Source: Ancylobacter lacus (GTDB taxonomy: Bacteria > Pseudomonadota > Alphaproteobacteria > Rhizobiales > Xanthobacteraceae). From it: a DNA stretch of 64,000 nucleotides. Each line of letters starts with the position of its first letter. The first letter of the stretch is position 1. Of this stretch, positions 1 to 64,000 are shown piece by piece. A program made the translations under genes and the position numbers. The stretch is from positions 1-64,000 of the forward strand of contig NZ_JAHBGE010000044.1 of the NCBI RefSeq assembly GCF_018390635.1, read 5' to 3'. Below the pieces are notes generated by a model. That model worked only from the letters and a program-made list of their open reading frames with translations, made no database searches and was not told the origin of the DNA.

Positions 1-680
1 GCGGCGGAGCGCGCCTCGCTGGCGCGGGCATCCTCGCCGTGCCGCGCCGCCTCACTGACGTGGGTCGCCTCGCTGGCGCGGCCGATCTCGCCGGCGCGGG
101 GGCCTTCATAGCCGCGCCCGGCGGGCGGCGCGTCGTGGAAGCGCGGCTCCGGGGCGAGGCGGGCCGAAGGCGCGCGGGCGCCGCCGCCGATCGCGGCGCG
201 GGCCTGCGCGAGGCGCTGCTGCGCCATCGCCTCCAGCCGCTCGTTCAGCCGGCGCACGGTCTCGTCGAGGTGGGAGGCGGCGGCGGCGCTGCCCTTCTCC
301 GGGTCTTCCAGCAGCCGCTCGATGCGCTCGTTCAGCGCTTCCAGCGCGGCGCCGAGCCCTTCCTCGCGCACCTGCTCGCGGGGGGCGCGGGCCGGGGGCG
401 GGGTCTCGCCCTGCCGCCGCGCCAGCTTCTCGATTTCCTCGGCGAGGTCATGGACCCGGCGCTGCAGGTCGCCCACCGCGTGGTCCGCGCGCGGGGCAAG
501 CGGGCCGGACGGCGCGGGGCCGGAAGCGGGGCGTGCGGCGGCGGATTGCGGCGGGGTGCCGGCGCGCCGGAGCAGCGTGTGCAGCTCCCCGGAGGCCAGC
601 TTCTCGCGCAGCCAGTCGGCGAGCGGAACGCCCGCCTGACGGGCGGCATCGCGCAGCGCCATCCAGGCCTCGGCATCCAT
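1..680 (-). CDS. N-terminal part of a coiled-coil protein, PodJ-like N terminus (partial)
   Basis: The frame is open from the ATG at 680 to the window edge, so at least 226 residues are seen and the C terminus lies outside. The first 35 residues (MDAEAWMALRDAARQAG, then ADWLREKL) resemble the short opening helix-turn segment of alphaproteobacterial PodJ/Sel1-type polarity proteins. It is followed by a Pro/Ala-rich linker and heptad-like helices rich in Glu, Arg and Leu at about residues 75-155, consistent with a coiled coil, then a disordered Ala/Arg/Glu-rich stretch. The family link rests on the opening motif alone; it could be any large coiled-coil scaffold. No signal peptide or membrane segment is visible in this part. 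Confidence 0.5.
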   Translation of the reverse strand, partial: MDAEAWMALRDAARQAGVPLADWLREKLASGELHTLLRRAGTPPQSAAARPASGPAPSGPLAPRADHAVGDLQRRVHDLAEEIEKLARRQGETPPPARAPREQVREEGLGAALEALNERIERLLEDPEKGSAAAASHLDETVRRLNERLEAMAQQRLAQARAAIGGGARAPSARLAPEPRFHDAPPAGRGYEGPRAGEIGRASEATHVSEAARHGEDARASEARSA

Positions 681-1109
681 CAGGTCGTTCTGCGATGGCG
701 CGCCCTGCCTCACCGTCGTCTCCGTTCGCGACGTTCACCGGCGGCGTCGAATCAGCGCCGCTTCCTTCGGGATGTGTCGCGACCGACTTTTCGCCCCCTT
801 GGTAAATGTGCCGTTAAAAACCGCCGCGGGATTAACCATCGCCGGGCTCCGGTCCGCGAGGTAACCGTCGCCTCGCCGGGGCGAAACCGCTGCCCGGCGA
901 GTCGGCCGGAAGCGGGCCGGGCGTTTAACCCTGCGTTAGCTCCGGGCCGGTCCGGAACAGGAAAATCGTTGTTTTACAACAGTGTAAGGGTCCGTTTAAC
1001 AGTAACTTTCCCTAACGTCCGGTGCGACTTTCTCCCCTTGCGGCAACTGCTCTGCGAACCTGTGGTCACCTTCCCCCCAGCGGTCCCCGCAACAGCCGGA
1101 GCTGAACCC
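681..1109. other. divergent intergenic region, 429 bases, no gene
   Basis: This gap separates the leftward coiled-coil gene from the rightward MerR gene and contains no convincing reading frame. It is less GC-rich than its flanks between about 800 and 1020 and should hold both promoters. Two possible regulator sites are listed separately: a CtrA-like TTAA-N7-TTAG at 925-939 and an inverted repeat at 974-987. Confidence 0.6.
974..987. promoter_or_regulatory. inverted repeat, possible MerR operator
   Basis: TTACA-ACAG-TGTAA is a perfect 5-base inverted repeat lying about 125 bases before the MerR start codon in the locally AT-rich part of the gap. MerR-family proteins bind such dyads and often regulate themselves, so it is a candidate operator. 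No clear -35/-10 pair could be fixed around it. Confidence 0.3.
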
Positions 1110-1538
1110 ATGGATTTCACGTCCTACGAGGCCGATCGCGCCGTCGAGAGCCGGTCGATTTCCGCCGAGCCGCAGTTCTTCACCATCGGCGACCTCGCCC
1201 GTGAGTTCGGCGTCACCCTGCGCGCCCTGCGCTTCTATGAGGACAAGGGCCTGCTCGACCCCCGCCGCGAGGGCCTCACCCGGCTCTACAGCGCCGCCGA
1301 GCGCGCCCGCCTCGCCATCATCCTGAAGGGCAAGAAGCTCGGCTTCACCCTCGCGGAGATCAAGAGCATGGTGGCGCTGCGCGAAGGCGGCCCGGTGCCG
1401 CAGGGCGGCCTCGCCCTCACCCGCGAGAAGTGCGTGGAGCAGATGACCCTGCTCGAGCGCCAGAAGAACGAGATCGAGGAAGCCATCGGCGAGCTGCGCC
1501 AGATGGTCTCCGCCTTCCAGGTGCGCTCCGCCGCCTGA
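1110..1538 (+). CDS. MerR-family transcriptional regulator
   Basis: A 142-residue protein whose N-terminal third is a MerR winged helix: FTIGDLAREFGVTLRALRFY, then DKGLLDP, a Tyr/Arg wing and KGKKLGFTLAEIKSMV. The C-terminal half, about residues 95-135, is a dimerisation coiled coil with one lone Cys (EKCVEQM) and no metal-binding Cys cluster, so a small-molecule or redox effector is more likely than a heavy metal. The ATG at 1110 was chosen because the wing-helix motif begins about 24 residues later; the open frame upstream is GC-rich noise. It is transcribed alone and followed by a strong terminator. The target is not shown by the neighbours. Confidence 0.85.
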   Translation: MDFTSYEADRAVESRSISAEPQFFTIGDLAREFGVTLRALRFYEDKGLLDPRREGLTRLYSAAERARLAIILKGKKLGFTLAEIKSMVALREGGPVPQGGLALTREKCVEQMTLLERQKNEIEEAIGELRQMVSAFQVRSAA

Positions 1539-1589
1539 GGCCGCTTCCGCCGGCGTTGCCCCGCCGGCATCTTCTGCCTGAACTTCCCA

Positions 1590-1623
1590 GCAGCGGCGTC
1601 GGCCCCGACGTCGCTGCATTTTT
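1590..1623 (+). terminator. rho-independent terminator after the MerR gene
   Basis: A GC-rich hairpin of about 12 base pairs (arms near GCAGCGGCGTCGG and CCGACGTCGCTGC, one G-U pair) is followed directly by ATTTTTA. It lies about 50 bases after the MerR stop codon. Confidence 0.75.
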
Positions 1624-1765
1624 ATGGCCCGGCCGGCAGCACCCCGGCCTGCGGCCTCCAGGCCGCGATATCCGCGGGTCCTGATGGCCGGGAGCCTTGG
1701 CACCCGGCGGGGCTGCCTTTATCTGGAAGGGGGGTTGCCGCCGACCCCGGCACAGGGGGTGCGCC

Positions 1766-2383
1766 ATGTTCCGGATGCTGGACTATTATTTCTCCATTCA
1801 CAGCCCGTGGGCCTTTCTCGGCCATGCCGCTCTGCTCGAGGCGGCGCGGCGGCACGATGTGCAGGTGGTCTACCGCCCGGTGCTGCTCGGCCCGCTGTTC
1901 GAGGAGACCGGCGGCCTGCCGCTCGCCCGCCGCCACCCCGCCCGCCAGCGCTACCGCATGGTGGAGCTGCAGCGCTGGCGCGAGCGGCGCGGCGTGGACC
2001 TGAACCTGCGGCCGCGGCACTGGCCGTTCGATCCCGCCCTCGCCGATCAGACCATCATCGCCGCCGCCGAGGCGGGCTATGATCCCGGCCCGCTGGTGGC
2101 GCGGCTCTTCGCCGGGGTGTGGCAGCGCGAGGAGAATGTCGGCGAGGCCTCCGGCGTGCTCGCCGCCCTTGCCGAGCTGGGCCTGCCGTCCGACATCATG
2201 GTGGAGGCCACCGGCCAGCGCATCGCCGGGCTCTACGCCGACAACCGCCGGCTGGCGGTGGAGGCCGATGTGTTCGGCTCGCCCTCCTATGTGCTGGATG
2301 GCGAGGTGTTCTGGGGCCAGGACCGGATCGAACTGCTGGAGGCGGCGTTGTCGTCCCGTCGCGAGCCTTACGCCCCGCAGTGA
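1766..2383 (+). CDS. 2-hydroxychromene-2-carboxylate isomerase-like DsbA-fold protein
   Basis: A 205-residue thioredoxin-fold protein of the HCCA isomerase / kappa-class GST type. The start MLDYYFSIHSPWAFLGH matches the family opening, where the Ser of the SPWA segment replaces the catalytic Cys of DsbA. The second half carries GVWQREENVG and the cis-Pro loop VFGSPSYVLDGEVFWGQDR. Characterised members isomerise aromatic-ring degradation intermediates with glutathione, but there is no aromatic pathway nearby, so the substrate is unknown and a general GSH-dependent role is possible. The ATG at 1766 gives the usual family N terminus. Confidence 0.85.
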   Translation: MFRMLDYYFSIHSPWAFLGHAALLEAARRHDVQVVYRPVLLGPLFEETGGLPLARRHPARQRYRMVELQRWRERRGVDLNLRPRHWPFDPALADQTIIAAAEAGYDPGPLVARLFAGVWQREENVGEASGVLAALAELGLPSDIMVEATGQRIAGLYADNRRLAVEADVFGSPSYVLDGEVFWGQDRIELLEAALSSRREPYAPQ

Positions 2384-2419
2384 GGCCGCCGCCGGCGCCC
2401 GCGCCGTGAGGAGAAGCCG

Positions 2420-3085
2420 ATGCCGAAGCTGCCGAGAGCCGCCGCGCTGCTCGCCCTTGCCGCCGTTTCCCTCTCCCTGGCCGGGCCGCGCCCGGCCGGG
2501 GCCCAGCCCGCCCCGCCCGCGCCCGCGGCACCGCCCGCCGCTGCCGGGGCCGCCCCCGCCGCGCCGCCGCTGCCGGAGGACCCCGGCGCCAACCCGCTCG
2601 GCCGTGCCGGCGAGGTGGCGCCGCGCTTTTCGCTGCAGCCGGTGGAAGGCGGGCTGATGCGGCTCGATGCCCGCACCGGGGCCATGAGCTTCTGCTCCGT
2701 GCGTTCCGGGGCGTGGAGCTGCGCGCTGGTGCCGGAGGAGCGCAGCGCCTACGAGGCCGAGATCCGCCGGCTGAACGAGCGCATCGCCACGCTGGAGAAG
2801 GCGGCGGTGCCGCAGGTGCTGGCCCCGCCCGCCGCGGTGCCGGATGCCTCGCCCGGCGCGCCGGGGCCGGGTGGCGAGGCCGCCGCCCCGGACAAGACGC
2901 CCGACGCCGGCCGCGCCACGCCCGGCGGCACCCCGCCGGCCGGCGAGCAGACCACGCCGGACGAGGCCCGCGCCGCCTTCGACCGGGCGATGCGGATGGC
3001 GGAGGACGCCTTCCGCCGCTTCTACGACATGGTGCAGCGCCTGCGGCAGAACCCGCCCGGCGACACCGGCGAGGAAAAGCTCTGA
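2420..3085 (+). CDS. secreted or periplasmic Pro/Ala-rich protein of unknown function
   Basis: A 221-residue protein with a clear Sec-type signal peptide: basic MPKLPR, a hydrophobic Ala/Leu core to about residue 24, and cleavage after GAQ. A Pro/Ala linker follows, then a small folded segment around residues 60-105 with two Cys (FCSVRSGAWSCALV), a short coiled coil (YEAEIRRLNERIATLEKA), a second Pro/Gly linker and a terminal helix. The Cys pair suggests a periplasmic disulfide. A good ribosome site (GAGGAGA) precedes the ATG. It lies 36 bases after the isomerase gene and may be cotranscribed. I do not recognise the family. Confidence 0.75.
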   Translation: MPKLPRAAALLALAAVSLSLAGPRPAGAQPAPPAPAAPPAAAGAAPAAPPLPEDPGANPLGRAGEVAPRFSLQPVEGGLMRLDARTGAMSFCSVRSGAWSCALVPEERSAYEAEIRRLNERIATLEKAAVPQVLAPPAAVPDASPGAPGPGGEAAAPDKTPDAGRATPGGTPPAGEQTTPDEARAAFDRAMRMAEDAFRRFYDMVQRLRQNPPGDTGEEKL

Positions 3086-3160
3086 CGCCGCATCAGGTTG
3101 CCGCTGGAGATCCCGGCGGCACGGTGGGGACACCGCTCCGGCCCGCCGGCCCCGCCGGCC

Positions 3161-4165
3161 TCAGCAGGCGCCGAGGAAGCCGGCGATGCGCGCCAGCGCC
3201 TGGTCGGCCAGCGTGCCGGGAAAGCCGATGAAGACATGGCAGCCGCCGGGATAGACCGCCAGCTCCGCGCCATTGCCCGCCGCCAGCCAGCGCGGCGCCA
3301 TGAACAGCGTGTCGTCCAGCAGCGCGTCGCGGGTGCCGATGGTGAACAGCGCCGGGGGCAGGCCGGCGAGATCGGCGTGGAGCGGGGAGATGTCGGTGGC
3401 GGCGGGATCGCCGCCCTCGCGCAGGTAATGGCCGACGAAGACGTTGATGTCGCGGGTGTTGAGCACCAGCGGCTCGTCGCCCCAGTTCCGCGCGCTGGGG
3501 GTGAGGCCGAGATCGTAGCAGCCGGCATTCAGGCTGGCGGCGCGGAACGGGGTGAGGCCGTGCCGGTCGCGCAGCCGCAGCAGGGTGGCGACGGCGAGAT
3601 TGCCGCCGGCGGATTCCCCGCCCAGCGCGAAGCGCTCCGTGCCGAAGCGGGCCGGGCCTTCGCGCAGCAGCCACAGCGCGGCCGCCTCGCAGTCGTCCGG
3701 CGCGGCGGGCCAGGGGTTCTCGGGGGCGAGGCGGTAGTCGACCGAGACCACCGCGAAGCCGGTGCGCTCGACGAGGCGGTGGTTGAGCCCGTCATTCTCG
3801 CGGGCCGAGCCGAGGCACCAGCCGCCGCCATGGAAGTGAAGATAGACGCCCTTGGGCTGCGGCGGGGCGAGGATGCGGAGCCCCACCGGGCCGTGCGGGC
3901 CGGGAATCTCGATCACCTCGGCGAGCGGGCTTTCCGGCGCCAGCGGGAAGGGGCCCTTGCCCTCCAGCCGCAGCTTGCGCAGCACCGCCATGGGGAAGAC
4001 CCAGCGGTCGGGAATGGCGCCGAGCGCCTTGAGGATGCCGGCGTTGATGGCCTTGGTGTCCGGCGCGACCGCCTCCGGGCGGAACAGCGCGGGATCGAGC
4101 GTCAGCGCCGAGGCGGATGGGGCGAGCGCCGGGGCGTTCGTCGGTGCGTTGGTCGAGGCGTTCAT
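3161..4165 (-). CDS. alpha/beta hydrolase of the hormone-sensitive lipase family
   Basis: A 334-residue esterase. It has the oxyanion-hole motif HFHGGGWCLGS, the nucleophile elbow GGESAGGN, an acidic residue in IGTRDALLDD and the catalytic His in PGGCHVFIGFPG, in the order expected for the HSL/bacterial esterase family IV. The N terminus up to about residue 80 forms a cap region. There is no signal peptide, so it is probably cytoplasmic. The ATG at 4165 follows a stretch that encodes nothing recognisable. It probably acts on short acyl esters; the physiological substrate is unknown. Confidence 0.88.
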   Translation of the reverse strand: MNASTNAPTNAPALAPSASALTLDPALFRPEAVAPDTKAINAGILKALGAIPDRWVFPMAVLRKLRLEGKGPFPLAPESPLAEVIEIPGPHGPVGLRILAPPQPKGVYLHFHGGGWCLGSARENDGLNHRLVERTGFAVVSVDYRLAPENPWPAAPDDCEAAALWLLREGPARFGTERFALGGESAGGNLAVATLLRLRDRHGLTPFRAASLNAGCYDLGLTPSARNWGDEPLVLNTRDINVFVGHYLREGGDPAATDISPLHADLAGLPPALFTIGTRDALLDDTLFMAPRWLAAGNGAELAVYPGGCHVFIGFPGTLADQALARIAGFLGAC

Positions 4166-4363
4166 GGGGCGGTACCGGTCGTGAGGGACAGGTCGGGGCG
4201 AGAGGTCCGGCGCGGTGCCGCCGGCGCGTGGGAACGGCGCCCCGTGCGAAGGCCGGGATCGGCGCGGCGGCGCCGGGGCTGGCGCGCCGGCGGGCCGGGG
4301 GCGCACTATCCAAGCCCAGCCCGGCCGGTGCGTCCAGCCGTAGCGAACGGATAAGGAGAAGGC

Positions 4364-4858
4364 ATGGCAGAGATGCAACGCGGGGCCGCCCCGCGCCACA
4401 CCATCGGCCGCGGGCCCGTCCGGGCGAGCCGCATCACCCGGCGCGTCACCACCACGCTGACGGTGCGCACCCGGCCGCGCGGCTTCACCGACATCACCCG
4501 GGAGGTCGCCGCCTTCCTCGCCGAGATCGGGGCGGGCGAGGGCGAGGTGGGCGTGTTCTGCCGCCACACCTCGGCCTCGCTCGCCATTCAGGAGAATGCC
4601 GACCCCGACGTGCGGGTGGACCTTCTCACCGCGCTGGACCGGCTGGCGCCGGAGGATGCCGGCTGGGTCCACGACCTCGAAGGGCCGGACGACATGCCCG
4701 CCCATGTGAAGGCGCTGATCACCGGGCTGCACCTCGCGGTGCCGGTGATCGGCGGGCGCATGGCGCTCGGCACCTGGCAGGGGCTCTATCTCATCGAGCA
4801 CCGCGCCCGGCCGCACGAGCGCGAATTGGTGGTGGCCTTCACCGGGGATGGGGATTAA
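4364..4858 (+). CDS. yjbQ: YjbQ family protein (UPF0047)
   Basis: A 164-residue protein spanning the whole YjbQ/UPF0047 domain. Visible family motifs are FTDITREV, FCRHTSASL, QENADPDV and the end TWQGLYLIEHR. Members form trimers with a conserved His site; E. coli YjbQ has weak thiamine-phosphate synthase activity in vitro, and its normal role is unsettled. The N terminus is about 25 residues longer than usual. A strong AAGGAGA site sits just before the ATG. It is the first of two rightward genes ahead of the response regulator. Confidence 0.88.
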   Translation: MAEMQRGAAPRHTIGRGPVRASRITRRVTTTLTVRTRPRGFTDITREVAAFLAEIGAGEGEVGVFCRHTSASLAIQENADPDVRVDLLTALDRLAPEDAGWVHDLEGPDDMPAHVKALITGLHLAVPVIGGRMALGTWQGLYLIEHRARPHERELVVAFTGDGD

Positions 4859-5016
4859 AGCTCGCTGCGGTCCCCCCGGGGGCCACGGCATCACGGCCGG
4901 CCGCCCTGCGCGCAGTGGGACACCACGCCCGGTTGCGCCGGCGGCCCGCGCCGGGGATGATCGCGGGAGACGCCGGCGCGGGGGCGTGCGGCGTGCGGAA
5001 GAGGGTCGGCTGTCAG

Positions 5017-5685
5017 GTGGATGCGACGACGGGTTTCCGGCTGGTGATCGCGGATGATCACCCGCTGTTTCGCGGGGCGCTCGGCGAGGCGGTGGCGCGC
5101 CAGTTTCCCGAGGCCGAGCTGTTCGAGGCCGGCGGCTTCGAGGACCTCCAGGCCCTGCTGGAGCGCGAGGCCGACATGGACCTCGTCCTGCTCGACCTCG
5201 CCATGCCGGGCGTGCGCGGCTTTTCCGGGCTGATGTATCTGCGGGCGCAGTATCCCGGCGTGCCGGTGATCGTGGTGTCCGCCAATGAGGAGCCGAGCGT
5301 CATCCGCCACTGCATGGAGTTCGGCGCCTCCGGCTTCATCCCCAAGACCAGCGCGGTCGACACCATGCGCGTCGCCATCGCCGCCGTGCTGGAGGGCCGG
5401 ACCTGGACCCCGCCCGATGTCGACCTTTCCGCCGGCGCGGACAAGGAGACCAAGGCGCTGGTCTCCCGCCTCGCCACGCTGACGCCGCAGCAGGTGCGGG
5501 TGCTGATGATGCTGTCCGAGGGGCTGCTCAACAAGCAGATCGCCTATGAGCTCGGCGTCTCCGAGGCGACGGTGAAGGCCCATGTCTCCGCCATCCTGCA
5601 GAAGCTGGGGGTGGAGAGCCGCACCCAGGCGGTGATCGCCGCCGCCAAGATGGAAGGCGGCTCCTTCTCGTCGACCACGGGCTGA
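5017..5685 (+). CDS. LuxR/NarL-type response regulator (ErdR/CrbR-like)
   Basis: A receiver domain (about residues 1-120: VIADDHPLFR, phospho-acceptor Asp in LVLLDLAMPG, Lys in FIPKTS) joined to a LuxR helix-turn-helix (LTPQQVRVLMMLSEGL, NKQIAYELGVSEATVKAHV). From the GTG at 5017 the protein is 222 residues, normal for the family; in-frame starts at 4957 (ATG) and 4993 (GTG) would add 20 and 8 residues with no domain. It resembles regulators paired with SSS-type hybrid kinases (Pseudomonas ErdR, Vibrio CrbR), which control acetate and acetyl-CoA metabolism. The likely partner kinase lies at 6800-10318, beyond an inserted AT-rich gene. Confidence 0.88.
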   Translation: MDATTGFRLVIADDHPLFRGALGEAVARQFPEAELFEAGGFEDLQALLEREADMDLVLLDLAMPGVRGFSGLMYLRAQYPGVPVIVVSANEEPSVIRHCMEFGASGFIPKTSAVDTMRVAIAAVLEGRTWTPPDVDLSAGADKETKALVSRLATLTPQQVRVLMMLSEGLLNKQIAYELGVSEATVKAHVSAILQKLGVESRTQAVIAAAKMEGGSFSSTTG

Positions 5686-6799
5686 TATACGTTCTGCTGT
5701 TGGTGATCTTTTAAATTCGAAATCGACATGAATATCAGTGCTACGACTTCAAAAACGAAAGGTCGTTGGCAGACATTGTGGTCTGTTGCTGGCCCTAAGT
5801 TGCCGTATTCGCCGGTTATGATAGGAAAAGACATTATAATCGCTCAAATTTCTCCGCAAGATTTAACTAAGCTGAAGGGTGCGCAGGCGTCTGTGACCTC
5901 AATTATAGCTCCATCTGGTTCTACTGTGACTCATTATCCGCCAAGAGATCAGGTTGAAAGTCGGCATATAATGCAGATAGATATTGATGCTTGCGATGAG
6001 GGTGATGCCAAGGTTCTCTCGCAAATAATCACTGATCGAATTTTGACGAGTATGACTTTGATAGGTTCTGGCGCTCAATATTATGCGGAATTAATCAAAA
6101 TAAAGGGAGAAGAAGATGAATTTTATAAACAACATGTTGAATACATAAGTTTTTCAGTCTTACCGGATGCAGAAATTTTAGAATATAATACTATTGATCA
6201 CATTTCAAAAATGATGGATCTAATCGAAGATAATTCTGCGGCAGAAAACGCTTATGTTCATTTGAATTCAGCTTGGAAGCTTAAAAGTATTCATGGATCG
6301 AAGCCTCTTGAGAGGTCTATACTTCAGCATTATGTATTGTGCGTCGAGGTTGTGGTTAATGAAGTAATGAAAAAGATAAGACGCCTCTCTTCTGATCGTG
6401 TTTGCTTGGAAGAGCAAGAATTTGCACAGAGATTTTCAGAAGAACTGCCGAGTTGCGTCGATAAACCAAGTGCCATTCGGAGGGCTTCCGCGGCTCTCAG
6501 AGAGATATCCATTTCGAACACAATTTCATCTATCGCAATGGCGGCGCATGAAATTGGCGTATCTGATGAAATTACGGAATTAGCAAAAGATCTTTATAAG
6601 TTTCGTTCGCGAAATTTAAGCCATCCTGGTAAAGCCAGGCGGGAAGATTTAAATTATTGGCTTGCGTCTGGGCCTAAATTCGAAGAAATCTGCTTGGCAG
6701 ATCGCGTGGCTAGGAGTTTCTTGGTAAAATATTTGGATTATAAATTGAAGAAATAAAAAAATTATCCAATTGTCTTAAATTTTCTTACTTTAAGCCGCT
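5686..6799. mobile_element. AT-rich island, single-gene insertion
   Basis: Base composition falls from about 70 % GC to about 40 % GC (by eye) immediately after the regulator stop codon and returns immediately at the end of the kinase gene. The segment holds one gene. No integrase, transposase, tRNA or convincing flanking repeat is visible, so the mechanism of arrival cannot be read from the sequence. Confidence 0.6.
5728..6756 (+). CDS. acquired gene of unknown function with a HEPN-like C-terminal motif
   Basis: A 342-residue protein with ordinary, non-GC-biased codons, unlike every neighbour. Residues 1-190 are a mixed alpha/beta region that I do not recognise. The C-terminal part from about residue 195 is predominantly helical (LERSILQHYVLCVEVVVNEV, then helices around 250-290) and ends with LYKFRSRNLSHPG. 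That last motif has the R-x5-H spacing of HEPN ribonuclease active sites (R-x4-6-H). HEPN proteins are common in antiphage, abortive-infection and toxin systems, so a defence role is a reasonable inference, not a demonstrated one. No antitoxin-sized partner gene lies next to it. ATG at 5728; downstream bases are AT-rich with no clear hairpin. Confidence 0.8.
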   Translation: MNISATTSKTKGRWQTLWSVAGPKLPYSPVMIGKDIIIAQISPQDLTKLKGAQASVTSIIAPSGSTVTHYPPRDQVESRHIMQIDIDACDEGDAKVLSQIITDRILTSMTLIGSGAQYYAELIKIKGEEDEFYKQHVEYISFSVLPDAEILEYNTIDHISKMMDLIEDNSAAENAYVHLNSAWKLKSIHGSKPLERSILQHYVLCVEVVVNEVMKKIRRLSSDRVCLEEQEFAQRFSEELPSCVDKPSAIRRASAALREISISNTISSIAMAAHEIGVSDEITELAKDLYKFRSRNLSHPGKARREDLNYWLASGPKFEEICLADRVARSFLVKYLDYKLKK

Positions 6800-9700
6800 T
6801 TACTCCGCCGCGTTGCGGGTGACGCGCCACTGGCCGAGCAGGGCGCGCAGCGCCGCCGGGCGCAGCGGCTTGTTCAGCACCTCCATCTCGGTGGCCCGGG
6901 CGGTCTCGCGCACCTTCTTCGAGCGGTCGGCGGTGATGAGCACCGCGGGCAGGCTGCGCCCGAGCTTCCAGCGCAGTTGCTTGGCGGCCTCGACGCCGTC
7001 GGTCTCGTCGAGGTGGTAGTCGATCAGCACCACGTCCGGCGTCAGCTTCTGGTCGCGCACCGCGGCCAGCGCGCCGGCGACGTCCGCCGCCTTCACCACC
7101 CGGCAGCCCCAGCCGGCGAGCAGCGTCTCCATGCCGTCGAGAATGGCGGGCTCGTTGTCGATGCACAGCACGGTGAGGCCTTCCAGCGCCGCCGCCGGGG
7201 TGGGGGCGGGCGCCGGGGCCGGCTGCGCGGCGGGAATCGGCGGGGCGGCGGGCAGCTCCACCGAAAAGCGGCTGCCGCGCCCCACGGTGGAGGCGAGCGA
7301 GACCGGGTGGTCCAGCACCCGCGCCAGCCGCTCGACGATGGAAAGCCCCAGCCCCAGCCCGCGCTGGGCCCGGGTGCCGGCGTGGTCGAGCCGCTGGAAT
7401 TCCTTGAAGATCAGCTTCTGCTTGGACTGGGGAATGCCCGGCCCGGTGTCGAGCACCAGAACCCGCACCTTGCCGCGCCGCCGCCGCACCCCGATCAGCA
7501 CCCGGCCGGCGGGGGTGTATTTGATGGCGTTGGAGATGAGGTTCTGCAGCAGCCGGCGCAGCAGCCGGCGGTCGGAGCGCACCGCGGCGGAGGAGGCGAC
7601 GAACACCAGCTCCAGCCCGCGCTCCTTGGCCAGCGGGGCGAATTCCAGCTCGAGCTGGCGGAAGATCTCGTCGAGCCGGAACGGGGCGAAGTCCGGCTTC
7701 ATCGCCCCGGCGTCGAGCCGGGAGATGTCGAGCAGGGCGCCGAGGATTTCCTCCACCGCCTCCAGCGAGGCGTCGACATTGCGGGCGAGCCGGCTTTCCT
7801 CGCCGGCGCCGGCCCGTTCCACCAGGCTGGTGGCGTAGAGCCGGGCGGCGTTGAGCGGCTGGAGGATGTCGTGGCTGGCGGCGGCGAGGAAGCGGGTCTT
7901 GGAGATGTTGGCCTCCTCCGCCTCGGATTTGGCCTGCGCCAGCTCGGCGTTGAGGTGTTCCAGCGCCTTGGTGCGCTCCTTCACCCGCCGCTCCAGCGTC
8001 TCGTTGGCGCGCTCCAGCGCCTCGGCGGCCTCCACCGAGGGAGTGATGTCGTTGAAGGTGACCACCACCCCGCCGTCCGGCATGGCGTTGACGCGCACCT
8101 CCATCACCATGCCGCGCGGGGCGAGGCGCTCCAGGAAGGTGGCGTTGCGGCGGGAATAGCGGGCGAGCCGCTCGCGCACGAGGTCCTCCACCGCGCCGGG
8201 GCCGTAGATGCCGGCGGTGGCGTTGACCCGCACGATCTGGTCGAGCCCGACCCCGATCCGCACCACCTCGGCCGGCAGGTCCAGCATGTCGCCGAACTGC
8301 CGGTTCCAGCACACGAGGCGCAGGTCGCGGTCGAACACGGCGATGCCCTGGCGCACATGGTCGAGCGCGGTCTGCAGGATTTCGCGGTTGTACTGGATGG
8401 CGGCGGAGGCGTCGTCGAGCAGCTTCAGCGCCGCCTTGGTGGAGACGGTGCGCTTCTTCAGCAGCAGCGACAGCACGAGCCGGGAGGAGGAGGTGCCGAT
8501 GGCCGAGGCCAGCAGGTGCTCGGCGTAGCGGATGAGCTGGAAGTCCGCCTCGCGCCCCGCCTCCAGCGAGACCCCGCGCATCGCCGAGACGCTCTCGAAC
8601 GAGGCGCGGGTGCGGTCCTCGCCGAGATAGCGCGCCACCGTGCCGATCAGCTCCTCCACCGTCACCGGCGAGCGCCAGAGCCGGAAACTCGGCGCCACGG
8701 CGACGCGGTCGGCCTCGACGAAGATGCTGGCCTGCAGCCGCTCGATCGGCGCCGGCCGCGTGAGCATCGAGACGCCGACCAGGGTCAGCACATTGACGCC
8801 GAGGCTCCAGAACACGCCATGGGTGAGCGGCGCCGCCGCCAGCCCGAACAGCGCCTGCGGGCGCAGCAGGGCGAGGCCGAACGGCCCGGTGGCGGCGAGC
8901 CCGTGGTCGAACAGCCCGGCATCGACCAAGCTCGGCAGCAGCAGCGTGTAGCCCCAGATGAGGATGCCCGCCGCGATGCCGGCGATGGCGCCCTTGGCGG
9001 TCGCCCCGCGCCAGGCGAGGCCGAGGAAGAAGGCCGGCCCGAACTGCGCCACCGCGGCGAAGGAAAGCAGCCCGATCTGCGCGAGCTGGGCCTCGCCGCT
9101 GACGCGGTAGTACAGATAGGCCAGCAGCAGGATGACGAAGATGGCGAGCCGCCGCACCGTGAGCAGGGTGTGGCCCATGTCGCTGCCCGCGCCGGAGCGC
9201 CGGCCCCGCACCATCAGCGGCATGACGATGTCGTTCGACACCATCACCGCGAGCGCCACGGTCTCGACGATGACCATGGCGGTGGCGGCGGAGAGGCCGC
9301 CGACAAAGGCGAGCAGCGCCATCGCCTGGGCGCCGGCCGAGAGCGGCAGCGCCAGCACATACATGTCGCCCTCGATGAAGCCGGGCGGAAACACCACCAG
9401 CCCGGCGATCGCGATGGGCACGACGAAGAGGTTGATGAGCACGAGATAGAGCGGGAACAGCCACGCCGCCGTGCGCACCTCCCGCTCCGAGGTGTTCTCC
9501 ACCACCGCGACGTGGAACTGGCGCGGCAGCAGCAGGATGGCGAGCGAGGACAGCACCGTCATGGTGAGCCAGCTCGACAGGGTGGTGCCGGAGGCCAGCA
9601 GCGGCAGCACGCCCTTCTCCCGCGCCTGCGCGATGAGGTCGGACGGGCCGGCGAACATGCCGAAGGTGACGAACAGCCCGACCGCGAGGAAGGCGATCAG

Positions 9701-10318
9701 CTTGACGATCGATTCCGTCGCGATCGCCAGCATCAGGCCTTCCTGGTGCTCGGTGGCGTCGATGTGGCGGGTGCCGAACAGCACGGCGAACACCGCCATG
9801 GCGATGGCGATGATCAGCGAGAGGTCGCCCAGCGCGGGCTGGTTGAGCCCGATGCCCTCGAAATCGCCGAGCATCACCAGCAGCGAGCCCGCCACCGCCT
9901 TCAATTGCAGCGCGATGTAGGGCAGCGTTCCGGCGATGCCGACCAGCGCCACCAGCGCCGCCACGCCCTGGCTCTTGCCGTAGCGGGCGGCGATGAAGTC
10001 GGCGATGGAGGTGATGTTCTGGGTCTTGGCGAGGCGGATGACCCGGATGAGGAACGGCCCCGCCAGCGCGAAGACCAGCATCGGGCCGACATAGATGGCG
10101 AGGAAGTCGAAGCCCTGCGTCGTCGCCAGCCCCACCGAGCCGAAGAAGGTCCAGGAGGTGCAGTAGACCGCCAGCGACAGGGCGTAGATGTAGGGCCGCC
10201 CCTTGCCGCGGCCGGGCGTGCGCTGGCGCGGCCGCCAGCGGTCGCCGAGGCTCGCCACCCCGAACAGCAGCCCCACATAGGCGAGGGCGACGGCGATGAT
10301 GGCCCAGCCCTGGATCAT
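6800..10318 (-). CDS. SSS-domain hybrid sensor histidine kinase (MxtR/CrbS-like)
   Basis: A 1172-residue membrane sensor. Residues 1 to about 520 are a multi-span sodium:solute symporter domain; a linker follows, then a PAS domain (DHVRQGIAVFDRDLRLVCWN, about 640-750), a HisKA box with the phospho-His in AASHDILQPLNAARL (about residue 814), an ATPase domain (LLQNLISNAIKYTP, DTGPGIP, GLGLGLSIV) and a C-terminal receiver (phospho-Asp in VVLIDYHL, about residue 1098; Lys in LNKPLRP). This architecture matches MxtR/CrbS kinases, whose partners are LuxR-type regulators. The ATG at 10318 (MIQGWAI) was preferred to an ATG 10 codons upstream because the first membrane helix starts there. Its likely partner at 5017 is convergent and separated by the AT-rich insert. 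Confidence 0.92.
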   Translation of the reverse strand: MIQGWAIIAVALAYVGLLFGVASLGDRWRPRQRTPGRGKGRPYIYALSLAVYCTSWTFFGSVGLATTQGFDFLAIYVGPMLVFALAGPFLIRVIRLAKTQNITSIADFIAARYGKSQGVAALVALVGIAGTLPYIALQLKAVAGSLLVMLGDFEGIGLNQPALGDLSLIIAIAMAVFAVLFGTRHIDATEHQEGLMLAIATESIVKLIAFLAVGLFVTFGMFAGPSDLIAQAREKGVLPLLASGTTLSSWLTMTVLSSLAILLLPRQFHVAVVENTSEREVRTAAWLFPLYLVLINLFVVPIAIAGLVVFPPGFIEGDMYVLALPLSAGAQAMALLAFVGGLSAATAMVIVETVALAVMVSNDIVMPLMVRGRRSGAGSDMGHTLLTVRRLAIFVILLLAYLYYRVSGEAQLAQIGLLSFAAVAQFGPAFFLGLAWRGATAKGAIAGIAAGILIWGYTLLLPSLVDAGLFDHGLAATGPFGLALLRPQALFGLAAAPLTHGVFWSLGVNVLTLVGVSMLTRPAPIERLQASIFVEADRVAVAPSFRLWRSPVTVEELIGTVARYLGEDRTRASFESVSAMRGVSLEAGREADFQLIRYAEHLLASAIGTSSSRLVLSLLLKKRTVSTKAALKLLDDASAAIQYNREILQTALDHVRQGIAVFDRDLRLVCWNRQFGDMLDLPAEVVRIGVGLDQIVRVNATAGIYGPGAVEDLVRERLARYSRRNATFLERLAPRGMVMEVRVNAMPDGGVVVTFNDITPSVEAAEALERANETLERRVKERTKALEHLNAELAQAKSEAEEANISKTRFLAAASHDILQPLNAARLYATSLVERAGAGEESRLARNVDASLEAVEEILGALLDISRLDAGAMKPDFAPFRLDEIFRQLELEFAPLAKERGLELVFVASSAAVRSDRRLLRRLLQNLISNAIKYTPAGRVLIGVRRRRGKVRVLVLDTGPGIPQSKQKLIFKEFQRLDHAGTRAQRGLGLGLSIVERLARVLDHPVSLASTVGRGSRFSVELPAAPPIPAAQPAPAPAPTPAAALEGLTVLCIDNEPAILDGMETLLAGWGCRVVKAADVAGALAAVRDQKLTPDVVLIDYHLDETDGVEAAKQLRWKLGRSLPAVLITADRSKKVRETARATEMEVLNKPLRPAALRALLGQWRVTRNAAE

Positions 10319-10665
10319 CGTGCCTCCGCGACACGGCACTGGCGGCACACGCCGCCGGAACGGGTTTGGCGGCGCAGGCCGCGAGGAACAGGCTTTGCGG
10401 CGAACGCCGCTGGAACAGGCTTTGCGGTGGACGCCGGAACAGGTCTGGCGGACGCCGCACGGGACGGGGCGGGTGGCGGCTGCCGCGGGCGAGGATGCCC
10501 TCCGGGTGCCGCCGGTGCTGTTCTAGCACCGATCGGGCCGCGGCGCCCCCGGCGCTTGATCGTCCGGCGCGGGCGACGCACAGTCGGGCCGGGCTGCAGG
10601 CCGCAGCGCGAAGGCCCGGCGGAGGGGCAGCACTCCGGCGCCGGGCGTGAAGGAGGGCGCCGCCG
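10319..10665. other. divergent intergenic region, 347 bases
   Basis: The gap between the kinase and mscL holds no convincing gene. Its kinase-proximal part is a degenerate tandem repeat (10358-10457); the rest is plain GC-rich sequence in which I see no clear promoter. Confidence 0.5.
10358..10457. repeat. degenerate tandem repeat, four units of 21-28 bases
   Basis: Four successive units begin GAACGGG, GAACAGG, GAACAGG and GAACAGG at 10358, 10386, 10413 and 10437, each followed by a (T)TTGGCGG- or TTTGCGG-like core and a GCCG end. Unit length shortens from 28 to 21 bases. It lies directly upstream of the kinase gene. Confidence 0.7.
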
Positions 10666-11085
10666 ATGCTGAAGGAATTCCGCGAATTCGCGATGAAGGG
10701 CAATGTGGTCGATCTCGCCATCGGCGTGATCATCGGCGCCGCCTTCGGCGCCATCGTCAGCTCCGTCGTGACCGACCTGTTCATGCCGGTGGTCGGCGCG
10801 GTGTTCGGCGGGCTGGATTTCTCCAACCACTTCATTCCGCTGGCGTCCAACGTGACAGCGACCTCGCTGGCCGCCGCGCGCGAGCAGGGCGCGGTGCTGG
10901 CCTATGGCCATTTCCTCACCGTGGTCATCAATTTCCTGATCATCGCGTGGATTCTCTTCCTGGTGGTCAAGGGCATCAACCGCTTCCGCCGCTCCGCCGC
11001 CGACGTTCCGCCCCCGCCCGCGCCACCGACCCGCGAGGAACTGCTGCTGACGGAAATCCGCGATATTCTTTCATCAAGAAATTGA
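10666..11085 (+). CDS. mscL: large-conductance mechanosensitive channel MscL
   Basis: A 139-residue protein of usual MscL length. The N terminus [20 protein letters not shown], the pore helix [16 protein letters not shown], the periplasmic loop around residues 47-75 and the second helix ending [13 protein letters not shown] all match the family, as does the C-terminal helix [14 protein letters not shown]. It forms a homopentameric inner-membrane pore that opens on hypo-osmotic shock. A GGAGG ribosome site precedes the ATG. It appears to be a single-gene unit. Confidence 0.97.
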
Positions 11086-11329
11086 AGGCGAATCGGAATA
11101 ATCGGTAGACGCCATGAGCTGCGGCCCCGCCGCGGCCGCGGGGGGACGGGCGAAAGCCCGGTCCGTCGCGGCGCAACATGGCACGCGGCGGCTTCAATTC
11201 GTCGCTGCGGCGGTTCCGGCCGAGAGCCCTGCGCGCGGCCTGGGTGGGCGATCCGTGAGGTTCGTGAGTTGAAGCGGCAGCCGGCCCGGGGGCGGGCCCT
11301 GCCGGGCGAGTGAATGCGGGGGTTATACA

Positions 11330-13183
11330 TTGACGGTTGCGTTCGTCGGCCACGGCTATCACAGGACGACATCGTCGTCGCACTGGTTCATCGATCTCCT
11401 GCGGGAGGTCGGGAAGGTGGACGTCTTCTGGGATGACAGCTGGCAGGGCGGGGCGGCGGTGGACGTCGAGCACCTGCTCGACTTCGACCATGTGTTCGTC
11501 TGGCAGGTGGAGGCCGTGGCGCGGCGGCTGAGCCTCATCGCGCCGGAAAAGCTCACCTTCATCCCGATGTGGGACGGGGTGATGCATGCCGATTACGGCT
11601 TCTGGGAGCCGCTGCGCCGGGTTCGCATCATCAGCTTCGCGTGGAGCCTGCATGAGCGGCTGCGGAACTGGGGCTTCAACAGCTTCCAGACCCAGTACTT
11701 CCCCGATCCGGCGCGATTCGAGCCGGTGACCGACTTCTCCCGCCTGCGCGGCTTTCTCTGGCAGAGGCGGCCGGAATTCGGCTGGCCGCAGGTGCGCGCG
11801 CTGGCCAAGCAGGTCGATTGGGAGTGGTTCAACCTGCATGTCGGCATCGACCCGACCTACGGCCAGATCGACCCGCCGGACATCTCGCAGATCCGCCGCC
11901 ACGACATCCGGCTGACCCGCTTCTCGGTCGACCCCGGCCAGTCCCGCGCCCTCACCAGGCAGGCCAACGTCTACTTCGCCCCGCGCAGCTCCGAGGGCAT
12001 CGGCATGAGCTTCCTGGAGGCGATGGCGCGCGGGCAATGCGTGGTCGCGGCCAACGCTCCCACCATGTCGGAGTACATGACCCACGGCGTGACCGGCCTG
12101 CTCTACGACATCCACAAGCTGGAGCCGCTCGATTTCAGCCGGGCGGCGGAGATCGGCGCGGCCGCCCGCCGCCATGTCGAGATCGGCTATGAGAGCTGGC
12201 TGTATGACCGCCGGGAGCGGCTGCTCGACATCCTGTTCCCCGACGCCGCCGGCCTGCGGCCGGCGCGCACCCGCGCCCAGGCGGAATGGCGGCGCGAGCC
12301 GCTGCCGCCCCGCGCCCAGCGTATCGCGCCGGCGCCGGCCCCGACCGGGCCGAAGGTGACCATCGCCATGGTGGTGCGCAACGTCATCGACTCCTTCGAG
12401 GAGACGCTGCGCTCCGTCACCGAGCAGTCCTACGACAACATCGAGATCGTGGTGGTCGACGGCGGCTCGACCGATGGCACGGTGGAAGCCCTCCGCGGCT
12501 ATGCCGACGTGATCGACCGCTTCGTCTCGGAGCCCGACCGCGGCCCCTATGACGGCATGAACAAGGCCGCGCGGCTCGGAACCGGCGAATTCATCCTCTT
12601 CATGAACGCCGGCGATTCGTTCGCCTCGCGGCACGCGGTGGAGTGGGCGGTGCGGGGGGCGCCGGCGGATGCCGGCTTCATCATCGGCCACCACATCTAT
12701 CTCCGCCTGTCGGGAGCGGAGGAGCTGCATCGCGCCGCGGATTTCGAGCAGACCTGGGCGCATCTGCGCAAGGGCGCCCTCAGCTTCTGCTGGCTGTCCG
12801 GCATACCGGGCCATCAGGCCACCTTCACCCGGCGCCAGCTTCTGGTGGACCATGGCGGCTACGACCTGCGCTGCCGGATCGCGGCGGATCACGAGTTCAT
12901 GTACCGCATGCGGGCGCGGGGCGTGAGGTTCCACCACTGCGGCGAGATTCTCGCGCTCTATGCCGAGGGCGGCTTCTCCTCCGTCAATGTGAAGGCCTGT
13001 ATCCAGGAGTGGGGCCAGATCGCGGCCCGCTACGGCAACCGGCGCTCGGCCGAGAAGTTCTTCACCAACCGCCGCTTCAACATCGACGCCCATCTTCCGA
13101 TCCCGTGGTGGAAGCGGATGTACTACGGCTTCATTAAATGGAAGCGGCATCCTCTCGGCCGCTGGCGCAAGAAGAAGCGGTGA
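11330..13183 (+). CDS. two-domain glycosyltransferase (GT4-like plus GT2)
   Basis: A 617-residue protein starting at a TTG preceded by a G-rich stretch. Residues 1 to about 290 look like a GT-B glycosyltransferase with the donor-site element RSSEGIGMSFLEAMARGQCV. A linker leads to a complete GT2 domain from about residue 340 (VTIAMVVRNVIDSFEETLRS, then VVDGGSTDGT, then FMNAGDSF as the DxD-like site). Both domains suggest polysaccharide or surface-glycan assembly at the inner membrane face. No other glycan genes are near, so it may decorate a product made elsewhere. The first domain is divergent at its N terminus. Confidence 0.85.
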   Translation: MTVAFVGHGYHRTTSSSHWFIDLLREVGKVDVFWDDSWQGGAAVDVEHLLDFDHVFVWQVEAVARRLSLIAPEKLTFIPMWDGVMHADYGFWEPLRRVRIISFAWSLHERLRNWGFNSFQTQYFPDPARFEPVTDFSRLRGFLWQRRPEFGWPQVRALAKQVDWEWFNLHVGIDPTYGQIDPPDISQIRRHDIRLTRFSVDPGQSRALTRQANVYFAPRSSEGIGMSFLEAMARGQCVVAANAPTMSEYMTHGVTGLLYDIHKLEPLDFSRAAEIGAAARRHVEIGYESWLYDRRERLLDILFPDAAGLRPARTRAQAEWRREPLPPRAQRIAPAPAPTGPKVTIAMVVRNVIDSFEETLRSVTEQSYDNIEIVVVDGGSTDGTVEALRGYADVIDRFVSEPDRGPYDGMNKAARLGTGEFILFMNAGDSFASRHAVEWAVRGAPADAGFIIGHHIYLRLSGAEELHRAADFEQTWAHLRKGALSFCWLSGIPGHQATFTRRQLLVDHGGYDLRCRIAADHEFMYRMRARGVRFHHCGEILALYAEGGFSSVNVKACIQEWGQIAARYGNRRSAEKFFTNRRFNIDAHLPIPWWKRMYYGFIKWKRHPLGRWRKKKR

Positions 13184-13293
13184 GGCCGGCGCCCATTCAT
13201 CACCGGGCGCGATCGTCGCCATAACGCCTTGTCGATGGCCGGCACGGGGGATCGGACGTATCCTCTCCCGGCCCGCCGTCAGCCGAGTGACCC

Positions 13294-14502
13294 ATGACCG
13301 CCTCCGCTTCTCCCTTCATCACCCCGCCCTCCCTGCTGGACCATGTGCGCCCGGAGGCGCTGGCGGTGCCCCATAGCGGCATCGTCGAGGTGATGAATTA
13401 CGGCCGCGAGCGGCCGGGCATGATCCCGCTCTGGGCCGGGGAGGGCGACCTGCCGACGCCGTCCTTCATCAGCGAGGCGGCGACTCGCTCGCTGGCGGCG
13501 GGCGAGACCTTCTACACCTGGCAGCGCGGCATTCCCGAGCTGCGCGCCGCCATCGCCCGCTACATGACCGGGCTCTACGGCGTGCCGGAGGACCCGGAGC
13601 GCTACTACGTCACCGGCTCGGGCATGCAGTCGATCCAGATCTGCATCGCGATGACGCTCTCGCCCGGCGACGAGATCATCATTCCCACCCCGTCCTGGCC
13701 GAACGCCGCCGCGGCGGCCCAGGTGGCGGGCGCCCACCCGGTGCTGGTGCCCTATGCCTATGACGACGTCCACGGCTTCTCGCTGGACCTCGACCGGCTG
13801 GAGGACGCGGTGACCCCGCGCACGCGGGCGATCTTCATCAATTCCCCCTCCAACCCCACCGGCTTCGTCGCCGAGCACGAGACGCTGCGCGGCGTGCTGG
13901 ACATCGCCCGCCGCCACGGGCTGTGGATCATCGCCGACGAAATTTATGGCCGGTTCTACTACGGTGCCGGCGAGGGCGGGCTCGCGCCCTCCTTCCACGA
14001 CGTGATGGACCCGGAGGACCGGGTGCTGTTCGTGCAGACCTTCTCCAAGAACTGGGCGATGACCGGCTGGCGCATCGGCTGGATCGAGGCGCATCCCTCG
14101 CTCGGGCCGGTGATCGCCAATCTGGTGCAGTACGCCACCTCGGGCGTCGCGCCCTTCATGCAGCGGGCCGGCGTGGTCGCGCTGGACCGGGGCGAGAGCT
14201 TCGTCCAGCACCAGATCGCGCGGGCCCGGCGCGGCCGCGACATCGTCGCCGACGCGGTGATGGCCACCGGCCGGGTGCACGCCGCCAAGCCGCCCGGCGC
14301 GTTCTACCTGTTCTTTGGTGTCGAGGGCGAGACCGACATGCGGGCGCTGGCGCTGAAGCTGGTCGACGAAGCCAATATCGGCCTTGCCCCCGGCACCGCC
14401 TTCGGGCTCGGCGGCGAGCGCTTCATCCGGCTGTGCTTCGCCCGTGGCGAGGCACAGCTCGCCGAGGCCGCCGACCGGCTGGTGACGTGGCTGACGCGGT
14501 GA
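13294..14502 (+). CDS. PLP-dependent aminotransferase, class I/II
   Basis: A 402-residue fold-type I aminotransferase. Visible family elements are GIPELRAAIA, the SGMQSI cofactor loop, FINSPSNPTG, ADEIYGRF, the PLP-lysine segment TFSKNWAMTGWRIGW and the substrate-carboxylate Arg in ERFIRLCFA. Its length and motifs place it in the aspartate/aromatic-type subgroup. The amino donor cannot be read from sequence. It stands alone between a glycosyltransferase and a membrane protein gene, so its pathway is open. Confidence 0.9.
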   Translation: MTASASPFITPPSLLDHVRPEALAVPHSGIVEVMNYGRERPGMIPLWAGEGDLPTPSFISEAATRSLAAGETFYTWQRGIPELRAAIARYMTGLYGVPEDPERYYVTGSGMQSIQICIAMTLSPGDEIIIPTPSWPNAAAAAQVAGAHPVLVPYAYDDVHGFSLDLDRLEDAVTPRTRAIFINSPSNPTGFVAEHETLRGVLDIARRHGLWIIADEIYGRFYYGAGEGGLAPSFHDVMDPEDRVLFVQTFSKNWAMTGWRIGWIEAHPSLGPVIANLVQYATSGVAPFMQRAGVVALDRGESFVQHQIARARRGRDIVADAVMATGRVHAAKPPGAFYLFFGVEGETDMRALALKLVDEANIGLAPGTAFGLGGERFIRLCFARGEAQLAEAADRLVTWLTR

Positions 14503-14579
14503 GCCTGCGCCGTGGGGCCGACGACGGTGGCGGCCACGGCGCGCGCCGCCGGCATTGACCGCGGGGCGGAATCGGGCGC

Positions 14580-15734
14580 ATGGCTCCGGGCGGCTTCCTC
14601 ATCCCCCGCCCCATGCCGCTGATTCCTTCGCTGATCCCCCGACTCACCCCACCCTCGCCCCGCGCGCTCGCCCGGCTGGCGGCGACGCTCGCCCTCGCGG
14701 CGGCCGGCGGCACCGGCTTCGCCTATGGCGGCATGCCGGTGGGCTGGTTGTCCGGCGCGCTGGTGGTCACCGCCGTCGCGGCGCTGGCCGGGGTGCCGGT
14801 GGGCATTCCCGCGCCGCTGCGGCAGGTGACCTTCGTCGTGCTCGGCACCTCGATGGGCGCGGCGCTTTCTCCGGAGACGCTGCACGGCATGGAGACCTGG
14901 CCGGTCACGATGCTGGTGCTCGGGCTGTCCGTGCCGGTGATGATGGCGGCGGTGGTGCTGTATCTGGAGCGCGTCGCCGGCTGGGACCGCCGCAGCGCCT
15001 TCTTCGCCGCAGCGCCCGGCGCGCTCTCCGCCGTGCTGGTGATGGCGGAAACCAGCGGCGCCGACACCCGGCGCGTGGTGTTCGGCCAGTCGCTGCGGCT
15101 GTTCGTGCTGGTGGCGCTGCTTCCCGCCGCGCTGGGCGGGCTCGGCCACCAGCCCGTCGGCACGCTGCCGGACATGCCGGTGGTGCCCGATCTCGCCAGC
15201 CTCGCCGCCTCGCTGCTGGTCGGCGTCGCCGGGGCGCTGGTGGCGGAACGGGTCCGCTTTCCCGGGGGGGCGCTGGTCGGCGCGATGCTGGCGAGCGGGG
15301 CGGTGCACGGGGTCGGCCTGCTGCAAGGCCGGCTGCCCGACCCCTTCCTCATCGCTGGCTTCGTCGTGCTCGGCGCCAATACCGGCAGCCGCTTCGCGGG
15401 AACGCGGCTGGAAACGCTGCGCCGCTTCCTGGTGGACGCGCTGGCCGCCTTCGCCATCGCCACCACCGTCTCGGTGCTGTTCGCCCTGCTGGGCTCCTGG
15501 GTCGCCGGGGAGCCGCTGGTGAAGGTGCTGGTGGCCTATGTGCCGGGGGCGCTGGAGGCGATGACCATCATGGCCTTCGTGCTGGGCATCGACCCCGCCT
15601 TCGTCGCCGCGCACCACCTCGCCCGCTTCGTCGGGCTGTCGCTGCTGATCCCGCTGGTGGTGCGGCTGTTCTTCGGCGCGGCGGTGGTGCCCTCGGTGAA
15701 CGCCGACCCCGACCCCGGCGAGACCAGGGACTGA
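14580..15734 (+). CDS. AbrB/AmoA-family membrane protein
   Basis: A 384-residue integral membrane protein made of two related halves, each with the pattern GGMPVGWLSGALV or FPGGALVGAMLAS followed by several hydrophobic helices. This duplicated layout is that of Pfam AmoA/AbrB (often mis-named a transition-state regulator), found in ammonia-monooxygenase-linked and other putative transporters. PGALEAMTIMAFVLGIDPAFVAAHH near the C terminus is a strong family signature. The ATG at 14613 is an alternative start. Substrate unknown. Confidence 0.85.
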   Translation: MAPGGFLIPRPMPLIPSLIPRLTPPSPRALARLAATLALAAAGGTGFAYGGMPVGWLSGALVVTAVAALAGVPVGIPAPLRQVTFVVLGTSMGAALSPETLHGMETWPVTMLVLGLSVPVMMAAVVLYLERVAGWDRRSAFFAAAPGALSAVLVMAETSGADTRRVVFGQSLRLFVLVALLPAALGGLGHQPVGTLPDMPVVPDLASLAASLLVGVAGALVAERVRFPGGALVGAMLASGAVHGVGLLQGRLPDPFLIAGFVVLGANTGSRFAGTRLETLRRFLVDALAAFAIATTVSVLFALLGSWVAGEPLVKVLVAYVPGALEAMTIMAFVLGIDPAFVAAHHLARFVGLSLLIPLVVRLFFGAAVVPSVNADPDPGETRD

Positions 15735-15777
15735 GCCCCGGCCCGCCGGCCCCGAAACGACCAGTCCTGAGACGAAA

Positions 15778-15800
15778 CCGCCCGGCACGTCGCCGGGCGG
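15778..15800 (-). terminator. possible terminator after hemA
   Basis: A 9-base-pair hairpin (CCGCCCGGC and GCCGGGCGG, 5-base loop) lies 42 bases past the hemA stop codon; on the hemA strand it is followed by TTTCGTC. The T-run is short, so strength is uncertain. It could also act on the convergent membrane-protein gene. Confidence 0.5.
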
Positions 15801-15841
15801 CTGGGCATCGCGAGGCGCCGGCGCGCCCGCCGGCGGCGGGC

Positions 15842-17068
15842 CTATTCCGCCGCTTCCGCCCGCGACTCGAAGGGCAGGCCGAGCCGGCTCCACACATCCA
15901 CCAGCGCGCGGGCGAGCTGCGCCACCAGCGCGTCGTCGTGGAACGGGCCGGGGGTGATGCGCAGCCGCTCGGTGCCGCGCGGCACGGTGGGGTAGTTGAT
16001 CGGCTGGATGTAGATGCCGTGCTCTTCCAGCAGCAGGTCGCTCGCCGCCTTGCAGGCGGTGGCGTCGCCCACCATCACCGGCACGATATGGGTGGAGGTG
16101 GCGAGCTGGGGCAGGCCGGCGGCCTCCAGCGCGCGCTTCACCTTGGCGACCTGGGCATGCTGGCGGGCGCGCTCGGCCCCGGAGGCCTTGAGGTGGCGCA
16201 CCGAGGCGGCGGCCGCCGCCGCCACCGCCGGGGGCAGCGCGGTGGTGAAGATGAAGCCCGGCGCGTAGGAGCGCACGGCGTCGATCACCGAGGCGCGGCC
16301 GGTGATGTAGCCGCCCACCACGCCGAAGGCCTTGCCCAGCGTGCCCTCGATGACGTCGACCCGGTGCATCACCCCGTCGCGCTCGGCGATGCCGCCGCCG
16401 CGCGCGCCGTACATGCCGACGGCGTGGACCTCGTCGAGATAGGTCATGGCGCCGTAGCGCTCGGCGAGGTCGCAGATGGCGCCGATCGGGGCGACGTCGC
16501 CATCCATGGAATAGACGCTCTCGAACACCACGAGCTTGGGCCGCCCGCCCGCCGCCTTCAGCAGCTCCTCGAGATGGGCGAGGTCGTTGTGGCGGAAGAT
16601 CTGCTTGTCGCGCCCGGCCTGCCGCACGCCCTCGATCATCGAATTGTGGTTCAGCGCGTCGGACAGCACCAGGCAGTCCGGGATCAGCCGGGCGAGGGTG
16701 GAGATGCCGGTCTGGTTCGAGATGTAGCCGGAGGTGAAGACGAGGCCGGCTTCCTTGCCGTGCAGGTCGGCGAGCTCGCGCTCCAGCTCGACCACGGCAT
16801 GGCTGTTGCCGGAGATGTTGCGGGTGCCGCCGGCGCCGGCGCCGGCCTGCCGGGCAGTGGCGCACATCGCCTCCACCACGTCGTCATGGCAACCCATGCC
16901 GAGATAGTCGTTCGAGCACCAGATGACGATGTCGCGGGCGCCTTCCGGCCTGTGCCAGACGGCGTGCGGGAAGCGGGCGGCGTCGCGCTCGATCTCGGCG
17001 AAGGTGCGGTAGCGGCGCTCGCGGCGAAGCTCGTCGACGGCGTCCTCGAAGAAGCGTTGATAGTCCAT
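15842..17068 (-). CDS. hemA: 5-aminolevulinate synthase
   Basis: A 408-residue enzyme that condenses glycine and succinyl-CoA to 5-aminolevulinate, the first step of heme synthesis in alphaproteobacteria (the C4 route). Family elements in order: [59 protein letters not shown], the PLP Lys in GTLGKAFG and TTALPP. Length and start match the family. It has its own transcription unit, with a weak hairpin after the stop. Its presence is one of the stronger taxonomic clues in the window. Confidence 0.97.
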
Positions 17069-17276
17069 GGCACATCCTGACCGCCCGCTGGCGACACGCT
17101 CGCGGGAGACGTTGGCGCGCGGGCGACCTTCCTGACGGGATGGCAGGCGCGCCTCAGGGCGGCCCGCGCCGGTCGAACGCGCGGATGAGGGGCACCTTGG
17201 ACTTTGGAGACGTTCCGATCAACCCGCGCGCGGCGCGGCGCGGCGATCGGGCGCGCCCGCGTGGACGGCCTCGCGC

Positions 17277-17825
17277 TCACGACTGCGCGAGCGCGCGGAC
17301 CTCCCCGAGCGTGAGCGGGCGCGGCGCCCGGCCGTCGAAATAGACGAAGCGCAGCCGGCGGCGGCGCGACACCATTTTCCCCGGCAGCGGGTCGTAGCGG
17401 AAGCTGCCGCCGCCGAAATGCGGCATCACCGCGCCGACATCGGTGGTTTCGTCGCTCTCCACCCGCAGCAAGGCGAGTTTCGCCCCGTCCGCCGCCACCG
17501 CCTCGAACGGCACATTGGCGAGGCGCAGGAAGGAGGTGGGGTCGCTGGCCGAGGCGAAGCCTTCCACGAAGGCCTGCTCGACGAGGTCGAGATCGGGCTC
17601 GGCGCGGGCCGGCTCCTCCGCCGCCGGCTGGGCCGGCAGATGCGGGGTCTGCCACTGCGCGGCACGGCGCGGGCCGTGGCCGTGATTGTGGCCGGGGCCG
17701 TGGGCAGGGTCGTGCGCATGGCTGTGGCCGTGATCATGGGCATGGTCGTGATCATGGCCGTGCGCATGCGCATGGCCGCCGCCGCCATGGTCGTGATGGT
17801 GGTGATGGTCGTGGCCGCGATGCAT
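17277..17825 (-). CDS. histidine-rich protein, possible nickel-binding accessory factor
   Basis: A 182-residue protein whose first 50 residues contain more than 20 His, alternating with Asp, Gly and Ala, as in the metal-storage tails of HypB, UreE and some transporters. The rest (about residues 75-182) is a small folded domain without a recognised family (VEQAFVEGFASASD, then PHFGGGSFRYDPLPG, then RRRRLRFVYFDGR). An AGGAG site precedes the ATG. It lies 118 bases downstream of the guanidine hydrolase gene on the same strand, so it may be cotranscribed. A role in handing or storing nickel for that enzyme is inferred from the His tail and position only. The tail could equally bind zinc or copper. 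Confidence 0.75.
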   Translation of the reverse strand: MHRGHDHHHHHDHGGGGHAHAHGHDHDHAHDHGHSHAHDPAHGPGHNHGHGPRRAAQWQTPHLPAQPAAEEPARAEPDLDLVEQAFVEGFASASDPTSFLRLANVPFEAVAADGAKLALLRVESDETTDVGAVMPHFGGGSFRYDPLPGKMVSRRRRLRFVYFDGRAPRPLTLGEVRALAQS

Positions 17826-17943
17826 GTCTCGGCTCCTGTCTTTCTCGGCTCGGCCAGTGCCGGCCGGATGTGCCGGCCGCCTTGCGCGATAGCCGGCGGC
17901 GGGTGCGCCCCGGCGGCCGCGGATGGCGGCCGGGGCGGGGCCC

Positions 17944-19149
17944 TCAGAAGTTCACCGGCTTGTCGATGATGTGCTTGTGGCTGCCGAGCTTGCCATGGGC
18001 GACCATGGAGCCGAGCGCCTCCACCACCACCCGCAGGCCGAACAGGGCGGTGATGTCCGAGGTGTCGTAGGGCGGGGAGACCTCGACCACCTCCAGCCCG
18101 CACAGCCCTTCGGCGGCGACGAGGCCGAGGATCTTCAGCGCCTCGCGCGGCAGGAAGCCGCCCGGCTCCGGCCAGCCGGTGCCCGGCACGAAGCCGCAGT
18201 CGATCGAATCGACGTCGAAGGAGATGTAGACCGCGTCGGCGTCCTTCCACGCGAGTTCGAGCGCGATCTCGGCGGCCTTCTCCAGCCCGATCTTCTCGAT
18301 GTCGTCGATGGTCAGCACGTTGGTGCCGCGCTTGCGGGCCTCCTGCACGCCGTAGCGCGGCACCTGCCAGCCGCCGATGCCGAGCTGCACGAGATTCTTG
18401 GGCGAGACATTCGGCAGGTTGGTCGCCCAGTACCACGGCGTGGTGTGCATCCGCTCGTCGAGATCCTTTTCCTGGATGTCGATGTGGCGGTCGAAATGGA
18501 TGATGCCGATGCGCTTGGAGGTGCATTCGGCGATGCCGCGCACGCAGGGAAAGCCGATCGAATGGTCGCCGCCCAGCATGATCGGCAGCGCCCCGGAGGA
18601 GAAGACGTGGGAGACGCCCTTCGAGATCTGGTCGAAGCTTTTTTCCAGATTGGCGGGGATGGTGAAGACGTCGCCGACGTCGCACAGCGTCATCTGCTCG
18701 CGCAGGTCGACGCCCAGCTCGTAATTATAGGGCGTGTAGAGCGCGGAGATGCGGCGGATGCCCTGCGGCCCGAACCGGGTGCCGGGGCGGTAGGTGGTGC
18801 CGCTGTCGAAGGGAATGCCGAGCACGGCGGCGTCATATTTGCCGACGTCGCGGACGTTCTCGATGTAGGGCGCCTTCATGAAGGTGTTGATGCCGGCGAA
18901 ATGGGGCAGCTCGCCGCGGGCGAAGGTGGGGATCGACTTGTCGTTGATCGAGTCCGCGCCGGGCAGGCCCATGTCGAGCGCCCATTGCTGCTCCTTGCGC
19001 CAGCCCTCCTCGGAGAGCTTCTCCTCGGCTTCCAGCGACTTCCAGCCCTGCATGCCCTTCACCTCGAAATTGGGGTGATGGCGGCGCAGGCGTTCGGCCC
19101 GGCCGAGCGGGCCGGCAATGCGGGTGGAGCGAAGGGGGAGGGGGCGCAT
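17944..19149 (-). CDS. gdmH: guanidine hydrolase (SpeB/ureohydrolase family, probably Ni-dependent)
   Basis: A 401-residue ureohydrolase with all six metal ligands: His of GGDHS, Asp-His-Asp of FDRHIDIQ and the two Asp of SFDVDSIDC. It carries a long N-terminal extension (to about residue 90) and motifs GINTFMKAPY, FGPQGIRRISALYTPYN and DERMHTTPWYWATN, which I associate with cyanobacterial GdmH rather than agmatinase. GdmH hydrolyses guanidine to urea and ammonia and needs nickel. The guanidine-I riboswitch directly upstream, and NikR and a nickel permease next door, support this over agmatinase. The ATG at 19149 follows a GAGGAG site. Homology-based callers will tend to name it agmatinase. 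Confidence 0.87.
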   Translation of the reverse strand: MRPLPLRSTRIAGPLGRAERLRRHHPNFEVKGMQGWKSLEAEEKLSEEGWRKEQQWALDMGLPGADSINDKSIPTFARGELPHFAGINTFMKAPYIENVRDVGKYDAAVLGIPFDSGTTYRPGTRFGPQGIRRISALYTPYNYELGVDLREQMTLCDVGDVFTIPANLEKSFDQISKGVSHVFSSGALPIMLGGDHSIGFPCVRGIAECTSKRIGIIHFDRHIDIQEKDLDERMHTTPWYWATNLPNVSPKNLVQLGIGGWQVPRYGVQEARKRGTNVLTIDDIEKIGLEKAAEIALELAWKDADAVYISFDVDSIDCGFVPGTGWPEPGGFLPREALKILGLVAAEGLCGLEVVEVSPPYDTSDITALFGLRVVVEALGSMVAHGKLGSHKHIIDKPVNF

Positions 19150-19239
19150 GGTCTCGAATCTCCTCGCCAGATGGCAGCGGTCCGGTTCCGGGTCGCGGCA
19201 GGGTCTGGCGGAAGCCGGCGGAGCACAACCCGGCGGCCT
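19150..19239 (-). promoter_or_regulatory. expression platform between riboswitch and gdmH
   Basis: The leader past the aptamer can form a 7-base-pair stem, CGCCAGA with TCTGGCG, whose 3' arm abuts the GAGGAG ribosome site of gdmH. No terminator with a T-run is visible here. That suggests control at the level of translation or an alternative pairing, but no folding was calculated. Confidence 0.4.
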
Positions 19240-19370
19240 TCGCTGCGACCCTCGCCGCACGAGCCTCCCGGGCTTTTGTCCCGCCGTGGACCCGGCGCAT
19301 GTCTCCGCCCCGGGCTGTCCCTCTCGGACCAGCGCATGCGGGGCATGCCGGAACCCTAGGGACGCAGCGA
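19240..19370 (-). ncRNA. guanidine-I riboswitch (ykkC-yxkD class)
   Basis: Read on the minus strand, the leader contains the conserved ykkC elements in the right order and spacing: CTAGGGTTCCGG, then CTGGTCCGAGAGG, then ACGGCGGGACAAAAGCCCGG followed by GAG. The ends pair as a P1 stem (CGCTGCG with CGCAGCG, extendable through CCCT/AGGG with one mismatch). This aptamer binds free guanidinium and normally switches on guanidine-handling genes. It lies 90 bases before gdmH. Confidence 0.93.
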
Positions 19371-19397
19371 GCCTAGCAGCGCCGAAGCCGGGGACAA
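19370..19397 (-). promoter_or_regulatory. possible promoter of the riboswitch-gdmH unit
   Basis: TTGTCC (19397-19392) and TAGGCT (19375-19370) are separated by 16 bases on the minus strand, between the hupE terminator and the riboswitch. The -10 box abuts the first P1 strand, so transcription from here would shorten P1; either P1 is shorter than drawn or another promoter is used. Confidence 0.35.
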
Positions 19398-19466
19398 GCC
19401 CGGATTTGCGGCAGCCGTCGCGCCGCCGCGCCGAAAGTTTCGGCGTGCCCGCCCTCCTGAAACGAA

Positions 19467-19492
19467 AGAACCCCGGCCGGGGCCGGGGTTCT
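19467..19492 (-). terminator. terminator after hupE
   Basis: A perfect 12-base inverted repeat (AGAACCCCGGCC / GGCCGGGGTTCT) with a very tight loop lies 59 bases past the hupE stop codon, followed on the minus strand by TTCGTTTC. It should separate hupE transcription from the riboswitch-controlled gdmH unit. Confidence 0.65.
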
Positions 19493-19550
19493 GTGAGGAA
19501 GACGGGAGCGCGAGGCGCCGCGAGCTGAAATGAAGCGCGGCGTCGCGGCC

Positions 19551-20231
19551 TCAGAGCGCGCCGGCCAGCAGGCCGACGCCGGCGATGGCGACGAGGGCGC
19601 CGACCGCCTGGCCAAGGCGCGGCGCGCGTTCCATCGCCAGCCGCTCGATGGCGAAGCCGAAGGCGATGCCGGCGGCGTGCAGCAGCGCGGTGGCGGCCAT
19701 GAAGCCGGCGCCATAGGCGAGGCCGGAGGCGCTCTCCGGCATCTCGGCGCCATGGGCGAAGCCGTGGAACACCGCGAAGGCGCCGACCATCGCCATCGCC
19801 GCGGCGAGCGGCCAGCGCACCGAGCGCAGCGCCACCGCCGCGCCGAGCGCGATGACCGAGGCGGCGATGCCGAGCTCGACATGCGGCAGGGCGAGACCGG
19901 CCATGCCGAGCGCGCCGCCGGCCGCCATCAGCACCACGAAGCTCGCCGGCACCGCCCACAGCGCGCGCCCGCCGAGATGGGCGGCGAAGAGGCCGACCGC
20001 CACCATCGCCAGCACATGGTCGATGCCGCTGACCGGGTGCAGGAAGCCGTGCACCAGGCCGGCCGCCTCGCCATGGCCGGGATGGGCGAAGGCGAGCGAC
20101 GGGCTCAGCGCGAACAGCGCGGCAAGGCCGCTCCGGCGCAGGGACATGGCGCTCCGGCGCAGGGACAGGGCGCCCCGGCGCAGGGACATGGCGCCCCGGC
20201 GCGGGCCGGTGGACGAGACGACGTTGGACAT
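19551..20231 (-). CDS. hupE: HupE/UreJ-family nickel permease
   Basis: A 226-residue membrane protein with a signal-like N terminus ending AFAHPGHGEAAG. HPVSGIDHVLAMV and the later FHGFAHGAEMPE are the HupE/UreJ metal-site motifs; six hydrophobic helices follow in the usual spacing. Members move nickel (some cobalt) for urease or hydrogenase. The ATG at 20231 has an AGGGG site. Residues 9-35 are unusual: a 7-residue repeat of the MSLRRGA type encoded by a 21-base tandem repeat, adding Arg ahead of the hydrophobic segment. Its place between NikR and the guanidine hydrolase suggests it supplies nickel for that enzyme. A terminator ends the transcript before gdmH. Confidence 0.88.
   Translation of the reverse strand: MSNVVSSTGPRRGAMSLRRGALSLRRSAMSLRRSGLAALFALSPSLAFAHPGHGEAAGLVHGFLHPVSGIDHVLAMVAVGLFAAHLGGRALWAVPASFVVLMAAGGALGMAGLALPHVELGIAASVIALGAAVALRSVRWPLAAAMAMVGAFAVFHGFAHGAEMPESASGLAYGAGFMAATALLHAAGIAFGFAIERLAMERAPRLGQAVGALVAIAGVGLLAGAL
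20129..20202 (-). repeat. 21-base tandem repeat inside the hupE signal region
   Basis: Three near-identical 21-base units (each like CGCTCCGGCGCAGGGACATGG on the plus strand, one base varied) at 20129, 20150 and 20171, plus a partial fourth. They encode 7-residue repeats at the N terminus of HupE and each contains a possible ATG or TTG-like start region. Confidence 0.8.
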
Positions 20232-20307
20232 GACAACCCCTCGGGATGGGCAGGCCGCCTTCGGAAGCTCCGGTGCGTACGTCTGCGTAAGATGATTTTG
20301 CCCAAAC

Positions 20308-20335
20308 AGCATATGCCGGGGCCACTGCCCGTCAA
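20308..20335 (-). promoter_or_regulatory. sigma-70-type promoter of hupE
   Basis: TTGACG (20335-20330) and TATGCT (20313-20308) are 16 bases apart on the minus strand, about 75 bases before the hupE ATG. A TGCGTA direct repeat lies just downstream (about 20272-20289) and could be a NikR-type site, though it does not match the E. coli consensus. Confidence 0.5.
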
Positions 20336-20395
20336 TCCCGTTTCGCGGCAGTGAACGCAGGTCACAGGGGACGCAAATCGCGTGCCGGGACGGCT

Positions 20396-20869
20396 TCAGC
20401 CCTCGTGGGGATGGAGGTGCGGATGCGGGTGCGGAGGGGCAGGCTCCGGCGTCTCGCCGGCCGGCAGCATGTGGAGGTGGCCATGGCGCACGCCGCGCTG
20501 GGTCACCACGCTGTCGGCGAGCCGGCTGAGCGCGCCGGCCGGGCCCCGCAGCACCGCCACTTCGAGGCAGGTGTCGTGGTCGAGATGCACATGCATCGAG
20601 GCCACCGCGAGGTCGTGGTGGCCGTGCTGCACCTGGGTGAGGCGGCGGGCCAGCTCCCGCTTCTCGTGGTCGTAGACATAGCTCAGCGTGGCGTAGCAGC
20701 GCGCCGCGCCCTCCGCCCCGGCCGGCGCCTCGGGCGCCTCGGGCGCCAGCAGCGCGCGGCGCAGGGCGTCGCGCAGCGCTTCGGAGCGGTTGGCGTAGCC
20801 GTGGCGCGCGGCATGGGCGTCGAGCGCTTCCAGCAGCGCGTCGTCGATGGTGAGGGTCACGCGCTGCAT
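20396..20869 (-). CDS. nikR: nickel-responsive regulator NikR
   Basis: A 157-residue ribbon-helix-helix/ACT repressor. The N-terminal [17 protein letters not shown] is the ribbon-helix-helix; [16 protein letters not shown] continues it. The nickel site residues are seen in [15 protein letters not shown] and HDTCLEV (His-His-His-Cys). The C terminus ends in an extra [12 protein letters not shown] tail that is not part of ordinary NikR and could bind additional metal. A linker of Ala/Pro (about residues 43-53) separates the domains. It lies 23 bases downstream of upp on the same strand, so the two may share a transcript, and it probably controls hupE. Confidence 0.93.
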
Positions 20870-20891
20870 CGGGGGCTCGCTCTCGGGGCGC

Positions 20892-21581
20892 TCACTTGGT
20901 GCCGAAGATCCGGTCGCCGGCATCGCCGATGCCCGGCACGATGTAGCCGTGGTCGTTGAGGTGGCTGTCGACCGCCGCGGCGTAGACCGGCACGTCGGGA
21001 TGGACCGAGTGGAACGCCTTCAGCCCCTCCGGCGCGGCGATGAGGCAGACGAACTTCACCGACTGGCAGCCCGCCGCCTTGACCTCGGACACCGCGGCGG
21101 CGGCGGAATTGCCGGTCGCCAGCATGGGGTCGAGCACGATGGCGGTGCGCTCGGAAATGTCGCGGGGCAGCTTGAGGTAGTATTCCACGGCGGCGAGCGA
21201 GACCGGGTCGCGGTAGAGCCCGACATGGCCGACCCGGGCGGCGGGCAGGATGTCCAGCATGCCTTCCAGAATGCCGCCGCCGGCGCGCAGCACCGAGACG
21301 AGGCAGAGCTTCTTGCCCGCCACCACCGGGGCCATCATCTTTTCCAGCGGGGTCTCGATCTCGATCAGCTCCAGCGGCGTGTCGCGCGTCACCTCATAGG
21401 CGAGCAGCATGCTGATCTCGCGCAGGAGCTGGCGGAACTCGTTCGCCGGCGTGCGCGAGCGGCGCATCAGGGTCAGCTTGTGCTGGATCAGCGGGTGATC
21501 GACCACGATGGTGGTGCCCTCCGCCCCGGCGACGGCGGGAGCATCGGGGGCGGTCGCGCTGGGGGCGGTCGCGTCTGTCAT
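20892..21581 (-). CDS. upp: uracil phosphoribosyltransferase
   Basis: A 229-residue enzyme converting uracil and PRPP to UMP. Motifs: [12 protein letters not shown], the ATP/PRPP loop [20 protein letters not shown] and the C-terminal [16 protein letters not shown] that marks UPRTases. About 20 extra Ala/Thr/Pro-rich residues precede the conserved core. It lies divergent from urc1, placing it with the URC genes, where UPRT makes the entry step of this uracil-degradation route. It overlaps nothing and is followed closely by nikR. Confidence 0.95.
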
Positions 21582-21982
21582 GAGGGCGTCGGCTCGCTCT
21601 GGAACGGTGGAGGGGCGCGCGGACGGCGTGCCGGGGGACAGGCTAGCGGAATTCGGGCCGGCTTGTCGCGGTCCTTGGCGCCACCCCGGCCGCGGGGGAG
21701 TGACGCCCTCTGGCGCCGCCCCGGCCGCGGGACTGGCGGCTCGGGCGCGGCTCTGCCCGCGCGGGATTGATGCTGTTGGCGCGGCCCTGCCGCGCCGGGT
21801 GCCGGTGTCCGGCTTCGGGGAAGCGCCGGTGCGCCGCAACCGGAGCGGGCGGCGTGGCTGGCGCGGGGCTGGCGTCGCCGCCGCGACCCCCTCTTGCGAA
21901 AGATGGGGATTCGCGCTCTGCTTCGTTGCTTCCCTGCTCCGGTTGCGCCCGTTGCGCCGCCGGCCGAGAAGCGAGTGAGTCC
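21582..21982. other. divergent intergenic region upp/urc1, 401 bases
   Basis: No gene is visible. The region is GC-rich and should hold promoters for upp-nikR and for the urc genes, but no confident -35/-10 pair or operator could be picked by eye. Confidence 0.4.
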
Positions 21983-23440
<1,458 letters not shown>

Positions 23441-23503
23441 GGCCGCACGCCGCCCGCGAGTCGCGCACGGGCGGCGCGAGATTCCCTGGCGACCGGAACG
23501 GAC

Positions 23504-23806
23504 ATGGCCGGCGAAGACGACGAATATGTATATGACGAGGCGACCGGCGAATGGCGCCCCGCCTCCGAGATGGCGGCGGCGGCCGCGGCGGCCGCCGTGG
23601 TGCGCGACGCCTCCGGCAACGTGCTGGCGGACGGTGATTCCGTGGTGCTGGTGAAGGACCTCAAGGTGAAGGGCGCCGGCCAGACCCTGAAGCAGGGCAC
23701 GGTGATCCGCTCCATCCGCCTGACCGACAACCCGGACGAGATCGACTGCCGGCACGAGACCATCAAGGGCCTCGTGCTGCGCACCGAGTTCGTGCGCAAG
23801 CGCTGA
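23504..23806 (+). CDS. PhnA-domain protein
   Basis: A 100-residue protein. Residues 32-100 match the C-terminal PhnA/YjdM fold: VVRDASGNVLADGDSVVLVK, LKVKGAGQTLKQGT, DNPDEIDCRHE and RTEFVRKR. The N-terminal zinc ribbon of PhnA is absent, replaced by an acidic stretch and a poly-Ala run (MAAAAAAAAVV). PhnA-domain genes have no settled role; the name phosphonate protein is historical. It lies 63 bases after urc1 and about 150 before urc4, so it is probably part of the same unit, but a function in the pathway is not known. Confidence 0.85.
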   Translation: MAGEDDEYVYDEATGEWRPASEMAAAAAAAAVVRDASGNVLADGDSVVLVKDLKVKGAGQTLKQGTVIRSIRLTDNPDEIDCRHETIKGLVLRTEFVRKR

Positions 23807-23956
23807 CAGGCGCCCCCCGGCCGGTCGAGCGCCGGGCGGGGCCTCATCGTTCTTCCCGCCGGCGCCGGAAGGGCCGGCGGGGAGGCTCCGCAGTCTCGGC
23901 CGGCCCGCAGGCGCTGCGGCCGGCGGTCCGTCCCCGCGACGGCGCAGGGAGAACCC

Positions 23957-25186
23957 ATGACCCCGCCCGAACTTCTCGCCCTGCGCTCGCCCTCGGCGGT
24001 GCGCGCCCGCTCGCATCAGGTGCTGGACCATGTGCGCGCCGGCCGCTCGCCCCATTTCACCGTCGAGGAGGCCGCGCTCGGCGAGGTGGCCGACTATGTG
24101 GCGGCGGTGACGCGGCAGGACTATCCCACCCTCGACATTCCCTATCACAGCCGCTGGCGCCACTTCGCCGCCGGCGGCCGCGACCGCTGGGCGGCGCTGG
24201 CGGCGGACGCGCTCGCCGCGCTGGACGCCCGCGAGCGCGCCCGCACCATGGTCGACCTCGCCGTGGTGAGCGTGCTGCTGGACGCCGGGGCCGGCGACGC
24301 GTGGCGCTACCGCGAGCCGGGCGGGCTGGTGATCGGCCGCTCCGAAGGGCTGGCGGTGGCGAGCCTCGCCATGTTCGCGGCCGGCGGCTTCTCCTTCTCC
24401 GCGCAGGACCCGCTCCGGGTCGACGCCACCGCGCTGATCGGCATCGACGCGGCGCGGCTCGGCGCCTTCTTCCAGGCCGGGCCGGACAACCCGCTGGTCG
24501 GGCTGGAGGGACGGGTGACGCTGCTCAACCGGCTCGGCCAGGCGCTGGCGGCGCGGCCCGACCTGTTCGGCGCCAACCCGCCGCGGCCGGGCGGGCTGGT
24601 CGACGCGCTGGCGGCGGAGGCGCCGCTGGGCCGGCTGCCGGCGGCGCGCATCCTCGCCGCGCTGCTCGACGGGCTGGCCCCGATCTGGCCGGCCGGGCTG
24701 GTGGTGGAGGGGGTCGCGCTCGGCGATGTCGGCCGCCACCCCGCCATCGTCACCGGCGATCTTTCGGAAGGGCTGGTGCCGTTCCACAAGCTGTCGCAGT
24801 GGCTGACCTATTCGCTGCTGGAGCCGTTCGAGGCGGCCGGGCTCGCGGTGACCGACCTCGACGACCTCACCGCGCTGCCGGAATACCGCAATGGCGGGCT
24901 GCTGCTCGACCTCGGGCTGGTGGTGCCGCGCGCGCCGCTGGACCCCGCGCAGAAGCACCCGCCGGGTTCGGAGATGGTGGTGGAGTGGCGCGCCCTCACC
25001 GTGGCGCTGCTGGACCTGCTGGCGGACGCGGTGCGCGAGCGGCTCGGCTTCACGCCCGACGCCTTTCCGCTCGCCAAGCTGCTGCAGGGCGGCACCTGGA
25101 CCGCCGGCCGCCGCATCGCCGCCGAGCGGCGCCCGCCCGCCGGGCCGCCGCCGCTCGCCATCCTCGCCGACGGCACGGTGTTCTGA
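23957..25186 (+). CDS. urc4: DUF1688 protein, URC4-like uracil catabolism enzyme
   Basis: A 409-residue protein spanning the full DUF1688 family. Visible conserved parts include HFTVEEAAL, DYPTLDIPYHSRWRHF, AWRYREPGGLVIGRSEGLAV, QDPLRVDATALIG and FHKLSQWLTYSLLEP. In yeast Urc4 acts with Urc1 after uracil has been converted to a nucleotide; its chemical step is not firmly defined. Adjacent upp, urc1 and urc4 are the diagnostic bacterial URC set. No signal or membrane segment is seen. The start at 23957 is preceded by a GCAGGGAGA site. Confidence 0.93.
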   Translation: MTPPELLALRSPSAVRARSHQVLDHVRAGRSPHFTVEEAALGEVADYVAAVTRQDYPTLDIPYHSRWRHFAAGGRDRWAALAADALAALDARERARTMVDLAVVSVLLDAGAGDAWRYREPGGLVIGRSEGLAVASLAMFAAGGFSFSAQDPLRVDATALIGIDAARLGAFFQAGPDNPLVGLEGRVTLLNRLGQALAARPDLFGANPPRPGGLVDALAAEAPLGRLPAARILAALLDGLAPIWPAGLVVEGVALGDVGRHPAIVTGDLSEGLVPFHKLSQWLTYSLLEPFEAAGLAVTDLDDLTALPEYRNGGLLLDLGLVVPRAPLDPAQKHPPGSEMVVEWRALTVALLDLLADAVRERLGFTPDAFPLAKLLQGGTWTAGRRIAAERRPPAGPPPLAILADGTVF

Positions 25187-25219
25187 CCCCGCACCGCCCT
25201 CGGAGCCGGCCCCGCCGGT

Positions 25220-26188
25220 TCAGTCGATCTGCGCGCCGGAGGCCTTCACCACCGGCGCCCACTTCGCCAGCTCCGCCGTCACATGGGCGGCCAGCTCCTC
25301 CGGGGTGGAGCCGACCACGGTGGCGCTGAAATCGGCCAGCTTGGCCTGCACGGCGGGATCGGCCAGCGCGCCGTCGGCGGCCTTGTTCAGCTTGGCCACC
25401 ACCTCCGGCGGGGTGCCTGCCGGGGCGAACAGGGCGTTCCACGTATAGGTCTCGTAGCCCGGCAGGGTCTCGGCGATGGCCGGCACGTCGGGGAAGGAGG
25501 GCGCCCGCTTCGCCGTGGTCACCCCCAGCGCCCGCAGCTTGCCGGTCTTGATGTGGTCGGCGGAGGAGGGCAGGTTGTCGAACATGATCGGCACCTGGCC
25601 GGACAGCACGTCGATCAGCGCCGGGCCGGCGCCCTTGTAGGGGATGTGCTGCATGTCGACCCCGGCCATGGCCTTGAACAGCTCGCCGGAGAGATGCAGC
25701 GGGGTGCCGTTGCCGGAGGAGGCGTAGCTGTACTTGTCCGGGTTGGCCTTCAGCAGGGCGATCAGCTCGGGAACCGTCTTCGCCTCGAAATTCGGGTTCA
25801 CCACCAGCACGTTCGGCACGATGACCAGCAGCGACACCGGGGCGAAGCTCTTCACCGGGTCGTAGGGCATCTTCTTGTAGAGCGCCGGGTTGATCGCGTG
25901 GGTGGCGACGGTGCCCATGAGGATCGTGTAGCCGTCCGGCTCGGCCTTGGCGACCGCCGCGGCGCCGAGATTGCCGCCCGCGCCGCCGCGATTGTCCACC
26001 ACCACCGACTGGCCGAGCTCCTGGCTCATGCGCTGGGCGATCAGCCGGCCGACCAGATCGGTCGAGCCGCCGGCGGCGAAGGGGATGACGAGGGTGATGG
26101 GGCGCGCAGGAAAATCCTGCGCCCCGGCGGGGCCGGCGGCCAAGGCGAGCGCGGCGCCGAACGCGGCCGCGAGCAGGGAACGAAGCAT
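25220..26188 (-). CDS. Bug/TctC-type tripartite tricarboxylate transporter binding protein
   Basis: A 322-residue periplasmic binding protein. A signal peptide (MLRSLLAAAFGAALALAAG, cleavage near GAQ) is followed by family motifs PARPITLVIPFAAGGSTDLVGR, DNRGGAGGNLGA, GTVATHAINPALYKKMPYD, YASSGNGTPLHLSG and IPYKGAGPAL. These receptors bind carboxylates and related small molecules for TctAB permeases or act in signalling. No TctA/TctB gene is in the window, so this is an orphan receptor, common in such genomes. It converges with the urc4 gene. Confidence 0.9.
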   Translation of the reverse strand: MLRSLLAAAFGAALALAAGPAGAQDFPARPITLVIPFAAGGSTDLVGRLIAQRMSQELGQSVVVDNRGGAGGNLGAAAVAKAEPDGYTILMGTVATHAINPALYKKMPYDPVKSFAPVSLLVIVPNVLVVNPNFEAKTVPELIALLKANPDKYSYASSGNGTPLHLSGELFKAMAGVDMQHIPYKGAGPALIDVLSGQVPIMFDNLPSSADHIKTGKLRALGVTTAKRAPSFPDVPAIAETLPGYETYTWNALFAPAGTPPEVVAKLNKAADGALADPAVQAKLADFSATVVGSTPEELAAHVTAELAKWAPVVKASGAQID

Positions 26189-26531
26189 GGCGGAATCTCC
26201 CGGTGTGCCAGAGGGCGGGTGGCATCTTCTCGTGTGTGCCGTAACGTGAAGGTGGGCCAACCGGGTCCTCGGCTCAATGCCCCCTTCGCCGGGGGGCGGC
26301 ATTCTCCGGCGGGTTCTGCGGGAAGCCGGCGGGAGCGCTGCCGATTGTATGCGATGTTGACGCGCGGCGTATGCAGTCTGCGCAGCAATGCGGCGCCGTG
26401 CCCAAAAGCTGAGCGGCCGTCCGGTCGGGTGCGGCCCGCCATTACCGCAACCGCCGCCTGCGGGGCGGTCCGGCGTCTGGCATATGGCTTGCGTAGTACG
26501 GTCCGATGGGCGGTCGAGGATGCAGGTGCCG

Positions 26532-27632
26532 ATGAGCAAGGGCGCGGACATCGAGCTTGTGGGCGTCACCAAGCGCTATGGCGCGGCGCTGGCGGTGGAC
26601 GACATCGCGCTGAAGATTCCGGCCGGCACCTATTGCTGCCTGCTGGGCCCCTCGGGCTGCGGCAAGACGACGACGCTGCGGATGATCGCCGGCCATGAAT
26701 CGGTGAGCGAGGGCAATATCCGGCTCGGCGCCGCCGTCGTCACCGACCTGCCGCCCGCCAAGCGCGGCACCGCGATGATGTTCCAGAGCTACGCGCTGTT
26801 TCCCCATCTCGACATCGTCGACAATGTCGCCTTCTCGCTGAAGATGAAGGGGGCGGACAAGGCGGGCCGGCGCGCCCGGGCGCTGGAGATGCTGAAGCTG
26901 GTGCAGATGGACCATCTGGCCGACCGCCGGCCGGCCCAGCTTTCCGGCGGCCAGCAGCAGCGCGTGGCGCTGGCCCGCGCCCTCATCACCGACCCGCAGG
27001 TCCTTTTGCTCGACGAGCCGCTCTCCGCGCTGGACCCCTTCCTCAAGATCCGGGTGCGGCAGGAGCTGAAGAAGCTGCAGCTCCAGCTCGGCATCTCCTT
27101 CATCCACGTCACCCACAGCCAGGAGGAGGCGATGGCGCTGTCCGACCTGGTGGTGGTGATGAATGGCGGGCGCATCGAGCAGGCGGCGGCCCCGCGCGAG
27201 GTGTTCAACCGGCCGGCCACCGCCTTCGTCGCCCGCTTCATGGGCGACCACAACGTGCTCACCGGCCGCGTCACCGAGGTGACGGCGGACAGCGTGCGGT
27301 TCGAGGTGCCGGGCGGGGCGTCCTTCGTGGCGCCGGCGGCGTCGCTGGCCGGCCCCACCGAGCCCGGCGCGCCGATCGCGATCGCGGTGCGCACCGACCG
27401 GGTGCGGCTGGCCGACACCGCCCCGGCCGGCTGCGGCCTCACCGGGCTGGTGCAGAACATCGAGTATCACGGCCAGAAGGTGCAGCTCGCCCTCGCCGCG
27501 CCGGGGGTCGAGGAGTTCGCGGTGCAGGTGCCGGAGACCGCCTTCTTCGAGAAGCCGCTCAGCGTCGGCGACGCCGTGCCGCTCGCCTGGACCGCGCAGG
27601 ACGTCCACATCCTGAGGCCGCCCGCCGCGTGA
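26532..27632 (+). CDS. ABC transporter ATP-binding protein (PotA-like)
   Basis: A 366-residue ATPase: Walker [14 protein letters not shown]-loop [11 protein letters not shown], signature [14 protein letters not shown], Walker [14 protein letters not shown]-loop IHVTHSQEE, and a C-terminal TOBE domain from about residue 240. An ATG four codons upstream (26520) is an alternative start. It begins a four-gene rightward ABC operon (ATPase, binding protein, two permeases) of the polyamine/opine/thiamine class. The substrate cannot be read from this gene. Confidence 0.92.
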
Positions 27633-27731
27633 CGTGCCGTTCACCGGCCGCGTAAGCCGCGGCCCTGCTTTCTCCGCCGCGCCAGCGCGGCCCGCCAACC
27701 CTCAGAACATGTCAATCTCGGGAGACCAGCG

Positions 27732-29042
27732 ATGAGCACGAAGATCGAGCCGGGCAAGACCGGCAGCAAGCCGGCCGGCGGCCTCAGCCGGCGTTCGCTG
27801 CTGAAGGGCGCGGCGGCGGCGGGCGGCCTTGCGGCGGGTGGCGGCGTGGTCACCGGCTTCCCCACCATCTGGGCGCAGAACCCGATCACGCTGCGCCAGT
27901 TCGGCACCGGCGTCTCGAACCTCAACGCCATCGCCGAGAAGTGCAAGGCCGATCTCGGCATCACCCTGCAGATGACCGCGCTCGATTCCGACGCGGTGTC
28001 GCAGCGCGTGGTGACCCAGGCCAACAGCTTCGACATCGCCGATATCGAATACTGGATCTGCAAGAAGGTGTTCCCGGCCGGCACGCTGCAGCCGATGGAC
28101 GTCTCCAAGATCAAGTATTACGATCAGATCGTCCCGATCTTCACCACCGGCAAGCTGACCCCCACCTCGAAGATTGCGCAGGGCACCGCCCCCAGCACGG
28201 TCGGCTTCGTCGAGGGCCCGGACTCCAAGAAGTTCGCCTCCGCCCCGACCCAGTGGATGACGCTGATCCCCACCATCTACAACGCCGACACGCTCGGCAT
28301 CCGCCCCGATCTGGTGGGACGGCCGATCAAGAACTGGAAGGACATCCTGGACCCCGCCTTCAAGGGCAAGACCTCGATCCTCAACATCCCGTCCATCGGC
28401 ATCATGGACGCGGCGATGATCTGCGAGAGCGCGGGCCTCATCAAATATGCCGACAAGGGCAACATGACCAAGCAGGAGATCGACTTCACCATCGATTTCC
28501 TGATCAAGACCAAGAAGGCCGGGCAGTTCCGCGCGTTCTGGAAGACCTTCGACGAGAGCGTGAACCTGATGGCCTCCGGCGAGGTGGTGATCCAGTCGAT
28601 GTGGTCGCCGGCGGTGGCGGCGGTGCGCTCCAAGGGCATTCCCTGCGTGTACCAGCCGCTCGAGGAAGGCTACCGCGCCTGGGGCGGCGGCCTCGGCATC
28701 GCCAAGCACCTGAAGGGCGCCGAGCTGGACGCGGCTTATGAATACATCAACTGGTACCTCTCCGGCTGGGTCGGCGCCTATCTCAACCGGCAGGGCTACT
28801 ATTCCGCCGTGCTCTCCACCGCCGAGAAGAACATGACGCCCGACGAGTGGGCGTTCTGGATGCTCGGCCAGCCGGCCAAGGCCGACATCCTCTCGCCCGA
28901 GGGCAAGGTGATGTACACCGCCGGCGCGGTGCGCGACGGCGGCTCCTTCGAGCAGCGCATGGGCGCGGTGGCCTGCTGGAACTCGGTGATGGACGAGGAC
29001 CGCTACATGGTCCGCCGCTGGAACGAGTTCATCGCCGCGTGA
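27732..29042 (+). CDS. Tat-exported ABC solute-binding protein (PotD-like)
   Basis: A 436-residue periplasmic receptor. The N terminus carries a twin-arginine signal (LSRRSLLKGAAAAGG) with cleavage near IWAQ. The rest has the class of PotD/family-1 binding proteins: WMTLIPTIYNADTLG, NWKDILDPAFKGK, SMWSPAVAAVRSKG, INWYLSGWVGAY. Tat export of such receptors is typical of this subgroup. It has a GGAGA site and lies 99 bases after the ATPase gene. Likely ligands are polyamines or other small cationic compounds, but none is shown. Confidence 0.9.
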   Translation: MSTKIEPGKTGSKPAGGLSRRSLLKGAAAAGGLAAGGGVVTGFPTIWAQNPITLRQFGTGVSNLNAIAEKCKADLGITLQMTALDSDAVSQRVVTQANSFDIADIEYWICKKVFPAGTLQPMDVSKIKYYDQIVPIFTTGKLTPTSKIAQGTAPSTVGFVEGPDSKKFASAPTQWMTLIPTIYNADTLGIRPDLVGRPIKNWKDILDPAFKGKTSILNIPSIGIMDAAMICESAGLIKYADKGNMTKQEIDFTIDFLIKTKKAGQFRAFWKTFDESVNLMASGEVVIQSMWSPAVAAVRSKGIPCVYQPLEEGYRAWGGGLGIAKHLKGAELDAAYEYINWYLSGWVGAYLNRQGYYSAVLSTAEKNMTPDEWAFWMLGQPAKADILSPEGKVMYTAGAVRDGGSFEQRMGAVACWNSVMDEDRYMVRRWNEFIAA

Positions 29043-29129
29043 GGCGACAGGCGGGGGGCGGCGCCCCCCCGCTCCGCCCGGCGCGGAAGGCCCAGCCCGA
29101 TCGCCGCAGCCCCGACCCAGGAACCCCGC

Positions 29130-29981
29130 ATGACGCTTTCCCGGATCACGCCCTATCTCCAGGCGAGCCCGCTGGCGCTGATCCTGCTGGCGTTCCTGGT
29201 GCTGCCCATCGCCACCATCGTGATGGTGAGCTTCTGGGACTATGATTCCATCCAGATCTTCCCGGCCTTCGTCTTCACCAATTACGAGGAGACCATCTCC
29301 TCGCCGGTGACCTGGAACACCTATCTCAACACGCTGAAATACACCGTCATCGTGTGGGGACTGACGCTCTTCATCGGCTTCTGGGTGGCGTATTATCTCG
29401 CTTTCCACATCCGCTCGGCCACCATGCAGATGGTGCTGTTCCTGGTGTGCACGGTGCCGTTCCTCACCTCGAACATCATCCGCATGATCTCGTGGATTCC
29501 GTTCCTCGGCCGCAACGGTCTGCTGAACCAGACCTTCATGGCGATGGGCCTGATCCACCAGCCGCTCGAATTCCTGCTGTTCTCGGACTTCGCGGTGGTG
29601 CTGGCGATGGTGCACCTCTACACGCTGTTCATGGTGACGCCGATCTTCAACACGCTGATGCGGATCGACCGGGCGCTGATCGAGGCGGCGCGCGACGCCG
29701 GCGCCAATGGCTGGCAGATCCTCACCAACGTCATCATTCCCCTCGCCAAGCCCGGCATCGCCATCGGCTCCATCTTCGTCGTCACGCTGGTGATGGGCGA
29801 TTTCATCACGGTGCGCTTCATGTCGGGCGGGCAGTCGGCCTCGGTGGGGCTGATGATGTCGAACCAGATCGCGCTGCTGCAATATCCCGCCGCGGCGGCG
29901 AACGCGGTGATCCTGCTGGTGATCGTGCTGCTGCTGGTCGCCGCGATCCTGCGGATCGTCAACATCCGCAAAGAGCTCTGA
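29130..29981 (+). CDS. ABC transporter permease (PotB-like)
   Basis: A 283-residue inner-membrane permease with six hydrophobic helices. The EAA loop that contacts the ATPase is EAARDAGANGWQILTNVIIPLAKPGI (key residues E-A-A-x3-G-x9-P, near residue 185). It is part of the four-gene operon and follows the binding-protein gene by 87 bases with an AGGA site. It pairs with the next gene to form the transport channel. Confidence 0.92.
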   Translation: MTLSRITPYLQASPLALILLAFLVLPIATIVMVSFWDYDSIQIFPAFVFTNYEETISSPVTWNTYLNTLKYTVIVWGLTLFIGFWVAYYLAFHIRSATMQMVLFLVCTVPFLTSNIIRMISWIPFLGRNGLLNQTFMAMGLIHQPLEFLLFSDFAVVLAMVHLYTLFMVTPIFNTLMRIDRALIEAARDAGANGWQILTNVIIPLAKPGIAIGSIFVVTLVMGDFITVRFMSGGQSASVGLMMSNQIALLQYPAAAANAVILLVIVLLLVAAILRIVNIRKEL

Positions 29982-29994
29982 GGGAGGAACGGCC

Positions 29995-30825
29995 ATGGAT
30001 GGCGAGCGCCGCGGGCCCGGCTTTTGGGTGCTGACCGTCTTCTTCGTGCTGTTCGTGCTGTTCCTCTACGGGCCGCTGTCGACCATCTTCATCCTGTCGT
30101 TCCAGGGGCCGAATGGCGGGCTCACCTTCCCGATGAACGGCAGCTCGGTGCACTGGTTCCGCAACCTGCTGTTCGAGCAGCAGGCGGTGGGCGATTTCGG
30201 CGGCGCCTTCACCCGCTCGCTGCTGCTGGGGCTGATGACCATGGCGGCGACGGTGGTGGTGTCGCTGCTGGCGGGGCTCGCCTTCCGCCGCCGCTTCCTC
30301 GGCTCGGGGCCGCTGTTCTATCTCGCCATCGCCAGCCTGATCGTGCCCTCCATCCTCATCTCGCTCGGCATCGGCCTTGCCTTCCAGGTGCTGGGGCTGA
30401 ACCCGGCCTGGTATTCCTCCGGCTTCGGCGCCCATCTCACCTGGACCCTGCCGTTCGGCCTGCTGATCATGTTCGCGGTCTTCAACCGCTTCAACCCCGC
30501 CTATGAGGAGGCGGCGCGCGACCTCGGCGCCACGCCGTGGCAGACCTTCGTGCATGTCGTGCTGCCGATCATCCTGCCGAGCCTGATCGGCGTCGGGCTG
30601 TTCGGCTTCACCCTGTCCTATGACGAGTTCGCCCGCACCCTGATGACCGCCGGCAGCTTCAACACCCTGCCGCTCGAGATCTACGGCATGACCACCAACG
30701 TCACGACGCCGGTGCTCTATGCGCTGGGCACGGTGACGACCGGGTTTTCTCTCGCCATCATCCTGCTCGCGCTGGTCACCATCGCGGTTCTACGCCGGCG
30801 CCGCGCCCGCCGGCTGGTAACCTGA
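29995..30825 (+). CDS. ABC transporter permease (PotC-like)
   Basis: A 276-residue permease with six hydrophobic helices and the EAA loop YEEAARDLGATPWQTFVHVV near residue 165. It starts 13 bases after the previous permease, with a GGGAGG site, so the two are translated together. The last hydrophobic segment and its basic end (RRRRARR) point to the cytoplasmic side. It ends the operon. Confidence 0.92.
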   Translation: MDGERRGPGFWVLTVFFVLFVLFLYGPLSTIFILSFQGPNGGLTFPMNGSSVHWFRNLLFEQQAVGDFGGAFTRSLLLGLMTMAATVVVSLLAGLAFRRRFLGSGPLFYLAIASLIVPSILISLGIGLAFQVLGLNPAWYSSGFGAHLTWTLPFGLLIMFAVFNRFNPAYEEAARDLGATPWQTFVHVVLPIILPSLIGVGLFGFTLSYDEFARTLMTAGSFNTLPLEIYGMTTNVTTPVLYALGTVTTGFSLAIILLALVTIAVLRRRRARRLVT

Positions 30826-30839
30826 CGGCCATGCCGGCG

Positions 30840-30864
30840 GGAACCTCGCCAACCCCTCGTCGTT
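30840..30864 (+). promoter_or_regulatory. EcfG-type general stress promoter before the Crp/Fnr gene
   Basis: GGAAC (30840-30844), 16 bases, then CGTT (30861-30864) fits the alphaproteobacterial EcfG (sigma of the general stress response) consensus exactly. It lies about 70 bases before the Crp/Fnr ATG. A perfect dyad AACGGTACCGTT follows at 30867-30878, around the expected start of transcription. Confidence 0.75.
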
Positions 30865-30933
30865 AGAACGGTACCGTTGCACGTAGGTGGCGAACCTCGC
30901 CGCCGGCGCGCGCCGACGTTCGAGACGAGATAA

Positions 30934-31695
30934 ATGGCCGATTCATCTGCATTCGCCCTGCACCGGCCGGAGCTGCTGCCTGCGCTCCGGCGGGGCGAGG
31001 AAAAGATCTCCCGGCTGTTCGACCGGCGCCTGCGCCGTCTGGCGGCGGGCGACACGATCGTGCGGGAGGAAGAGAACCATGACTACGCCTATCGCCTGAA
31101 GCGCGGCTGGGCCGGGCGCGTGCGCACCCTGCCCGACGGCCGCAGCCAGATCATCCTGGTGTTCCTGCCGGGCGACCTGTTCGCGGTGAAGAGCATGTTC
31201 GTCACCCGCCACCCCGACGTCGTGCGTGCCCTGTCCGACTGCGAGATCGAGCAGGTCGACCAGCGCGTGCTGCGCGACGCCTTCGAACAGGATTCGGACG
31301 TCGCGACCCGCTGCACCTGGCAGGTGATCGAGGAGGAGCGGCGGCTGCACAATTCGGTGGTCGGGCTCGGCCGCGGTGCCGCCGACGAGCGGCTGGCCGC
31401 GCTTTTCCTGGAGTTCCGCGGCCGTCTCGTCCGGGCCGGCGTCCTCGACGAGAAGGCGCTGAGCTATGAGCTGCCGATGACGCAGGAACAGCTCGGCGAT
31501 CTCGCCGGCCTGTCCACCGTGCACGTCAACCGGGTGCTGCGGGCCTTCCGCGGCAACGGCCTCGTGGTGTTCCGCGGTCGAACCGTCATCATCAACGATT
31601 TCGAGGCGCTCGTCCGGCTGGCCTACCCGCTGTTCGATACGTTCGAGCAGTCGCAGCCGGAATTCGTGGCGGGGCATGCGCGGGTCTTTTCCTGA
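30934..31695 (+). CDS. Crp/Fnr-family transcriptional regulator
   Basis: A 253-residue regulator with an N-terminal cyclic-nucleotide-binding fold (to about residue 150: RMKRGWAGRVRT-like, LVFLPGDLFAVKSMF) and a C-terminal winged helix (TQEQLGDLAGLSTVHVNRVLRAF). No N-terminal Cys cluster for an Fe-S centre is seen, so it is not an FNR-type oxygen sensor. An EcfG-type promoter upstream suggests induction by general stress. Its ATG is 1 base into overlap with the next gene through TGATG. Confidence 0.88.
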   Translation: MADSSAFALHRPELLPALRRGEEKISRLFDRRLRRLAAGDTIVREEENHDYAYRLKRGWAGRVRTLPDGRSQIILVFLPGDLFAVKSMFVTRHPDVVRALSDCEIEQVDQRVLRDAFEQDSDVATRCTWQVIEEERRLHNSVVGLGRGAADERLAALFLEFRGRLVRAGVLDEKALSYELPMTQEQLGDLAGLSTVHVNRVLRAFRGNGLVVFRGRTVIINDFEALVRLAYPLFDTFEQSQPEFVAGHARVFS

Positions 31696-32033
31696 TGCGC
31701 CGTGCCGCCAGACCCTTCTTTCGGCCGCCGGGCCGCAGCGCCATCCCGGACCGGCCGATCGATGTCGCGTCCTACCAGGCCTCGGCCCAGGCCGCGCTGA
31801 TGATGATCGAGAGCCTCACGCTCGCGCTGATCGACCACCGCGTCCTTTCCCGCGAGGCGGTGGTGGATGCGGTGGAGATGGTCATCGAGGCCAAGCGCGG
31901 CCTCAACGAGGAGGGCGAGAATTCGGAGATCGCGGAAAAGGCGATCGGCCTGCTCAGCACGCTGGCCAACAGCCTCGCCGCGGCCAGCTTCCGCCAACAC
32001 GACCTCGACGATTCCGGCGGCGCGGCGAACTGA
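31695..32033 (+). CDS. small helical protein of unknown function, cotranscribed with Crp/Fnr gene
   Basis: A 112-residue protein whose start codon overlaps the stop codon of the Crp/Fnr gene by one base (TGATG), implying translational coupling. It is mostly helical (QASAQAALMMIESLTLALIDH, then VVDAVEMVIEAKRGLNEEGE, then IGLLSTLANSLAAASFRQHD), with basic N-terminal residues. No family is recognised. It may belong to the same stress unit. Confidence 0.75.
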   Translation: MRRAARPFFRPPGRSAIPDRPIDVASYQASAQAALMMIESLTLALIDHRVLSREAVVDAVEMVIEAKRGLNEEGENSEIAEKAIGLLSTLANSLAAASFRQHDLDDSGGAAN

Positions 32034-32063
32034 ACCGGGCGGCGTCCCCGCCGCCCGCGCCGG

Positions 32064-32288
32064 TCACACCAGCCCGAGCCGGCGCGCCTGCGCCTCGGCG
32101 TAGTCCTGCCCCGCCTCGATGATGCGCCAGGCCGGGTCCGGCCCGCCATAGACCGCGATCAGCGGCCCCGGGCTCACGGCGCGGCGGCCCCACACGTCAG
32201 TCGCGATGGAAAAGATGAGTTCATGACCCTGCCGGTGGCGGATGCGCAGCTGCGCCCGGCTGAAGCTGACCAACTCGAAATCACTCAT
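32064..32288 (-). CDS. small protein of unknown function
   Basis: A 74-residue protein (MSDFELVSFSRAQLRIRH, later RIIEAGQDYAEAQARRL) with an alternating strand pattern and a final helix. The ATG at 32288 has an AGGTGG site. It converges with the previous gene and lies upstream of nothing on its strand except noncoding sequence. I do not recognise the family. Confidence 0.6.
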   Translation of the reverse strand: MSDFELVSFSRAQLRIRHRQGHELIFSIATDVWGRRAVSPGPLIAVYGGPDPAWRIIEAGQDYAEAQARRLGLV

Positions 32289-32532
32289 GACCGCCACCTG
32301 ACGCACGTCGCATGCGGCCCGCCCTTTCAGGTGTGGCCGCTTCCACGGCGGGGTAGCCGGAGTGCAGAGAACCGCTGGACCTCGCCCTCGTTCCCGCTGT
32401 TGCGGCAGTTGCACGCGAAACCGCCCAGAGAGGCGCGGTTTCGCCTTCACATCGCCGTGAGTGCGCCGGTGATCCCCACCATCTTCCCATGTGCCAGCGC
32501 CTCCTTTCGCTCGCCGGTATCGGCCACGGCGT

Positions 32533-33717
32533 TCAGCCGTGGCGGGAGGTGGCGAGCGTGCGCGGCGCGGGCGCGGGGGCCGCTTCGTCGGGCGCGCCGT
32601 TGCTGCCGGGGCGCACGGGCATCAAAGCGGGGGCGTCCGGGCGCGGGCCGAGTTCCGCCCGCAGCCGCGGCAGCGCGCCGGGGTGCTTCTTCTGCAGGAA
32701 GGCGATGACCTTTTCCCGCATCTCGCAGCGCAGGTCGAAGGCCCGGCCGGAATTGGTGGCGCTGACGAGGATGCGGACTTCCATCACGTTCTCGCGGAAA
32801 TCGGTGACCTGGACATTCACCACCTTGCGGTCCCACAGCGGCGAGCGCGACGCGATGGTCTCGACCTCCTTGCGCAGCACGTCGACCGGCACGGAATAAT
32901 CGACATAGAGCATCACCGTGCCGATGAGCGCGGCGCCCTCGCGGGTCCAGTTCTGGAAGGGCTGCTCGATGAAGTAGCTGAGCGGCAGGATGAGGCGGCG
33001 CCAGTCCCAGATGCGGATGACGACATAGGTGGAGGTGATCTCCTCCACATTGCCCCATTCGCCTTCGACCAGCAGCGCGTCGTCGATGCGGATCGGCTGG
33101 GTGATGGCGAGCTGGATGCCGGCGAACAGGTTCTTCAGCACCGGCTGAAGCGCCAGGCCGAGCACGATGCCCGCGACGCCGGCCGAGGCCAGCAGCGACA
33201 CCCCGTACTGGCGCACGCTCTCGAACGTCATGAGCATGGCGGCGAGCGCCACGATGACGATGAGCGTCGTCACCACCCGCCGCAGGATGCGGGTCTGCGT
33301 CACATGCTTGCGCGCGAGCAGGTTGTCCTCGGCGTCGAGCTTGAAGCGCCGCAGATACACCGTCACCCAGATGTGGACCGCGGTGTGCGCGAACCACGCC
33401 ATGAGGAAGATGAAGGAGATGGTGAGAAGCTGGCGGACGATGTCCGCCTCGCGCGCATTCAGCGGGGCGACTCCGGCAGCGAAGGCCAGCGCGAGGATCA
33501 TCGCCGCCATCCGCGTCGGTCCCGCCGTGCGCGACACCAGCGAACGCCAGAACAGATCCATGTCCTTGACGAGCCGGGTGACGAAGCGAAACGCGATGGT
33601 GTGAAGCAGCCGTGCCAGCAGCACGGCCACCGTCATCACCAGCAGGCTCACCGCCCATGAGGGCAGCCAGTCCAGCGTCCGCTCGACCTCACGAACGGAG
33701 GCTTGCAGTCTCTCCAT
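32533..33717 (-). CDS. small-conductance mechanosensitive channel (MscS family)
   Basis: A 394-residue membrane protein: four to five N-terminal hydrophobic helices, the pore helix SLLASAGVAGIVLGLALQPV with Gly/Ala packing, then the MscS beta domain (GEWGNVEEITSTYVVIRIWDWRR, key WG-V) and the C-terminal mixed domain to about residue 370. The last 25 residues are Pro/Ala-rich and probably disordered. It is larger than E. coli MscS (286) and fits the mid-size group. An EcfG-type promoter lies directly upstream. Confidence 0.9.
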   Translation of the reverse strand: MERLQASVREVERTLDWLPSWAVSLLVMTVAVLLARLLHTIAFRFVTRLVKDMDLFWRSLVSRTAGPTRMAAMILALAFAAGVAPLNAREADIVRQLLTISFIFLMAWFAHTAVHIWVTVYLRRFKLDAEDNLLARKHVTQTRILRRVVTTLIVIVALAAMLMTFESVRQYGVSLLASAGVAGIVLGLALQPVLKNLFAGIQLAITQPIRIDDALLVEGEWGNVEEITSTYVVIRIWDWRRLILPLSYFIEQPFQNWTREGAALIGTVMLYVDYSVPVDVLRKEVETIASRSPLWDRKVVNVQVTDFRENVMEVRILVSATNSGRAFDLRCEMREKVIAFLQKKHPGALPRLRAELGPRPDAPALMPVRPGSNGAPDEAAPAPAPRTLATSRHG

Positions 33718-33753
33718 GGTTCATCGCTTCCACACGTTGCGCCCGAGGGACGT

Positions 33754-33778
33754 AACGGTGGCGCGGGAGAACTGTTCC
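33754..33778 (-). promoter_or_regulatory. EcfG-type general stress promoter before the MscS gene
   Basis: On the minus strand GGAAC (33778-33774), 16 bases, then CGTT (33757-33754), about 37 bases before the mscS-family ATG. Exact match to the consensus. Confidence 0.75.
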
Positions 33779-33813
33779 GCGCTGCACTATAAATGCTGCG
33801 TTGCAGTAGAACA

Positions 33814-33924
33814 TCAGAAGTAACGCCGCGGCAGTACCCGGCTTGACGGCGTGCGCCACAGCCAGATCAGCAGCAAGACGCTGGGCAGATAAGCGGCGAT
33901 CACAATACCGAGAAGGGCAGTCAT
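33814..33924 (-). CDS. 36-residue hydrophobic small protein
   Basis: A short frame starting MTALLGIVIAAYLPSVLLLI, a single membrane segment followed by WRTPSSRVLPRRYF with a basic end. The GGGAGA site sits 6-7 bases before the ATG, which argues that it is translated. It is too short for family assignment. It lies upstream of the MscS gene on the same strand, and the MscS promoter overlaps neither. Its own promoter was not found. Confidence 0.5.
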   Translation of the reverse strand: MTALLGIVIAAYLPSVLLLIWLWRTPSSRVLPRRYF

Positions 33925-34287
33925 GGCGTATCTCCCGAAAGAACGCCACCTTCTTGTCGTTTAATCTGTCATATCTCACCCGGTTCCGCCTTGTCCAAGA
34001 TCAAAAGGAATAATCTTGCGTCAGAAGGACTGACCCATCGCGAAATTGCAGGCGTTTTGCCGCCGATCGGGGCAAAATGACGCTGCTGCGGGCCTCTGGC
34101 GGATTCCGCGTCGGGTTTGTGAAGGTTCTGCGCCGGCCTGCGCTGGCGCGGCCGCTGCGAAAAAGGTGGTTTCAGGGCTGCGGTTGGCGGTATCGGGAGC
34201 GGGGACGTTCGTTTTTCCCGCCTTTTCCGCGCGAATCACCGTGCGGAACATCCCACCGACCGGGGCCGGCGCGGCGGCCGGCCCGGG
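33925..34287. other. intergenic region, 363 bases, no gene seen
   Basis: The gap between the small hydrophobic protein and the first TPM gene contains some AT-rich sequence near 33960-34030 but no convincing reading frame or hairpin with T-run. It may hold the promoter of the small protein on the minus strand. Confidence 0.5.
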
Positions 34288-34920
34288 CTACAGGATGATG
34301 ACCCGGTCCGACAGTTCGTTGTGGTCGTCCGGCCGGGGCGGGCAGCAGGTGGCGAGCACGCGGGCGGCCTCGCGGATGCCGTCGCACAGCCCGTCCGCCA
34401 CGCGGCCCTGCCGCATGCCGCCGAGAACGGCGGCGCACACCTCGCCCCAGGCCTCATGCCCGACAATGGCGTGGACTCCCTCATCCGCCACGACCTCCAC
34501 CCGGCGGTGATGGGTCGCCAGCAGGATGAGCACGCCGGTGCGCTCGCGCGTCTCGCGCATGCCGCTCGACAGGAAGTGGTCCACCGCGGCGGCGCGGGTG
34601 GCGGTCTCCACCGCCGCGCGCGGCACCGTCCACGTCCCGAGTGGCGTGAAAACCAGCAGCGCCCCCAGCGCGACGAAGGTGAGGGCCTGGATGGAAAGCA
34701 GCGCCGGCAGCGGCAGCGCCGTCATCATCGCCAGCGGCCACGGCACCACCAGCGCCACCAGCGTGGCGCAGAGCAGGGCGTGGAAGGCGGGCGTCACCAG
34801 CGGCCGGGTCGTGATGACCACCCGTATCTCCCCGCCGGTGCGGGCCTCGGCGGCGCGGATGGCCGCCATCACCGCGGCGTGGCCGGAGGCAGACAGCGGG
34901 GCATCGAAGGGCTCGATCAT
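34288..34920 (-). CDS. TPM-domain membrane protein
   Basis: A 210-residue protein. N-terminal residues (SASGHAAVMAAIRAAEARTGGEIRVVI) and the C-terminal TGVLILLATHHRRVEVVADEGVHA are the TPM/Psb32 fold, here split around two hydrophobic helices at about residues 50-95. TPM proteins are linked to membrane quality control and photosystem repair. It starts 9 bases after the second TPM gene; the three leftward genes (LemA, TPM, TPM) form one unit. Confidence 0.85.
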   Translation of the reverse strand: MIEPFDAPLSASGHAAVMAAIRAAEARTGGEIRVVITTRPLVTPAFHALLCATLVALVVPWPLAMMTALPLPALLSIQALTFVALGALLVFTPLGTWTVPRAAVETATRAAAVDHFLSSGMRETRERTGVLILLATHHRRVEVVADEGVHAIVGHEAWGEVCAAVLGGMRQGRVADGLCDGIREAARVLATCCPPRPDDHNELSDRVIIL

Positions 34921-34929
34921 CGCGTGCGC

Positions 34930-35778
34930 TCACCAGCTTCCCGAGGCGCCGCCGCCACCGGAGGAGCCGCCGCCGCCGGAAAACCCGCCGCCGCCGCTGC
35001 CCGACCAGCCCCCGCGAGAGCCGCCGCCGCGCGACCAGTCCCAGCTCGTGATGCCGCCGGGCAGCGCCGCGCCGCGCCCGGCCCGACGGAGCCCGCGACC
35101 GCTGCGGGCGCGGTAGAACACGAACAGCCCGAAGGCGACCAGCACGAGGAGAAAGACGAGGTTTCCCCAGTCGTCGGCGGCCATGGGCGAGGCCGGCACC
35201 GCCTGTGCCCGGCGCCTGGCCTCCTCGCGATCGAGCGAGAGGATTTCGACCAGCGCATCCGTGCCCTTCACGATCCCGCCGGACACGTCGCCCTTGCGGA
35301 AGGCGGGCACGATGGCTGTCTGGATGATGGTGCTCGACACCGCGTCGGTGACGATGCCCTCGAGGCCGTAGCCCACCTCGATGCGCACCCGCCGCTCATT
35401 CGGCGCGACCAGCAGGAGAACGCCGTTATTGGCGCTCTTCTGGCCGAGCCGCCAGGCGCGGAACAGCCGGTTGGCGTAGTCCTCCACCGAGGTGCCCTGC
35501 AGCGAGGGCACGGTGGCCACCACGAGCTGGTCGCCGCTCGCCTTCTCCAGCGCGGCGAGGCGCTGCTCGAGACCCGCCTGCACGGTGGCGTCGATGATGT
35601 CGGCGGCGTCCACCACCCGCCCCGTCAGCGGGGGAAAGGTGAGCGCCGCCAGCGCCGGCGCCATCAGCGCCAGCAGCAGGCACAGCGCGGCCGCGAGGCG
35701 GCGCGCGACCGGCCGCGGGAGGGCGGAGGCCGGATGGCCGGCCGCGGGCGGGCAGGGGACGGTGAGGCGCGCGGCCAT
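34930..35778 (-). CDS. TPM-domain protein with Gly-rich C terminus (YgcG-like)
   Basis: A 282-residue protein. After a hydrophobic export signal (residues 27-45) a TPM domain runs to about residue 170 (RVVDAADIIDATVQAGLEQR, NNGVLLLVAPNERRVRIEVG, GIVTDAVSSTII). A membrane helix at about 190-210 is followed by a Gly/Ser tail (RGGGSRGGWSGSGGGGFSGG). This is the YgcG layout; it is usually encoded with LemA, as here (10 bases apart). The TPM domain is expected outside the cytoplasmic membrane. Confidence 0.92.
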   Translation of the reverse strand: MAARLTVPCPPAAGHPASALPRPVARRLAAALCLLLALMAPALAALTFPPLTGRVVDAADIIDATVQAGLEQRLAALEKASGDQLVVATVPSLQGTSVEDYANRLFRAWRLGQKSANNGVLLLVAPNERRVRIEVGYGLEGIVTDAVSSTIIQTAIVPAFRKGDVSGGIVKGTDALVEILSLDREEARRRAQAVPASPMAADDWGNLVFLLVLVAFGLFVFYRARSGRGLRRAGRGAALPGGITSWDWSRGGGSRGGWSGSGGGGFSGGGGSSGGGGASGSW

Positions 35779-35788
35779 CGGCGGTCAC

Positions 35789-36403
35789 TCAGTTGAACTT
35801 GACCTGCGGCGCCTTCATCTGCTCGTCGGTGATGGTGAAGGTCGCCATGGGCTTGCTGGAGCGGTAGAGGGTGGAGGCCCACAGCACGCCGGGGAAGGTG
35901 CGCAGCTCGGTGTTGTAGGCCCGCACCGCCTCGATGTAGTCGCGGCGCGCCACCGCGATGCGGTTCTCGGTGCCCTCGATCTGCGATTGCAGGGCGAGGA
36001 AGTTCTGGTTGGACTTGAGGTCGGGATAGGCCTCGCTCACCGCGATGAGCCGGCCGAGCGCGCCGGAAAGCTGGGCCTGCGCCTCCTGGAACCGCTGGAA
36101 CTGCGCGGGGTCGGTGATGGTGGCGGCGTCCACCTTCACCGAGGTGGCGGCGGCGCGGGCCTGCGTCACCTGTGTCAGCACGTCCTTTTCCTGCTGGGCA
36201 TAGCCCTTCACGGTCTCCACCAGATTGGGAATCAGCTCGGCGCGGCGCTGATACTGGTTGAGCACCTCGCTCCACGCCGCCTTGGCCTTTTCTTCCTCGG
36301 TGGGAATGGTGTTCACGCCGCAGGCCGCGACGTTCAGCGCCAGCAGGGCGGCGAGGGCGGGGCCGCGCAGGCGGCGCAGCAGAAGGCTCGACGACGAGGG
36401 CAT
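35789..36403 (-). CDS. lemA: LemA family lipoprotein
   Basis: A 204-residue protein with a lipobox (LALNVAAC, Cys at about residue 28), so membrane-anchored. The mature part is the LemA four-helix bundle: WSEVLNQYQRRAELIPNLVETVKGYA, VTQARAAA, LSGALGRLIAVSEAYPDLKSNQNFLALQ, IEGTENRIAVARRDYIEAVRAYNTELRTFPG. It starts the leftward LemA-TPM-TPM operon. Confidence 0.95.
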   Translation of the reverse strand: MPSSSSLLLRRLRGPALAALLALNVAACGVNTIPTEEEKAKAAWSEVLNQYQRRAELIPNLVETVKGYAQQEKDVLTQVTQARAAATSVKVDAATITDPAQFQRFQEAQAQLSGALGRLIAVSEAYPDLKSNQNFLALQSQIEGTENRIAVARRDYIEAVRAYNTELRTFPGVLWASTLYRSSKPMATFTITDEQMKAPQVKFN

Positions 36404-36591
36404 GGCGGGCTCCGTGGCGTGCCGAAGGTGGCGAGGCCCCGCTTTATACGGTTTCGCCCCGGCGGCGGCCACCGCCCGCCGCGGGTGCATTCCTCAAGAA
36501 AATACCTTAATAGTATTTGATGCTATTCCAGCTTATCAAATGATATTATTTGGGTGTTTGCGGTAAATCATTGTGCTGAACGTTTCGAGGG

Positions 36592-36616
36592 GGAACCGCG
36601 GGGGTCACCCCCTGTT
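36592..36616 (+). promoter_or_regulatory. possible EcfG-type promoter before the DUF4142 gene
   Basis: GGAAC (36592-36596), 16 bases, then TGTT (36613-36616). One base differs from CGTT. A hairpin of GGGGGTCACCCCC lies in the spacer, which is unusual. It ends 23 bases before the ATG, so the untranslated leader would be very short. Confidence 0.4.
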
Positions 36617-36639
36617 GTTCCGGCAACAGGAGATCGCCC

Positions 36640-37176
36640 ATGCAACGCCGCATGTTGATGGCCGGCGCGGCGGGGCTCGCCAGCCTCACCCTCGCGCCGC
36701 GCAGTTTCGCCCAGCCCGCACCGGAAGCCCAGCCCCCACCCGAAGCTACGGCCGCGCCCTCGGCACCGCCGGCTGAGGAGCGTGCGCTCGCCATCCTCAT
36801 GGCGGGCAGCTTCGCCACCGCCAGCAGCGAGCTGGTCCTGAAGCGCAGCCGCGACGCGGCGGTGCGGGGCTTTGCCCGGCTGGAAATGGCGGAGCAGGCG
36901 GCCATCGCCCGCGCCTTTGGCAGCCGGCCGGGACGCGAGGGGCTGATGGCCCAGCACGAAATCCTGATCAACAAACTCACCCTGGCCGATGACGCGGCCT
37001 TCGACCTGCTTTATCTGGAGGGCCAGATCGCGGGGCACGAAGCGTCGCTGCGCGATCACCGCGCCTACGCCCGCACCGGAAATCAGCCTATGGCCCGCGG
37101 CGCCGCCATGGTTGCGGTTCCCGGCATCGAAACCCATCTGGCCCTGCTGGCGACGCTGTCGCGGAAGACCGAATAA
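36640..37176 (+). CDS. DUF4142-like exported protein
   Basis: A 178-residue protein with a Sec/Tat-like start (MQRRMLMAGAAGLASLTLA, cleavage near SFAQ). After a Pro/Ala linker the domain from about residue 45 has the DUF4142 pattern: AGSFATASSELVLKRSRDAAVRGFARLEMAEQ, then helices with KLTLADDAAFDLLYLEGQIAGHEA and HRAYARTGNQPMARGAA. DUF4142 is a ferritin-like four-helix fold of unknown function, common in stress regulons. AGGAGA precedes the ATG. Confidence 0.85.
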   Translation: MQRRMLMAGAAGLASLTLAPRSFAQPAPEAQPPPEATAAPSAPPAEERALAILMAGSFATASSELVLKRSRDAAVRGFARLEMAEQAAIARAFGSRPGREGLMAQHEILINKLTLADDAAFDLLYLEGQIAGHEASLRDHRAYARTGNQPMARGAAMVAVPGIETHLALLATLSRKTE

Positions 37177-37226
37177 CCCGAGGTGGCACCGGCGCGCGGC
37201 GTGGTGCGGTGCAGTGAGTGCGTGAC

Positions 37227-37490
37227 ATGGCCAGGAGTTCCGCCCCTTCGTCCGAGGCGCCCGCCGCCGAGGTTCCCCGTGGGGCGCTCGACGTGGATCT
37301 GCTGGAGGCCTGCATCGCGGCGGCCCTCCAGACGGTGGAAACCCGCCAGCCCGAGATAGTGGCGAAGACCGGCGTCGCCGGCCTCAAGCTGTCATTGACC
37401 CATGCCGTGCTCGAAGGCGCCAGACTTTTCCCGGACGAGCCAGAGAAGATCGTTGAATTTGCCCTGAGGGCACTGCCGTCCTTTAGGTAA
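37227..37490 (+). CDS. small protein of unknown function
   Basis: An 87-residue protein from the ATG at 37227 (a GTG three codons upstream at 37218 is possible). It is helical (VDLLEACIAAALQTVETRQP, then AGLKLSLTHAVLEGARLF, then EKIVEFALRALPSF) with a disordered N-terminal Ala/Pro stretch. It lies 50 bases after the DUF4142 gene on the same strand and may be cotranscribed. No family is recognised. Confidence 0.65.
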   Translation: MARSSAPSSEAPAAEVPRGALDVDLLEACIAAALQTVETRQPEIVAKTGVAGLKLSLTHAVLEGARLFPDEPEKIVEFALRALPSFR

Positions 37491-37525
37491 AATAAGAATA
37501 TTTAGAGCGTTATGAAATAATCTCC

Positions 37526-37550
37526 GGAACGCATTGCTGTCGCGTACGTT
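37526..37550 (+). promoter_or_regulatory. EcfG-type general stress promoter before the manganese catalase gene
   Basis: GGAAC (37526-37530), 16 bases, then CGTT (37547-37550). Exact consensus, 113 bases before the catalase ATG. Confidence 0.75.
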
Positions 37551-37662
37551 CAAAATAGGTGCGGCAAGGCCGCCTTCACTGTCATCATACTTATCGCGGC
37601 GCAGATGGACGTTGCACGCCTTGCGGGGTGTGACGGACGACGCGCGCCCGTGCGGAGGATTC

Positions 37663-38481
37663 ATGTTTTACACTGACGGCAAGCTCCAATATCCGGTCCG
37701 GGTCGAGACCCCGGATCCGGTTTTCGCCCGCGCTTTGCAGCAGGCCATTGGCGGGGTGGAAGGCGAAATCCGCGTCGCCCTGCAGTACATGTTTCAGGCC
37801 TTCGGTGCCCGCGGGCCGGTGAAATACCGCGACATGCTGCTGAACACCGCCACCGAGGAGCTGGGCCACATCGAGATGCTGGCGACCGCCGTGGCGCTGA
37901 ACCTCGAGAAGGCGCCGCTGTCGATTCAGGAACAGATGGCGGCCGACCCGGTGGGCGGCGCGGTGCTCACCGGCATGGATTTCCGCCACGTGCTCTCGGC
38001 GGGCCTCGCGGCGATGCCGACCGACGCCAATGGCGTGCCGTTCGACGCCTCCCACGTCTATGCCTCCGGCAACATCGCCGCCGACATGTACGCCAATGTC
38101 ACGGCGGAATCCTCGGGCCGCGTGCTCGCTACCCGGCTTTACAACATGACCAGCGACCCCGGCATGAAGGACATGCTGGCCTTCCTCATCGCCCGCGACA
38201 CCATGCACCAGCAGCAGTGGCTGGCGGCCATCGAGGAGCTGGGCGGCAGCGCGGCGCTGCCGATCCCCGACAGCTTCCCGCAGGAGCAGGAGAAGCAGGA
38301 GTTCTCCTATGTCTATCTCGGCCACATGACCGACGGGTCGATTCCCGAGGGGCGGTGGACCTCCGGCCCCAGCATGGACGGCCGTTCGGAATTCAGCGGC
38401 CAGGTGTCGGAGCCCCTCGGCGGCGTGCCGAAGCTGGCGCCGGCCCGGCCGGACAGCGGCGCCCAGAACGGCCAGACATAA
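37663..38481 (+). CDS. manganese catalase family protein
   Basis: A 272-residue ferritin-fold enzyme that converts hydrogen peroxide to water and oxygen at a dinuclear manganese site. Metal-ligand segments are GGVEGEIRVALQYMFQAF, NTATEELGHIEM, NVTAESSGRVLATRLYN and LIARDTMHQQQWLAAIEELG (Glu/Glu-x2-His pairs). A GGAGGA site precedes the ATG at 37663. An exact EcfG promoter suggests general-stress control. The protein lacks an export signal; the last 35 residues are a disordered tail. Confidence 0.93.
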   Translation: MFYTDGKLQYPVRVETPDPVFARALQQAIGGVEGEIRVALQYMFQAFGARGPVKYRDMLLNTATEELGHIEMLATAVALNLEKAPLSIQEQMAADPVGGAVLTGMDFRHVLSAGLAAMPTDANGVPFDASHVYASGNIAADMYANVTAESSGRVLATRLYNMTSDPGMKDMLAFLIARDTMHQQQWLAAIEELGGSAALPIPDSFPQEQEKQEFSYVYLGHMTDGSIPEGRWTSGPSMDGRSEFSGQVSEPLGGVPKLAPARPDSGAQNGQT

Positions 38482-38793
38482 GCGTCCGGCACGGGCGGTC
38501 GGCTCCATCGACGGCGCGTTCGGGCGCAACAGCTAAGCCAGCCCCGGCGCGTCGCCGCCGGGCGCCGCGCGCGGCCGGCGCCGCAATCGCTTCATCGCGC
38601 CATCGCTTCCTGTGGGCCCCCGCCGGAAGCGTTCGCGCGTCCTCTGCGGGCGTCGCCGACATGGCGGCAGATACGAAAAATCCGCGCCCCGGCGAGGGGC
38701 TGCCGGGGCGCGGTCGAGCCCGCGGGGAAACCCGCGGGACGGACGGGGTGATGCCGCGCCGCGAGCGGCGGCGCGGGCGGCGGTGCCGGGGTT
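38482..38793. other. convergent intergenic region, 312 bases
   Basis: No gene is visible between the catalase and malate synthase genes. The malate synthase terminator (38676-38711) lies here. Confidence 0.6.
38676..38711 (-). terminator. rho-independent terminator after glcB
   Basis: A perfect 10-base-pair hairpin (GCGCCCCGGC and GCCGGGGCGC, 8-base loop) is followed on the minus strand by GGATTTTT. It lies about 83 bases past the malate synthase stop. Confidence 0.8.
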
Positions 38794-40989
38794 TCAGGCC
38801 GCGGCGCTGGAGCGCGTGCCGGTGCCGGCGTCGCGCGCCTTGGCTTCCAGCCGGCGGGCGTGGAGCACGAACTCGGTGTAGCCGTTGGGCTGGGCGCGGC
38901 CTTCCAGAATGAGGTCGCGCGCCGCCGCGAAGGCCGGGCCTTCAAAGGCGGGGGCCATCGGCCGGTAGCCCGGCTCGCCGGCATTCTGGGCGTCGACGAC
39001 CGCCGCCATGCGGCGCAGCGTCTCCTCCACCTGGGCCTCGTCGACGACGCCGTGCAGCAGCCAGTTGGCGACATGCTGGCTGGAGATGCGCAGCGTCGCG
39101 CGGTCTTCCATCAGCCCGACATTGCGGATGTCCGGCACCTTGGAGCAGCCCACCCCCATGTCGACCCAGCGCACGACATAGCCGAGGATGCCCTGGATGT
39201 TGTTGTCCAGTTCCTCCTGGATGGCGGCCGCGTCCCAGCCGCGCCCGGCATCGAGCGGGATGGTGAGCAGGGCGCGCCGTGAGGCCGGCGCCCGGTGGCG
39301 CAGCGTGGCCTGACGGGCGAAGACGTCGACATCGTGGTAGTGCAGCGCGTGCAGGGTCGCCGCGGTGGGCGAGGGCACCCAGGCGGTGGTCGCCCCGGCC
39401 AGCGGATGGACGATCTTCTGCTCGATCATGTCGGCCATGCGGTCCGGCATCGCCCACATGCCCTTGCCGATCTGGCCGTGGCCGTCGAGCCCGGCGGCGA
39501 GGCCGGCATCGACATTGTTGTCCTCATAGGCCTTGATCCAGGCCTGCGCCTTCATCTCGTTCTTGCGCACCATGGCTCCGGCTTCCATGGCGGTGTGGAT
39601 CTCGTCGCCGGTGCGGTCGAGGAAGCCGGTGTTGATGAAGACGACGCGGTCGCGGGCCGCGAAGATGCAGGCGCGCAGATTGGCGCTGGTGCGGCGCTCC
39701 TCGTCCATGATGCCGATCTTGAGCGTGCGGGGCGCCATGCCGAGGATCGCCTCGACCCGGCCGAACAGCTCCACCGCGAAGGCGACCTCCTCCGGCCCGT
39801 GCATCTTCGGCTTCACGACATAGACCGAGCCGGTGCGGCTGTTCTTCAGCGGGCCGGGGCCGCGCAGGTCGTGCAGCGCGATCAGCGCGGTGACGGCCGC
39901 GTCGAGCAGGGTTTCCGGGATCGGCTCGCCCGCGGCGGTCAGCACGGCGTCGGTCATCATGTGGTGGCCGACATTGCGCACCAGCATCAGGCTGCGCCCG
40001 TGGAGGGTGAGCGTGCCGCCGTCGGGCCGGGCATAGACCCGGTCGGCCGCGAGCTTGCGCTCCACGGTGCGGCCTTCCTTGCCGAAGCGGGCGGAGAGGG
40101 TGCCCTTCATCAGCCCGAGCCAGTTGCGGTAGACGAGGATCTTGTCCTCGGCATCGACCGCGGCGACGCTGTCCTCGGCGTCGACGATGGTGGTGACGGC
40201 GGCCTCGATGACGACGTCGGCGATGCCCGCCGGGTCACGGGCGCCGATGCGGTTGCTGCGGTCGATGACGATCTCGACATGCAGGCCGTTGTGAACCAGC
40301 AGCAGGGTGCTCGGCGCGTCGACCTCGCCGGTGAAGCCGACGAAGCCGGCGCGGTTCTTCAGCCCGGTGACGCTGCCATCGGCGAGATCGACGCAGATGC
40401 CGTCGCCGCAGACGCTGTAGCCGACCGCGTCGTGGTGGCTGCCGGTGGTCAGCGGGGCCACCGAATCGAGGAAATCGCGGGCGCGTGCGACGACCCGGGC
40501 GGCGCGGACGGGATTGAAGGTGGTGCCGCGCTCGGCGCCGTCGGTGTCGGGCAGCGCGTCGGTGCCGTAGAGCGCGTCATAGAGGCTGCCCCAGCGCGCA
40601 TTGGCGGCGTTGAGGGCGTAGCGCGGATTGGTGACGGGAACGACGAGCTGCGGGCCCGGGATGCGGGCAAGCTCGTCGTCGACATCCGCCGTCGTCACGG
40701 CGAAGGGGCCGGGATCGGGCTGGAGATAGCCGATCTCGGTGAGGAAGCGCTCATAGGCGTCCTGGTCGAAGGCGCCGCGGTGGTCGCGGTGCCAGCCGTC
40801 GAGCGCGCGCTGGAGCGCGTCGCGCCGTTCCATCAGTACCGCGTTGCGCGGCGCGAAGTCCGCCACCAGAGCGGCGAAGCCGGCCCAGAACGCCTTGGCA
40901 TCCACCCCTGTGCCCGGCAGGGCTTCGTTGGTGATGAAGGCGTGCAGCGCGGAATCGATCTTCAGGCCGGAAACGGCGATAGGGCTCAT
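38794..40989 (-). CDS. glcB: malate synthase G
   Basis: A 731-residue enzyme condensing glyoxylate and acetyl-CoA to malate. The single-chain G-type architecture is complete: N-terminal clasp ([18 protein letters not shown]), TIM-barrel motifs [72 protein letters not shown], and C-terminal [18 protein letters not shown] with [16 protein letters not shown]. It lies 155 bases after aceA on the same strand, together forming the glyoxylate bypass. The terminator follows. Confidence 0.96.
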
Positions 40990-41102
40990 GGCGGGCTCTC
41001 GCAGGCTGGCCCGAGGCGGCGCCGCCGCGGGCAGGTGATCAGAGACAAAATAACGCACCGGATCGCTGCGGGTGCGATCACTTTAGTTGCATTGCACAAA
41101 GG

Positions 41103-41129
41103 CCCCGGGGGGCGAACAGACCCCCGGGG
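41103..41129 (-). terminator. possible terminator between aceA and glcB
   Basis: A 9-base-pair hairpin (CCCCGGGGG and CCCCCGGGG, loop GCGAACAGA on the plus strand) lies 15 bases after the aceA stop; on the minus strand it is followed by CCTTTGTG. The T-run is poor, so it may be an attenuator or act partially. Confidence 0.45.
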
Positions 41130-41144
41130 GGAGCGCGCGGCGGC

Positions 41145-42452
41145 TCAGTGGAACTGTGCGGTCTCGGTGGATTCGCCCATCGCGGTGGTGGCGCTGGTGC
41201 CTTCGCTCAGCACGGTGGCAATGGCGTCGAAGTAGCTGGTGCCCACCTCGCGCTGGTGGCGCATGGCGGAGAAGCCCTGCGCCTCGGCGGCGAATTCGGC
41301 TTCCTGGAGCTGGGAATAGGCGGCCATGCCGTCGTCCCGGTAGCGCCGGGCGAGATCGAAGGTCGTGTAGCTGAGGTTGTGGAAGCCGGCCAGGGTGATG
41401 AACTGGTACTTGTAGCCCATCGCGCCCAGCTCGCTCTGGAAGGTCTTCATCTGGGCGCGGTCCATGTGCTTGGCCCAGTTGAAGGAGGGCGAGCAGTTAT
41501 AGGCCAGCATCTTGCCGGGGTGCACCTTGTGGACACCTTCGGCGAAGCGGCGGGCATCCTCGAGGCTCGGGGTCGAGGTCTCGCACCACAGCAGGTCGGC
41601 ATAGGGGGCATAGGCGACGGCGCGGGCGATGCCGGCCTCGAAGCCGCCCTTGAGGCGGTAGAAGCCCTCGCGGGTGCGCTCGCCGGTGATGAAGGGCCGG
41701 TCCGCCTCGTCGATGTCCGAGGTGATGAGCCGGGCCGCTTCCGCGTCGGTGCGGGCCATGATGACGGTGGGCACGCCCATGACGTCGGCGGCGAGGCGCG
41801 CGGCGTTGAGGGTGCGGATGAAGGTCTGGGTCGGGACCAGAACCTTGCCGCCGAGATGGCCGCACTTCTTCTCCGAGGCGAGCTGGTCCTCGAAGTGGAC
41901 GGCCGCCGCGCCGGCCTCGATCATCGCCCGGGTCAGCTCATAGGCGTTGAGCTGGCCGCCGAAGCCGGCTTCGGCATCGGCGATGATGGGGGCGAAGAAG
42001 TCGAGATCGGTGGTCGCCTTGCCGTCGGCCTTCTCCATGGTCTGGATCTGGTCGGCGCGCATGAAGGCCTTGTTGATGCGGCGGATGACGGCGGGCACGC
42101 TGTCAACCGCGTAGAGGCTCTGGTCGGGATACATGTCGCCGGAGGAATTGGCGTCCGCCGCGACCTGCCAGCCGGAGAGGTAGATGGCCTTCAGCCCGGC
42201 CTTCACCTGCTGCACCGCCTGGTTGCCGGTGTAGGTGCCCAGCGTCGGCAGGTAATCCTCGGTCTGGAGCAGCTCCCACAGCTTGCGGGCGCCGTGCTGG
42301 GCGAGGGTGTGGTCGATGCGCAGCGAGCCGGCGAGGCGGGCGACATCGGCGGGGGTGTAGGTGCGGCGGATGCCGTCCCAGCGGTTCGGCGCCCAGCCGG
42401 GGGCGGGGAACTGGTCGGGGCTGGACGGGGTGCCGCGGCGGGTGTCGAGCAT
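41145..42452 (-). CDS. aceA: isocitrate lyase
   Basis: A 435-residue enzyme cleaving isocitrate to glyoxylate and succinate, the first bypass step. The signature [16 protein letters not shown] with the catalytic Cys, [51 protein letters not shown] and [14 protein letters not shown] are all present. AGGAAGGA precedes the ATG. The length is normal for the bacterial short form. A small protein gene lies just upstream on the same strand. Confidence 0.97.
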
Positions 42453-42587
42453 GGCGTTTCCTTCCTGGACGTGGGCCCGCGCCTTCAGCGCGGTGTGAGC
42501 GGCGCCGGCGCGTGGCGCCGGCGGGATCGGGTCTGGTGCGGCGGCCCCGGCGGGCGGCGGCGGATGGTGCTGCGGGCGGCCGGCGGC

Positions 42588-42818
42588 TCAGCTCGGCCGG
42601 CGGCGGACATAGGTCGCCGCGACCAGCGGGCGGCCTTCGAACAGCGACTCGTTGCCGGCGCCGTCCGCCATGGTGAAGCGATGGCGCCCCATGCGGTGCA
42701 CGACGGCGTAGTGCTGCTCGGCGAGACCCTGCGCCTGGAAGGCGCGGCTGATCTCTTCCGGGGTGCTGCCGATGATGGTGACGAATTCTTCGTCGAGGGT
42801 GGTGGGGTGCGGGCTCAT
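42588..42818 (-). CDS. small protein upstream of aceA, unknown function
   Basis: A 76-residue protein (EEFVTIIGSTPEEISRAFQA, then QHYAVVHRMGRHRFTMADGA). A perfect AGGAGG sits just before the ATG at 42818. It is transcribed towards aceA, 135 bases upstream of it, so it is probably the first gene of the bypass operon. No family is recognised; it may be a regulator or small partner of the bypass enzymes. Confidence 0.75.
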   Translation of the reverse strand: MSPHPTTLDEEFVTIIGSTPEEISRAFQAQGLAEQHYAVVHRMGRHRFTMADGAGNESLFEGRPLVAATYVRRRPS

Positions 42819-42907
42819 GGGGTGCCTCCTTGGATGGTGTAAAGATTTAACACTCGACACCGGAAGGCAAGAACATTAGATAAATGAAGCTGTTAAGTTG
42901 AAAAGCC

Positions 42908-42957
42908 TTGTAAAATCCGGCCTGTGAAGTTGTAAATCCGGCAAAGTTGTAAACCGG
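42908..42957. promoter_or_regulatory. three repeated TTGTAAA(n)CCGG motifs, probable ScfR/RamB operators
   Basis: Three copies lie in the AT-rich gap between the aceA unit and the ScfR-like gene: TTGTAAAATCCGG (42908-42920), TTGTAAATCCGG (42930-42941) and TTGTAAACCGG (42947-42957), 22 and 17 bases apart. Copies two and three are preceded by AAG. Repeated direct motifs next to the regulator gene suggest autoregulation and control of aceA. Confidence 0.6.
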
Positions 42958-42973
42958 GAAAAGGGAGTCCATC

Positions 42974-44395
42974 GTGCAGGGCAGCGATCTCCAGATCGGC
43001 GCGCGCATCCAGCGGATGCGCCGCCAGAAGAAGGTCTCGCAGGCGGACCTTGCCGCCGTGCTCGGCATTTCCGCCAGCTATCTCAACCTCATCGAGCACA
43101 ACCGCCGCCGCATCACCGTGCCGCTGCTGATGAAGCTCTCCAGCCATTTCGGCATCGAGCCGGGCGAGCTGGTGGAGAATGACGAGCCGCGCCTCGTCGG
43201 CGACCTGATGGAGCTGTTCGGGGACGAGATCTTCGCCGACAGCGGCCTGACGAACCAGGATGTGCGCGACCTCGCCAGCTCCAACGCCGCGGTGGGCCGG
43301 GCGGTGGTGCGCCTGTTCGACCAGTACCGCGCCCTGCGCGTCGCCAAGCTCAGCGGCGGCGGCGCCGATCCCGAGGCGGTGGGCTATCACCCCGCCACCG
43401 AGGCGGTGTCGGACTTCATCCAGCAGAACGCCAACCACTTCCCCACGCTGGAGGCCGCGGCCGAGCGGGTGCGCCACGACATCGACGCCGCCGCCGATTC
43501 CTACGATTCCTTCGAGCACGGGCTGCGGACCTATCTCTTCAACGTGTTCGGCCTCAGCTGGCGGCTGGCGCCGCTGCCGGTCGGCATCGCCCGCCGCTAC
43601 GATGCCGAACGCCGCGAGATCCTGACATCGGATGTGCTGTCCCCGGAGACGGCGGTGTTCACCGTCGCCCACCAGCTCGGGCTGCTGGCGGCGGCGCGGG
43701 AGATCGAGGAGCTGATCAACGCCTCCGACCTTCCCGCCGACGCGCCCGTCCTGACCCGAAACGCGCTGGCGAGCTACTTCGCCGGCGCGCTGGTCATGCC
43801 CTATGAGGCGTTCCTGCAGTCCTGCCGGGAGACCCGCTACGACATCGAGCGGGTGCAGCGGCGCTTCCGCGCCAGCTTCGAGCAGGTCTGCCACCGCATG
43901 ACGACGCTGCAGCGCCCGGGCCTCACCGGCATTCCGCTCCACCTCGTGCGCACCGACATCGCCGGCAACATCTCCAAGCGCTTCTCGCTCTCGGGCATCC
44001 ACATCTCCCGCCATTCCGGCGCCTGCCCGCGGTGGAACGTCTATTCGGCCTTCCTCCACCCCGAGCGAATCAATGTGCAGGTCAGCCAGATGCCGGAGGG
44101 GCAGCGCTATTTCTGCATCGCCCGCTCGGTGGCGAAGGGCGGCCACCGGCACAACGCGCCGCGTCGCCACATGTCGATCGGGCTCGGCTGCCACATCAGC
44201 TACGCCGCGCAGATGGTCTATTCCGACGGCATCAACCTCGCCGACCCCTCGCAAACCGTCCCGATCGGCGTGGGATGCCGCATCTGCCCGCGTCTCGACT
44301 GCGAACAGAGGGCACATCCTCCGGTTGATCACCGGTTTACGCTGAACGACGCCGAGGCCGCCGAGAGTTTCTATGCCTCCGGCCGGCGGAGCTGA
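42974..44395 (+). CDS. XRE-family regulator of the ScfR/RamB type
   Basis: A 473-residue regulator starting at GTG. The N terminus (residues 5-65) is a Cro/CI helix-turn-helix: IGARIQRMRRQKKVSQADLAAVLGISASYLNLIEHNRR. The centre matches the ImmA/IrrE-like and ScfR domain region (VFTVAHQLGLLAA, LASYFAGALVMPYEAFLQSC, FEQVCHRMTTLQRPGLTGIP). The C terminus has Cys in SGACPRWN and GVGCRICPRLDCEQR, a metal- or redox-like cluster of the DUF2083 domain. RamB/ScfR regulate glyoxylate bypass and short-chain acyl-CoA genes; divergence from the aceA unit fits this. Confidence 0.9.
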   Translation: MQGSDLQIGARIQRMRRQKKVSQADLAAVLGISASYLNLIEHNRRRITVPLLMKLSSHFGIEPGELVENDEPRLVGDLMELFGDEIFADSGLTNQDVRDLASSNAAVGRAVVRLFDQYRALRVAKLSGGGADPEAVGYHPATEAVSDFIQQNANHFPTLEAAAERVRHDIDAAADSYDSFEHGLRTYLFNVFGLSWRLAPLPVGIARRYDAERREILTSDVLSPETAVFTVAHQLGLLAAAREIEELINASDLPADAPVLTRNALASYFAGALVMPYEAFLQSCRETRYDIERVQRRFRASFEQVCHRMTTLQRPGLTGIPLHLVRTDIAGNISKRFSLSGIHISRHSGACPRWNVYSAFLHPERINVQVSQMPEGQRYFCIARSVAKGGHRHNAPRRHMSIGLGCHISYAAQMVYSDGINLADPSQTVPIGVGCRICPRLDCEQRAHPPVDHRFTLNDAEAAESFYASGRRS

Positions 44396-44558
44396 CATCT
44401 ACCACCGGAAGGGTGCGTGCATGCCTTCGGCGCCCGCCGTTAGCTACTGCAGTGTGGATGAACGGCGGTCACGAACGCCGCGCTCGGCGGGGGGCGTTGC
44501 TATTCCGTGGGGATACGATACTACTCAGGGGCGTGTCGGTGGGTCACGAGCCTCTTGG

Positions 44559-44759
44559 ATGTCGAAGACTGAAAAAAACAGATCGCGGGCTCACAAGGCC
44601 CGTCGGGAGAGACGTCAGGCTGATTTCCTGAACCGCCGCTATCTCCTGGGCGCCAATCACCCCTATGCACGCCTGCCGCTCTGGGTGCCGTATCCGCTGG
44701 CCAAGCTCTATGCCTGGCTTACCGCGCCCGATGCGGACGAGGCCGGCCGCAAGAAATAG
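44559..44759 (+). CDS. small basic protein of unknown function
   Basis: A 66-residue protein from the ATG at 44559, basic in the first half (KTEKNRSRAHKARRERRQAD) and with a short hydrophobic part around LPLWVPYPLAKLYAWL. Ribosome site is weak. No family is recognised. The region 44400-44558 upstream holds a poor promoter-like TTGCTA-N16-TACTAC. Whether it is a true gene rests on the reading frame alone. Confidence 0.45.
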   Translation: MSKTEKNRSRAHKARRERRQADFLNRRYLLGANHPYARLPLWVPYPLAKLYAWLTAPDADEAGRKK

Positions 44760-44820
44760 GTCCCGGGCCGCCCCGGTGCCCGCGCCAGCCGCTACATCTT
44801 CCGCGTGCGTGGTCAGGGCA

Positions 44821-45483
44821 TCAGGGCACCAGCAGCTCATAGACCCGGGACAGCCGGTCGATGGTGAGATCGACCCGGCCGAAGCCGCCGCCCGACGGGG
44901 CGTAGCCCACGACGTAAAGCCCCGCCTCTTCGGCCGAGCGTGCGCCGGTGTGGCTGTCCTCGACCGCGACGACCGCTTCGGGCGGCAGGCCGAGCCGGGT
45001 GCAGGCGGTGAGGTAGGGCTCGGGGTCCGGCTTGCCCTGGCTGACGTCGTCGAGGCTGATCGAGAAGGCCATGGCGTCGACGATGCCGAGCGCGGCGAGA
45101 TTGGCGTCCACCACGCTGCGGCTGGAATTGGAGACGCAGACCTGCGGCACCCCGCGCCCGGCCAGGGCCCGGATGGTCGCCACCGCCTCCGCGATCGGAA
45201 TCAGCTCCTCGGTATGGCCGACATAATGGGCGTTGATCGCCGCGAGCCATTCCCCCTGGTCGACGCCCTGCGGCAGGCGTGGCTGAAGGATGTCCCACAC
45301 ATCGAGGATATGGATGCCCCGGAACGCCTGGTCCGGGAGGTCGGTGAGATCGGCGCCCCAGCGCCGCGAGGCGGCGACGAGCGCCCGGTGGTGCAGCGGC
45401 TCGCTGTCCACCAGCGTGCCGTCGATGTCCCAGGCGACGGCGCGCAGGCGCTCGCGGGCGTTCTCGTCAGGGCGTGCGCTCAT
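44821..45483 (-). CDS. HAD-family phosphatase, subfamily IA
   Basis: A 220-residue hydrolase with HAD motifs: VAWDIDGTLVDSEPLH (nucleophile Asp and following Asp), VSNSS, GKPDPEPYLTA and VVAVEDSHTGARSA. It is of the beta-phosphoglucomutase/sugar-phosphatase type. Its ATGA overlaps the stop codon of the FGGY kinase by 4 bases, so it is translationally coupled to it. Acting on a phosphorylated sugar in the same pathway is likely; the direct substrate is unknown. Confidence 0.9.
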   Translation of the reverse strand: MSARPDENARERLRAVAWDIDGTLVDSEPLHHRALVAASRRWGADLTDLPDQAFRGIHILDVWDILQPRLPQGVDQGEWLAAINAHYVGHTEELIPIAEAVATIRALAGRGVPQVCVSNSSRSVVDANLAALGIVDAMAFSISLDDVSQGKPDPEPYLTACTRLGLPPEAVVAVEDSHTGARSAEEAGLYVVGYAPSGGGFGRVDLTIDRLSRVYELLVP

Positions 45484-46979
45484 GCCGGGGCTTTCATCTG
45501 CAGGCGGCGGTACAGCTCGCGGAACCGGGCATAGCCCGCCGCATAGGTGCCCGCCGTCGCCGGGTCGGGCTGGACCTGCTCGTCATAGCCGACGAAGCGG
45601 GAAATGCCATCCCACTCCGCCAGCCCGAGCCCGACCGCGGCGGTCCACGCCGCCCCCAGCGACGAGCCGGGATGGCCGGTGAGCCGCTGCACCGGCTTCT
45701 GCAGCACGTCGGCGACGATCTGCATCCAGATGCGCGAGCTGGAGCCGCCATCGGAGACGAAATAGCGCTCGCAGCGGTGGCCCATGTCGGTCAGCACCTC
45801 GACATGGTGGGCGATGGCATAGGCATAGCCTTCCAGCAGTGCCCGCCAGACATGGCCGAGATCGTGCGAGAGGGTGAGCCCGTCGATGACGCCGCGCGCC
45901 TCGGGGTCGTGGATCGGGGTCTTCTCCCCCAGCAGATAGGGCAGGAACAGCACGCCGTCCGCGCCGGCGGGGCGGGCCGCCGCCAGCCGGTCGAGGTGCT
46001 GGTGCAGGGTGAGGCCGGCCGCCTGCGCCGCCGGCAGCTCGCCGCCGGCGAAGGTGCGGGCGAACCAGTTCAGCCCGGAGCCGCCGGTCGACATGCAGCC
46101 ATTGGGCATGTAGAGGCCCGGCACGAGGTGGTAGTCGAGATAAAGCCGCGGGTCGGGCTTCACCGTGCCGGTGGCGGTGAGCACGTCGACCGAGCCGCCG
46201 AACTTCAGCAGCACGTCGCCGGCGCGGGTGACGCCGGCCCCGAGCGCCGAGGCGATGAGGTCTGCCGCGCCGCCGACCACGGGGGTGCCTTCGGCAAGCC
46301 CGGTCGCGACCGCCGCCGCCGCGGTGACATGGCCGAGAATCGCGTGCGAGAGCGTCTTGCGGGGAATCGCGGCGCGCGGGATGTGCGCCCAGCCGATCAG
46401 CTCGTCGTCGAGCGCGTGGCGGGTGATGTCGACGAAGCCGGCTTCCAGCGCCCAGTTCTGTTCCACCGCCCGCTCGCCGGTCAGGCGCCAGTTCACATAG
46501 TCGTAGGAGCCGAACACCGTGGCGATGCGGACGAAGATGTCCGGCTCGTTCGCCTCGATCCAGCGCAGCTTGGCGGTGACGAGCTGCTGGTTGATGCCGT
46601 TGCCGGCCTTGGCGATGAAGGCGGCCTCGTCGCGCTCGGCCCGCAGCGCCGCGACCTCGGCGCCGCAGCGCGCATCGCTCTGCTGGATCGAAGGGCGCAG
46701 CACCCGGCCTTCGGCATCGAGCAGCACCACCGCCGGCAACATGCCGGTGACGCCGACGCCGGCGATGTCGCGCGCGTCGATGCCGGCGGTGGCGATCAGC
46801 TCGCGGGTGATGGCGCCGACATTGTCCCACCATTGCGCCGGGTCCTCCTCCGCCCAGCCGGCATGGGCGGAGGTGAGCGTCACCGGGCGCGAGGCGACCC
46901 CCAGCACCTCGCCGGAAAGCGCGATGAGGATGCCGATGGTGGAGGTCGTGCCGATGTCGAGGCCGAGAATGCAGCTCAT
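45480..46979 (-). CDS. FGGY-family carbohydrate kinase
   Basis: A 499-residue kinase with the FGGY elements: ILGLDIGTTSTIGILI, GVGVTGMLPAVVLLDAEG, GSYDYVNWRLTG, TPVVGGAADLIASALG, GGSGLNWFARTF and the ATP-binding FVSDGGSSSRIWMQIVADVL. Members phosphorylate xylulose, ribulose, erythritol, glycerol and others; the exact substrate is not clear. It lies downstream of the BtpA-family gene in a DeoR-controlled unit and is coupled to a HAD phosphatase. Confidence 0.92.
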   Translation of the reverse strand: MSCILGLDIGTTSTIGILIALSGEVLGVASRPVTLTSAHAGWAEEDPAQWWDNVGAITRELIATAGIDARDIAGVGVTGMLPAVVLLDAEGRVLRPSIQQSDARCGAEVAALRAERDEAAFIAKAGNGINQQLVTAKLRWIEANEPDIFVRIATVFGSYDYVNWRLTGERAVEQNWALEAGFVDITRHALDDELIGWAHIPRAAIPRKTLSHAILGHVTAAAAVATGLAEGTPVVGGAADLIASALGAGVTRAGDVLLKFGGSVDVLTATGTVKPDPRLYLDYHLVPGLYMPNGCMSTGGSGLNWFARTFAGGELPAAQAAGLTLHQHLDRLAAARPAGADGVLFLPYLLGEKTPIHDPEARGVIDGLTLSHDLGHVWRALLEGYAYAIAHHVEVLTDMGHRCERYFVSDGGSSSRIWMQIVADVLQKPVQRLTGHPGSSLGAAWTAAVGLGLAEWDGISRFVGYDEQVQPDPATAGTYAAGYARFRELYRRLQMKAPA

Positions 46980-47018
46980 GTCAGCCCATCAGGTCAGGCG
47001 GAGGGGAGGGGGGCCGGC

Positions 47019-47819
47019 TCAGCGCAGCGCGTTCACCACGTCCATGAAGCGGGCGACGCGGCCGGCGTCCACCGGGTTCCAGGTGTTGCCGTCGACCTTG
47101 AAGTGGGTGCCGATCACGACGCCGCTGGCGACCGAGAAGATGTCGCGGACATTCTCGATGTTCACGCCGGTATTGGCGAAGATCGGCACGTCCTTCACCG
47201 TCTCGGCGACGCTGCGCAGGTGCGACTGGTCGGCCGGCTGGCCGGTGATCGGGCCGGAGACCAGGATCGCGTCGGCGAGCGAGGAGAACACCGCGCTCTT
47301 GGCGCGCAGCTCGATCGGGCGCTGGTCCAGCGAATGCGCGAACTCGGCGTTGATGTTGAACAGCATCTTCATGTCGTCGCGCTTGAGGTCGTGGCGCAGC
47401 CGCGCCGCCTCGGCGCAGTTCGGCTCCCACAGCCCCATGTCGGAGGCGAACAGCCCGGTGAAGATCTCGCGCACGAAGCTCGCCCCCGTCACCGCGCCGA
47501 TGGCGACCGTGGCGACCGGGTCCCACAGATAGTTCACGCCGAAGGGCACCTTCAGGCTCGGCTTCACCGCCTGCACGATGGCGCTCATGGCGGCGATGGA
47601 GGCCGGCGAGCCCTTGAAGACGTAGGGTCGGTCGTTCTCGTTGCCGAACATGATGGCGTCGACACCGCCGGCCTGCAGCTTCTCGACATCGGCGAGCACC
47701 CCCCCGATCAGCTTGTCGAGGCCGCCATCGGCGTCATAGAGCGGGGCGCCGGGCAGGGCGCCGATATGGGCCATGGCGATGACGACCTTCTTCTTGTCGC
47801 CGAAGCACTCGAAAACCAT
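47019..47819 (-). CDS. BtpA/SgcQ-family protein
   Basis: A 266-residue TIM-barrel protein. Family parts: VVIAMAHIGALPGAPLYD, VEKLQAGGVDAIMFGNENDRPY, PFGVNYLWDPVATVAIG, ILVSGPITGQPAD and VPIFANTGVNIENVRDIF. SgcQ from the E. coli sgc operon and photosystem-linked BtpA are relatives; no reaction is established. An AAGGAG site precedes the ATG. It lies in the sugar operon between the DeoR gene and the FGGY kinase. Confidence 0.88.
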   Translation of the reverse strand: MVFECFGDKKKVVIAMAHIGALPGAPLYDADGGLDKLIGGVLADVEKLQAGGVDAIMFGNENDRPYVFKGSPASIAAMSAIVQAVKPSLKVPFGVNYLWDPVATVAIGAVTGASFVREIFTGLFASDMGLWEPNCAEAARLRHDLKRDDMKMLFNINAEFAHSLDQRPIELRAKSAVFSSLADAILVSGPITGQPADQSHLRSVAETVKDVPIFANTGVNIENVRDIFSVASGVVIGTHFKVDGNTWNPVDAGRVARFMDVVNALR

Positions 47820-47862
47820 CTGGTCTACTCCTTGAAAAACGGCGGGCCCGGCGCGGGCCGCG

Positions 47863-48723
47863 TCACGCGCTGGGGGAGGTTCGCGCGATGCGCACATCCA
47901 CCCGGGCCGCCGCCAGGGCGGTGGCGATGCGGGCGGGCGGTTCGGCATCGGTGATGAGCATGTTGATGTCGGCGAGGGCGCCCACCTGCACCAGCGACAT
48001 GCGCTGGAACTTGGCGCTGTCGCACAGCAGGACCTTCACCCCGGCGCGGCGGAGATAGACCCGCTTGAGGTCGGCATCCTCGAAGGAATAATCGTAGAAG
48101 CCCTCCGCCGTGAGGCCGGAGGCGCCGATCACCGCGACGTCGAACCACAGCTTTTCGAACTGGGCGATGGCGGTCGGCCCCCAGACCGACATCTCGTCGG
48201 CGCGCACCCGGCCGCCCGCGACATAGACCTCCGGCAGCCCGCCATCGAGCAGCGAGGCGACCCGCAGGCTGTTGGTGAAGACCTTGATGTGCGGGGTCTC
48301 GCGCAGGTGGCCGGCGGTGAGATAGGTGGTGGTGCCGACATCCACCGCGACGGTGCGGTGGCCGGCGATCACGCTGGCGGCGAGCGCGGCGATGGCGCCC
48401 TTGCCGTCGGCGCCCCGGCGCAGGCGGGCCTCGAAGCTCGGCTCGTCGCTGTCCATCACCACCGGGGGCGGCGCCTCGGGGGCGACCGCGCCGCCGTGCA
48501 CGCGCACCAGCCGCCCCTCCCGCTCCAGCTCGACCAGGTCGCGGCGGATCGTCATGTCGGAGACGCCGAGCTCGCTGGCGATGGCCGCGACCGAGACCGC
48601 GCCGGTGGCGGCGAGCTGGTCGAGGATGCGGGCGTGACGGGTGGGCAGCAGGATGCGCTGGCGATCCTCGGCGCGGCCGGCGTCCAGCGTCTCGGGCGTC
48701 TGGGGGTCGAGGTCGTCGGGCAT
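47863..48723 (-). CDS. DeoR-family transcriptional repressor
   Basis: A 286-residue repressor. The HTH is near residues 30-80 (HARILDQLAATGAVSVAAIASELGVSDMTIRRDLVELEREG), followed by the DeoR effector domain with VDVGTTTYLTAGHLRE, VFTNSLRVASLL, YVAGGRVRADEMSVWGPTA and LLCDSAKFQR. It heads the leftward sugar unit and is divergent from the SDR and ABC genes, so it probably controls both. The start at 48723 gives 25 residues before the HTH. Confidence 0.92.
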   Translation of the reverse strand: MPDDLDPQTPETLDAGRAEDRQRILLPTRHARILDQLAATGAVSVAAIASELGVSDMTIRRDLVELEREGRLVRVHGGAVAPEAPPPVVMDSDEPSFEARLRRGADGKGAIAALAASVIAGHRTVAVDVGTTTYLTAGHLRETPHIKVFTNSLRVASLLDGGLPEVYVAGGRVRADEMSVWGPTAIAQFEKLWFDVAVIGASGLTAEGFYDYSFEDADLKRVYLRRAGVKVLLCDSAKFQRMSLVQVGALADINMLITDAEPPARIATALAAARVDVRIARTSPSA

Positions 48724-48808
48724 GGCGGGGTCCGCGGGTCGAGGCGTCGGGCAGGCGTGGCCAGGGCGGCCGAAGCGTCTCGTCTTCCTACCGCAGATGC
48801 GGACAAAA

Positions 48809-48870
48809 TCAAACACGAGAATCTTCTTGATGTGAATTTATGTTCATATAAGGTGCCGCTCAAACACGAG
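48809..48870. promoter_or_regulatory. paired direct repeat TCAAACACGAG, candidate DeoR operator
   Basis: TCAAACACGAG occurs twice, at 48809-48819 and 48860-48870, 51 bases apart, on either side of an AT-rich stretch with a TGAA-N6-TTCA dyad (48832-48845) and TATAAG (48846-48851). The second copy overlaps the region just before the SDR ribosome site. Paired sites flanking the promoter are a common DeoR repression layout. Confidence 0.5.
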
Positions 48871-48881
48871 GAGAGCTGCCT

Positions 48882-49682
48882 ATGAGCCCGTCGCCGGTCG
48901 TCGCCCCTGTCTTTCCCGAGCTGGCCGGGCGGCTGGCGCTGGTCACGGGCGGCGCGGTGGGCATCGGCCGCGCCATCTCGGCCGCGCTGGCGCGGCAGGG
49001 CGTGCGGGTCGCGATCGGCGACATCGACCTTGCCGCCGCCGAGCGGACCGCCGCCGACATCGGCGGCGGCGCCATTGCGGTGAGGATCGACGTGCGCGAA
49101 CGCGCGGCGGTCGAGGCCGGTTTCGCCGAGGTGGTGGCGCGGCTCGGCGGCTGCGATCTCCTCATCGCCAATGCCGGCGTCTCCACCATGAAGCCGGCGC
49201 TGGAGATCACCGACGCGGAGTGGGAGTTCAACTTCGCGGTGAACACCCGCGGGGTGTTCCTCACCAACCAGATCGCGGCGCGCCATTTCGTCGACACCGG
49301 CAAGGGCTGCATCGTCAACACCGCCTCGCTGGCGGCCAAGGTGGGCGCGCCGCTGCTGGCGCATTATTCCGCCTCCAAATTCGCCGTGCTCGGCTGGACC
49401 CAGGCGCTGGCGCGCGAGCTGGCGGGCAAGGGCATCCGCGTCAATGCGGTGTGCCCCGGCTTCGTCGCCACCAGCATGCAGTCGCGCGAGGTGGAGTGGG
49501 AGGCTGGCCTGCGCGGCGTCACGCCCGAGCAGGTCATCGCCGACTACATCGCCCAGACCCCGCTCGGCCGGCTGGAGCAGCCGGAGGATGTCGCCGACGT
49601 CGTGGTGTTCCTGTGCTCGGACCAGGCGCGCTTCATGACCGGCCAGGGCATCAACGTCACCGGCGGCGTCTACATGACCTGA
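48882..49682 (+). CDS. short-chain dehydrogenase/reductase
   Basis: A 266-residue SDR. The nucleotide-binding TGGAVGIG, NAGVS, the catalytic Ser (NTASLA) and YSASK, and the C-terminal CPGFVATSM are present. The acidic residue after the second strand (GDIDLA) suggests NAD+ preference. As the first gene after the divergent DeoR region it may oxidise a sugar alcohol to the keto sugar taken up by the ABC system. AGGAGA precedes the ATG. Confidence 0.92.
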   Translation: MSPSPVVAPVFPELAGRLALVTGGAVGIGRAISAALARQGVRVAIGDIDLAAAERTAADIGGGAIAVRIDVRERAAVEAGFAEVVARLGGCDLLIANAGVSTMKPALEITDAEWEFNFAVNTRGVFLTNQIAARHFVDTGKGCIVNTASLAAKVGAPLLAHYSASKFAVLGWTQALARELAGKGIRVNAVCPGFVATSMQSREVEWEAGLRGVTPEQVIADYIAQTPLGRLEQPEDVADVVVFLCSDQARFMTGQGINVTGGVYMT

Positions 49683-49752
49683 GGCCCGTGCGCCGGTGTG
49701 CCGCCGGTGTGCGTTTGTGCTGTTGATTCGCGCGTGACGTTCAGATGACCTG

Positions 49753-49781
49753 TTGATCTGTTCGAAATTGTGCTTTTAGAT
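49753..49781 (+). promoter_or_regulatory. sigma-70-like promoter before the sugar ABC operon
   Basis: TTGATC (49753-49758) and TTAGAT (49776-49781) are 17 bases apart, about 88 bases before the ATPase ATG. The SDR gene may also be transcribed through into this operon. Confidence 0.4.
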
Positions 49782-49868
49782 GTGCCGCCGCAGCCGGGGT
49801 CGAGACCGGCGGGCGGCAACGCCCGGGCCGGGGAGATCCACCCCGCCGGTGCGGCCAGAGGACCGCCG

Positions 49869-51005
<1,137 letters not shown>

Positions 51006-51022
51006 GCGGGGAGGAAGCGGAC

Positions 51023-51820
51023 ATGCGGCGCGTCGCTCTCCATCTCGGCCTGCTCCTGGTCTGCGCGGTCATTCTGGTGCCGCTGCTCTGGGTGGTGCGC
51101 ACCAGCTTCCTGCCGGAATCGATGTCCTATTCCGCCGAGCTGATGCCGGCGGCGACGCTCGACAACTACGTCGCCCTCTTCACCTCCACCCGCTACGGCC
51201 CGTCCTATCTCAACAGCCTGATCGTGGCGGTCGGCTCGGTGGTGGTGGCGCTGCCCTTCGCCTGCATGACCGGCTACGCCTTCGCCCGCTTCAGGACCAG
51301 CGGCAAGGCCGGGCGGTTCGCGGTGCTGGCGATCCAGATGCTGCCGCCGGTGGCCATCGTGCTGCCGACCTTCACGCTGTTCCGCATGTTCGGCCTCACC
51401 AACTCGCTGACGGGGCTGATCATCGTCTATGCCGCGGTGAACCTGCCCTTCCTCATCTGGATCCTGATGGGGTTCTTCGAGGGGATACCGGTCGATCTCG
51501 AATGGGCGGCGATGACCGATGGCGCCACCGCCTGGGGCGCGTTCTGGCGGATCGTGCTGCCGGTGTCGCTGCCGGGCATCGCGGCGGCGGGCGTGCTGGG
51601 CTTCATCCTCACCTGGAACGAATTCCTGTTCGCCCTGGTGCTGAGCGGGCCGCAGACCGCGACCGTGCCGGTGGCGCTCGCCGCGCTGCAGACCTCCAAC
51701 GGGGTGCAGATCGCCAAGGTCTCGGCCGGCGTGGTGCTCGCCGTGCTGCCGCTGGTGATCGCCTCCCGCTTCATCCAGCGCTTCATCGTCCAGGGGCTCA
51801 CCTTCGGCAGCGTGAAGTGA
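51023..51820 (+). CDS. sugar ABC transporter permease (MalG-like)
   Basis: A 265-residue inner-membrane protein with six hydrophobic helices. The EAA loop is LEWAAMTDGATAWGAFWRIVLPVSLPG near residue 155; the end FIQRFIVQGLTFGSVK is typical of the MalG/UgpE type. GGAGG precedes the ATG, 17 bases after the ATPase gene. Confidence 0.93.
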   Translation: MRRVALHLGLLLVCAVILVPLLWVVRTSFLPESMSYSAELMPAATLDNYVALFTSTRYGPSYLNSLIVAVGSVVVALPFACMTGYAFARFRTSGKAGRFAVLAIQMLPPVAIVLPTFTLFRMFGLTNSLTGLIIVYAAVNLPFLIWILMGFFEGIPVDLEWAAMTDGATAWGAFWRIVLPVSLPGIAAAGVLGFILTWNEFLFALVLSGPQTATVPVALAALQTSNGVQIAKVSAGVVLAVLPLVIASRFIQRFIVQGLTFGSVK

Positions 51821-51896
51821 CGTGACGACCGCGCGGCCACCGGCCGGCGCCAACAAGGCGGACGAAGGTCCGATCCAGACGGAACAGGAGAACGAC

Positions 51897-53177
51897 ATGC
51901 AGTTGAAGCGCAGTCTCATCTCGACCCTGCTCGGCGCGACGATGCTCGCCGCCGCCGGCCCCGCCTTTGCCGAACCCGTCACCCTGCGCGCCCTGATGGA
52001 GGACGTGCCGGAGACCCAGATCATCGAGAAGCTGCTGCCGGAATTCGAGAAGGAGACCGGCATCAAGGTCGAGTTCGAGAAGATCGGCTATGGCGACATG
52101 CACGACAAGCTGGTCGCCCAGCTCGTCTCGCCGGAGAGTTACTACAACGTGCTGGAGGTCGATTTCCTCTGGGCCGGCGAATTCCCCGCCGCGGGCTGGC
52201 TGGAAAACCTGAAGCCCTATGTCGAGAAGTCCGGCTTCGACCTGAAGCCGATCATCCCCTCGATGCTCGACCTGCTCGGCGCCACGCCGGACGCCCTGCC
52301 GATCCTGCCCATGTACAACTACTCCATGGGCCTGATCTACCGCACCGACCTCATCGGCGACGCCAAGGTGAAGGCGGACTACAAGGCCAGGACCGGCAAG
52401 GACCTCGCCGTGCCGGCGACGCTGGCGGACTATGTCGCGCTGTCGAAGTACTTCAAGGCCGCCGGCGGCGACGTGGTGGGCGCGGCGATGCAGGGCCAGC
52501 GCGGCGATCCGAACTCCATGGAGTTCTCGAACTACCTGTTCTCCGCCGGCGGCGCCTATCTCGACTCCGGCCGCAAGGTGGTGCTGAACAGCCCGGAAGG
52601 CCTCGCTGCGCTGAAGCTCTACGCCGACAACGTGCAGAACGGCGCCCAGCAGGGCGCGCTCTCGGCCACGCTCGACGACACGATGCGGCTGATGTGCGCG
52701 GGCAAGGCGTTCAGCATGGTCACCTACTGGTGGATGCTGCCGCAGCTCGACGATGCCGCCAAGTGCCCGGCGGTGGCCGGCAAGCTGGCGCTCAGCGTCA
52801 TGCCGGGCGGCCATGGCGAGAGCGGCGGCTGGGGCTGGGGCATTCCCAAGAACACCTCGGATGAATCCAAGGCCGCGGCCTGGAAGTTCATCGAATGGGT
52901 GCAGAGCCAGAAGATCTCGGTCGCCCGCGCGCTGGAAGGCCACGCCCCGGTGCGCTCCGACGTCTACACCGACCCGGCGGTGCTGAAGAAGTATCCCTTC
53001 TACAAGACCGGCCTCGAGGTGGTCGCCTCGGGCAAGTCGTTCCCGATCTTCGCCTATTCCGCCCAGTACGAGGATGTGCTCGGCGCCCAGCTCTCGCTGG
53101 CCGCGGGCGGGCAGGCGAAGCCCGAAGATGCGCTGAAGGCCGCTGCGGACGGCCTGACCCAGCTCCTCAACAAGTGA
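51897..53177 (+). CDS. sugar ABC transporter binding protein
   Basis: A 426-residue periplasmic receptor with signal peptide MQLKRSLISTLLGATMLAAA and cleavage near AFAE. The mature protein is of the family-1 (MalE/UgpB) type: PEFEKETGIKVEFEKIGYGD, VLEVDFLWAGEFPAAGWL, MYNYSMGLIYRTDL, VTYWWMLPQL. CAGKAF carries one Cys. An AGGAGAA site precedes the ATG at 51897. It lies between the two permease genes, which is not the usual order. Confidence 0.93.
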   Translation: MQLKRSLISTLLGATMLAAAGPAFAEPVTLRALMEDVPETQIIEKLLPEFEKETGIKVEFEKIGYGDMHDKLVAQLVSPESYYNVLEVDFLWAGEFPAAGWLENLKPYVEKSGFDLKPIIPSMLDLLGATPDALPILPMYNYSMGLIYRTDLIGDAKVKADYKARTGKDLAVPATLADYVALSKYFKAAGGDVVGAAMQGQRGDPNSMEFSNYLFSAGGAYLDSGRKVVLNSPEGLAALKLYADNVQNGAQQGALSATLDDTMRLMCAGKAFSMVTYWWMLPQLDDAAKCPAVAGKLALSVMPGGHGESGGWGWGIPKNTSDESKAAAWKFIEWVQSQKISVARALEGHAPVRSDVYTDPAVLKKYPFYKTGLEVVASGKSFPIFAYSAQYEDVLGAQLSLAAGGQAKPEDALKAAADGLTQLLNK

Positions 53178-53281
53178 GGACCGTCGGCGGCTAACGCCTT
53201 CAGCCATATGGTGCGCCGGTCCCGCCCCCCGGGGCCGGCGCATCTTCCACCTTCGCGGCCATTGACCTGGGACGAACGAGC

Positions 53282-54163
53282 ATGCGCCTTCCGGCATTCG
53301 CGGATCGGGAGTGGCGGACCGGCTGGGCCTTCGCGGCGCCGGGGCTGCTGACGCTCGCCCTCGTCATGGGCTTTCCGCTGGTCTATGCCGCGCTGATCTC
53401 GGTCTCGTCGCTGACGCTGCTCAAGCCGATGCTGCAGCCCTTCGTCGGCGCGAAGAACTTCGTCGCGGTGATGAGCGACCCGCTGTTCTGGGGCGCGCTG
53501 TGGCTCACCGTGAAATACTCGCTCGTCACCGTGCTCGGCGAGTTCGTCATCGGCCTCGCCATCGCGCTGATGCTGAACCGCACCGTGACGATGAAGCCGG
53601 TCTATTTCGCCGTGCTCACCATTCCCATGGCGATGTCGCCGGTCAGCGTGGCGCTGATCTGGCGCATGCTGCTGCAGCCCAATCTCGGCATCGCCAACCA
53701 GGTGATGGAGAGCCTCGGCCTGCCGCGGGTGGACTGGCTCGGCAATGCCGATCTCGCGCTGTGGACCATGGCGGCGATCGACATCTGGCAGCAGACCTCC
53801 TTCGTCGTGCTGATCCTCGCCGCCGGCCTCGCCGCGCTGCCGCGCGACCCCTACGAGGCGGCCGAGGTGGACGGGGCGACCGCGCTCCAGCAGTTCTGGT
53901 ACATCACCCTGCCGATGCTGCGGCCGGTGGCGGCGATCGCGGTCATCATCCAGCTCATCAACGAGTTCCGCACCTACGACCTGCCCTACATCCTCACCAA
54001 GGGCGGGCCGGGCACCTCGACCGAGGTGCTGAGCTTCTTCGCCTATCGCCGCGCCTTTCTCGGCCTGTCGCTGAACGAGGGGGCGGCGGCCTCCTTCGTG
54101 CTGCTGCTCATCGTGCTGGGGCTCACCGTGCTGTTCTTCTGGAGCCTCGAACGAAAGCGCTGA
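53282..54163 (+). CDS. sugar ABC transporter permease (MalF-like)
   Basis: A 293-residue inner-membrane protein with six hydrophobic helices and the EAA loop YEAAEVDGATALQQFWYITLPMLRP near residue 200. The helices start LTLALVMGFPLVYAALISVS. It lies 104 bases after the binding-protein gene and ends the operon, converging with the uxaA gene. Confidence 0.93.
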   Translation: MRLPAFADREWRTGWAFAAPGLLTLALVMGFPLVYAALISVSSLTLLKPMLQPFVGAKNFVAVMSDPLFWGALWLTVKYSLVTVLGEFVIGLAIALMLNRTVTMKPVYFAVLTIPMAMSPVSVALIWRMLLQPNLGIANQVMESLGLPRVDWLGNADLALWTMAAIDIWQQTSFVVLILAAGLAALPRDPYEAAEVDGATALQQFWYITLPMLRPVAAIAVIIQLINEFRTYDLPYILTKGGPGTSTEVLSFFAYRRAFLGLSLNEGAAASFVLLLIVLGLTVLFFWSLERKR

Positions 54164-54188
54164 GGCCGGCGCCCGGGCCGGCCGGCCC

Positions 54189-55712
54189 TCACATCACCGC
54201 GCCGAGCTGCCAGGGCACGAACTCGTTGCGGCCATAGCCGAGCAGCTCGGATTTCGAGCGCCGGCCGGAGGCGATGTCGAGCACCAGCTCGAAGATCTCG
54301 CGGCCCTTGGCCTCGATCGACACGCCGTCGAGGATGTCGCCGCAATTGATGTCCATGTCCTCCTCCATCCGGCGGAAGAGGTCGGAATTGGTGGCGAGCT
54401 TCACCGAGGGGGTCGGCTTGCAGCCATAGGCCGAGCCACGCCCGGTGGTGAAGCACAGCATGTTGGCCCCGCCCGCCACCTGCCCGGTCGCCGCGACCGG
54501 GTCGTAGCCGGGCGTGTCCATGTAGACGAAGCCCTTGCGGTCGATCCGCTCGGCGTAGCGATAGACCCCGCGCAGGGTCGAGGTGCCGCCCTTGGCCACC
54601 GCGCCGAGCGATTTTTCGAGGATGGTCGTCAGCCCGCCGGCCTTGTTGCCGGGGGAGGGGTTGTTGTTCAGCTCGCCGCCGGTGCGGGCGGCGTAGTCGG
54701 TCCACCAGTCGATCAGCTCGACGATGCGCCGGCCCACCGCCTCGCTTTCGGCGCGGCGGGTGAGCAGGTGCTCGGCGCCGAAGATCTCCGGCGTTTCGGA
54801 GAGGATGGCGGTGCCGCCATGGCGCACCAGCAGGTCCACCGCGGCGCCGAGCGCCGGGTTGGCGGTAAGGCCGGAATAGCCGTCGGAGCCGCCGCACTGC
54901 AGCGCCAGCGTCAGCTCCGACACCGGCACGCTCTCGCGCGTCGCGGCGTTGGCGTGGGCGAGCATCTCGGTGATCTTGGCAACGCCGGCTTCGATCGACT
55001 TGCGGGTGCCCCCGCTCTCCTGGATGGTCAGCGACTGGAAGCTGGCCCCCGGGACGATGCCGTATTCCTTCATCATCCGCGGAATCTGGAACACCTCGCA
55101 GCCCAGCCCCACCACCAGCACCGAGGCGAAGTTGGGGTGGCTGGCATAGCCCCACTGGGTGCGGGCGAGGATGTCGTATTCCTCGCCCTTGGAGGCCATG
55201 CCGCAGCCGGTGCCGTGGGTGAAGGCCACCACGCCGTCGATGTTGGGGTAGTCGTCCAGCACGCCCGAGCGCGTCACCGCGTCGGCGATGAACTCGGCGA
55301 CGGTGGCCGAGCAGTTCACCGAGGACAGGATGCCGATATAGTTGCGGGTGCCCACCCGCCCGTCGGCGCGGCGGAAGCCCTGGAAGGTCGCGGGCGCCTC
55401 GCCCGGCAGCAGGCCGCTGTCGGGCCGGGCTTCGGTGGCGAAGGCGTAGTCGCGCTCGAACGCCTGCAGCACGACATTGTGCTCGTGCACCCAGTCCCCC
55501 GGCGCGATGGCGCTGCCGGCGAAGCCGATGACCTGGCCGAACTTGCGGATCGCCTCGCCGGCGGCGATGGGCCGCGCGGCCACCTTGTGGCCCTTCGGGA
55601 TGTGCCGGGCGGCGGTGATGCCCTCGGGCAGCGCGCTGCCGGCGGCGACGCTGTCGACCGCGATGATGACGTTGTCGGCCTCGTGGAGACGCAGGGTGCG
55701 TGGAACGGCCAT
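54189..55712 (-). CDS. uxaA: altronate dehydratase, full-length UxaA
   Basis: A 507-residue enzyme combining the SAF domain (residues 10-90: DNVIIAVDSVAAGSALPEGI, HIPKGHKVAARPIAAGEAI) with the large UxaA/altronate hydrolase domain. The latter shows GFRRADGRVGTRNYIGILSSVNC, AFTHGTGCGMA, LQCGGSDGYSGLTANPALG, NNPSPGNKAGGLTTILEKSLGA and the Cys-bearing CGD-type ends. It dehydrates D-altronate to 2-keto-3-deoxygluconate; related members use galactarate or other aldonates. It starts 4 bases after the dehydrogenase gene, so it is coupled. Confidence 0.92.
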   Translation of the reverse strand: MAVPRTLRLHEADNVIIAVDSVAAGSALPEGITAARHIPKGHKVAARPIAAGEAIRKFGQVIGFAGSAIAPGDWVHEHNVVLQAFERDYAFATEARPDSGLLPGEAPATFQGFRRADGRVGTRNYIGILSSVNCSATVAEFIADAVTRSGVLDDYPNIDGVVAFTHGTGCGMASKGEEYDILARTQWGYASHPNFASVLVVGLGCEVFQIPRMMKEYGIVPGASFQSLTIQESGGTRKSIEAGVAKITEMLAHANAATRESVPVSELTLALQCGGSDGYSGLTANPALGAAVDLLVRHGGTAILSETPEIFGAEHLLTRRAESEAVGRRIVELIDWWTDYAARTGGELNNNPSPGNKAGGLTTILEKSLGAVAKGGTSTLRGVYRYAERIDRKGFVYMDTPGYDPVAATGQVAGGANMLCFTTGRGSAYGCKPTPSVKLATNSDLFRRMEEDMDINCGDILDGVSIEAKGREIFELVLDIASGRRSKSELLGYGRNEFVPWQLGAVM

Positions 55713-55716
55713 CGGC

Positions 55717-56727
55717 TCAGACTTCCAGAATTGCCTTGATGACCCCGGCCTCCGGCTTCAGCCAGGCGTCGAACAGCGCCGCCCCCTCGGCGAGCGGGCC
55801 GCCATGGGTGTGCAGCGCCCGGGTCGGCACCCGGCCGGCCTCCATCTGCCGCACCACCTCGGCGAAGTCGTCGGCCTGGGCGTTGCGGCTGGCGAAGAGG
55901 GTGGCCTCGCGCTTGTGGAATTCGGGGTCGGAGAAGGTGATGTCGGTGCGCACCACGCTCACCAGCACATAGCGCCCGGCATGGGCGAGGAAGCCGAAGC
56001 CGCGCTGCATGGCACCGGCATTGCCGGTGGCGTCGATCACCACATCGTAGAAATCGCCGCCGGTCAGCCGCTTGGCCTCGGCCTCGGCGGAGGCGTCGGC
56101 GACCAGCATCTGGTCGGCGCCGAGCCGGTCGATCGTGAAGGCGAGGCGGTCCTCGCGCAGGTCCATCACCGTGACATGGGCGCCGCGCGCCTTGGCGAAG
56201 ATGATGGCGGACATGCCGATGGGCCCGGAGCCAACCACCAGCACGCGGTCCTGCGCGGTGATGCCGCCGCGCTTCACGCCATGGGCGCCGATGGCGAGGA
56301 ACTCGATCATCGCCGCCTCGTCGAGGCTGGCGGCGCCCGCCGGCACCACATTGCCGACCGGCACGCAGAGGAATTCCGCCATGCCGCCGTCGCGGTGCAC
56401 GCCGAGCACGTTGATGTTCATGCAGGCATTGTTCACGCCCTTGCGGCAGGCGAGGCAGGTGCCGCAGGACAGATACGGCACGATGTAGACGTTCTGGCCG
56501 CTGGCGAGCCCGCTGCCCGCCGGCGCGCTCTCCACCGTGCCGGAAAGCTCGTGTCCCATCACCCGGGGATATTCGAGGAAGGGGTGCTTGCCCTGGTAGA
56601 TGTGGAAGTCCGTGCCGCAGATGCCGACGCGGCGGATGCGGATCAGCGCCTCGCCCTCGCCCGGCACCGGCTCGGGCCGGCTGATGATCGACAGGCGGCC
56701 GGGTTCGTCACAGATCAGGGCTTTCAT
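55717..56727 (-). CDS. zinc-dependent alcohol dehydrogenase (LgoD-like)
   Basis: A 336-residue MDR enzyme. Catalytic zinc ligands are in GICGTDFHIYQGKHPFLEYP and VMGHELSG; the structural zinc loop is CGTCLACRKGVNNAC; the NAD site is VVGSGPIGMSAIIFAKARG. The pattern resembles L-galactonate-5-dehydrogenase (E. coli LgoD), which makes D-tagaturonate, fitting the neighbouring UxaA and UxaB-like genes; sorbitol- or threonine-type alternatives cannot be excluded. The ATG at 56727 (MKALICDEPG) is the family start. Confidence 0.85.
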   Translation of the reverse strand: MKALICDEPGRLSIISRPEPVPGEGEALIRIRRVGICGTDFHIYQGKHPFLEYPRVMGHELSGTVESAPAGSGLASGQNVYIVPYLSCGTCLACRKGVNNACMNINVLGVHRDGGMAEFLCVPVGNVVPAGAASLDEAAMIEFLAIGAHGVKRGGITAQDRVLVVGSGPIGMSAIIFAKARGAHVTVMDLREDRLAFTIDRLGADQMLVADASAEAEAKRLTGGDFYDVVIDATGNAGAMQRGFGFLAHAGRYVLVSVVRTDITFSDPEFHKREATLFASRNAQADDFAEVVRQMEAGRVPTRALHTHGGPLAEGAALFDAWLKPEAGVIKAILEV

Positions 56728-56771
56728 GGCGGCTCTCGCGGGCTCGGGCAGCATAACGGGGCTTTGGCAGG

Positions 56772-56799
56772 AAAAGCCCGGCCCGTGGGTGCGGGCCGG
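56772..56799 (-). terminator. terminator between the ABC binding-protein gene and the dehydrogenase gene
   Basis: On the minus strand an 8-base-pair hairpin (CCGGCCCG / CGGGCCGG, loop of six) is followed by GCTTTTCC. It lies about 52 bases past the binding-protein stop codon and 45 before the dehydrogenase start, so it may split the unit or attenuate the downstream genes. Confidence 0.65.
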
Positions 56800-56851
56800 T
56801 CAGTGGTCGGGAGGAGGAGCGGTCGCAGGCCGGTGCCGGGCCGGCCCGGGC

Positions 56852-57661
56852 TCAGGTCTTCGGCATCTCGGCGGGCAGCGGCACGCCGTTGTACTTGAGG
56901 TAGATCTCGTTCAGCTTGCCGTTCGCCAGATTGGCGGCGACGAATTCGTTGAGCCGGGCGCGCAGCGCGTCGTCGCCCTTGCGCAGGCCGATGGCGTAGG
57001 GGTTGGTCTTGAGAACGATCTTGGTTTCCAGCGGGTCGTTGGCCCGGCGCAAGTTCACCGCCGCCATCACCTGCGGCGAGGAGGCCATCACGTCGACCTG
57101 GCCGGACACCAGCGCGGTGATGAGGGTGGCGTCGTCGTCGTAGCGCACGATCTCGGCATTGGTGATGCGCGCGGTGGCTTCCTTGTCGTTGGTCGAGCCG
57201 CGCGTGGTGCCGATCCGCTTGCCGGCGAGGTCGTCGATGCTCTTGATCGGGGTGCCCTTGCCGGCGGCGACGACGATCTGGATCACGCCATAGGCGTCGG
57301 AGAAGTCGATGACCTTCTTGCGCTCCTCGTTCACGCTGAAGGAGGCCATCACCAGGTCGGCCTTGCCGGTGAGCAGGAAGGGCACGCGGTTGGGGCTGGT
57401 GACCTGCACGATCTCCAGCGGCACGCCGAGATCGGCGGCGAGCAGGCGGGCGGTCTCGACGTCGGAGCCGGTGGGCTGCATCTGCGCGTCGGTCAGGCCG
57501 AAGGGCGGCGAACCGAGGTCGATGGCGATCAGCACCTTGCCGCGCTTCTTGATGTCGTCGAGGGCGCCGGCGCGGGCCGGGCGCAGGCCGAGGCCGCCGG
57601 CAAGGCCGGCCAGCGCGGTGGCGGCGAGAAAGCCGCGGCGGTTCAGCTTCATGGCGTTCAT
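56852..57661 (-). CDS. polar-amino-acid-type ABC binding protein
   Basis: A 269-residue receptor with a twin-arginine-like start (MNAMKLNRRGFLAATALAG, cleavage near ARAG). The mature protein is the family-3 fold: LIAIDLGSPPFGLTD, PTGSDVETARLLAADLGV, RVPFLLTGKADLVMASFSVNEERKKVIDFSD, and the DDLAGKRIGTTRGSTN loop. This family usually binds amino acids, opines or similar polar solutes. Its place in an otherwise sugar-acid cluster suggests a sugar-acid or acyl-amino-acid ligand. Confidence 0.9.
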   Translation of the reverse strand: MNAMKLNRRGFLAATALAGLAGGLGLRPARAGALDDIKKRGKVLIAIDLGSPPFGLTDAQMQPTGSDVETARLLAADLGVPLEIVQVTSPNRVPFLLTGKADLVMASFSVNEERKKVIDFSDAYGVIQIVVAAGKGTPIKSIDDLAGKRIGTTRGSTNDKEATARITNAEIVRYDDDATLITALVSGQVDVMASSPQVMAAVNLRRANDPLETKIVLKTNPYAIGLRKGDDALRARLNEFVAANLANGKLNEIYLKYNGVPLPAEMPKT

Positions 57662-57750
57662 GGGTGTTCTCCCTGGGTTTTCACTCTGGCGGTGTCTGTT
57701 CAGGCGTCGGCGAAGGGTGAGATGACGGGCCGCGCGGCCCGGCGGCGCGG

Positions 57751-58479
57751 CTAGAGCCCGCTGCCGACGAAGCTGGCGAGTTCCGCGGTCTTGGGGGCGT
57801 CGAGCATGGAGCCGGGGCCGGTCTCCCAGACCTTGCCCTTGTGCATGTAGATGACCTGGCTCGCGACCTTGCGGGCAAAGGCCATCTCGTGCGTCACGAG
57901 GATCATCGTCATGCCGCCGCGGGCGAGGTCCTCCATCACCTTCAGCACCTCGCCGGTGAGCTGGGGGTCGAGCGCGGAGGTCACCTCGTCGAACAGCATC
58001 AGCTTGGGCTGCATCGCCAGCGAGCGGGCGATGGCGACGCGCTGCTGCTGGCCGCCGGAGAGCTGCTCGGGGTAGTTCTCCGCCTTGGCCTCCAGCCCGA
58101 CCCGGGCCAGCACCTCGCGGGCGAGCTCGCGCGCCTTCGCCTTGGGCAGCGCCTTCACGCAGGTCGGCGCCAGCATGATGTTCTGCTCCACCGTGAGGTG
58201 GGGAAACAGGTTGTAGCTCTGGAACACGATGCCGACGTCGCGGCGCAGGCTGCGGCGGTCGAGCTTGGGGTCGTGCACGGCATGGCCGCACACGTCGATC
58301 GAGCCGTGCTCGATGGTCTCCAGCGCGTTGATGCAGCGCAGCGCGGTCGACTTGCCCGAGCCGGACTGGCCGATCACCGCCGCCACCTCGCCGCGGCCGA
58401 CCTCGAAGGAGACGCCCTCGAGAACCTTGTGGCTGCCGAAGCTCTTGTGAACGTTGTGAAGTCTAACGACGGCCGACAT
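57751..58479 (-). CDS. polar-amino-acid-type ABC ATP-binding protein
   Basis: A 242-residue ATPase: Walker A IGQSGSGKSTALRC, Q-loop IVFQSYNLFPHLTV, signature [15 protein letters not shown], Walker B LMLFDEVTSALDPQ, H-loop LVTHEMAFARK. It is the GlnQ/HisP type. Its start overlaps the end of the preceding permease gene by 17 bases. Residue FPHL and the conserved Ser of the signature are normal. Confidence 0.93.
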   Translation of the reverse strand: MSAVVRLHNVHKSFGSHKVLEGVSFEVGRGEVAAVIGQSGSGKSTALRCINALETIEHGSIDVCGHAVHDPKLDRRSLRRDVGIVFQSYNLFPHLTVEQNIMLAPTCVKALPKAKARELAREVLARVGLEAKAENYPEQLSGGQQQRVAIARSLAMQPKLMLFDEVTSALDPQLTGEVLKVMEDLARGGMTMILVTHEMAFARKVASQVIYMHKGKVWETGPGSMLDAPKTAELASFVGSGL

Positions 58480-59122
58480 TGAGCTTCCTTTCCAGACTCC
58501 GGCTCCAGGTGGAGAGCGGGAAGCAGATGGCGAAGTAGATCGCCGCCACCACCATGAACACGGTGAACGGCTCGAAGATGGAGTTGTTGATGAGCTTGCC
58601 CGCCTGGGCCAGCTCGACGAAGCCGACCACCGAGGCCAGCGAGGTGTTCTTGACGATCTGGACGAGGAACCCGACCGTCGGCGCGGTGGCGATGCGGGCG
58701 GCCTGCGGCAGGATCACCCGCGTCATCCGCTGCCAGGGCGTCAGCGCCAGGCACTCCGCCGCTTCCCACTGGGTCCTGGGCACCGACTGGATGCAGCCGC
58801 GCCAGATCTCGGCGAGGAAGCCGGAGGAATAGATCGTCAGCCCCAGCCCCGCCGCCGCCAGCGCAGGGACCTCGCTGAAGCCGAGGATGGCGATGCCGAA
58901 ATAGATGAGGAACAGCAGGATCAGCAGCGGCGTGCCCTGCACGATCTGGATGTAGCCGATCGCCGCCCAGCGCAGCCCGCGCACCGGCGAGATGCGGGCC
59001 AGCGCGACGGCGAAGCCGACGAGGCCGCCGCCGATGAAGGCGATGGCGGACAGGCCCAGCGTCCAGAGCGCGGCCCAGCCGAGGAATTCGAGATGAACGA
59101 GGCTGAAGGTCGGCATCCCCAT
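58463..59122 (-). CDS. polar-amino-acid-type ABC permease
   Basis: A 219-residue HisMQ-type permease with the loop QWEAAECLALTPWQRMTRVILPQA around residue 130. Helices follow the usual five-span pattern with IQIVQGTPLLILLFLIYFG. An ATG two codons in (59116) is an alternative start. It lies 4 bases after the other permease gene. Confidence 0.93.
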   Translation of the reverse strand: MGMPTFSLVHLEFLGWAALWTLGLSAIAFIGGGLVGFAVALARISPVRGLRWAAIGYIQIVQGTPLLILLFLIYFGIAILGFSEVPALAAAGLGLTIYSSGFLAEIWRGCIQSVPRTQWEAAECLALTPWQRMTRVILPQAARIATAPTVGFLVQIVKNTSLASVVGFVELAQAGKLINNSIFEPFTVFMVVAAIYFAICFPLSTWSRSLERKLNVGRR

Positions 59123-59126
59123 CTCC

Positions 59127-59810
59127 TCACAGCGCCGTGCCGAGCTTGCGCCGGCGGACGAAGACGGCGAGCCCGAACAGGCCGAGCGCGATGCGCACCA
59201 CGAAGGACAGCGCGAGATAGATGACGCCGACCACGATATAGGTCTCGAAGCTGCGGAAGGTGTCGGACTGGATGCGGTTGGCCACCGCCGTCAGCTCCTC
59301 CGCCGAAATCTGCGAGGTGATGGAGGAGGCCAGCATCAGCAGCACATACTGGCTGGTCAGCGCGGGGTAGACCCGCTCGACCGCCGGGCGCAGCACGACG
59401 TGCCAGTAGATCTGCGGCCGCGACAGGCCGAGGCAGTCCGCCGCCTCGAGCTGCGACTTGTGCACGCTCTCCAGCCCGGCCCGCACGATCTCGCTGGTAT
59501 AGGCGCCGACATTCACCACCAGCGCGATCACCGCCGCCATGTTGGCGGACACCCGGATGCCCAGCGTCGCGATGCCGAAATAGACGATGAAGACCTGCAC
59601 CAGCAGCGGGGTGTTGCGGATCACCTCGACATAGCAGGCGACGAGGAACTTCACCCAGCGCGGCCCGTCGGCCCGGCCGATGGCGCAGAGCGTGCCGAGG
59701 ATGAAGCCGAGCACGGTGGACAGCGCGGAGAGCTGCAGCGTCAGCAGCGCGCCCCAGGCGAATTCGCGCCAGTAGGGCAGCAGGGCGGAGAAGTCGAACT
59801 CATAGGTCAT
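59127..59810 (-). CDS. polar-amino-acid-type ABC permease
   Basis: A 227-residue HisMQ-type permease with EVIRNTPLLVQVFIVYFG and the loop SQLEAADCLGLSRPQIYWHVVLRPA. It begins with an overlap of 4 bases with the end of the UxaB-like gene (ATGA). The paired permeases would form the channel. Confidence 0.93.
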   Translation of the reverse strand: MTYEFDFSALLPYWREFAWGALLTLQLSALSTVLGFILGTLCAIGRADGPRWVKFLVACYVEVIRNTPLLVQVFIVYFGIATLGIRVSANMAAVIALVVNVGAYTSEIVRAGLESVHKSQLEAADCLGLSRPQIYWHVVLRPAVERVYPALTSQYVLLMLASSITSQISAEELTAVANRIQSDTFRSFETYIVVGVIYLALSFVVRIALGLFGLAVFVRRRKLGTAL

Positions 59811-60958
59811 GACGCCACCTCGGCCGAGGGCTGCCGCGCCGCCGGCCGGGCCGCCAGCGCGCCGAGCACCGGCGTCGCGGGCGCGCCGGGCTGGCCGGCG
59901 ATCCAGTCGAGGAAGGCGCCGATGCGCCGTTCCACCTTCACCGCGTGGTTCTGCGCGATGTCGGCGACGCGGTGGTTCAGGAAGGGGTTGGCGAAGCGCT
60001 CCAGCGTCACCGCCGCGTAGGCGCGCGCCGCGGCCTCCATGCCGCGGGCGGCGAAGCCGGGGATCACCTCGCCCTCCAGCACCGCGCGGAGCCGGCCGCC
60101 GGCCGTGGGGTCGGCGAGGAGGGCGCGCACCGTCTCCTGCGCCGGCCGGCCCTCGCGCAGCCAGAGGTCGGCGAGGAAGCTGTGGCCGAGATTGAGGATG
60201 TGCAGCTTCAGCCGCTCGAACGGCTCCAGCGAGTCCGCCACGATGAGGCAGGGATGGGCGAAGGGAATGGCAAGGCCGGGCTGCCGCTCGATCGCCCACA
60301 GCGCGTAGGGCTCGGCGACGGCGCCGACCGGCTCGATCGGCTCGGAGACGATGCGGTCGACCAGCGTGTTGGCGAAGGGCACCTCGGCCTCCAGCCAGCC
60401 GAGGAAGCCGGCCTCGGCGCCCGCCTCCCGCGCCAGCTCCACCACGGCGGCCTTCAGCACCTCGCCATTGCGGTTCAGCAGCTCGCAGGGCAGCACGGCG
60501 AGGCCCGGCCCGCCGGCGCGCCAGCGGCGGTGCAGCAGCGCGGTCAGCTTGCCGGGGAAGGACACCGGCACCCCGCCCGCCAGCAGCGCCGGGCCGCGGT
60601 CGGCGGGGTCGAGGACGTAGCCGGCGTCGCCCATGTTGGAGACGACGAAGCCGGCATCGGCGGCGAACAGCGCCGCCAGCCGCTCCCAGTCCGCTGCGGC
60701 GGACAGCCCGCCATCCACCGCGCGCACCGTGACCTCGCGCTCCACCGGGGCGCCGTCTTCCATGCCGCGGATGATGACGGGATAGCCTTCCGGCCGGCCG
60801 AAGGCGGCGGTGCGGCCGGCGCGGGCGGCCGAGCCGGAGGCCTGCACGATGGTGATGGGACCGATCGCCTGCCCCGCCTCGCGCGCCTCTTGGACGAAGA
60901 GGTCCACATGGGCCTGGAGGAAGCGGCTGGTGCCGAACTGGATGATGCGGCGGCTCAC
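59807..60958 (-). CDS. mannitol dehydrogenase-family oxidoreductase (UxaB/UxuB-like)
   Basis: A 383-residue long-chain polyol dehydrogenase starting at GTG. The N terminus has IIQFGTSRFLQAHVDLFVQEA (NAD site), then SNMGDAGYVLD; the catalytic region has LHILNLGHSFLADLWLR and the Lys/Asn/His set in NHRVADIAQNHAVKVERR. Tagaturonate and fructuronate reductases (UxaB, UxuB) are the closest functional types; it is shorter than E. coli UxaB (483). With the LgoD-like and UxaA genes it would reduce D-tagaturonate to D-altronate. It is first in the leftward unit. Confidence 0.85.
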   Translation of the reverse strand: MSRRIIQFGTSRFLQAHVDLFVQEAREAGQAIGPITIVQASGSAARAGRTAAFGRPEGYPVIIRGMEDGAPVEREVTVRAVDGGLSAAADWERLAALFAADAGFVVSNMGDAGYVLDPADRGPALLAGGVPVSFPGKLTALLHRRWRAGGPGLAVLPCELLNRNGEVLKAAVVELAREAGAEAGFLGWLEAEVPFANTLVDRIVSEPIEPVGAVAEPYALWAIERQPGLAIPFAHPCLIVADSLEPFERLKLHILNLGHSFLADLWLREGRPAQETVRALLADPTAGGRLRAVLEGEVIPGFAARGMEAAARAYAAVTLERFANPFLNHRVADIAQNHAVKVERRIGAFLDWIAGQPGAPATPVLGALAARPAARQPSAEVAS

Positions 60959-61103
60959 GCGCGGCAAGCCCCGGCGGGGACGCGGCGCGCGAAACGCCGG
61001 CCGGTCGCGGTGACGGAGGGCTGCGCATGGCACGGCATGGTGCGGACGCGGGGGCGCCACATGGTCGTTTCCTCACCCTGAGCTGTTTTTCTTCGTTGTC
61101 TTC

Positions 61104-61158
61104 TTATACATAAAAATCCACGCTGGACGCGGCGTGTCAATCTGTTTTTAATGTAAAA
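61104..61158. promoter_or_regulatory. paired AT-rich operator-like sites in the GntR/UxaB-like gap
   Basis: TTATACATAAAAAT (61104-61117) and GTTTTTAATGTAAAA (61144-61158) share an ACAT(T)AAAA core in opposite orientation in the divergent gap. A TTGACA box (minus strand, 61140-61135) lies between them, but no matching -10 is clear. They are candidate sites for the GntR regulator. Confidence 0.45.
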
Positions 61159-61216
61159 AAAACAGCGCCGACATCGGCGCGGAACGGGGAAGGAACATGC
61201 GGGGGGCACACCGGCG

Positions 61217-62161
61217 ATGAAGGGCAACACCGTCTTCAAGCGCAGCTACAACCGCGCGCTGGACCTCCTCGCCGGGCGGGAGGCGGGCGCGGCGCTGCCT
61301 TCGGAGAGCGATCTGGCGCAGGCGCTCGACGTCAGTCGCACCACGGTGCGCGCGGTGCTGGCGGCGCTCGGCGAGGCGGGCATCGTGGCCCGCGCCGAGG
61401 AGGATGGCGGCCCGGCGCGGCGGCGCCTCGGCCGGCGCCCGGGCCCGGGCGACTATTTCCCCGACACCCAGACCCTCTCCGCCGGGGCGGCAGTGGAGCG
61501 GCGCTTCATGGAGTGGATCCTGCAGGGCGATTTCCGCGCCGGCCAGCTGCTCAACGCGGCGGAGCTGGCGCGCCAGTTCGGCACCTCCACCACCACCATC
61601 CGCGAGCATCTCGCCCAGTTCCAGCATTTCGGCCTGCTGGAGCGGCGGCCGAACAGCGCCTGGCTGTTCAAGGGACTGACGCCGGAATTCGCCAACGAGA
61701 TCTACGACGTGCGCGAGATGTTCGAACTGCGCGCCACCCGCAGCTTCGTCGAGCTGCCCGAGGAGTCCGAGCCGTGGTGCGAGCTGCTCGCCATCGAGGC
61801 CGAGCACCACGCCCTTCTCGCCAATATCGACACCGAATATCCGAGCTTCCCGCAGCTCGACGAGCGGCTGCACCGCGTCATCCACGAGACAACGGACAAC
61901 CGCTTCATCATCGATTTCTACGACATCATCTCCACCATCTTCCACTACACCTACCAGTGGAACAAGGTGGACGAGAAGCAGCGCAACACCACGGCGCTGA
62001 TGGAGCATCTCGACTACATCGAGGCGCTGCGCAGCCGCGACCAGCGGGCCATCGACACGCGCTGCCGCAAGCATCTGCGCACCGCGCGGGCCACGCTGCT
62101 GCGCTCCATCGCCGATGGTCCCTTCAGCCTCGACACCCTGCCGCCCGGAGCCGCCTCATGA
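61217..62161 (+). CDS. GntR/FadR-family regulator with two winged helices
   Basis: A 314-residue regulator. Residues 5-65 form a GntR winged helix (YNRALDLLAGREAG, LPSESDLAQALDVSRTTVRAVLAALGEAGIV). After a basic linker, residues 90-150 form a second winged helix (RFMEWILQGDFRAGQLLNAAELARQFGTSTTTIREHLAQFQHFGLLERR). An FCD ligand-binding domain follows (YDVREMFELRATRSFVELP, and His/Asp in RLHRVIHETTDN, FHYTYQWNKVD). Most FCD regulators have one helix only. It is divergent from the sugar-acid unit. Confidence 0.88.
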   Translation: MKGNTVFKRSYNRALDLLAGREAGAALPSESDLAQALDVSRTTVRAVLAALGEAGIVARAEEDGGPARRRLGRRPGPGDYFPDTQTLSAGAAVERRFMEWILQGDFRAGQLLNAAELARQFGTSTTTIREHLAQFQHFGLLERRPNSAWLFKGLTPEFANEIYDVREMFELRATRSFVELPEESEPWCELLAIEAEHHALLANIDTEYPSFPQLDERLHRVIHETTDNRFIIDFYDIISTIFHYTYQWNKVDEKQRNTTALMEHLDYIEALRSRDQRAIDTRCRKHLRTARATLLRSIADGPFSLDTLPPGAAS

Positions 62162-63090
62162 GCAAGGTCTTCGCCAGCATCGGCGAATGCATGGTCGAAC
62201 TCGCCGCCACCGCCGAGGGGCTGTACCGCCGCGGCTTCGCCGGCGACACGCTGAACACCGCCTGGGGGGTGCGCGGCCTCACCGACCCCGCCGAGGTCGC
62301 GGTGCGCTACGTCACCCGGGTGGGCGACGACGCCCCGTCGGAGGAGATGCTCGGCTTCATCGCCGGCGCCGGCATCGACACCGGCCATGTCGGCCGTGTG
62401 CCGGGCCGGACGGTCGGGCTCTACATGATCACGCTGAACGGCTACGAGCGCAGCTTCACCTATTGGCGCGACAGCTCGGCGGCGCGGCTGCTGGCGGCCG
62501 ATGCCGGGGCGCTGGCGGCGGCGCTCGCGGATGCGGACTGCGTCTATCTCTCCGGCATCACCCTCGCCATCCTCGCCCCCGAGCACCGCCGCACGCTGCT
62601 CGACGTGCTGGGGCAGGTGCGGGCTCGTGGCGCCATGGTCGCCTTCGACGCCAATGTGCGGCTGCGGCTGTGGCCGGACCTCGACGCGCTGCGCGCCGGG
62701 CTGGAGGCCGGCTACCGCGCCGCCACCCTCGCCCTGCCGACCTATCCCGACGAGCGCGAGCTGTTCGGCGACGCCTCGCCCGAGGCGGCGGCGCGGCGTA
62801 TAGCCGGCTATGGGGTGCCGGAGGTGGTGGTGAAGGACGGTGCCGATCCCTGCACCCTGCTGGCGCAGGGGAAGCTCTCGGTGCTGCCGGCGGAGCGGGT
62901 GGAGAACCCGCTGGACACCACCGGCGCCGGCGACGCCTTCAACGCCGGCTACCTCGCCGCCCGCCTCGCCGGGCAGGCGCCGGAGGCGGCGGTGCGGCTG
63001 GCGCACCGGGTCGCGGCGCGGGTCATCTGCAGCCGCGGCGCGCTGGTGGAGATGGCGGCGCTGCGCCCGCTCGCCCCGCTGCCGGCCTGA
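62158..63090 (+). CDS. kdgK: PfkB-family sugar kinase, probably 2-keto-3-deoxygluconate kinase
   Basis: A 310-residue kinase. It has IGECMVEL, the GGDTLNTA-type loop (FAGDTLNTAWGVRGL), and the PfkB signature NPLDTTGAGDAFNAGYLA with catalytic Asp. SFTYWRDSSAARLL is a KdgK-like substrate motif. It would phosphorylate KDG to KDPG, the step after UxaA. Its ATGA overlaps the GntR stop by 4 bases, so regulator and kinase are coupled. KDPG aldolase is not in the window. Confidence 0.87.
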   Translation: MSKVFASIGECMVELAATAEGLYRRGFAGDTLNTAWGVRGLTDPAEVAVRYVTRVGDDAPSEEMLGFIAGAGIDTGHVGRVPGRTVGLYMITLNGYERSFTYWRDSSAARLLAADAGALAAALADADCVYLSGITLAILAPEHRRTLLDVLGQVRARGAMVAFDANVRLRLWPDLDALRAGLEAGYRAATLALPTYPDERELFGDASPEAAARRIAGYGVPEVVVKDGADPCTLLAQGKLSVLPAERVENPLDTTGAGDAFNAGYLAARLAGQAPEAAVRLAHRVAARVICSRGALVEMAALRPLAPLPA

Positions 63091-63181
63091 GCCGGCGGCC
63101 GCCGGGCTAGCGGTCTCCGCCCTCGGGTGGATGGACAGGGTGGGCCGGCTCGGGAATGGTGCGGGCATAGGGAGACTCACC

Positions 63182-63730
63182 ATGTCCGCCACCGCACTGA
63201 TCGTCATCGACCTGCAGAACGACTATTTCCCGTCCGGCCATTTCCCGCTGGTGGGCATTGAGGCCGCCACCGCCAATGCGGCGCTGGTGCTGGCCACCGC
63301 GCGGGCGCGCGGCGACCTCGTGGTTCATGTCCGCCATGAGGCGCTGGAACCGGACGCCACCTTCTTCGTCCCCGGCACCGAGGGCGCCGCCATCAACGCC
63401 GCGGTGGCGCCGCGGCCGGGCGAGGCGGTGGTGGTGAAGAACAACATCAACGCCTTCCTCGGCACCGACCTCAAGGCGACGCTGGACGCGGCCGGGGTCG
63501 GCAAGGTGGTCATCGTCGGCGCCATGAGCCACATGTGCGTTGACGCGGCGGCCCGGGCGGCGGCGGATTTCGGCTATGAGATCACGGTCGTCCACGACGC
63601 CGTCGCCACCCGCGACCTCGAATTCGGCGGCACCACCGTGCCGGCGGCGCAGGTGCAGGCCGCCTTCATCGCCGCGCTCGCCTTCGGCTATGGCGCGGTG
63701 GTCTCCGCCGGGGACTACATCGCCGGCTAG
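63182..63730 (+). CDS. cysteine hydrolase of the isochorismatase family
   Basis: A 182-residue hydrolase with the catalytic triad: Asp in LIVIDLQNDYF, Lys in VVVKNNINAFLGTDL and Cys in VGAMSHMCVDAAARAA, with the family cis-peptide before it (VIVGAMS). Such enzymes act on amides, isochorismate, carbamates or N-carbamoyl compounds. AGGGAGA precedes the ATG. Position after the kinase does not fix its substrate. Confidence 0.9.
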   Translation: MSATALIVIDLQNDYFPSGHFPLVGIEAATANAALVLATARARGDLVVHVRHEALEPDATFFVPGTEGAAINAAVAPRPGEAVVVKNNINAFLGTDLKATLDAAGVGKVVIVGAMSHMCVDAAARAAADFGYEITVVHDAVATRDLEFGGTTVPAAQVQAAFIAALAFGYGAVVSAGDYIAG

Positions 63731-63781
63731 GCATGGCGCCGCCGGCCCCCGATGGCGGGCCGGCGGGGTCGCGCAGGCCGC

Positions 63782-64000
63782 TCAGGCCATGCGCAGGCAC
63801 GGGAACACGAAGAGGTGCCCGTGCCAGGCGCCGCGCAGCGTGCGGCTCGCCACCACGATCCACAACCCGGCGAGGGTCGCCACCAGCACGGCGCCGGAGA
63901 CCTCGAACAGGGCGAGCCCGGTGGCGCGGGCCAGCGACAGGGTGGCGAGGCTGTAGACCCCCAGCGGGAAGGTGAAGCCCCACCAGCCGAGATTGAACGG
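63782..64000 (-). CDS. C-terminal end of a TehA/SLAC1-family (TDT) transporter (partial)
   Basis: The last 72 residues are seen: NLGWWGFTFPLGVYSLATL, a hydrophobic helix (EVSGAVLVATLAGLWIVV) and the end SRTLRGAWHGHLFVFPCLRMA. WWGFTFPLGVY is typical of the C-terminal helix pair of TehA/SLAC1-type anion or dicarboxylate/tellurite transporters. The N terminus lies beyond the window. Confidence 0.75.
   Translation of the reverse strand, partial: PFNLGWWGFTFPLGVYSLATLSLARATGLALFEVSGAVLVATLAGLWIVVASRTLRGAWHGHLFVFPCLRMA

Follow-up and report, generated by a model that had tools for sequence, protein, structure and literature searches.

Locus organization

The window (the whole stretch of Ancylobacter lacus DNA that was analysed, 64,000 nucleotides) encodes, between positions 17277 and 20869 and entirely on the reverse strand, what look like two neighbouring transcriptional units. 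The first is composed of nikR (20396..20869), coding for a nickel-responsive regulator (NF002815, 189.6 bits vs a cut-off of 83; PF08753, 106.2 bits; TIGR02793, 172.1 bits, just below its cut-off of 175.45), and of a gene for a HupE/UreJ-type nickel permease (hupE, 19551..20231; PF04955, 184.4 bits, cut-off 23). The second unit starts with a guanidine-I (ykkC-yxkD) riboswitch aptamer (19263..19370), which is followed by gdmH (17944..19149), coding for a probable nickel-dependent guanidine hydrolase (guanidinase) of 401 aa, and by a gene (17277..17825) for a His-rich protein of 182 aa that belongs to an unnamed family. We refer to the latter as the partner (by its synteny with gdmH) and regard it as a probable nickel-loading factor. 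The His-rich ORF, the permease and NikR had all been listed in an initial annotation of this DNA and were recovered here.

Guanidine-I aptamer and leader

The RF00442 model was matched over its full length (model positions 1-107; 19370-19263, reverse strand) with 80.5 bits (gathering cut-off 63, E = 9.6e-13), the match being the sole one above a gathering threshold in an Rfam scan of the whole window and the only RF00442 match in the genome. The initial annotation had placed such an aptamer 90 nt ahead of a SpeB-family gene; the covariance search bears out the aptamer and its position before this gene, while the spacing to the start codon of gdmH (an ATG preceded by GAGGAG) amounts to 113 nt. 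In this leader the pattern scan recovered no terminator-like site (i.e. no intrinsic terminator), and its folding was no better than that of shuffled sequences (z-score -0.31).

Aptamers scored above the Rfam threshold in 19 of 20 loci from the same order. The named loci are the best 80 of 537 matches, a set biased toward close relatives and sharing at least seven contigs (judged by length) with the order set; a custom model built from the aptamers of the window and of the order loci matched in 76 of them. The four loci lacking a match were L096, L097, L113 and L129; in the last three, under 2 kb of sequence precedes gdmH. In one locus (L077) the aptamer was situated 7.5 kb upstream and the ABC transporter genes were weakly similar.

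Identity of the enzyme

GdmH is a member of the arginase/ureohydrolase family (PF00491, 256.6 bits, cut-off 22). Its best scores against PDB sequences were obtained for the guanidinases of Synechocystis (7esr/7oi1, 547 bits; 66% identity over the matched part) and Nitrospira inopinata (9fek, 527 bits; 59% identity), the next family (guanidinobutyrase) reaching 179 bits. All ten diagnostic residues (T119, H196, D220, H222, D224, H235, D312, D314, W326 and E356), that is, the six metal ligands and the guanidine residues Thr, His, Trp and Glu (N. inopinata numbering per PMC11410670), were present, and none was missing from any of the 100 loci with a partner gene that were checked (two sets with some genomes in common). 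In a tree of 46 rows (with long outgroup branches) GdmH formed a clade with the two characterised guanidinases (support 99/95), apart from the agmatinases. An agmatinase identity, which the initial annotation had suspected to be a mislabelling, is rejected by this placement, by the PDB scores, by the retained recognition Thr and Trp, and by a TIGR01230 score (156.9 bits) below the cut-off of 174.3. Judging from its sequence, GdmH very probably degrades guanidine with nickel, and the aptamer together with the enzyme is a new member of an already known guanidinase system. In two annotated plasmid records the enzyme is named agmatinase family protein and the partner hypothetical protein, labels that hide the pair. 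In one genome (L031/L167, G063) the start of gdmH was read in a different frame.

Co-occurrence of the partner with the guanidinase

The partner gene was found directly 3' of gdmH in all the loci fetched from the order (20/20) and in all the wider loci (20/20), as well as in all 80 named loci (best 80 of 537 matches), in 71 of which its first in-frame Met is at most 60 nt away from the stop codon of gdmH. Within the order, it stood behind the guanidinase in each of the 22 genomes with a Trp-type enzyme (i.e. one with the guanidine Trp). A search of 199 genomes for the partner matched 34, these 22 gdmH genomes included; the other 12 gave weak matches confined almost only to the His tract and were left uncounted, two of them reaching further (G050, residues 125-173, 22 bits; G035, residues 2-155, 21.6 bits, with no match to the partner family profile). 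Across 398 Pseudomonadota genomes gdmH and the partner occurred in the same seven, and across 337 genomes of the class the partner accompanied all 11 near-full-length gdmH genes (the Trp was checked for part of these 11). Three gdmH matches in the class sample were without partner, the contig ending before the position of the Trp in two (G627 and G578), and among the 12 partner hits the sole case without gdmH was a 5'-truncated remnant (L165, G680). From 72,556 plasmid records, the seven that carry the partner are the seven alphaproteobacterial gdmH records; Trp-type guanidinases on three actinobacterial plasmid records were found without it. It was also missing, in the sequence stretches examined, from the surroundings of five paralogues (L158-L161, L163) in which Thr or Ser replaces the guanidine Trp.

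The strongest nickel link at the locus is this partner, conserved with the guanidinase across alphaproteobacteria, a link that the initial annotation overlooked. As it accompanies every Trp-type alphaproteobacterial guanidinase checked, it offers a concrete candidate for nickel supply. The pair is present in culturable hosts (Sinorhizobium fredii NGR234, Mesorhizobium and Roseibium), which makes the question directly testable. One partner-bearing locus (L113) is labelled Anaerolineae and its guanidinase is 75% identical to that of the window; misbinning is possible.

Properties of the partner protein

The partner is composed of a His tract (residues ~1-52) and a folded domain of ~110 aa (residues ~74-182; predicted structure with pLDDT 87.7). 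Among the best 80 of 537 matches, the densest 20 residues held a median of 11 His, all 80 proteins reached at least 4 His per 20 residues somewhere (tract position and length vary), and Cys was nearly absent (14 in 80 proteins). The tract is thin in L113 (4 His in 20 residues) and sits at the opposite end of the protein in L098. Apart from supplying nickel, His-rich tracts can also serve in metal storage or detoxification.

Searches of Pfam, NCBIfam and the PDB recovered nothing credible. Against the Pfam and NCBIfam profiles the full-length window protein matched only Zip (E = 0.58, on the His tract); for the domain, NCBIfam yielded nothing at E 0.1 across 67 members and Pfam just two stray DUF hits, each from a single member, and PDB sequences gave 0 matches at E up to 10. 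Fold searches with the domain returned no Foldseek hit at E 0.001 (the best had E 0.42) and no VIA-align match with Z of at least 5 (best Z 3.8), although such a negative does not prove that a related structure is lacking. The weak fold rows were mostly tudor-like and ribosomal chains. A relationship to HypA/HypB (GhaA/GhaB) was rejected, as the curated HypA and HypB models gave no match. Among the papers listed by a literature search none describes the partner gene, Funck et al. 2022 and its supplement being outside its reach.

The partner resembles the nickel chaperones HypA, HypB and UreE and the His-rich Hpn proteins in how it would work, as a small accessory of a nickel enzyme that carries a His-rich stretch. 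It differs in having hardly any Cys and in finding no credible counterpart in Pfam, NCBIfam or the PDB.

NikR and HupE

The initial annotation had joined the permease and NikR to the guanidine genes in one catabolic module; its core (aptamer and guanidinase) is upheld by the scores and the tree, the inclusion of hupE and nikR is not supported. Between hupE and the riboswitch unit, 3' of hupE, a pattern scan placed a terminator-like hairpin (19492-19467, reverse strand, 11 pairs) followed by a T-rich tail, although such sites are statistically weak (3 in the 4-kb scan vs a shuffle mean of 1.6). Since hupE and nikR are situated upstream of the aptamer on the same strand, with this hairpin between, they are not among the genes that the riboswitch would control downstream. 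A promoter-like match (20335-20308, reverse strand) precedes hupE, and a NikR-box-like site (20287..20314, reverse strand) overlaps its promoter-like -10 element, suggesting that NikR may control hupE. This site was located by alignment with that of A. sonchi (GTATGC-N16-TCATAC), which departs from the NikR consensus by one mismatch, the window site having three; a 41-base pattern spanning the site had no match in the window, and the comparison rests on a direct alignment of the two stretches. The A. sonchi locus (L058) likewise has nikR and hupE ahead of the aptamer and gdmH, at a hupE-aptamer interval of ~850 nt. Among the best 80 of 537 matches, NikR was recorded within 8 kb of the guanidinase in a single locus, and a same-strand hupE in 19 (16 downstream, 3 upstream).

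Comparison with known systems

The Synechocystis PCC 6803 GdmH operon (Sll1077) shares with the window the guanidine-I riboswitch, a nickel-dependent guanidinase with the same ten residues and accessory nickel genes within the operon. These accessory genes encode a HypA/HypB-type pair, GhaA/GhaB (PMC12930504, PMC8390497), whereas in the window the enzyme is followed by a His-rich partner of another family; the ABC transporter of the Synechocystis operon, found also in most alphaproteobacterial relatives, is missing from the window. N. inopinata shares the enzyme clade, the ten residues and the upstream riboswitch, but has an APC superfamily permease, and PMC11410670 states the nickel supply of the comammox guanidinase as unclear, with no nickel accessory gene or loader known. 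As the actinobacterial Trp-type records also lack it, the partner is not required by the enzyme class as such. The metformin/dimethylguanidine hydrolase operons of Aminobacter and Pseudomonas likewise combine nickel-dependent ureohydrolases with nickel accessory genes and a nearby hupE, and differ by a two-subunit enzyme, a hypA/hypB pair and another substrate (PMC11399263). The five sister ureohydrolases (53-57% identity to the window's GdmH) retain all six metal ligands, and one (L158) has hupE directly downstream; they differ by the replaced Trp, the lack of an aptamer match and a His-rich insert within the enzyme itself.

Proposed function and alternatives

The aptamer, the enzyme identity, the partner family, the operon order and the co-occurrence are computational observations, and we think it likely that they reflect a guanidine-inducible degradation unit in which the partner loads nickel into GdmH, next to a separate HupE/NikR unit. 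Guanidinium would bind the aptamer and switch on gdmH and the downstream partner gene; GdmH would convert guanidine to urea and ammonia, the urea being handled by a urease encoded elsewhere in the genome, and HupE, under NikR control, would import nickel. The partner would bind Ni2+ through its His tract, dock on GdmH through its folded domain (a tentative role, as the domain has neither conserved His or Cys nor a confident fold match) and deliver the metal to the active site, presumably as a dedicated factor in place of GhaA/GhaB. In the literature found, the published accessory route for guanidinase nickel is the HypA/HypB-type pair, so that the partner is a candidate second route; that it founds a new metallochaperone family (an apparently nucleotide-independent, guanidinase-only loader replacing this pair in the alphaproteobacterial branch) is a bet we would take at even odds. 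The partner may also raise heterologous guanidinase activity.

The partner could instead work as Hpn does in Helicobacter, storing or buffering nickel to shield the cell during guanidinase synthesis with no direct hand-over, as its high His density and scarce Cys (best 80 of 537 matches) would allow; we hold this to be unlikely, for a conserved ~110-aa domain is needless for simple storage and the partner is coupled to the guanidinase in the genome samples searched. The one-to-one gene coupling and tight spacing would also suit a stabilising or regulatory GdmH subunit with a secondary His tract, in the manner of the second metformin hydrolase subunit (heteromeric nickel ureohydrolases being known; PMC11399263). 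This is less probable still: PMC11410670 describes the N. inopinata enzyme as a homohexamer similar to the Synechocystis one, and the His enrichment recurs in 80/80 partners (best 80 of 537 matches).

We give very little credence to a single dedicated module of riboswitch, guanidinase, His-rich protein, HupE and NikR, as initially annotated; all five do lie together on one strand, A. sonchi repeats the nikR/hupE order and hupE follows the partner gene in 16/80 loci, yet the terminator-like site and the aptamer separate hupE from gdmH, NikR is near in 1/80 (both counts from the best 80 of 537 matches) and the A. sonchi interval is long. It is just as improbable that guanidine hydrolysis is a side reaction of an enzyme acting mainly on another guanidino compound: the millimolar Km of the characterised guanidinases, a concern raised by their authors themselves (PMC11410670), would fit this, but the upstream aptamer, the Thr/Trp pair and the tree position argue against it.

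Nickel, transporter and urease genes elsewhere in the genomes

HypB scored above its cut-off in 5 of the 21 gdmH genomes and was located beside gdmH in none; as the window's own genome is one with HypB, a HypA/HypB nickel route may operate in this organism. This genome also carries, on another contig, an ABC transporter (three genes, L168, no aptamer match) whose substrate-binding protein is 47% identical to that of A. gelatini. Urease alpha was above its cut-off in 20 of the 21 gdmH genomes. The exception is G031, in whose locus (L029; no aptamer match and no ABC genes in the stretch examined) the gdmH match starts at residue 107.

The guanidine-I aptamer and the enzyme it precedes

A scan of the 64-kb window against Rfam returned guanidine-I as the sole family above threshold, with a full-length RF00442 aptamer (19370-19263, minus strand; 80.5 bits vs. 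a gathering score of 63) that stops 113 nt short of the ATG of gdmH (19149-17944, minus strand, 401 codons), and which is the only match of its kind in the genome. The aptamer put forward in the initial annotation is borne out, and its view that the downstream enzyme is a probable guanidinase, for which the agmatinase label would be wrong, is supported by sequence. Among solved structures, GdmH scores highest with Synechocystis GdmH (7esr/7oi1) and N. inopinata guanidinase (9fek), at 547 and 527 bits, against 179 bits for guanidinobutyrase, the next family. The enzyme keeps ten diagnostic residues (T119, H196, D220, H222, D224, H235, D312, D314, W326 and E356), the counterparts of every metal ligand (six) and guanidine residue (four) that PMC11410670 gives for the N. 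inopinata enzyme. In a maximum-likelihood tree of 46 rows, GdmH fell inside an alphaproteobacterial clade (26 rows, support 100/99) nested in a 29-row clade with Synechocystis and N. inopinata (99/95); the genome's six other arginase-family proteins and the PDB entries 3nio, 3nip and 1gq6 lie apart. A long-branch warning concerned mainly the outgroups, whose order is unreliable. The agmatinase equivalog model stayed below its cut-off (156.9 vs. 174.3), and on this score and the tree grouping we rejected agmatinase identity and, judging from sequence, regard the enzyme as a guanidinase. Its closest named relatives (92-95% identity) belong to Ancylobacter species and Xanthobacteraceae bins, and in annotated plasmid records such genes are labelled ‘agmatinase family protein’. 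The riboswitch and guanidinase are a further case of an already known system.

A His-rich partner protein

The new element is the unnamed protein family encoded 118 nt behind gdmH (17825-17277, minus strand, 182 codons), which carries a long His tract at its start. Across 80 such partner proteins (median length 163 aa) the N-terminal part holds a median of 17 His, the densest 20 residues a median of 11 (minimum 4, in L113), and Cys is scarce (14 in total). In one homologue (L098:9175-9522) no His tract is present at the N-terminus and the C-terminus carries one instead, which suggests that the presence of the tract matters and its position does not. In an alignment of 67 sequences, the folded part shows 3 columns without variation and 14 with almost none, and no His or Cys is among these conserved positions. 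Its predicted structure, of good quality (mean pLDDT 87.7), comprises two helices, a body rich in beta structure and a final helix. We found no credible sequence-family match in Pfam, NCBIfam or PDB, no convincing fold match among solved structures, and no description among the matches listed in our literature search (the 2022 discovery paper lay outside its scope). HypA and HypB were ruled out as identities by curated models; of 21 guanidinase genomes, 5 (this one included) have a HypB above cut-off, and none has it beside gdmH.

Gene order and co-occurrence in relatives

When 199 genomes of the order were searched with the His-rich protein, 34 matched, and in all of the best 20 loci the guanidinase lies directly upstream of the partner on the same strand. 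The usual order in 20 wider loci is aptamer, ABC substrate-binding protein, permease, ATPase, guanidinase, partner and sometimes hupE, with the aptamer above the Rfam threshold in 19 and the ABC importer genes in 18. Among the 80 named loci (the best 80 of 537 guanidinase-profile matches) the partner is directly downstream of the guanidinase in every one, the aptamer upstream in 76, a similar ABC substrate-binding gene present in 69, and hupE on the same strand in 19 (16 downstream, 3 upstream). The ABC genes are missing, and the aptamer directly precedes gdmH, in the window, in the Ancylobacter/Xanthobacteraceae loci L057-L062 and in L086; A. gelatini has them. A second ABC importer, related to that of A. 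gelatini, is encoded on contig 33 of the genome studied here (no aptamer match was found there), and is a possible replacement.

With limits of E 1e-90 for the guanidinase and E 1e-3 for the partner, both were confined to the same 7 of 398 Pseudomonadota genomes, and adjacent in all 7. The class sample (337 genomes) contained 14 guanidinase matches, 11 of them near-full-length and each with an adjacent partner; of the others, two end at contig ends and one (L163), without the partner, has Thr in place of the guanidine-recognising Trp. The lone partner match without guanidinase in this sample is a 5'-truncated remnant behind ABC-type genes (L165:7004-7261), a trace of operon loss. At 1e-60, 26 of the 199 order genomes matched the guanidinase; the Trp is present in all 22 that have the partner beside it, and is replaced by Thr or Ser in the four that do not (L158-L161), around which no aptamer match was found. 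All ten residues are kept in 100 of 100 partner-bearing loci checked (the two sets of loci share some genomes). Fisher values for co-occurrence (8.9e-20, class; 3.4e-15, phylum sample) overstate the case, because the counts share descent and are not independent; the better argument is the paralogue control, i.e. Trp-less enzymes without partner (five members with the position visible). These sister ureohydrolases (L158-L161, L163) carry a His-rich insert within the enzyme, and in L158 hupE is directly downstream; they may represent another Ni ureohydrolase.

Among 72,556 plasmid records the guanidinase occurred in 11 and the partner in 7, exactly the alphaproteobacterial ones. All four actinobacterial records lack the partner and three of them have the Trp; the partner is therefore a lineage-specific solution and no general guanidinase requirement. 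On the partner-less Rubrobacter indicoceani plasmid (L137), a guanidine-I aptamer match and guanidinase adjoin a sodium:solute symporter, a formamidase (other strand) and urease genes.

Proposed route of nickel loading

Most likely, the partner is a nickel collector and donor for the guanidinase on which it docks. This reading draws on the coupling of the two genes, the presence of a His tract, the dependence of this enzyme family on nickel and precedent in other systems. Guanidinium would turn on the gdmH-partner unit; the partner would gather nickel on its His tract, dock on the guanidinase and hand the metal over; the enzyme would yield urea and ammonia, and urease, which 20 of 21 guanidinase genomes including this one encode above cut-off, would consume the urea. 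The Synechocystis operon is described as containing two Ni-delivery proteins (PMC12186494), operons of gdmH-like genes with hypA, hypB and ABC genes are noted in a range of microbes (PMC8390497), and metformin hydrolase is stated to require hypA/hypB, with hupE adjacent (PMC11399263). For the comammox guanidinase the route of nickel loading is called unclear (PMC11410670); to this question the partner family offers a testable answer.

The hupE-nikR pair and flanking genes

The single module including HupE and NikR that was initially annotated was not supported. Both hupE (20231-19551, minus strand) and nikR (20869-20396, minus strand) match curated models and lie upstream of the aptamer, from which they are parted by a terminator-like hairpin behind hupE (19492-19467; the scan gave 3 sites of this type, with 1.6 expected), and nikR occurs in 1 of the 80 named loci (best 80 of 537). 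The pair seems to form a unit of its own, of use to a nickel enzyme but no part of the conserved module. Ahead of hupE in A. sonchi, GTATGC-N16-TCATAC has 1 mismatch to the NikR consensus (chance expectation in that locus, 0.12 matches at <=2 mismatches); the aligned site in the window (20287-20314, minus strand) is more diverged (3 mismatches) and overlaps the -10 of a promoter-like match. From these sites, hupE is probably nickel-responsive through NikR.

Beside the unit (20892-25186) lie genes for a uracil phosphoribosyltransferase, a GTP cyclohydrolase II-like protein (PF12471/PF00925), a PhnA-domain protein and DUF1688, which we take to be the URC uracil-degradation set; URC degradation likewise yields urea. 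In A. sonchi (L058), nikR is preceded by DNA resembling the terminal part of this phosphoribosyltransferase gene. The N-terminal region of HupE (20130-20205) holds short SLRR repeat units, which in the DNA look like copies in tandem.
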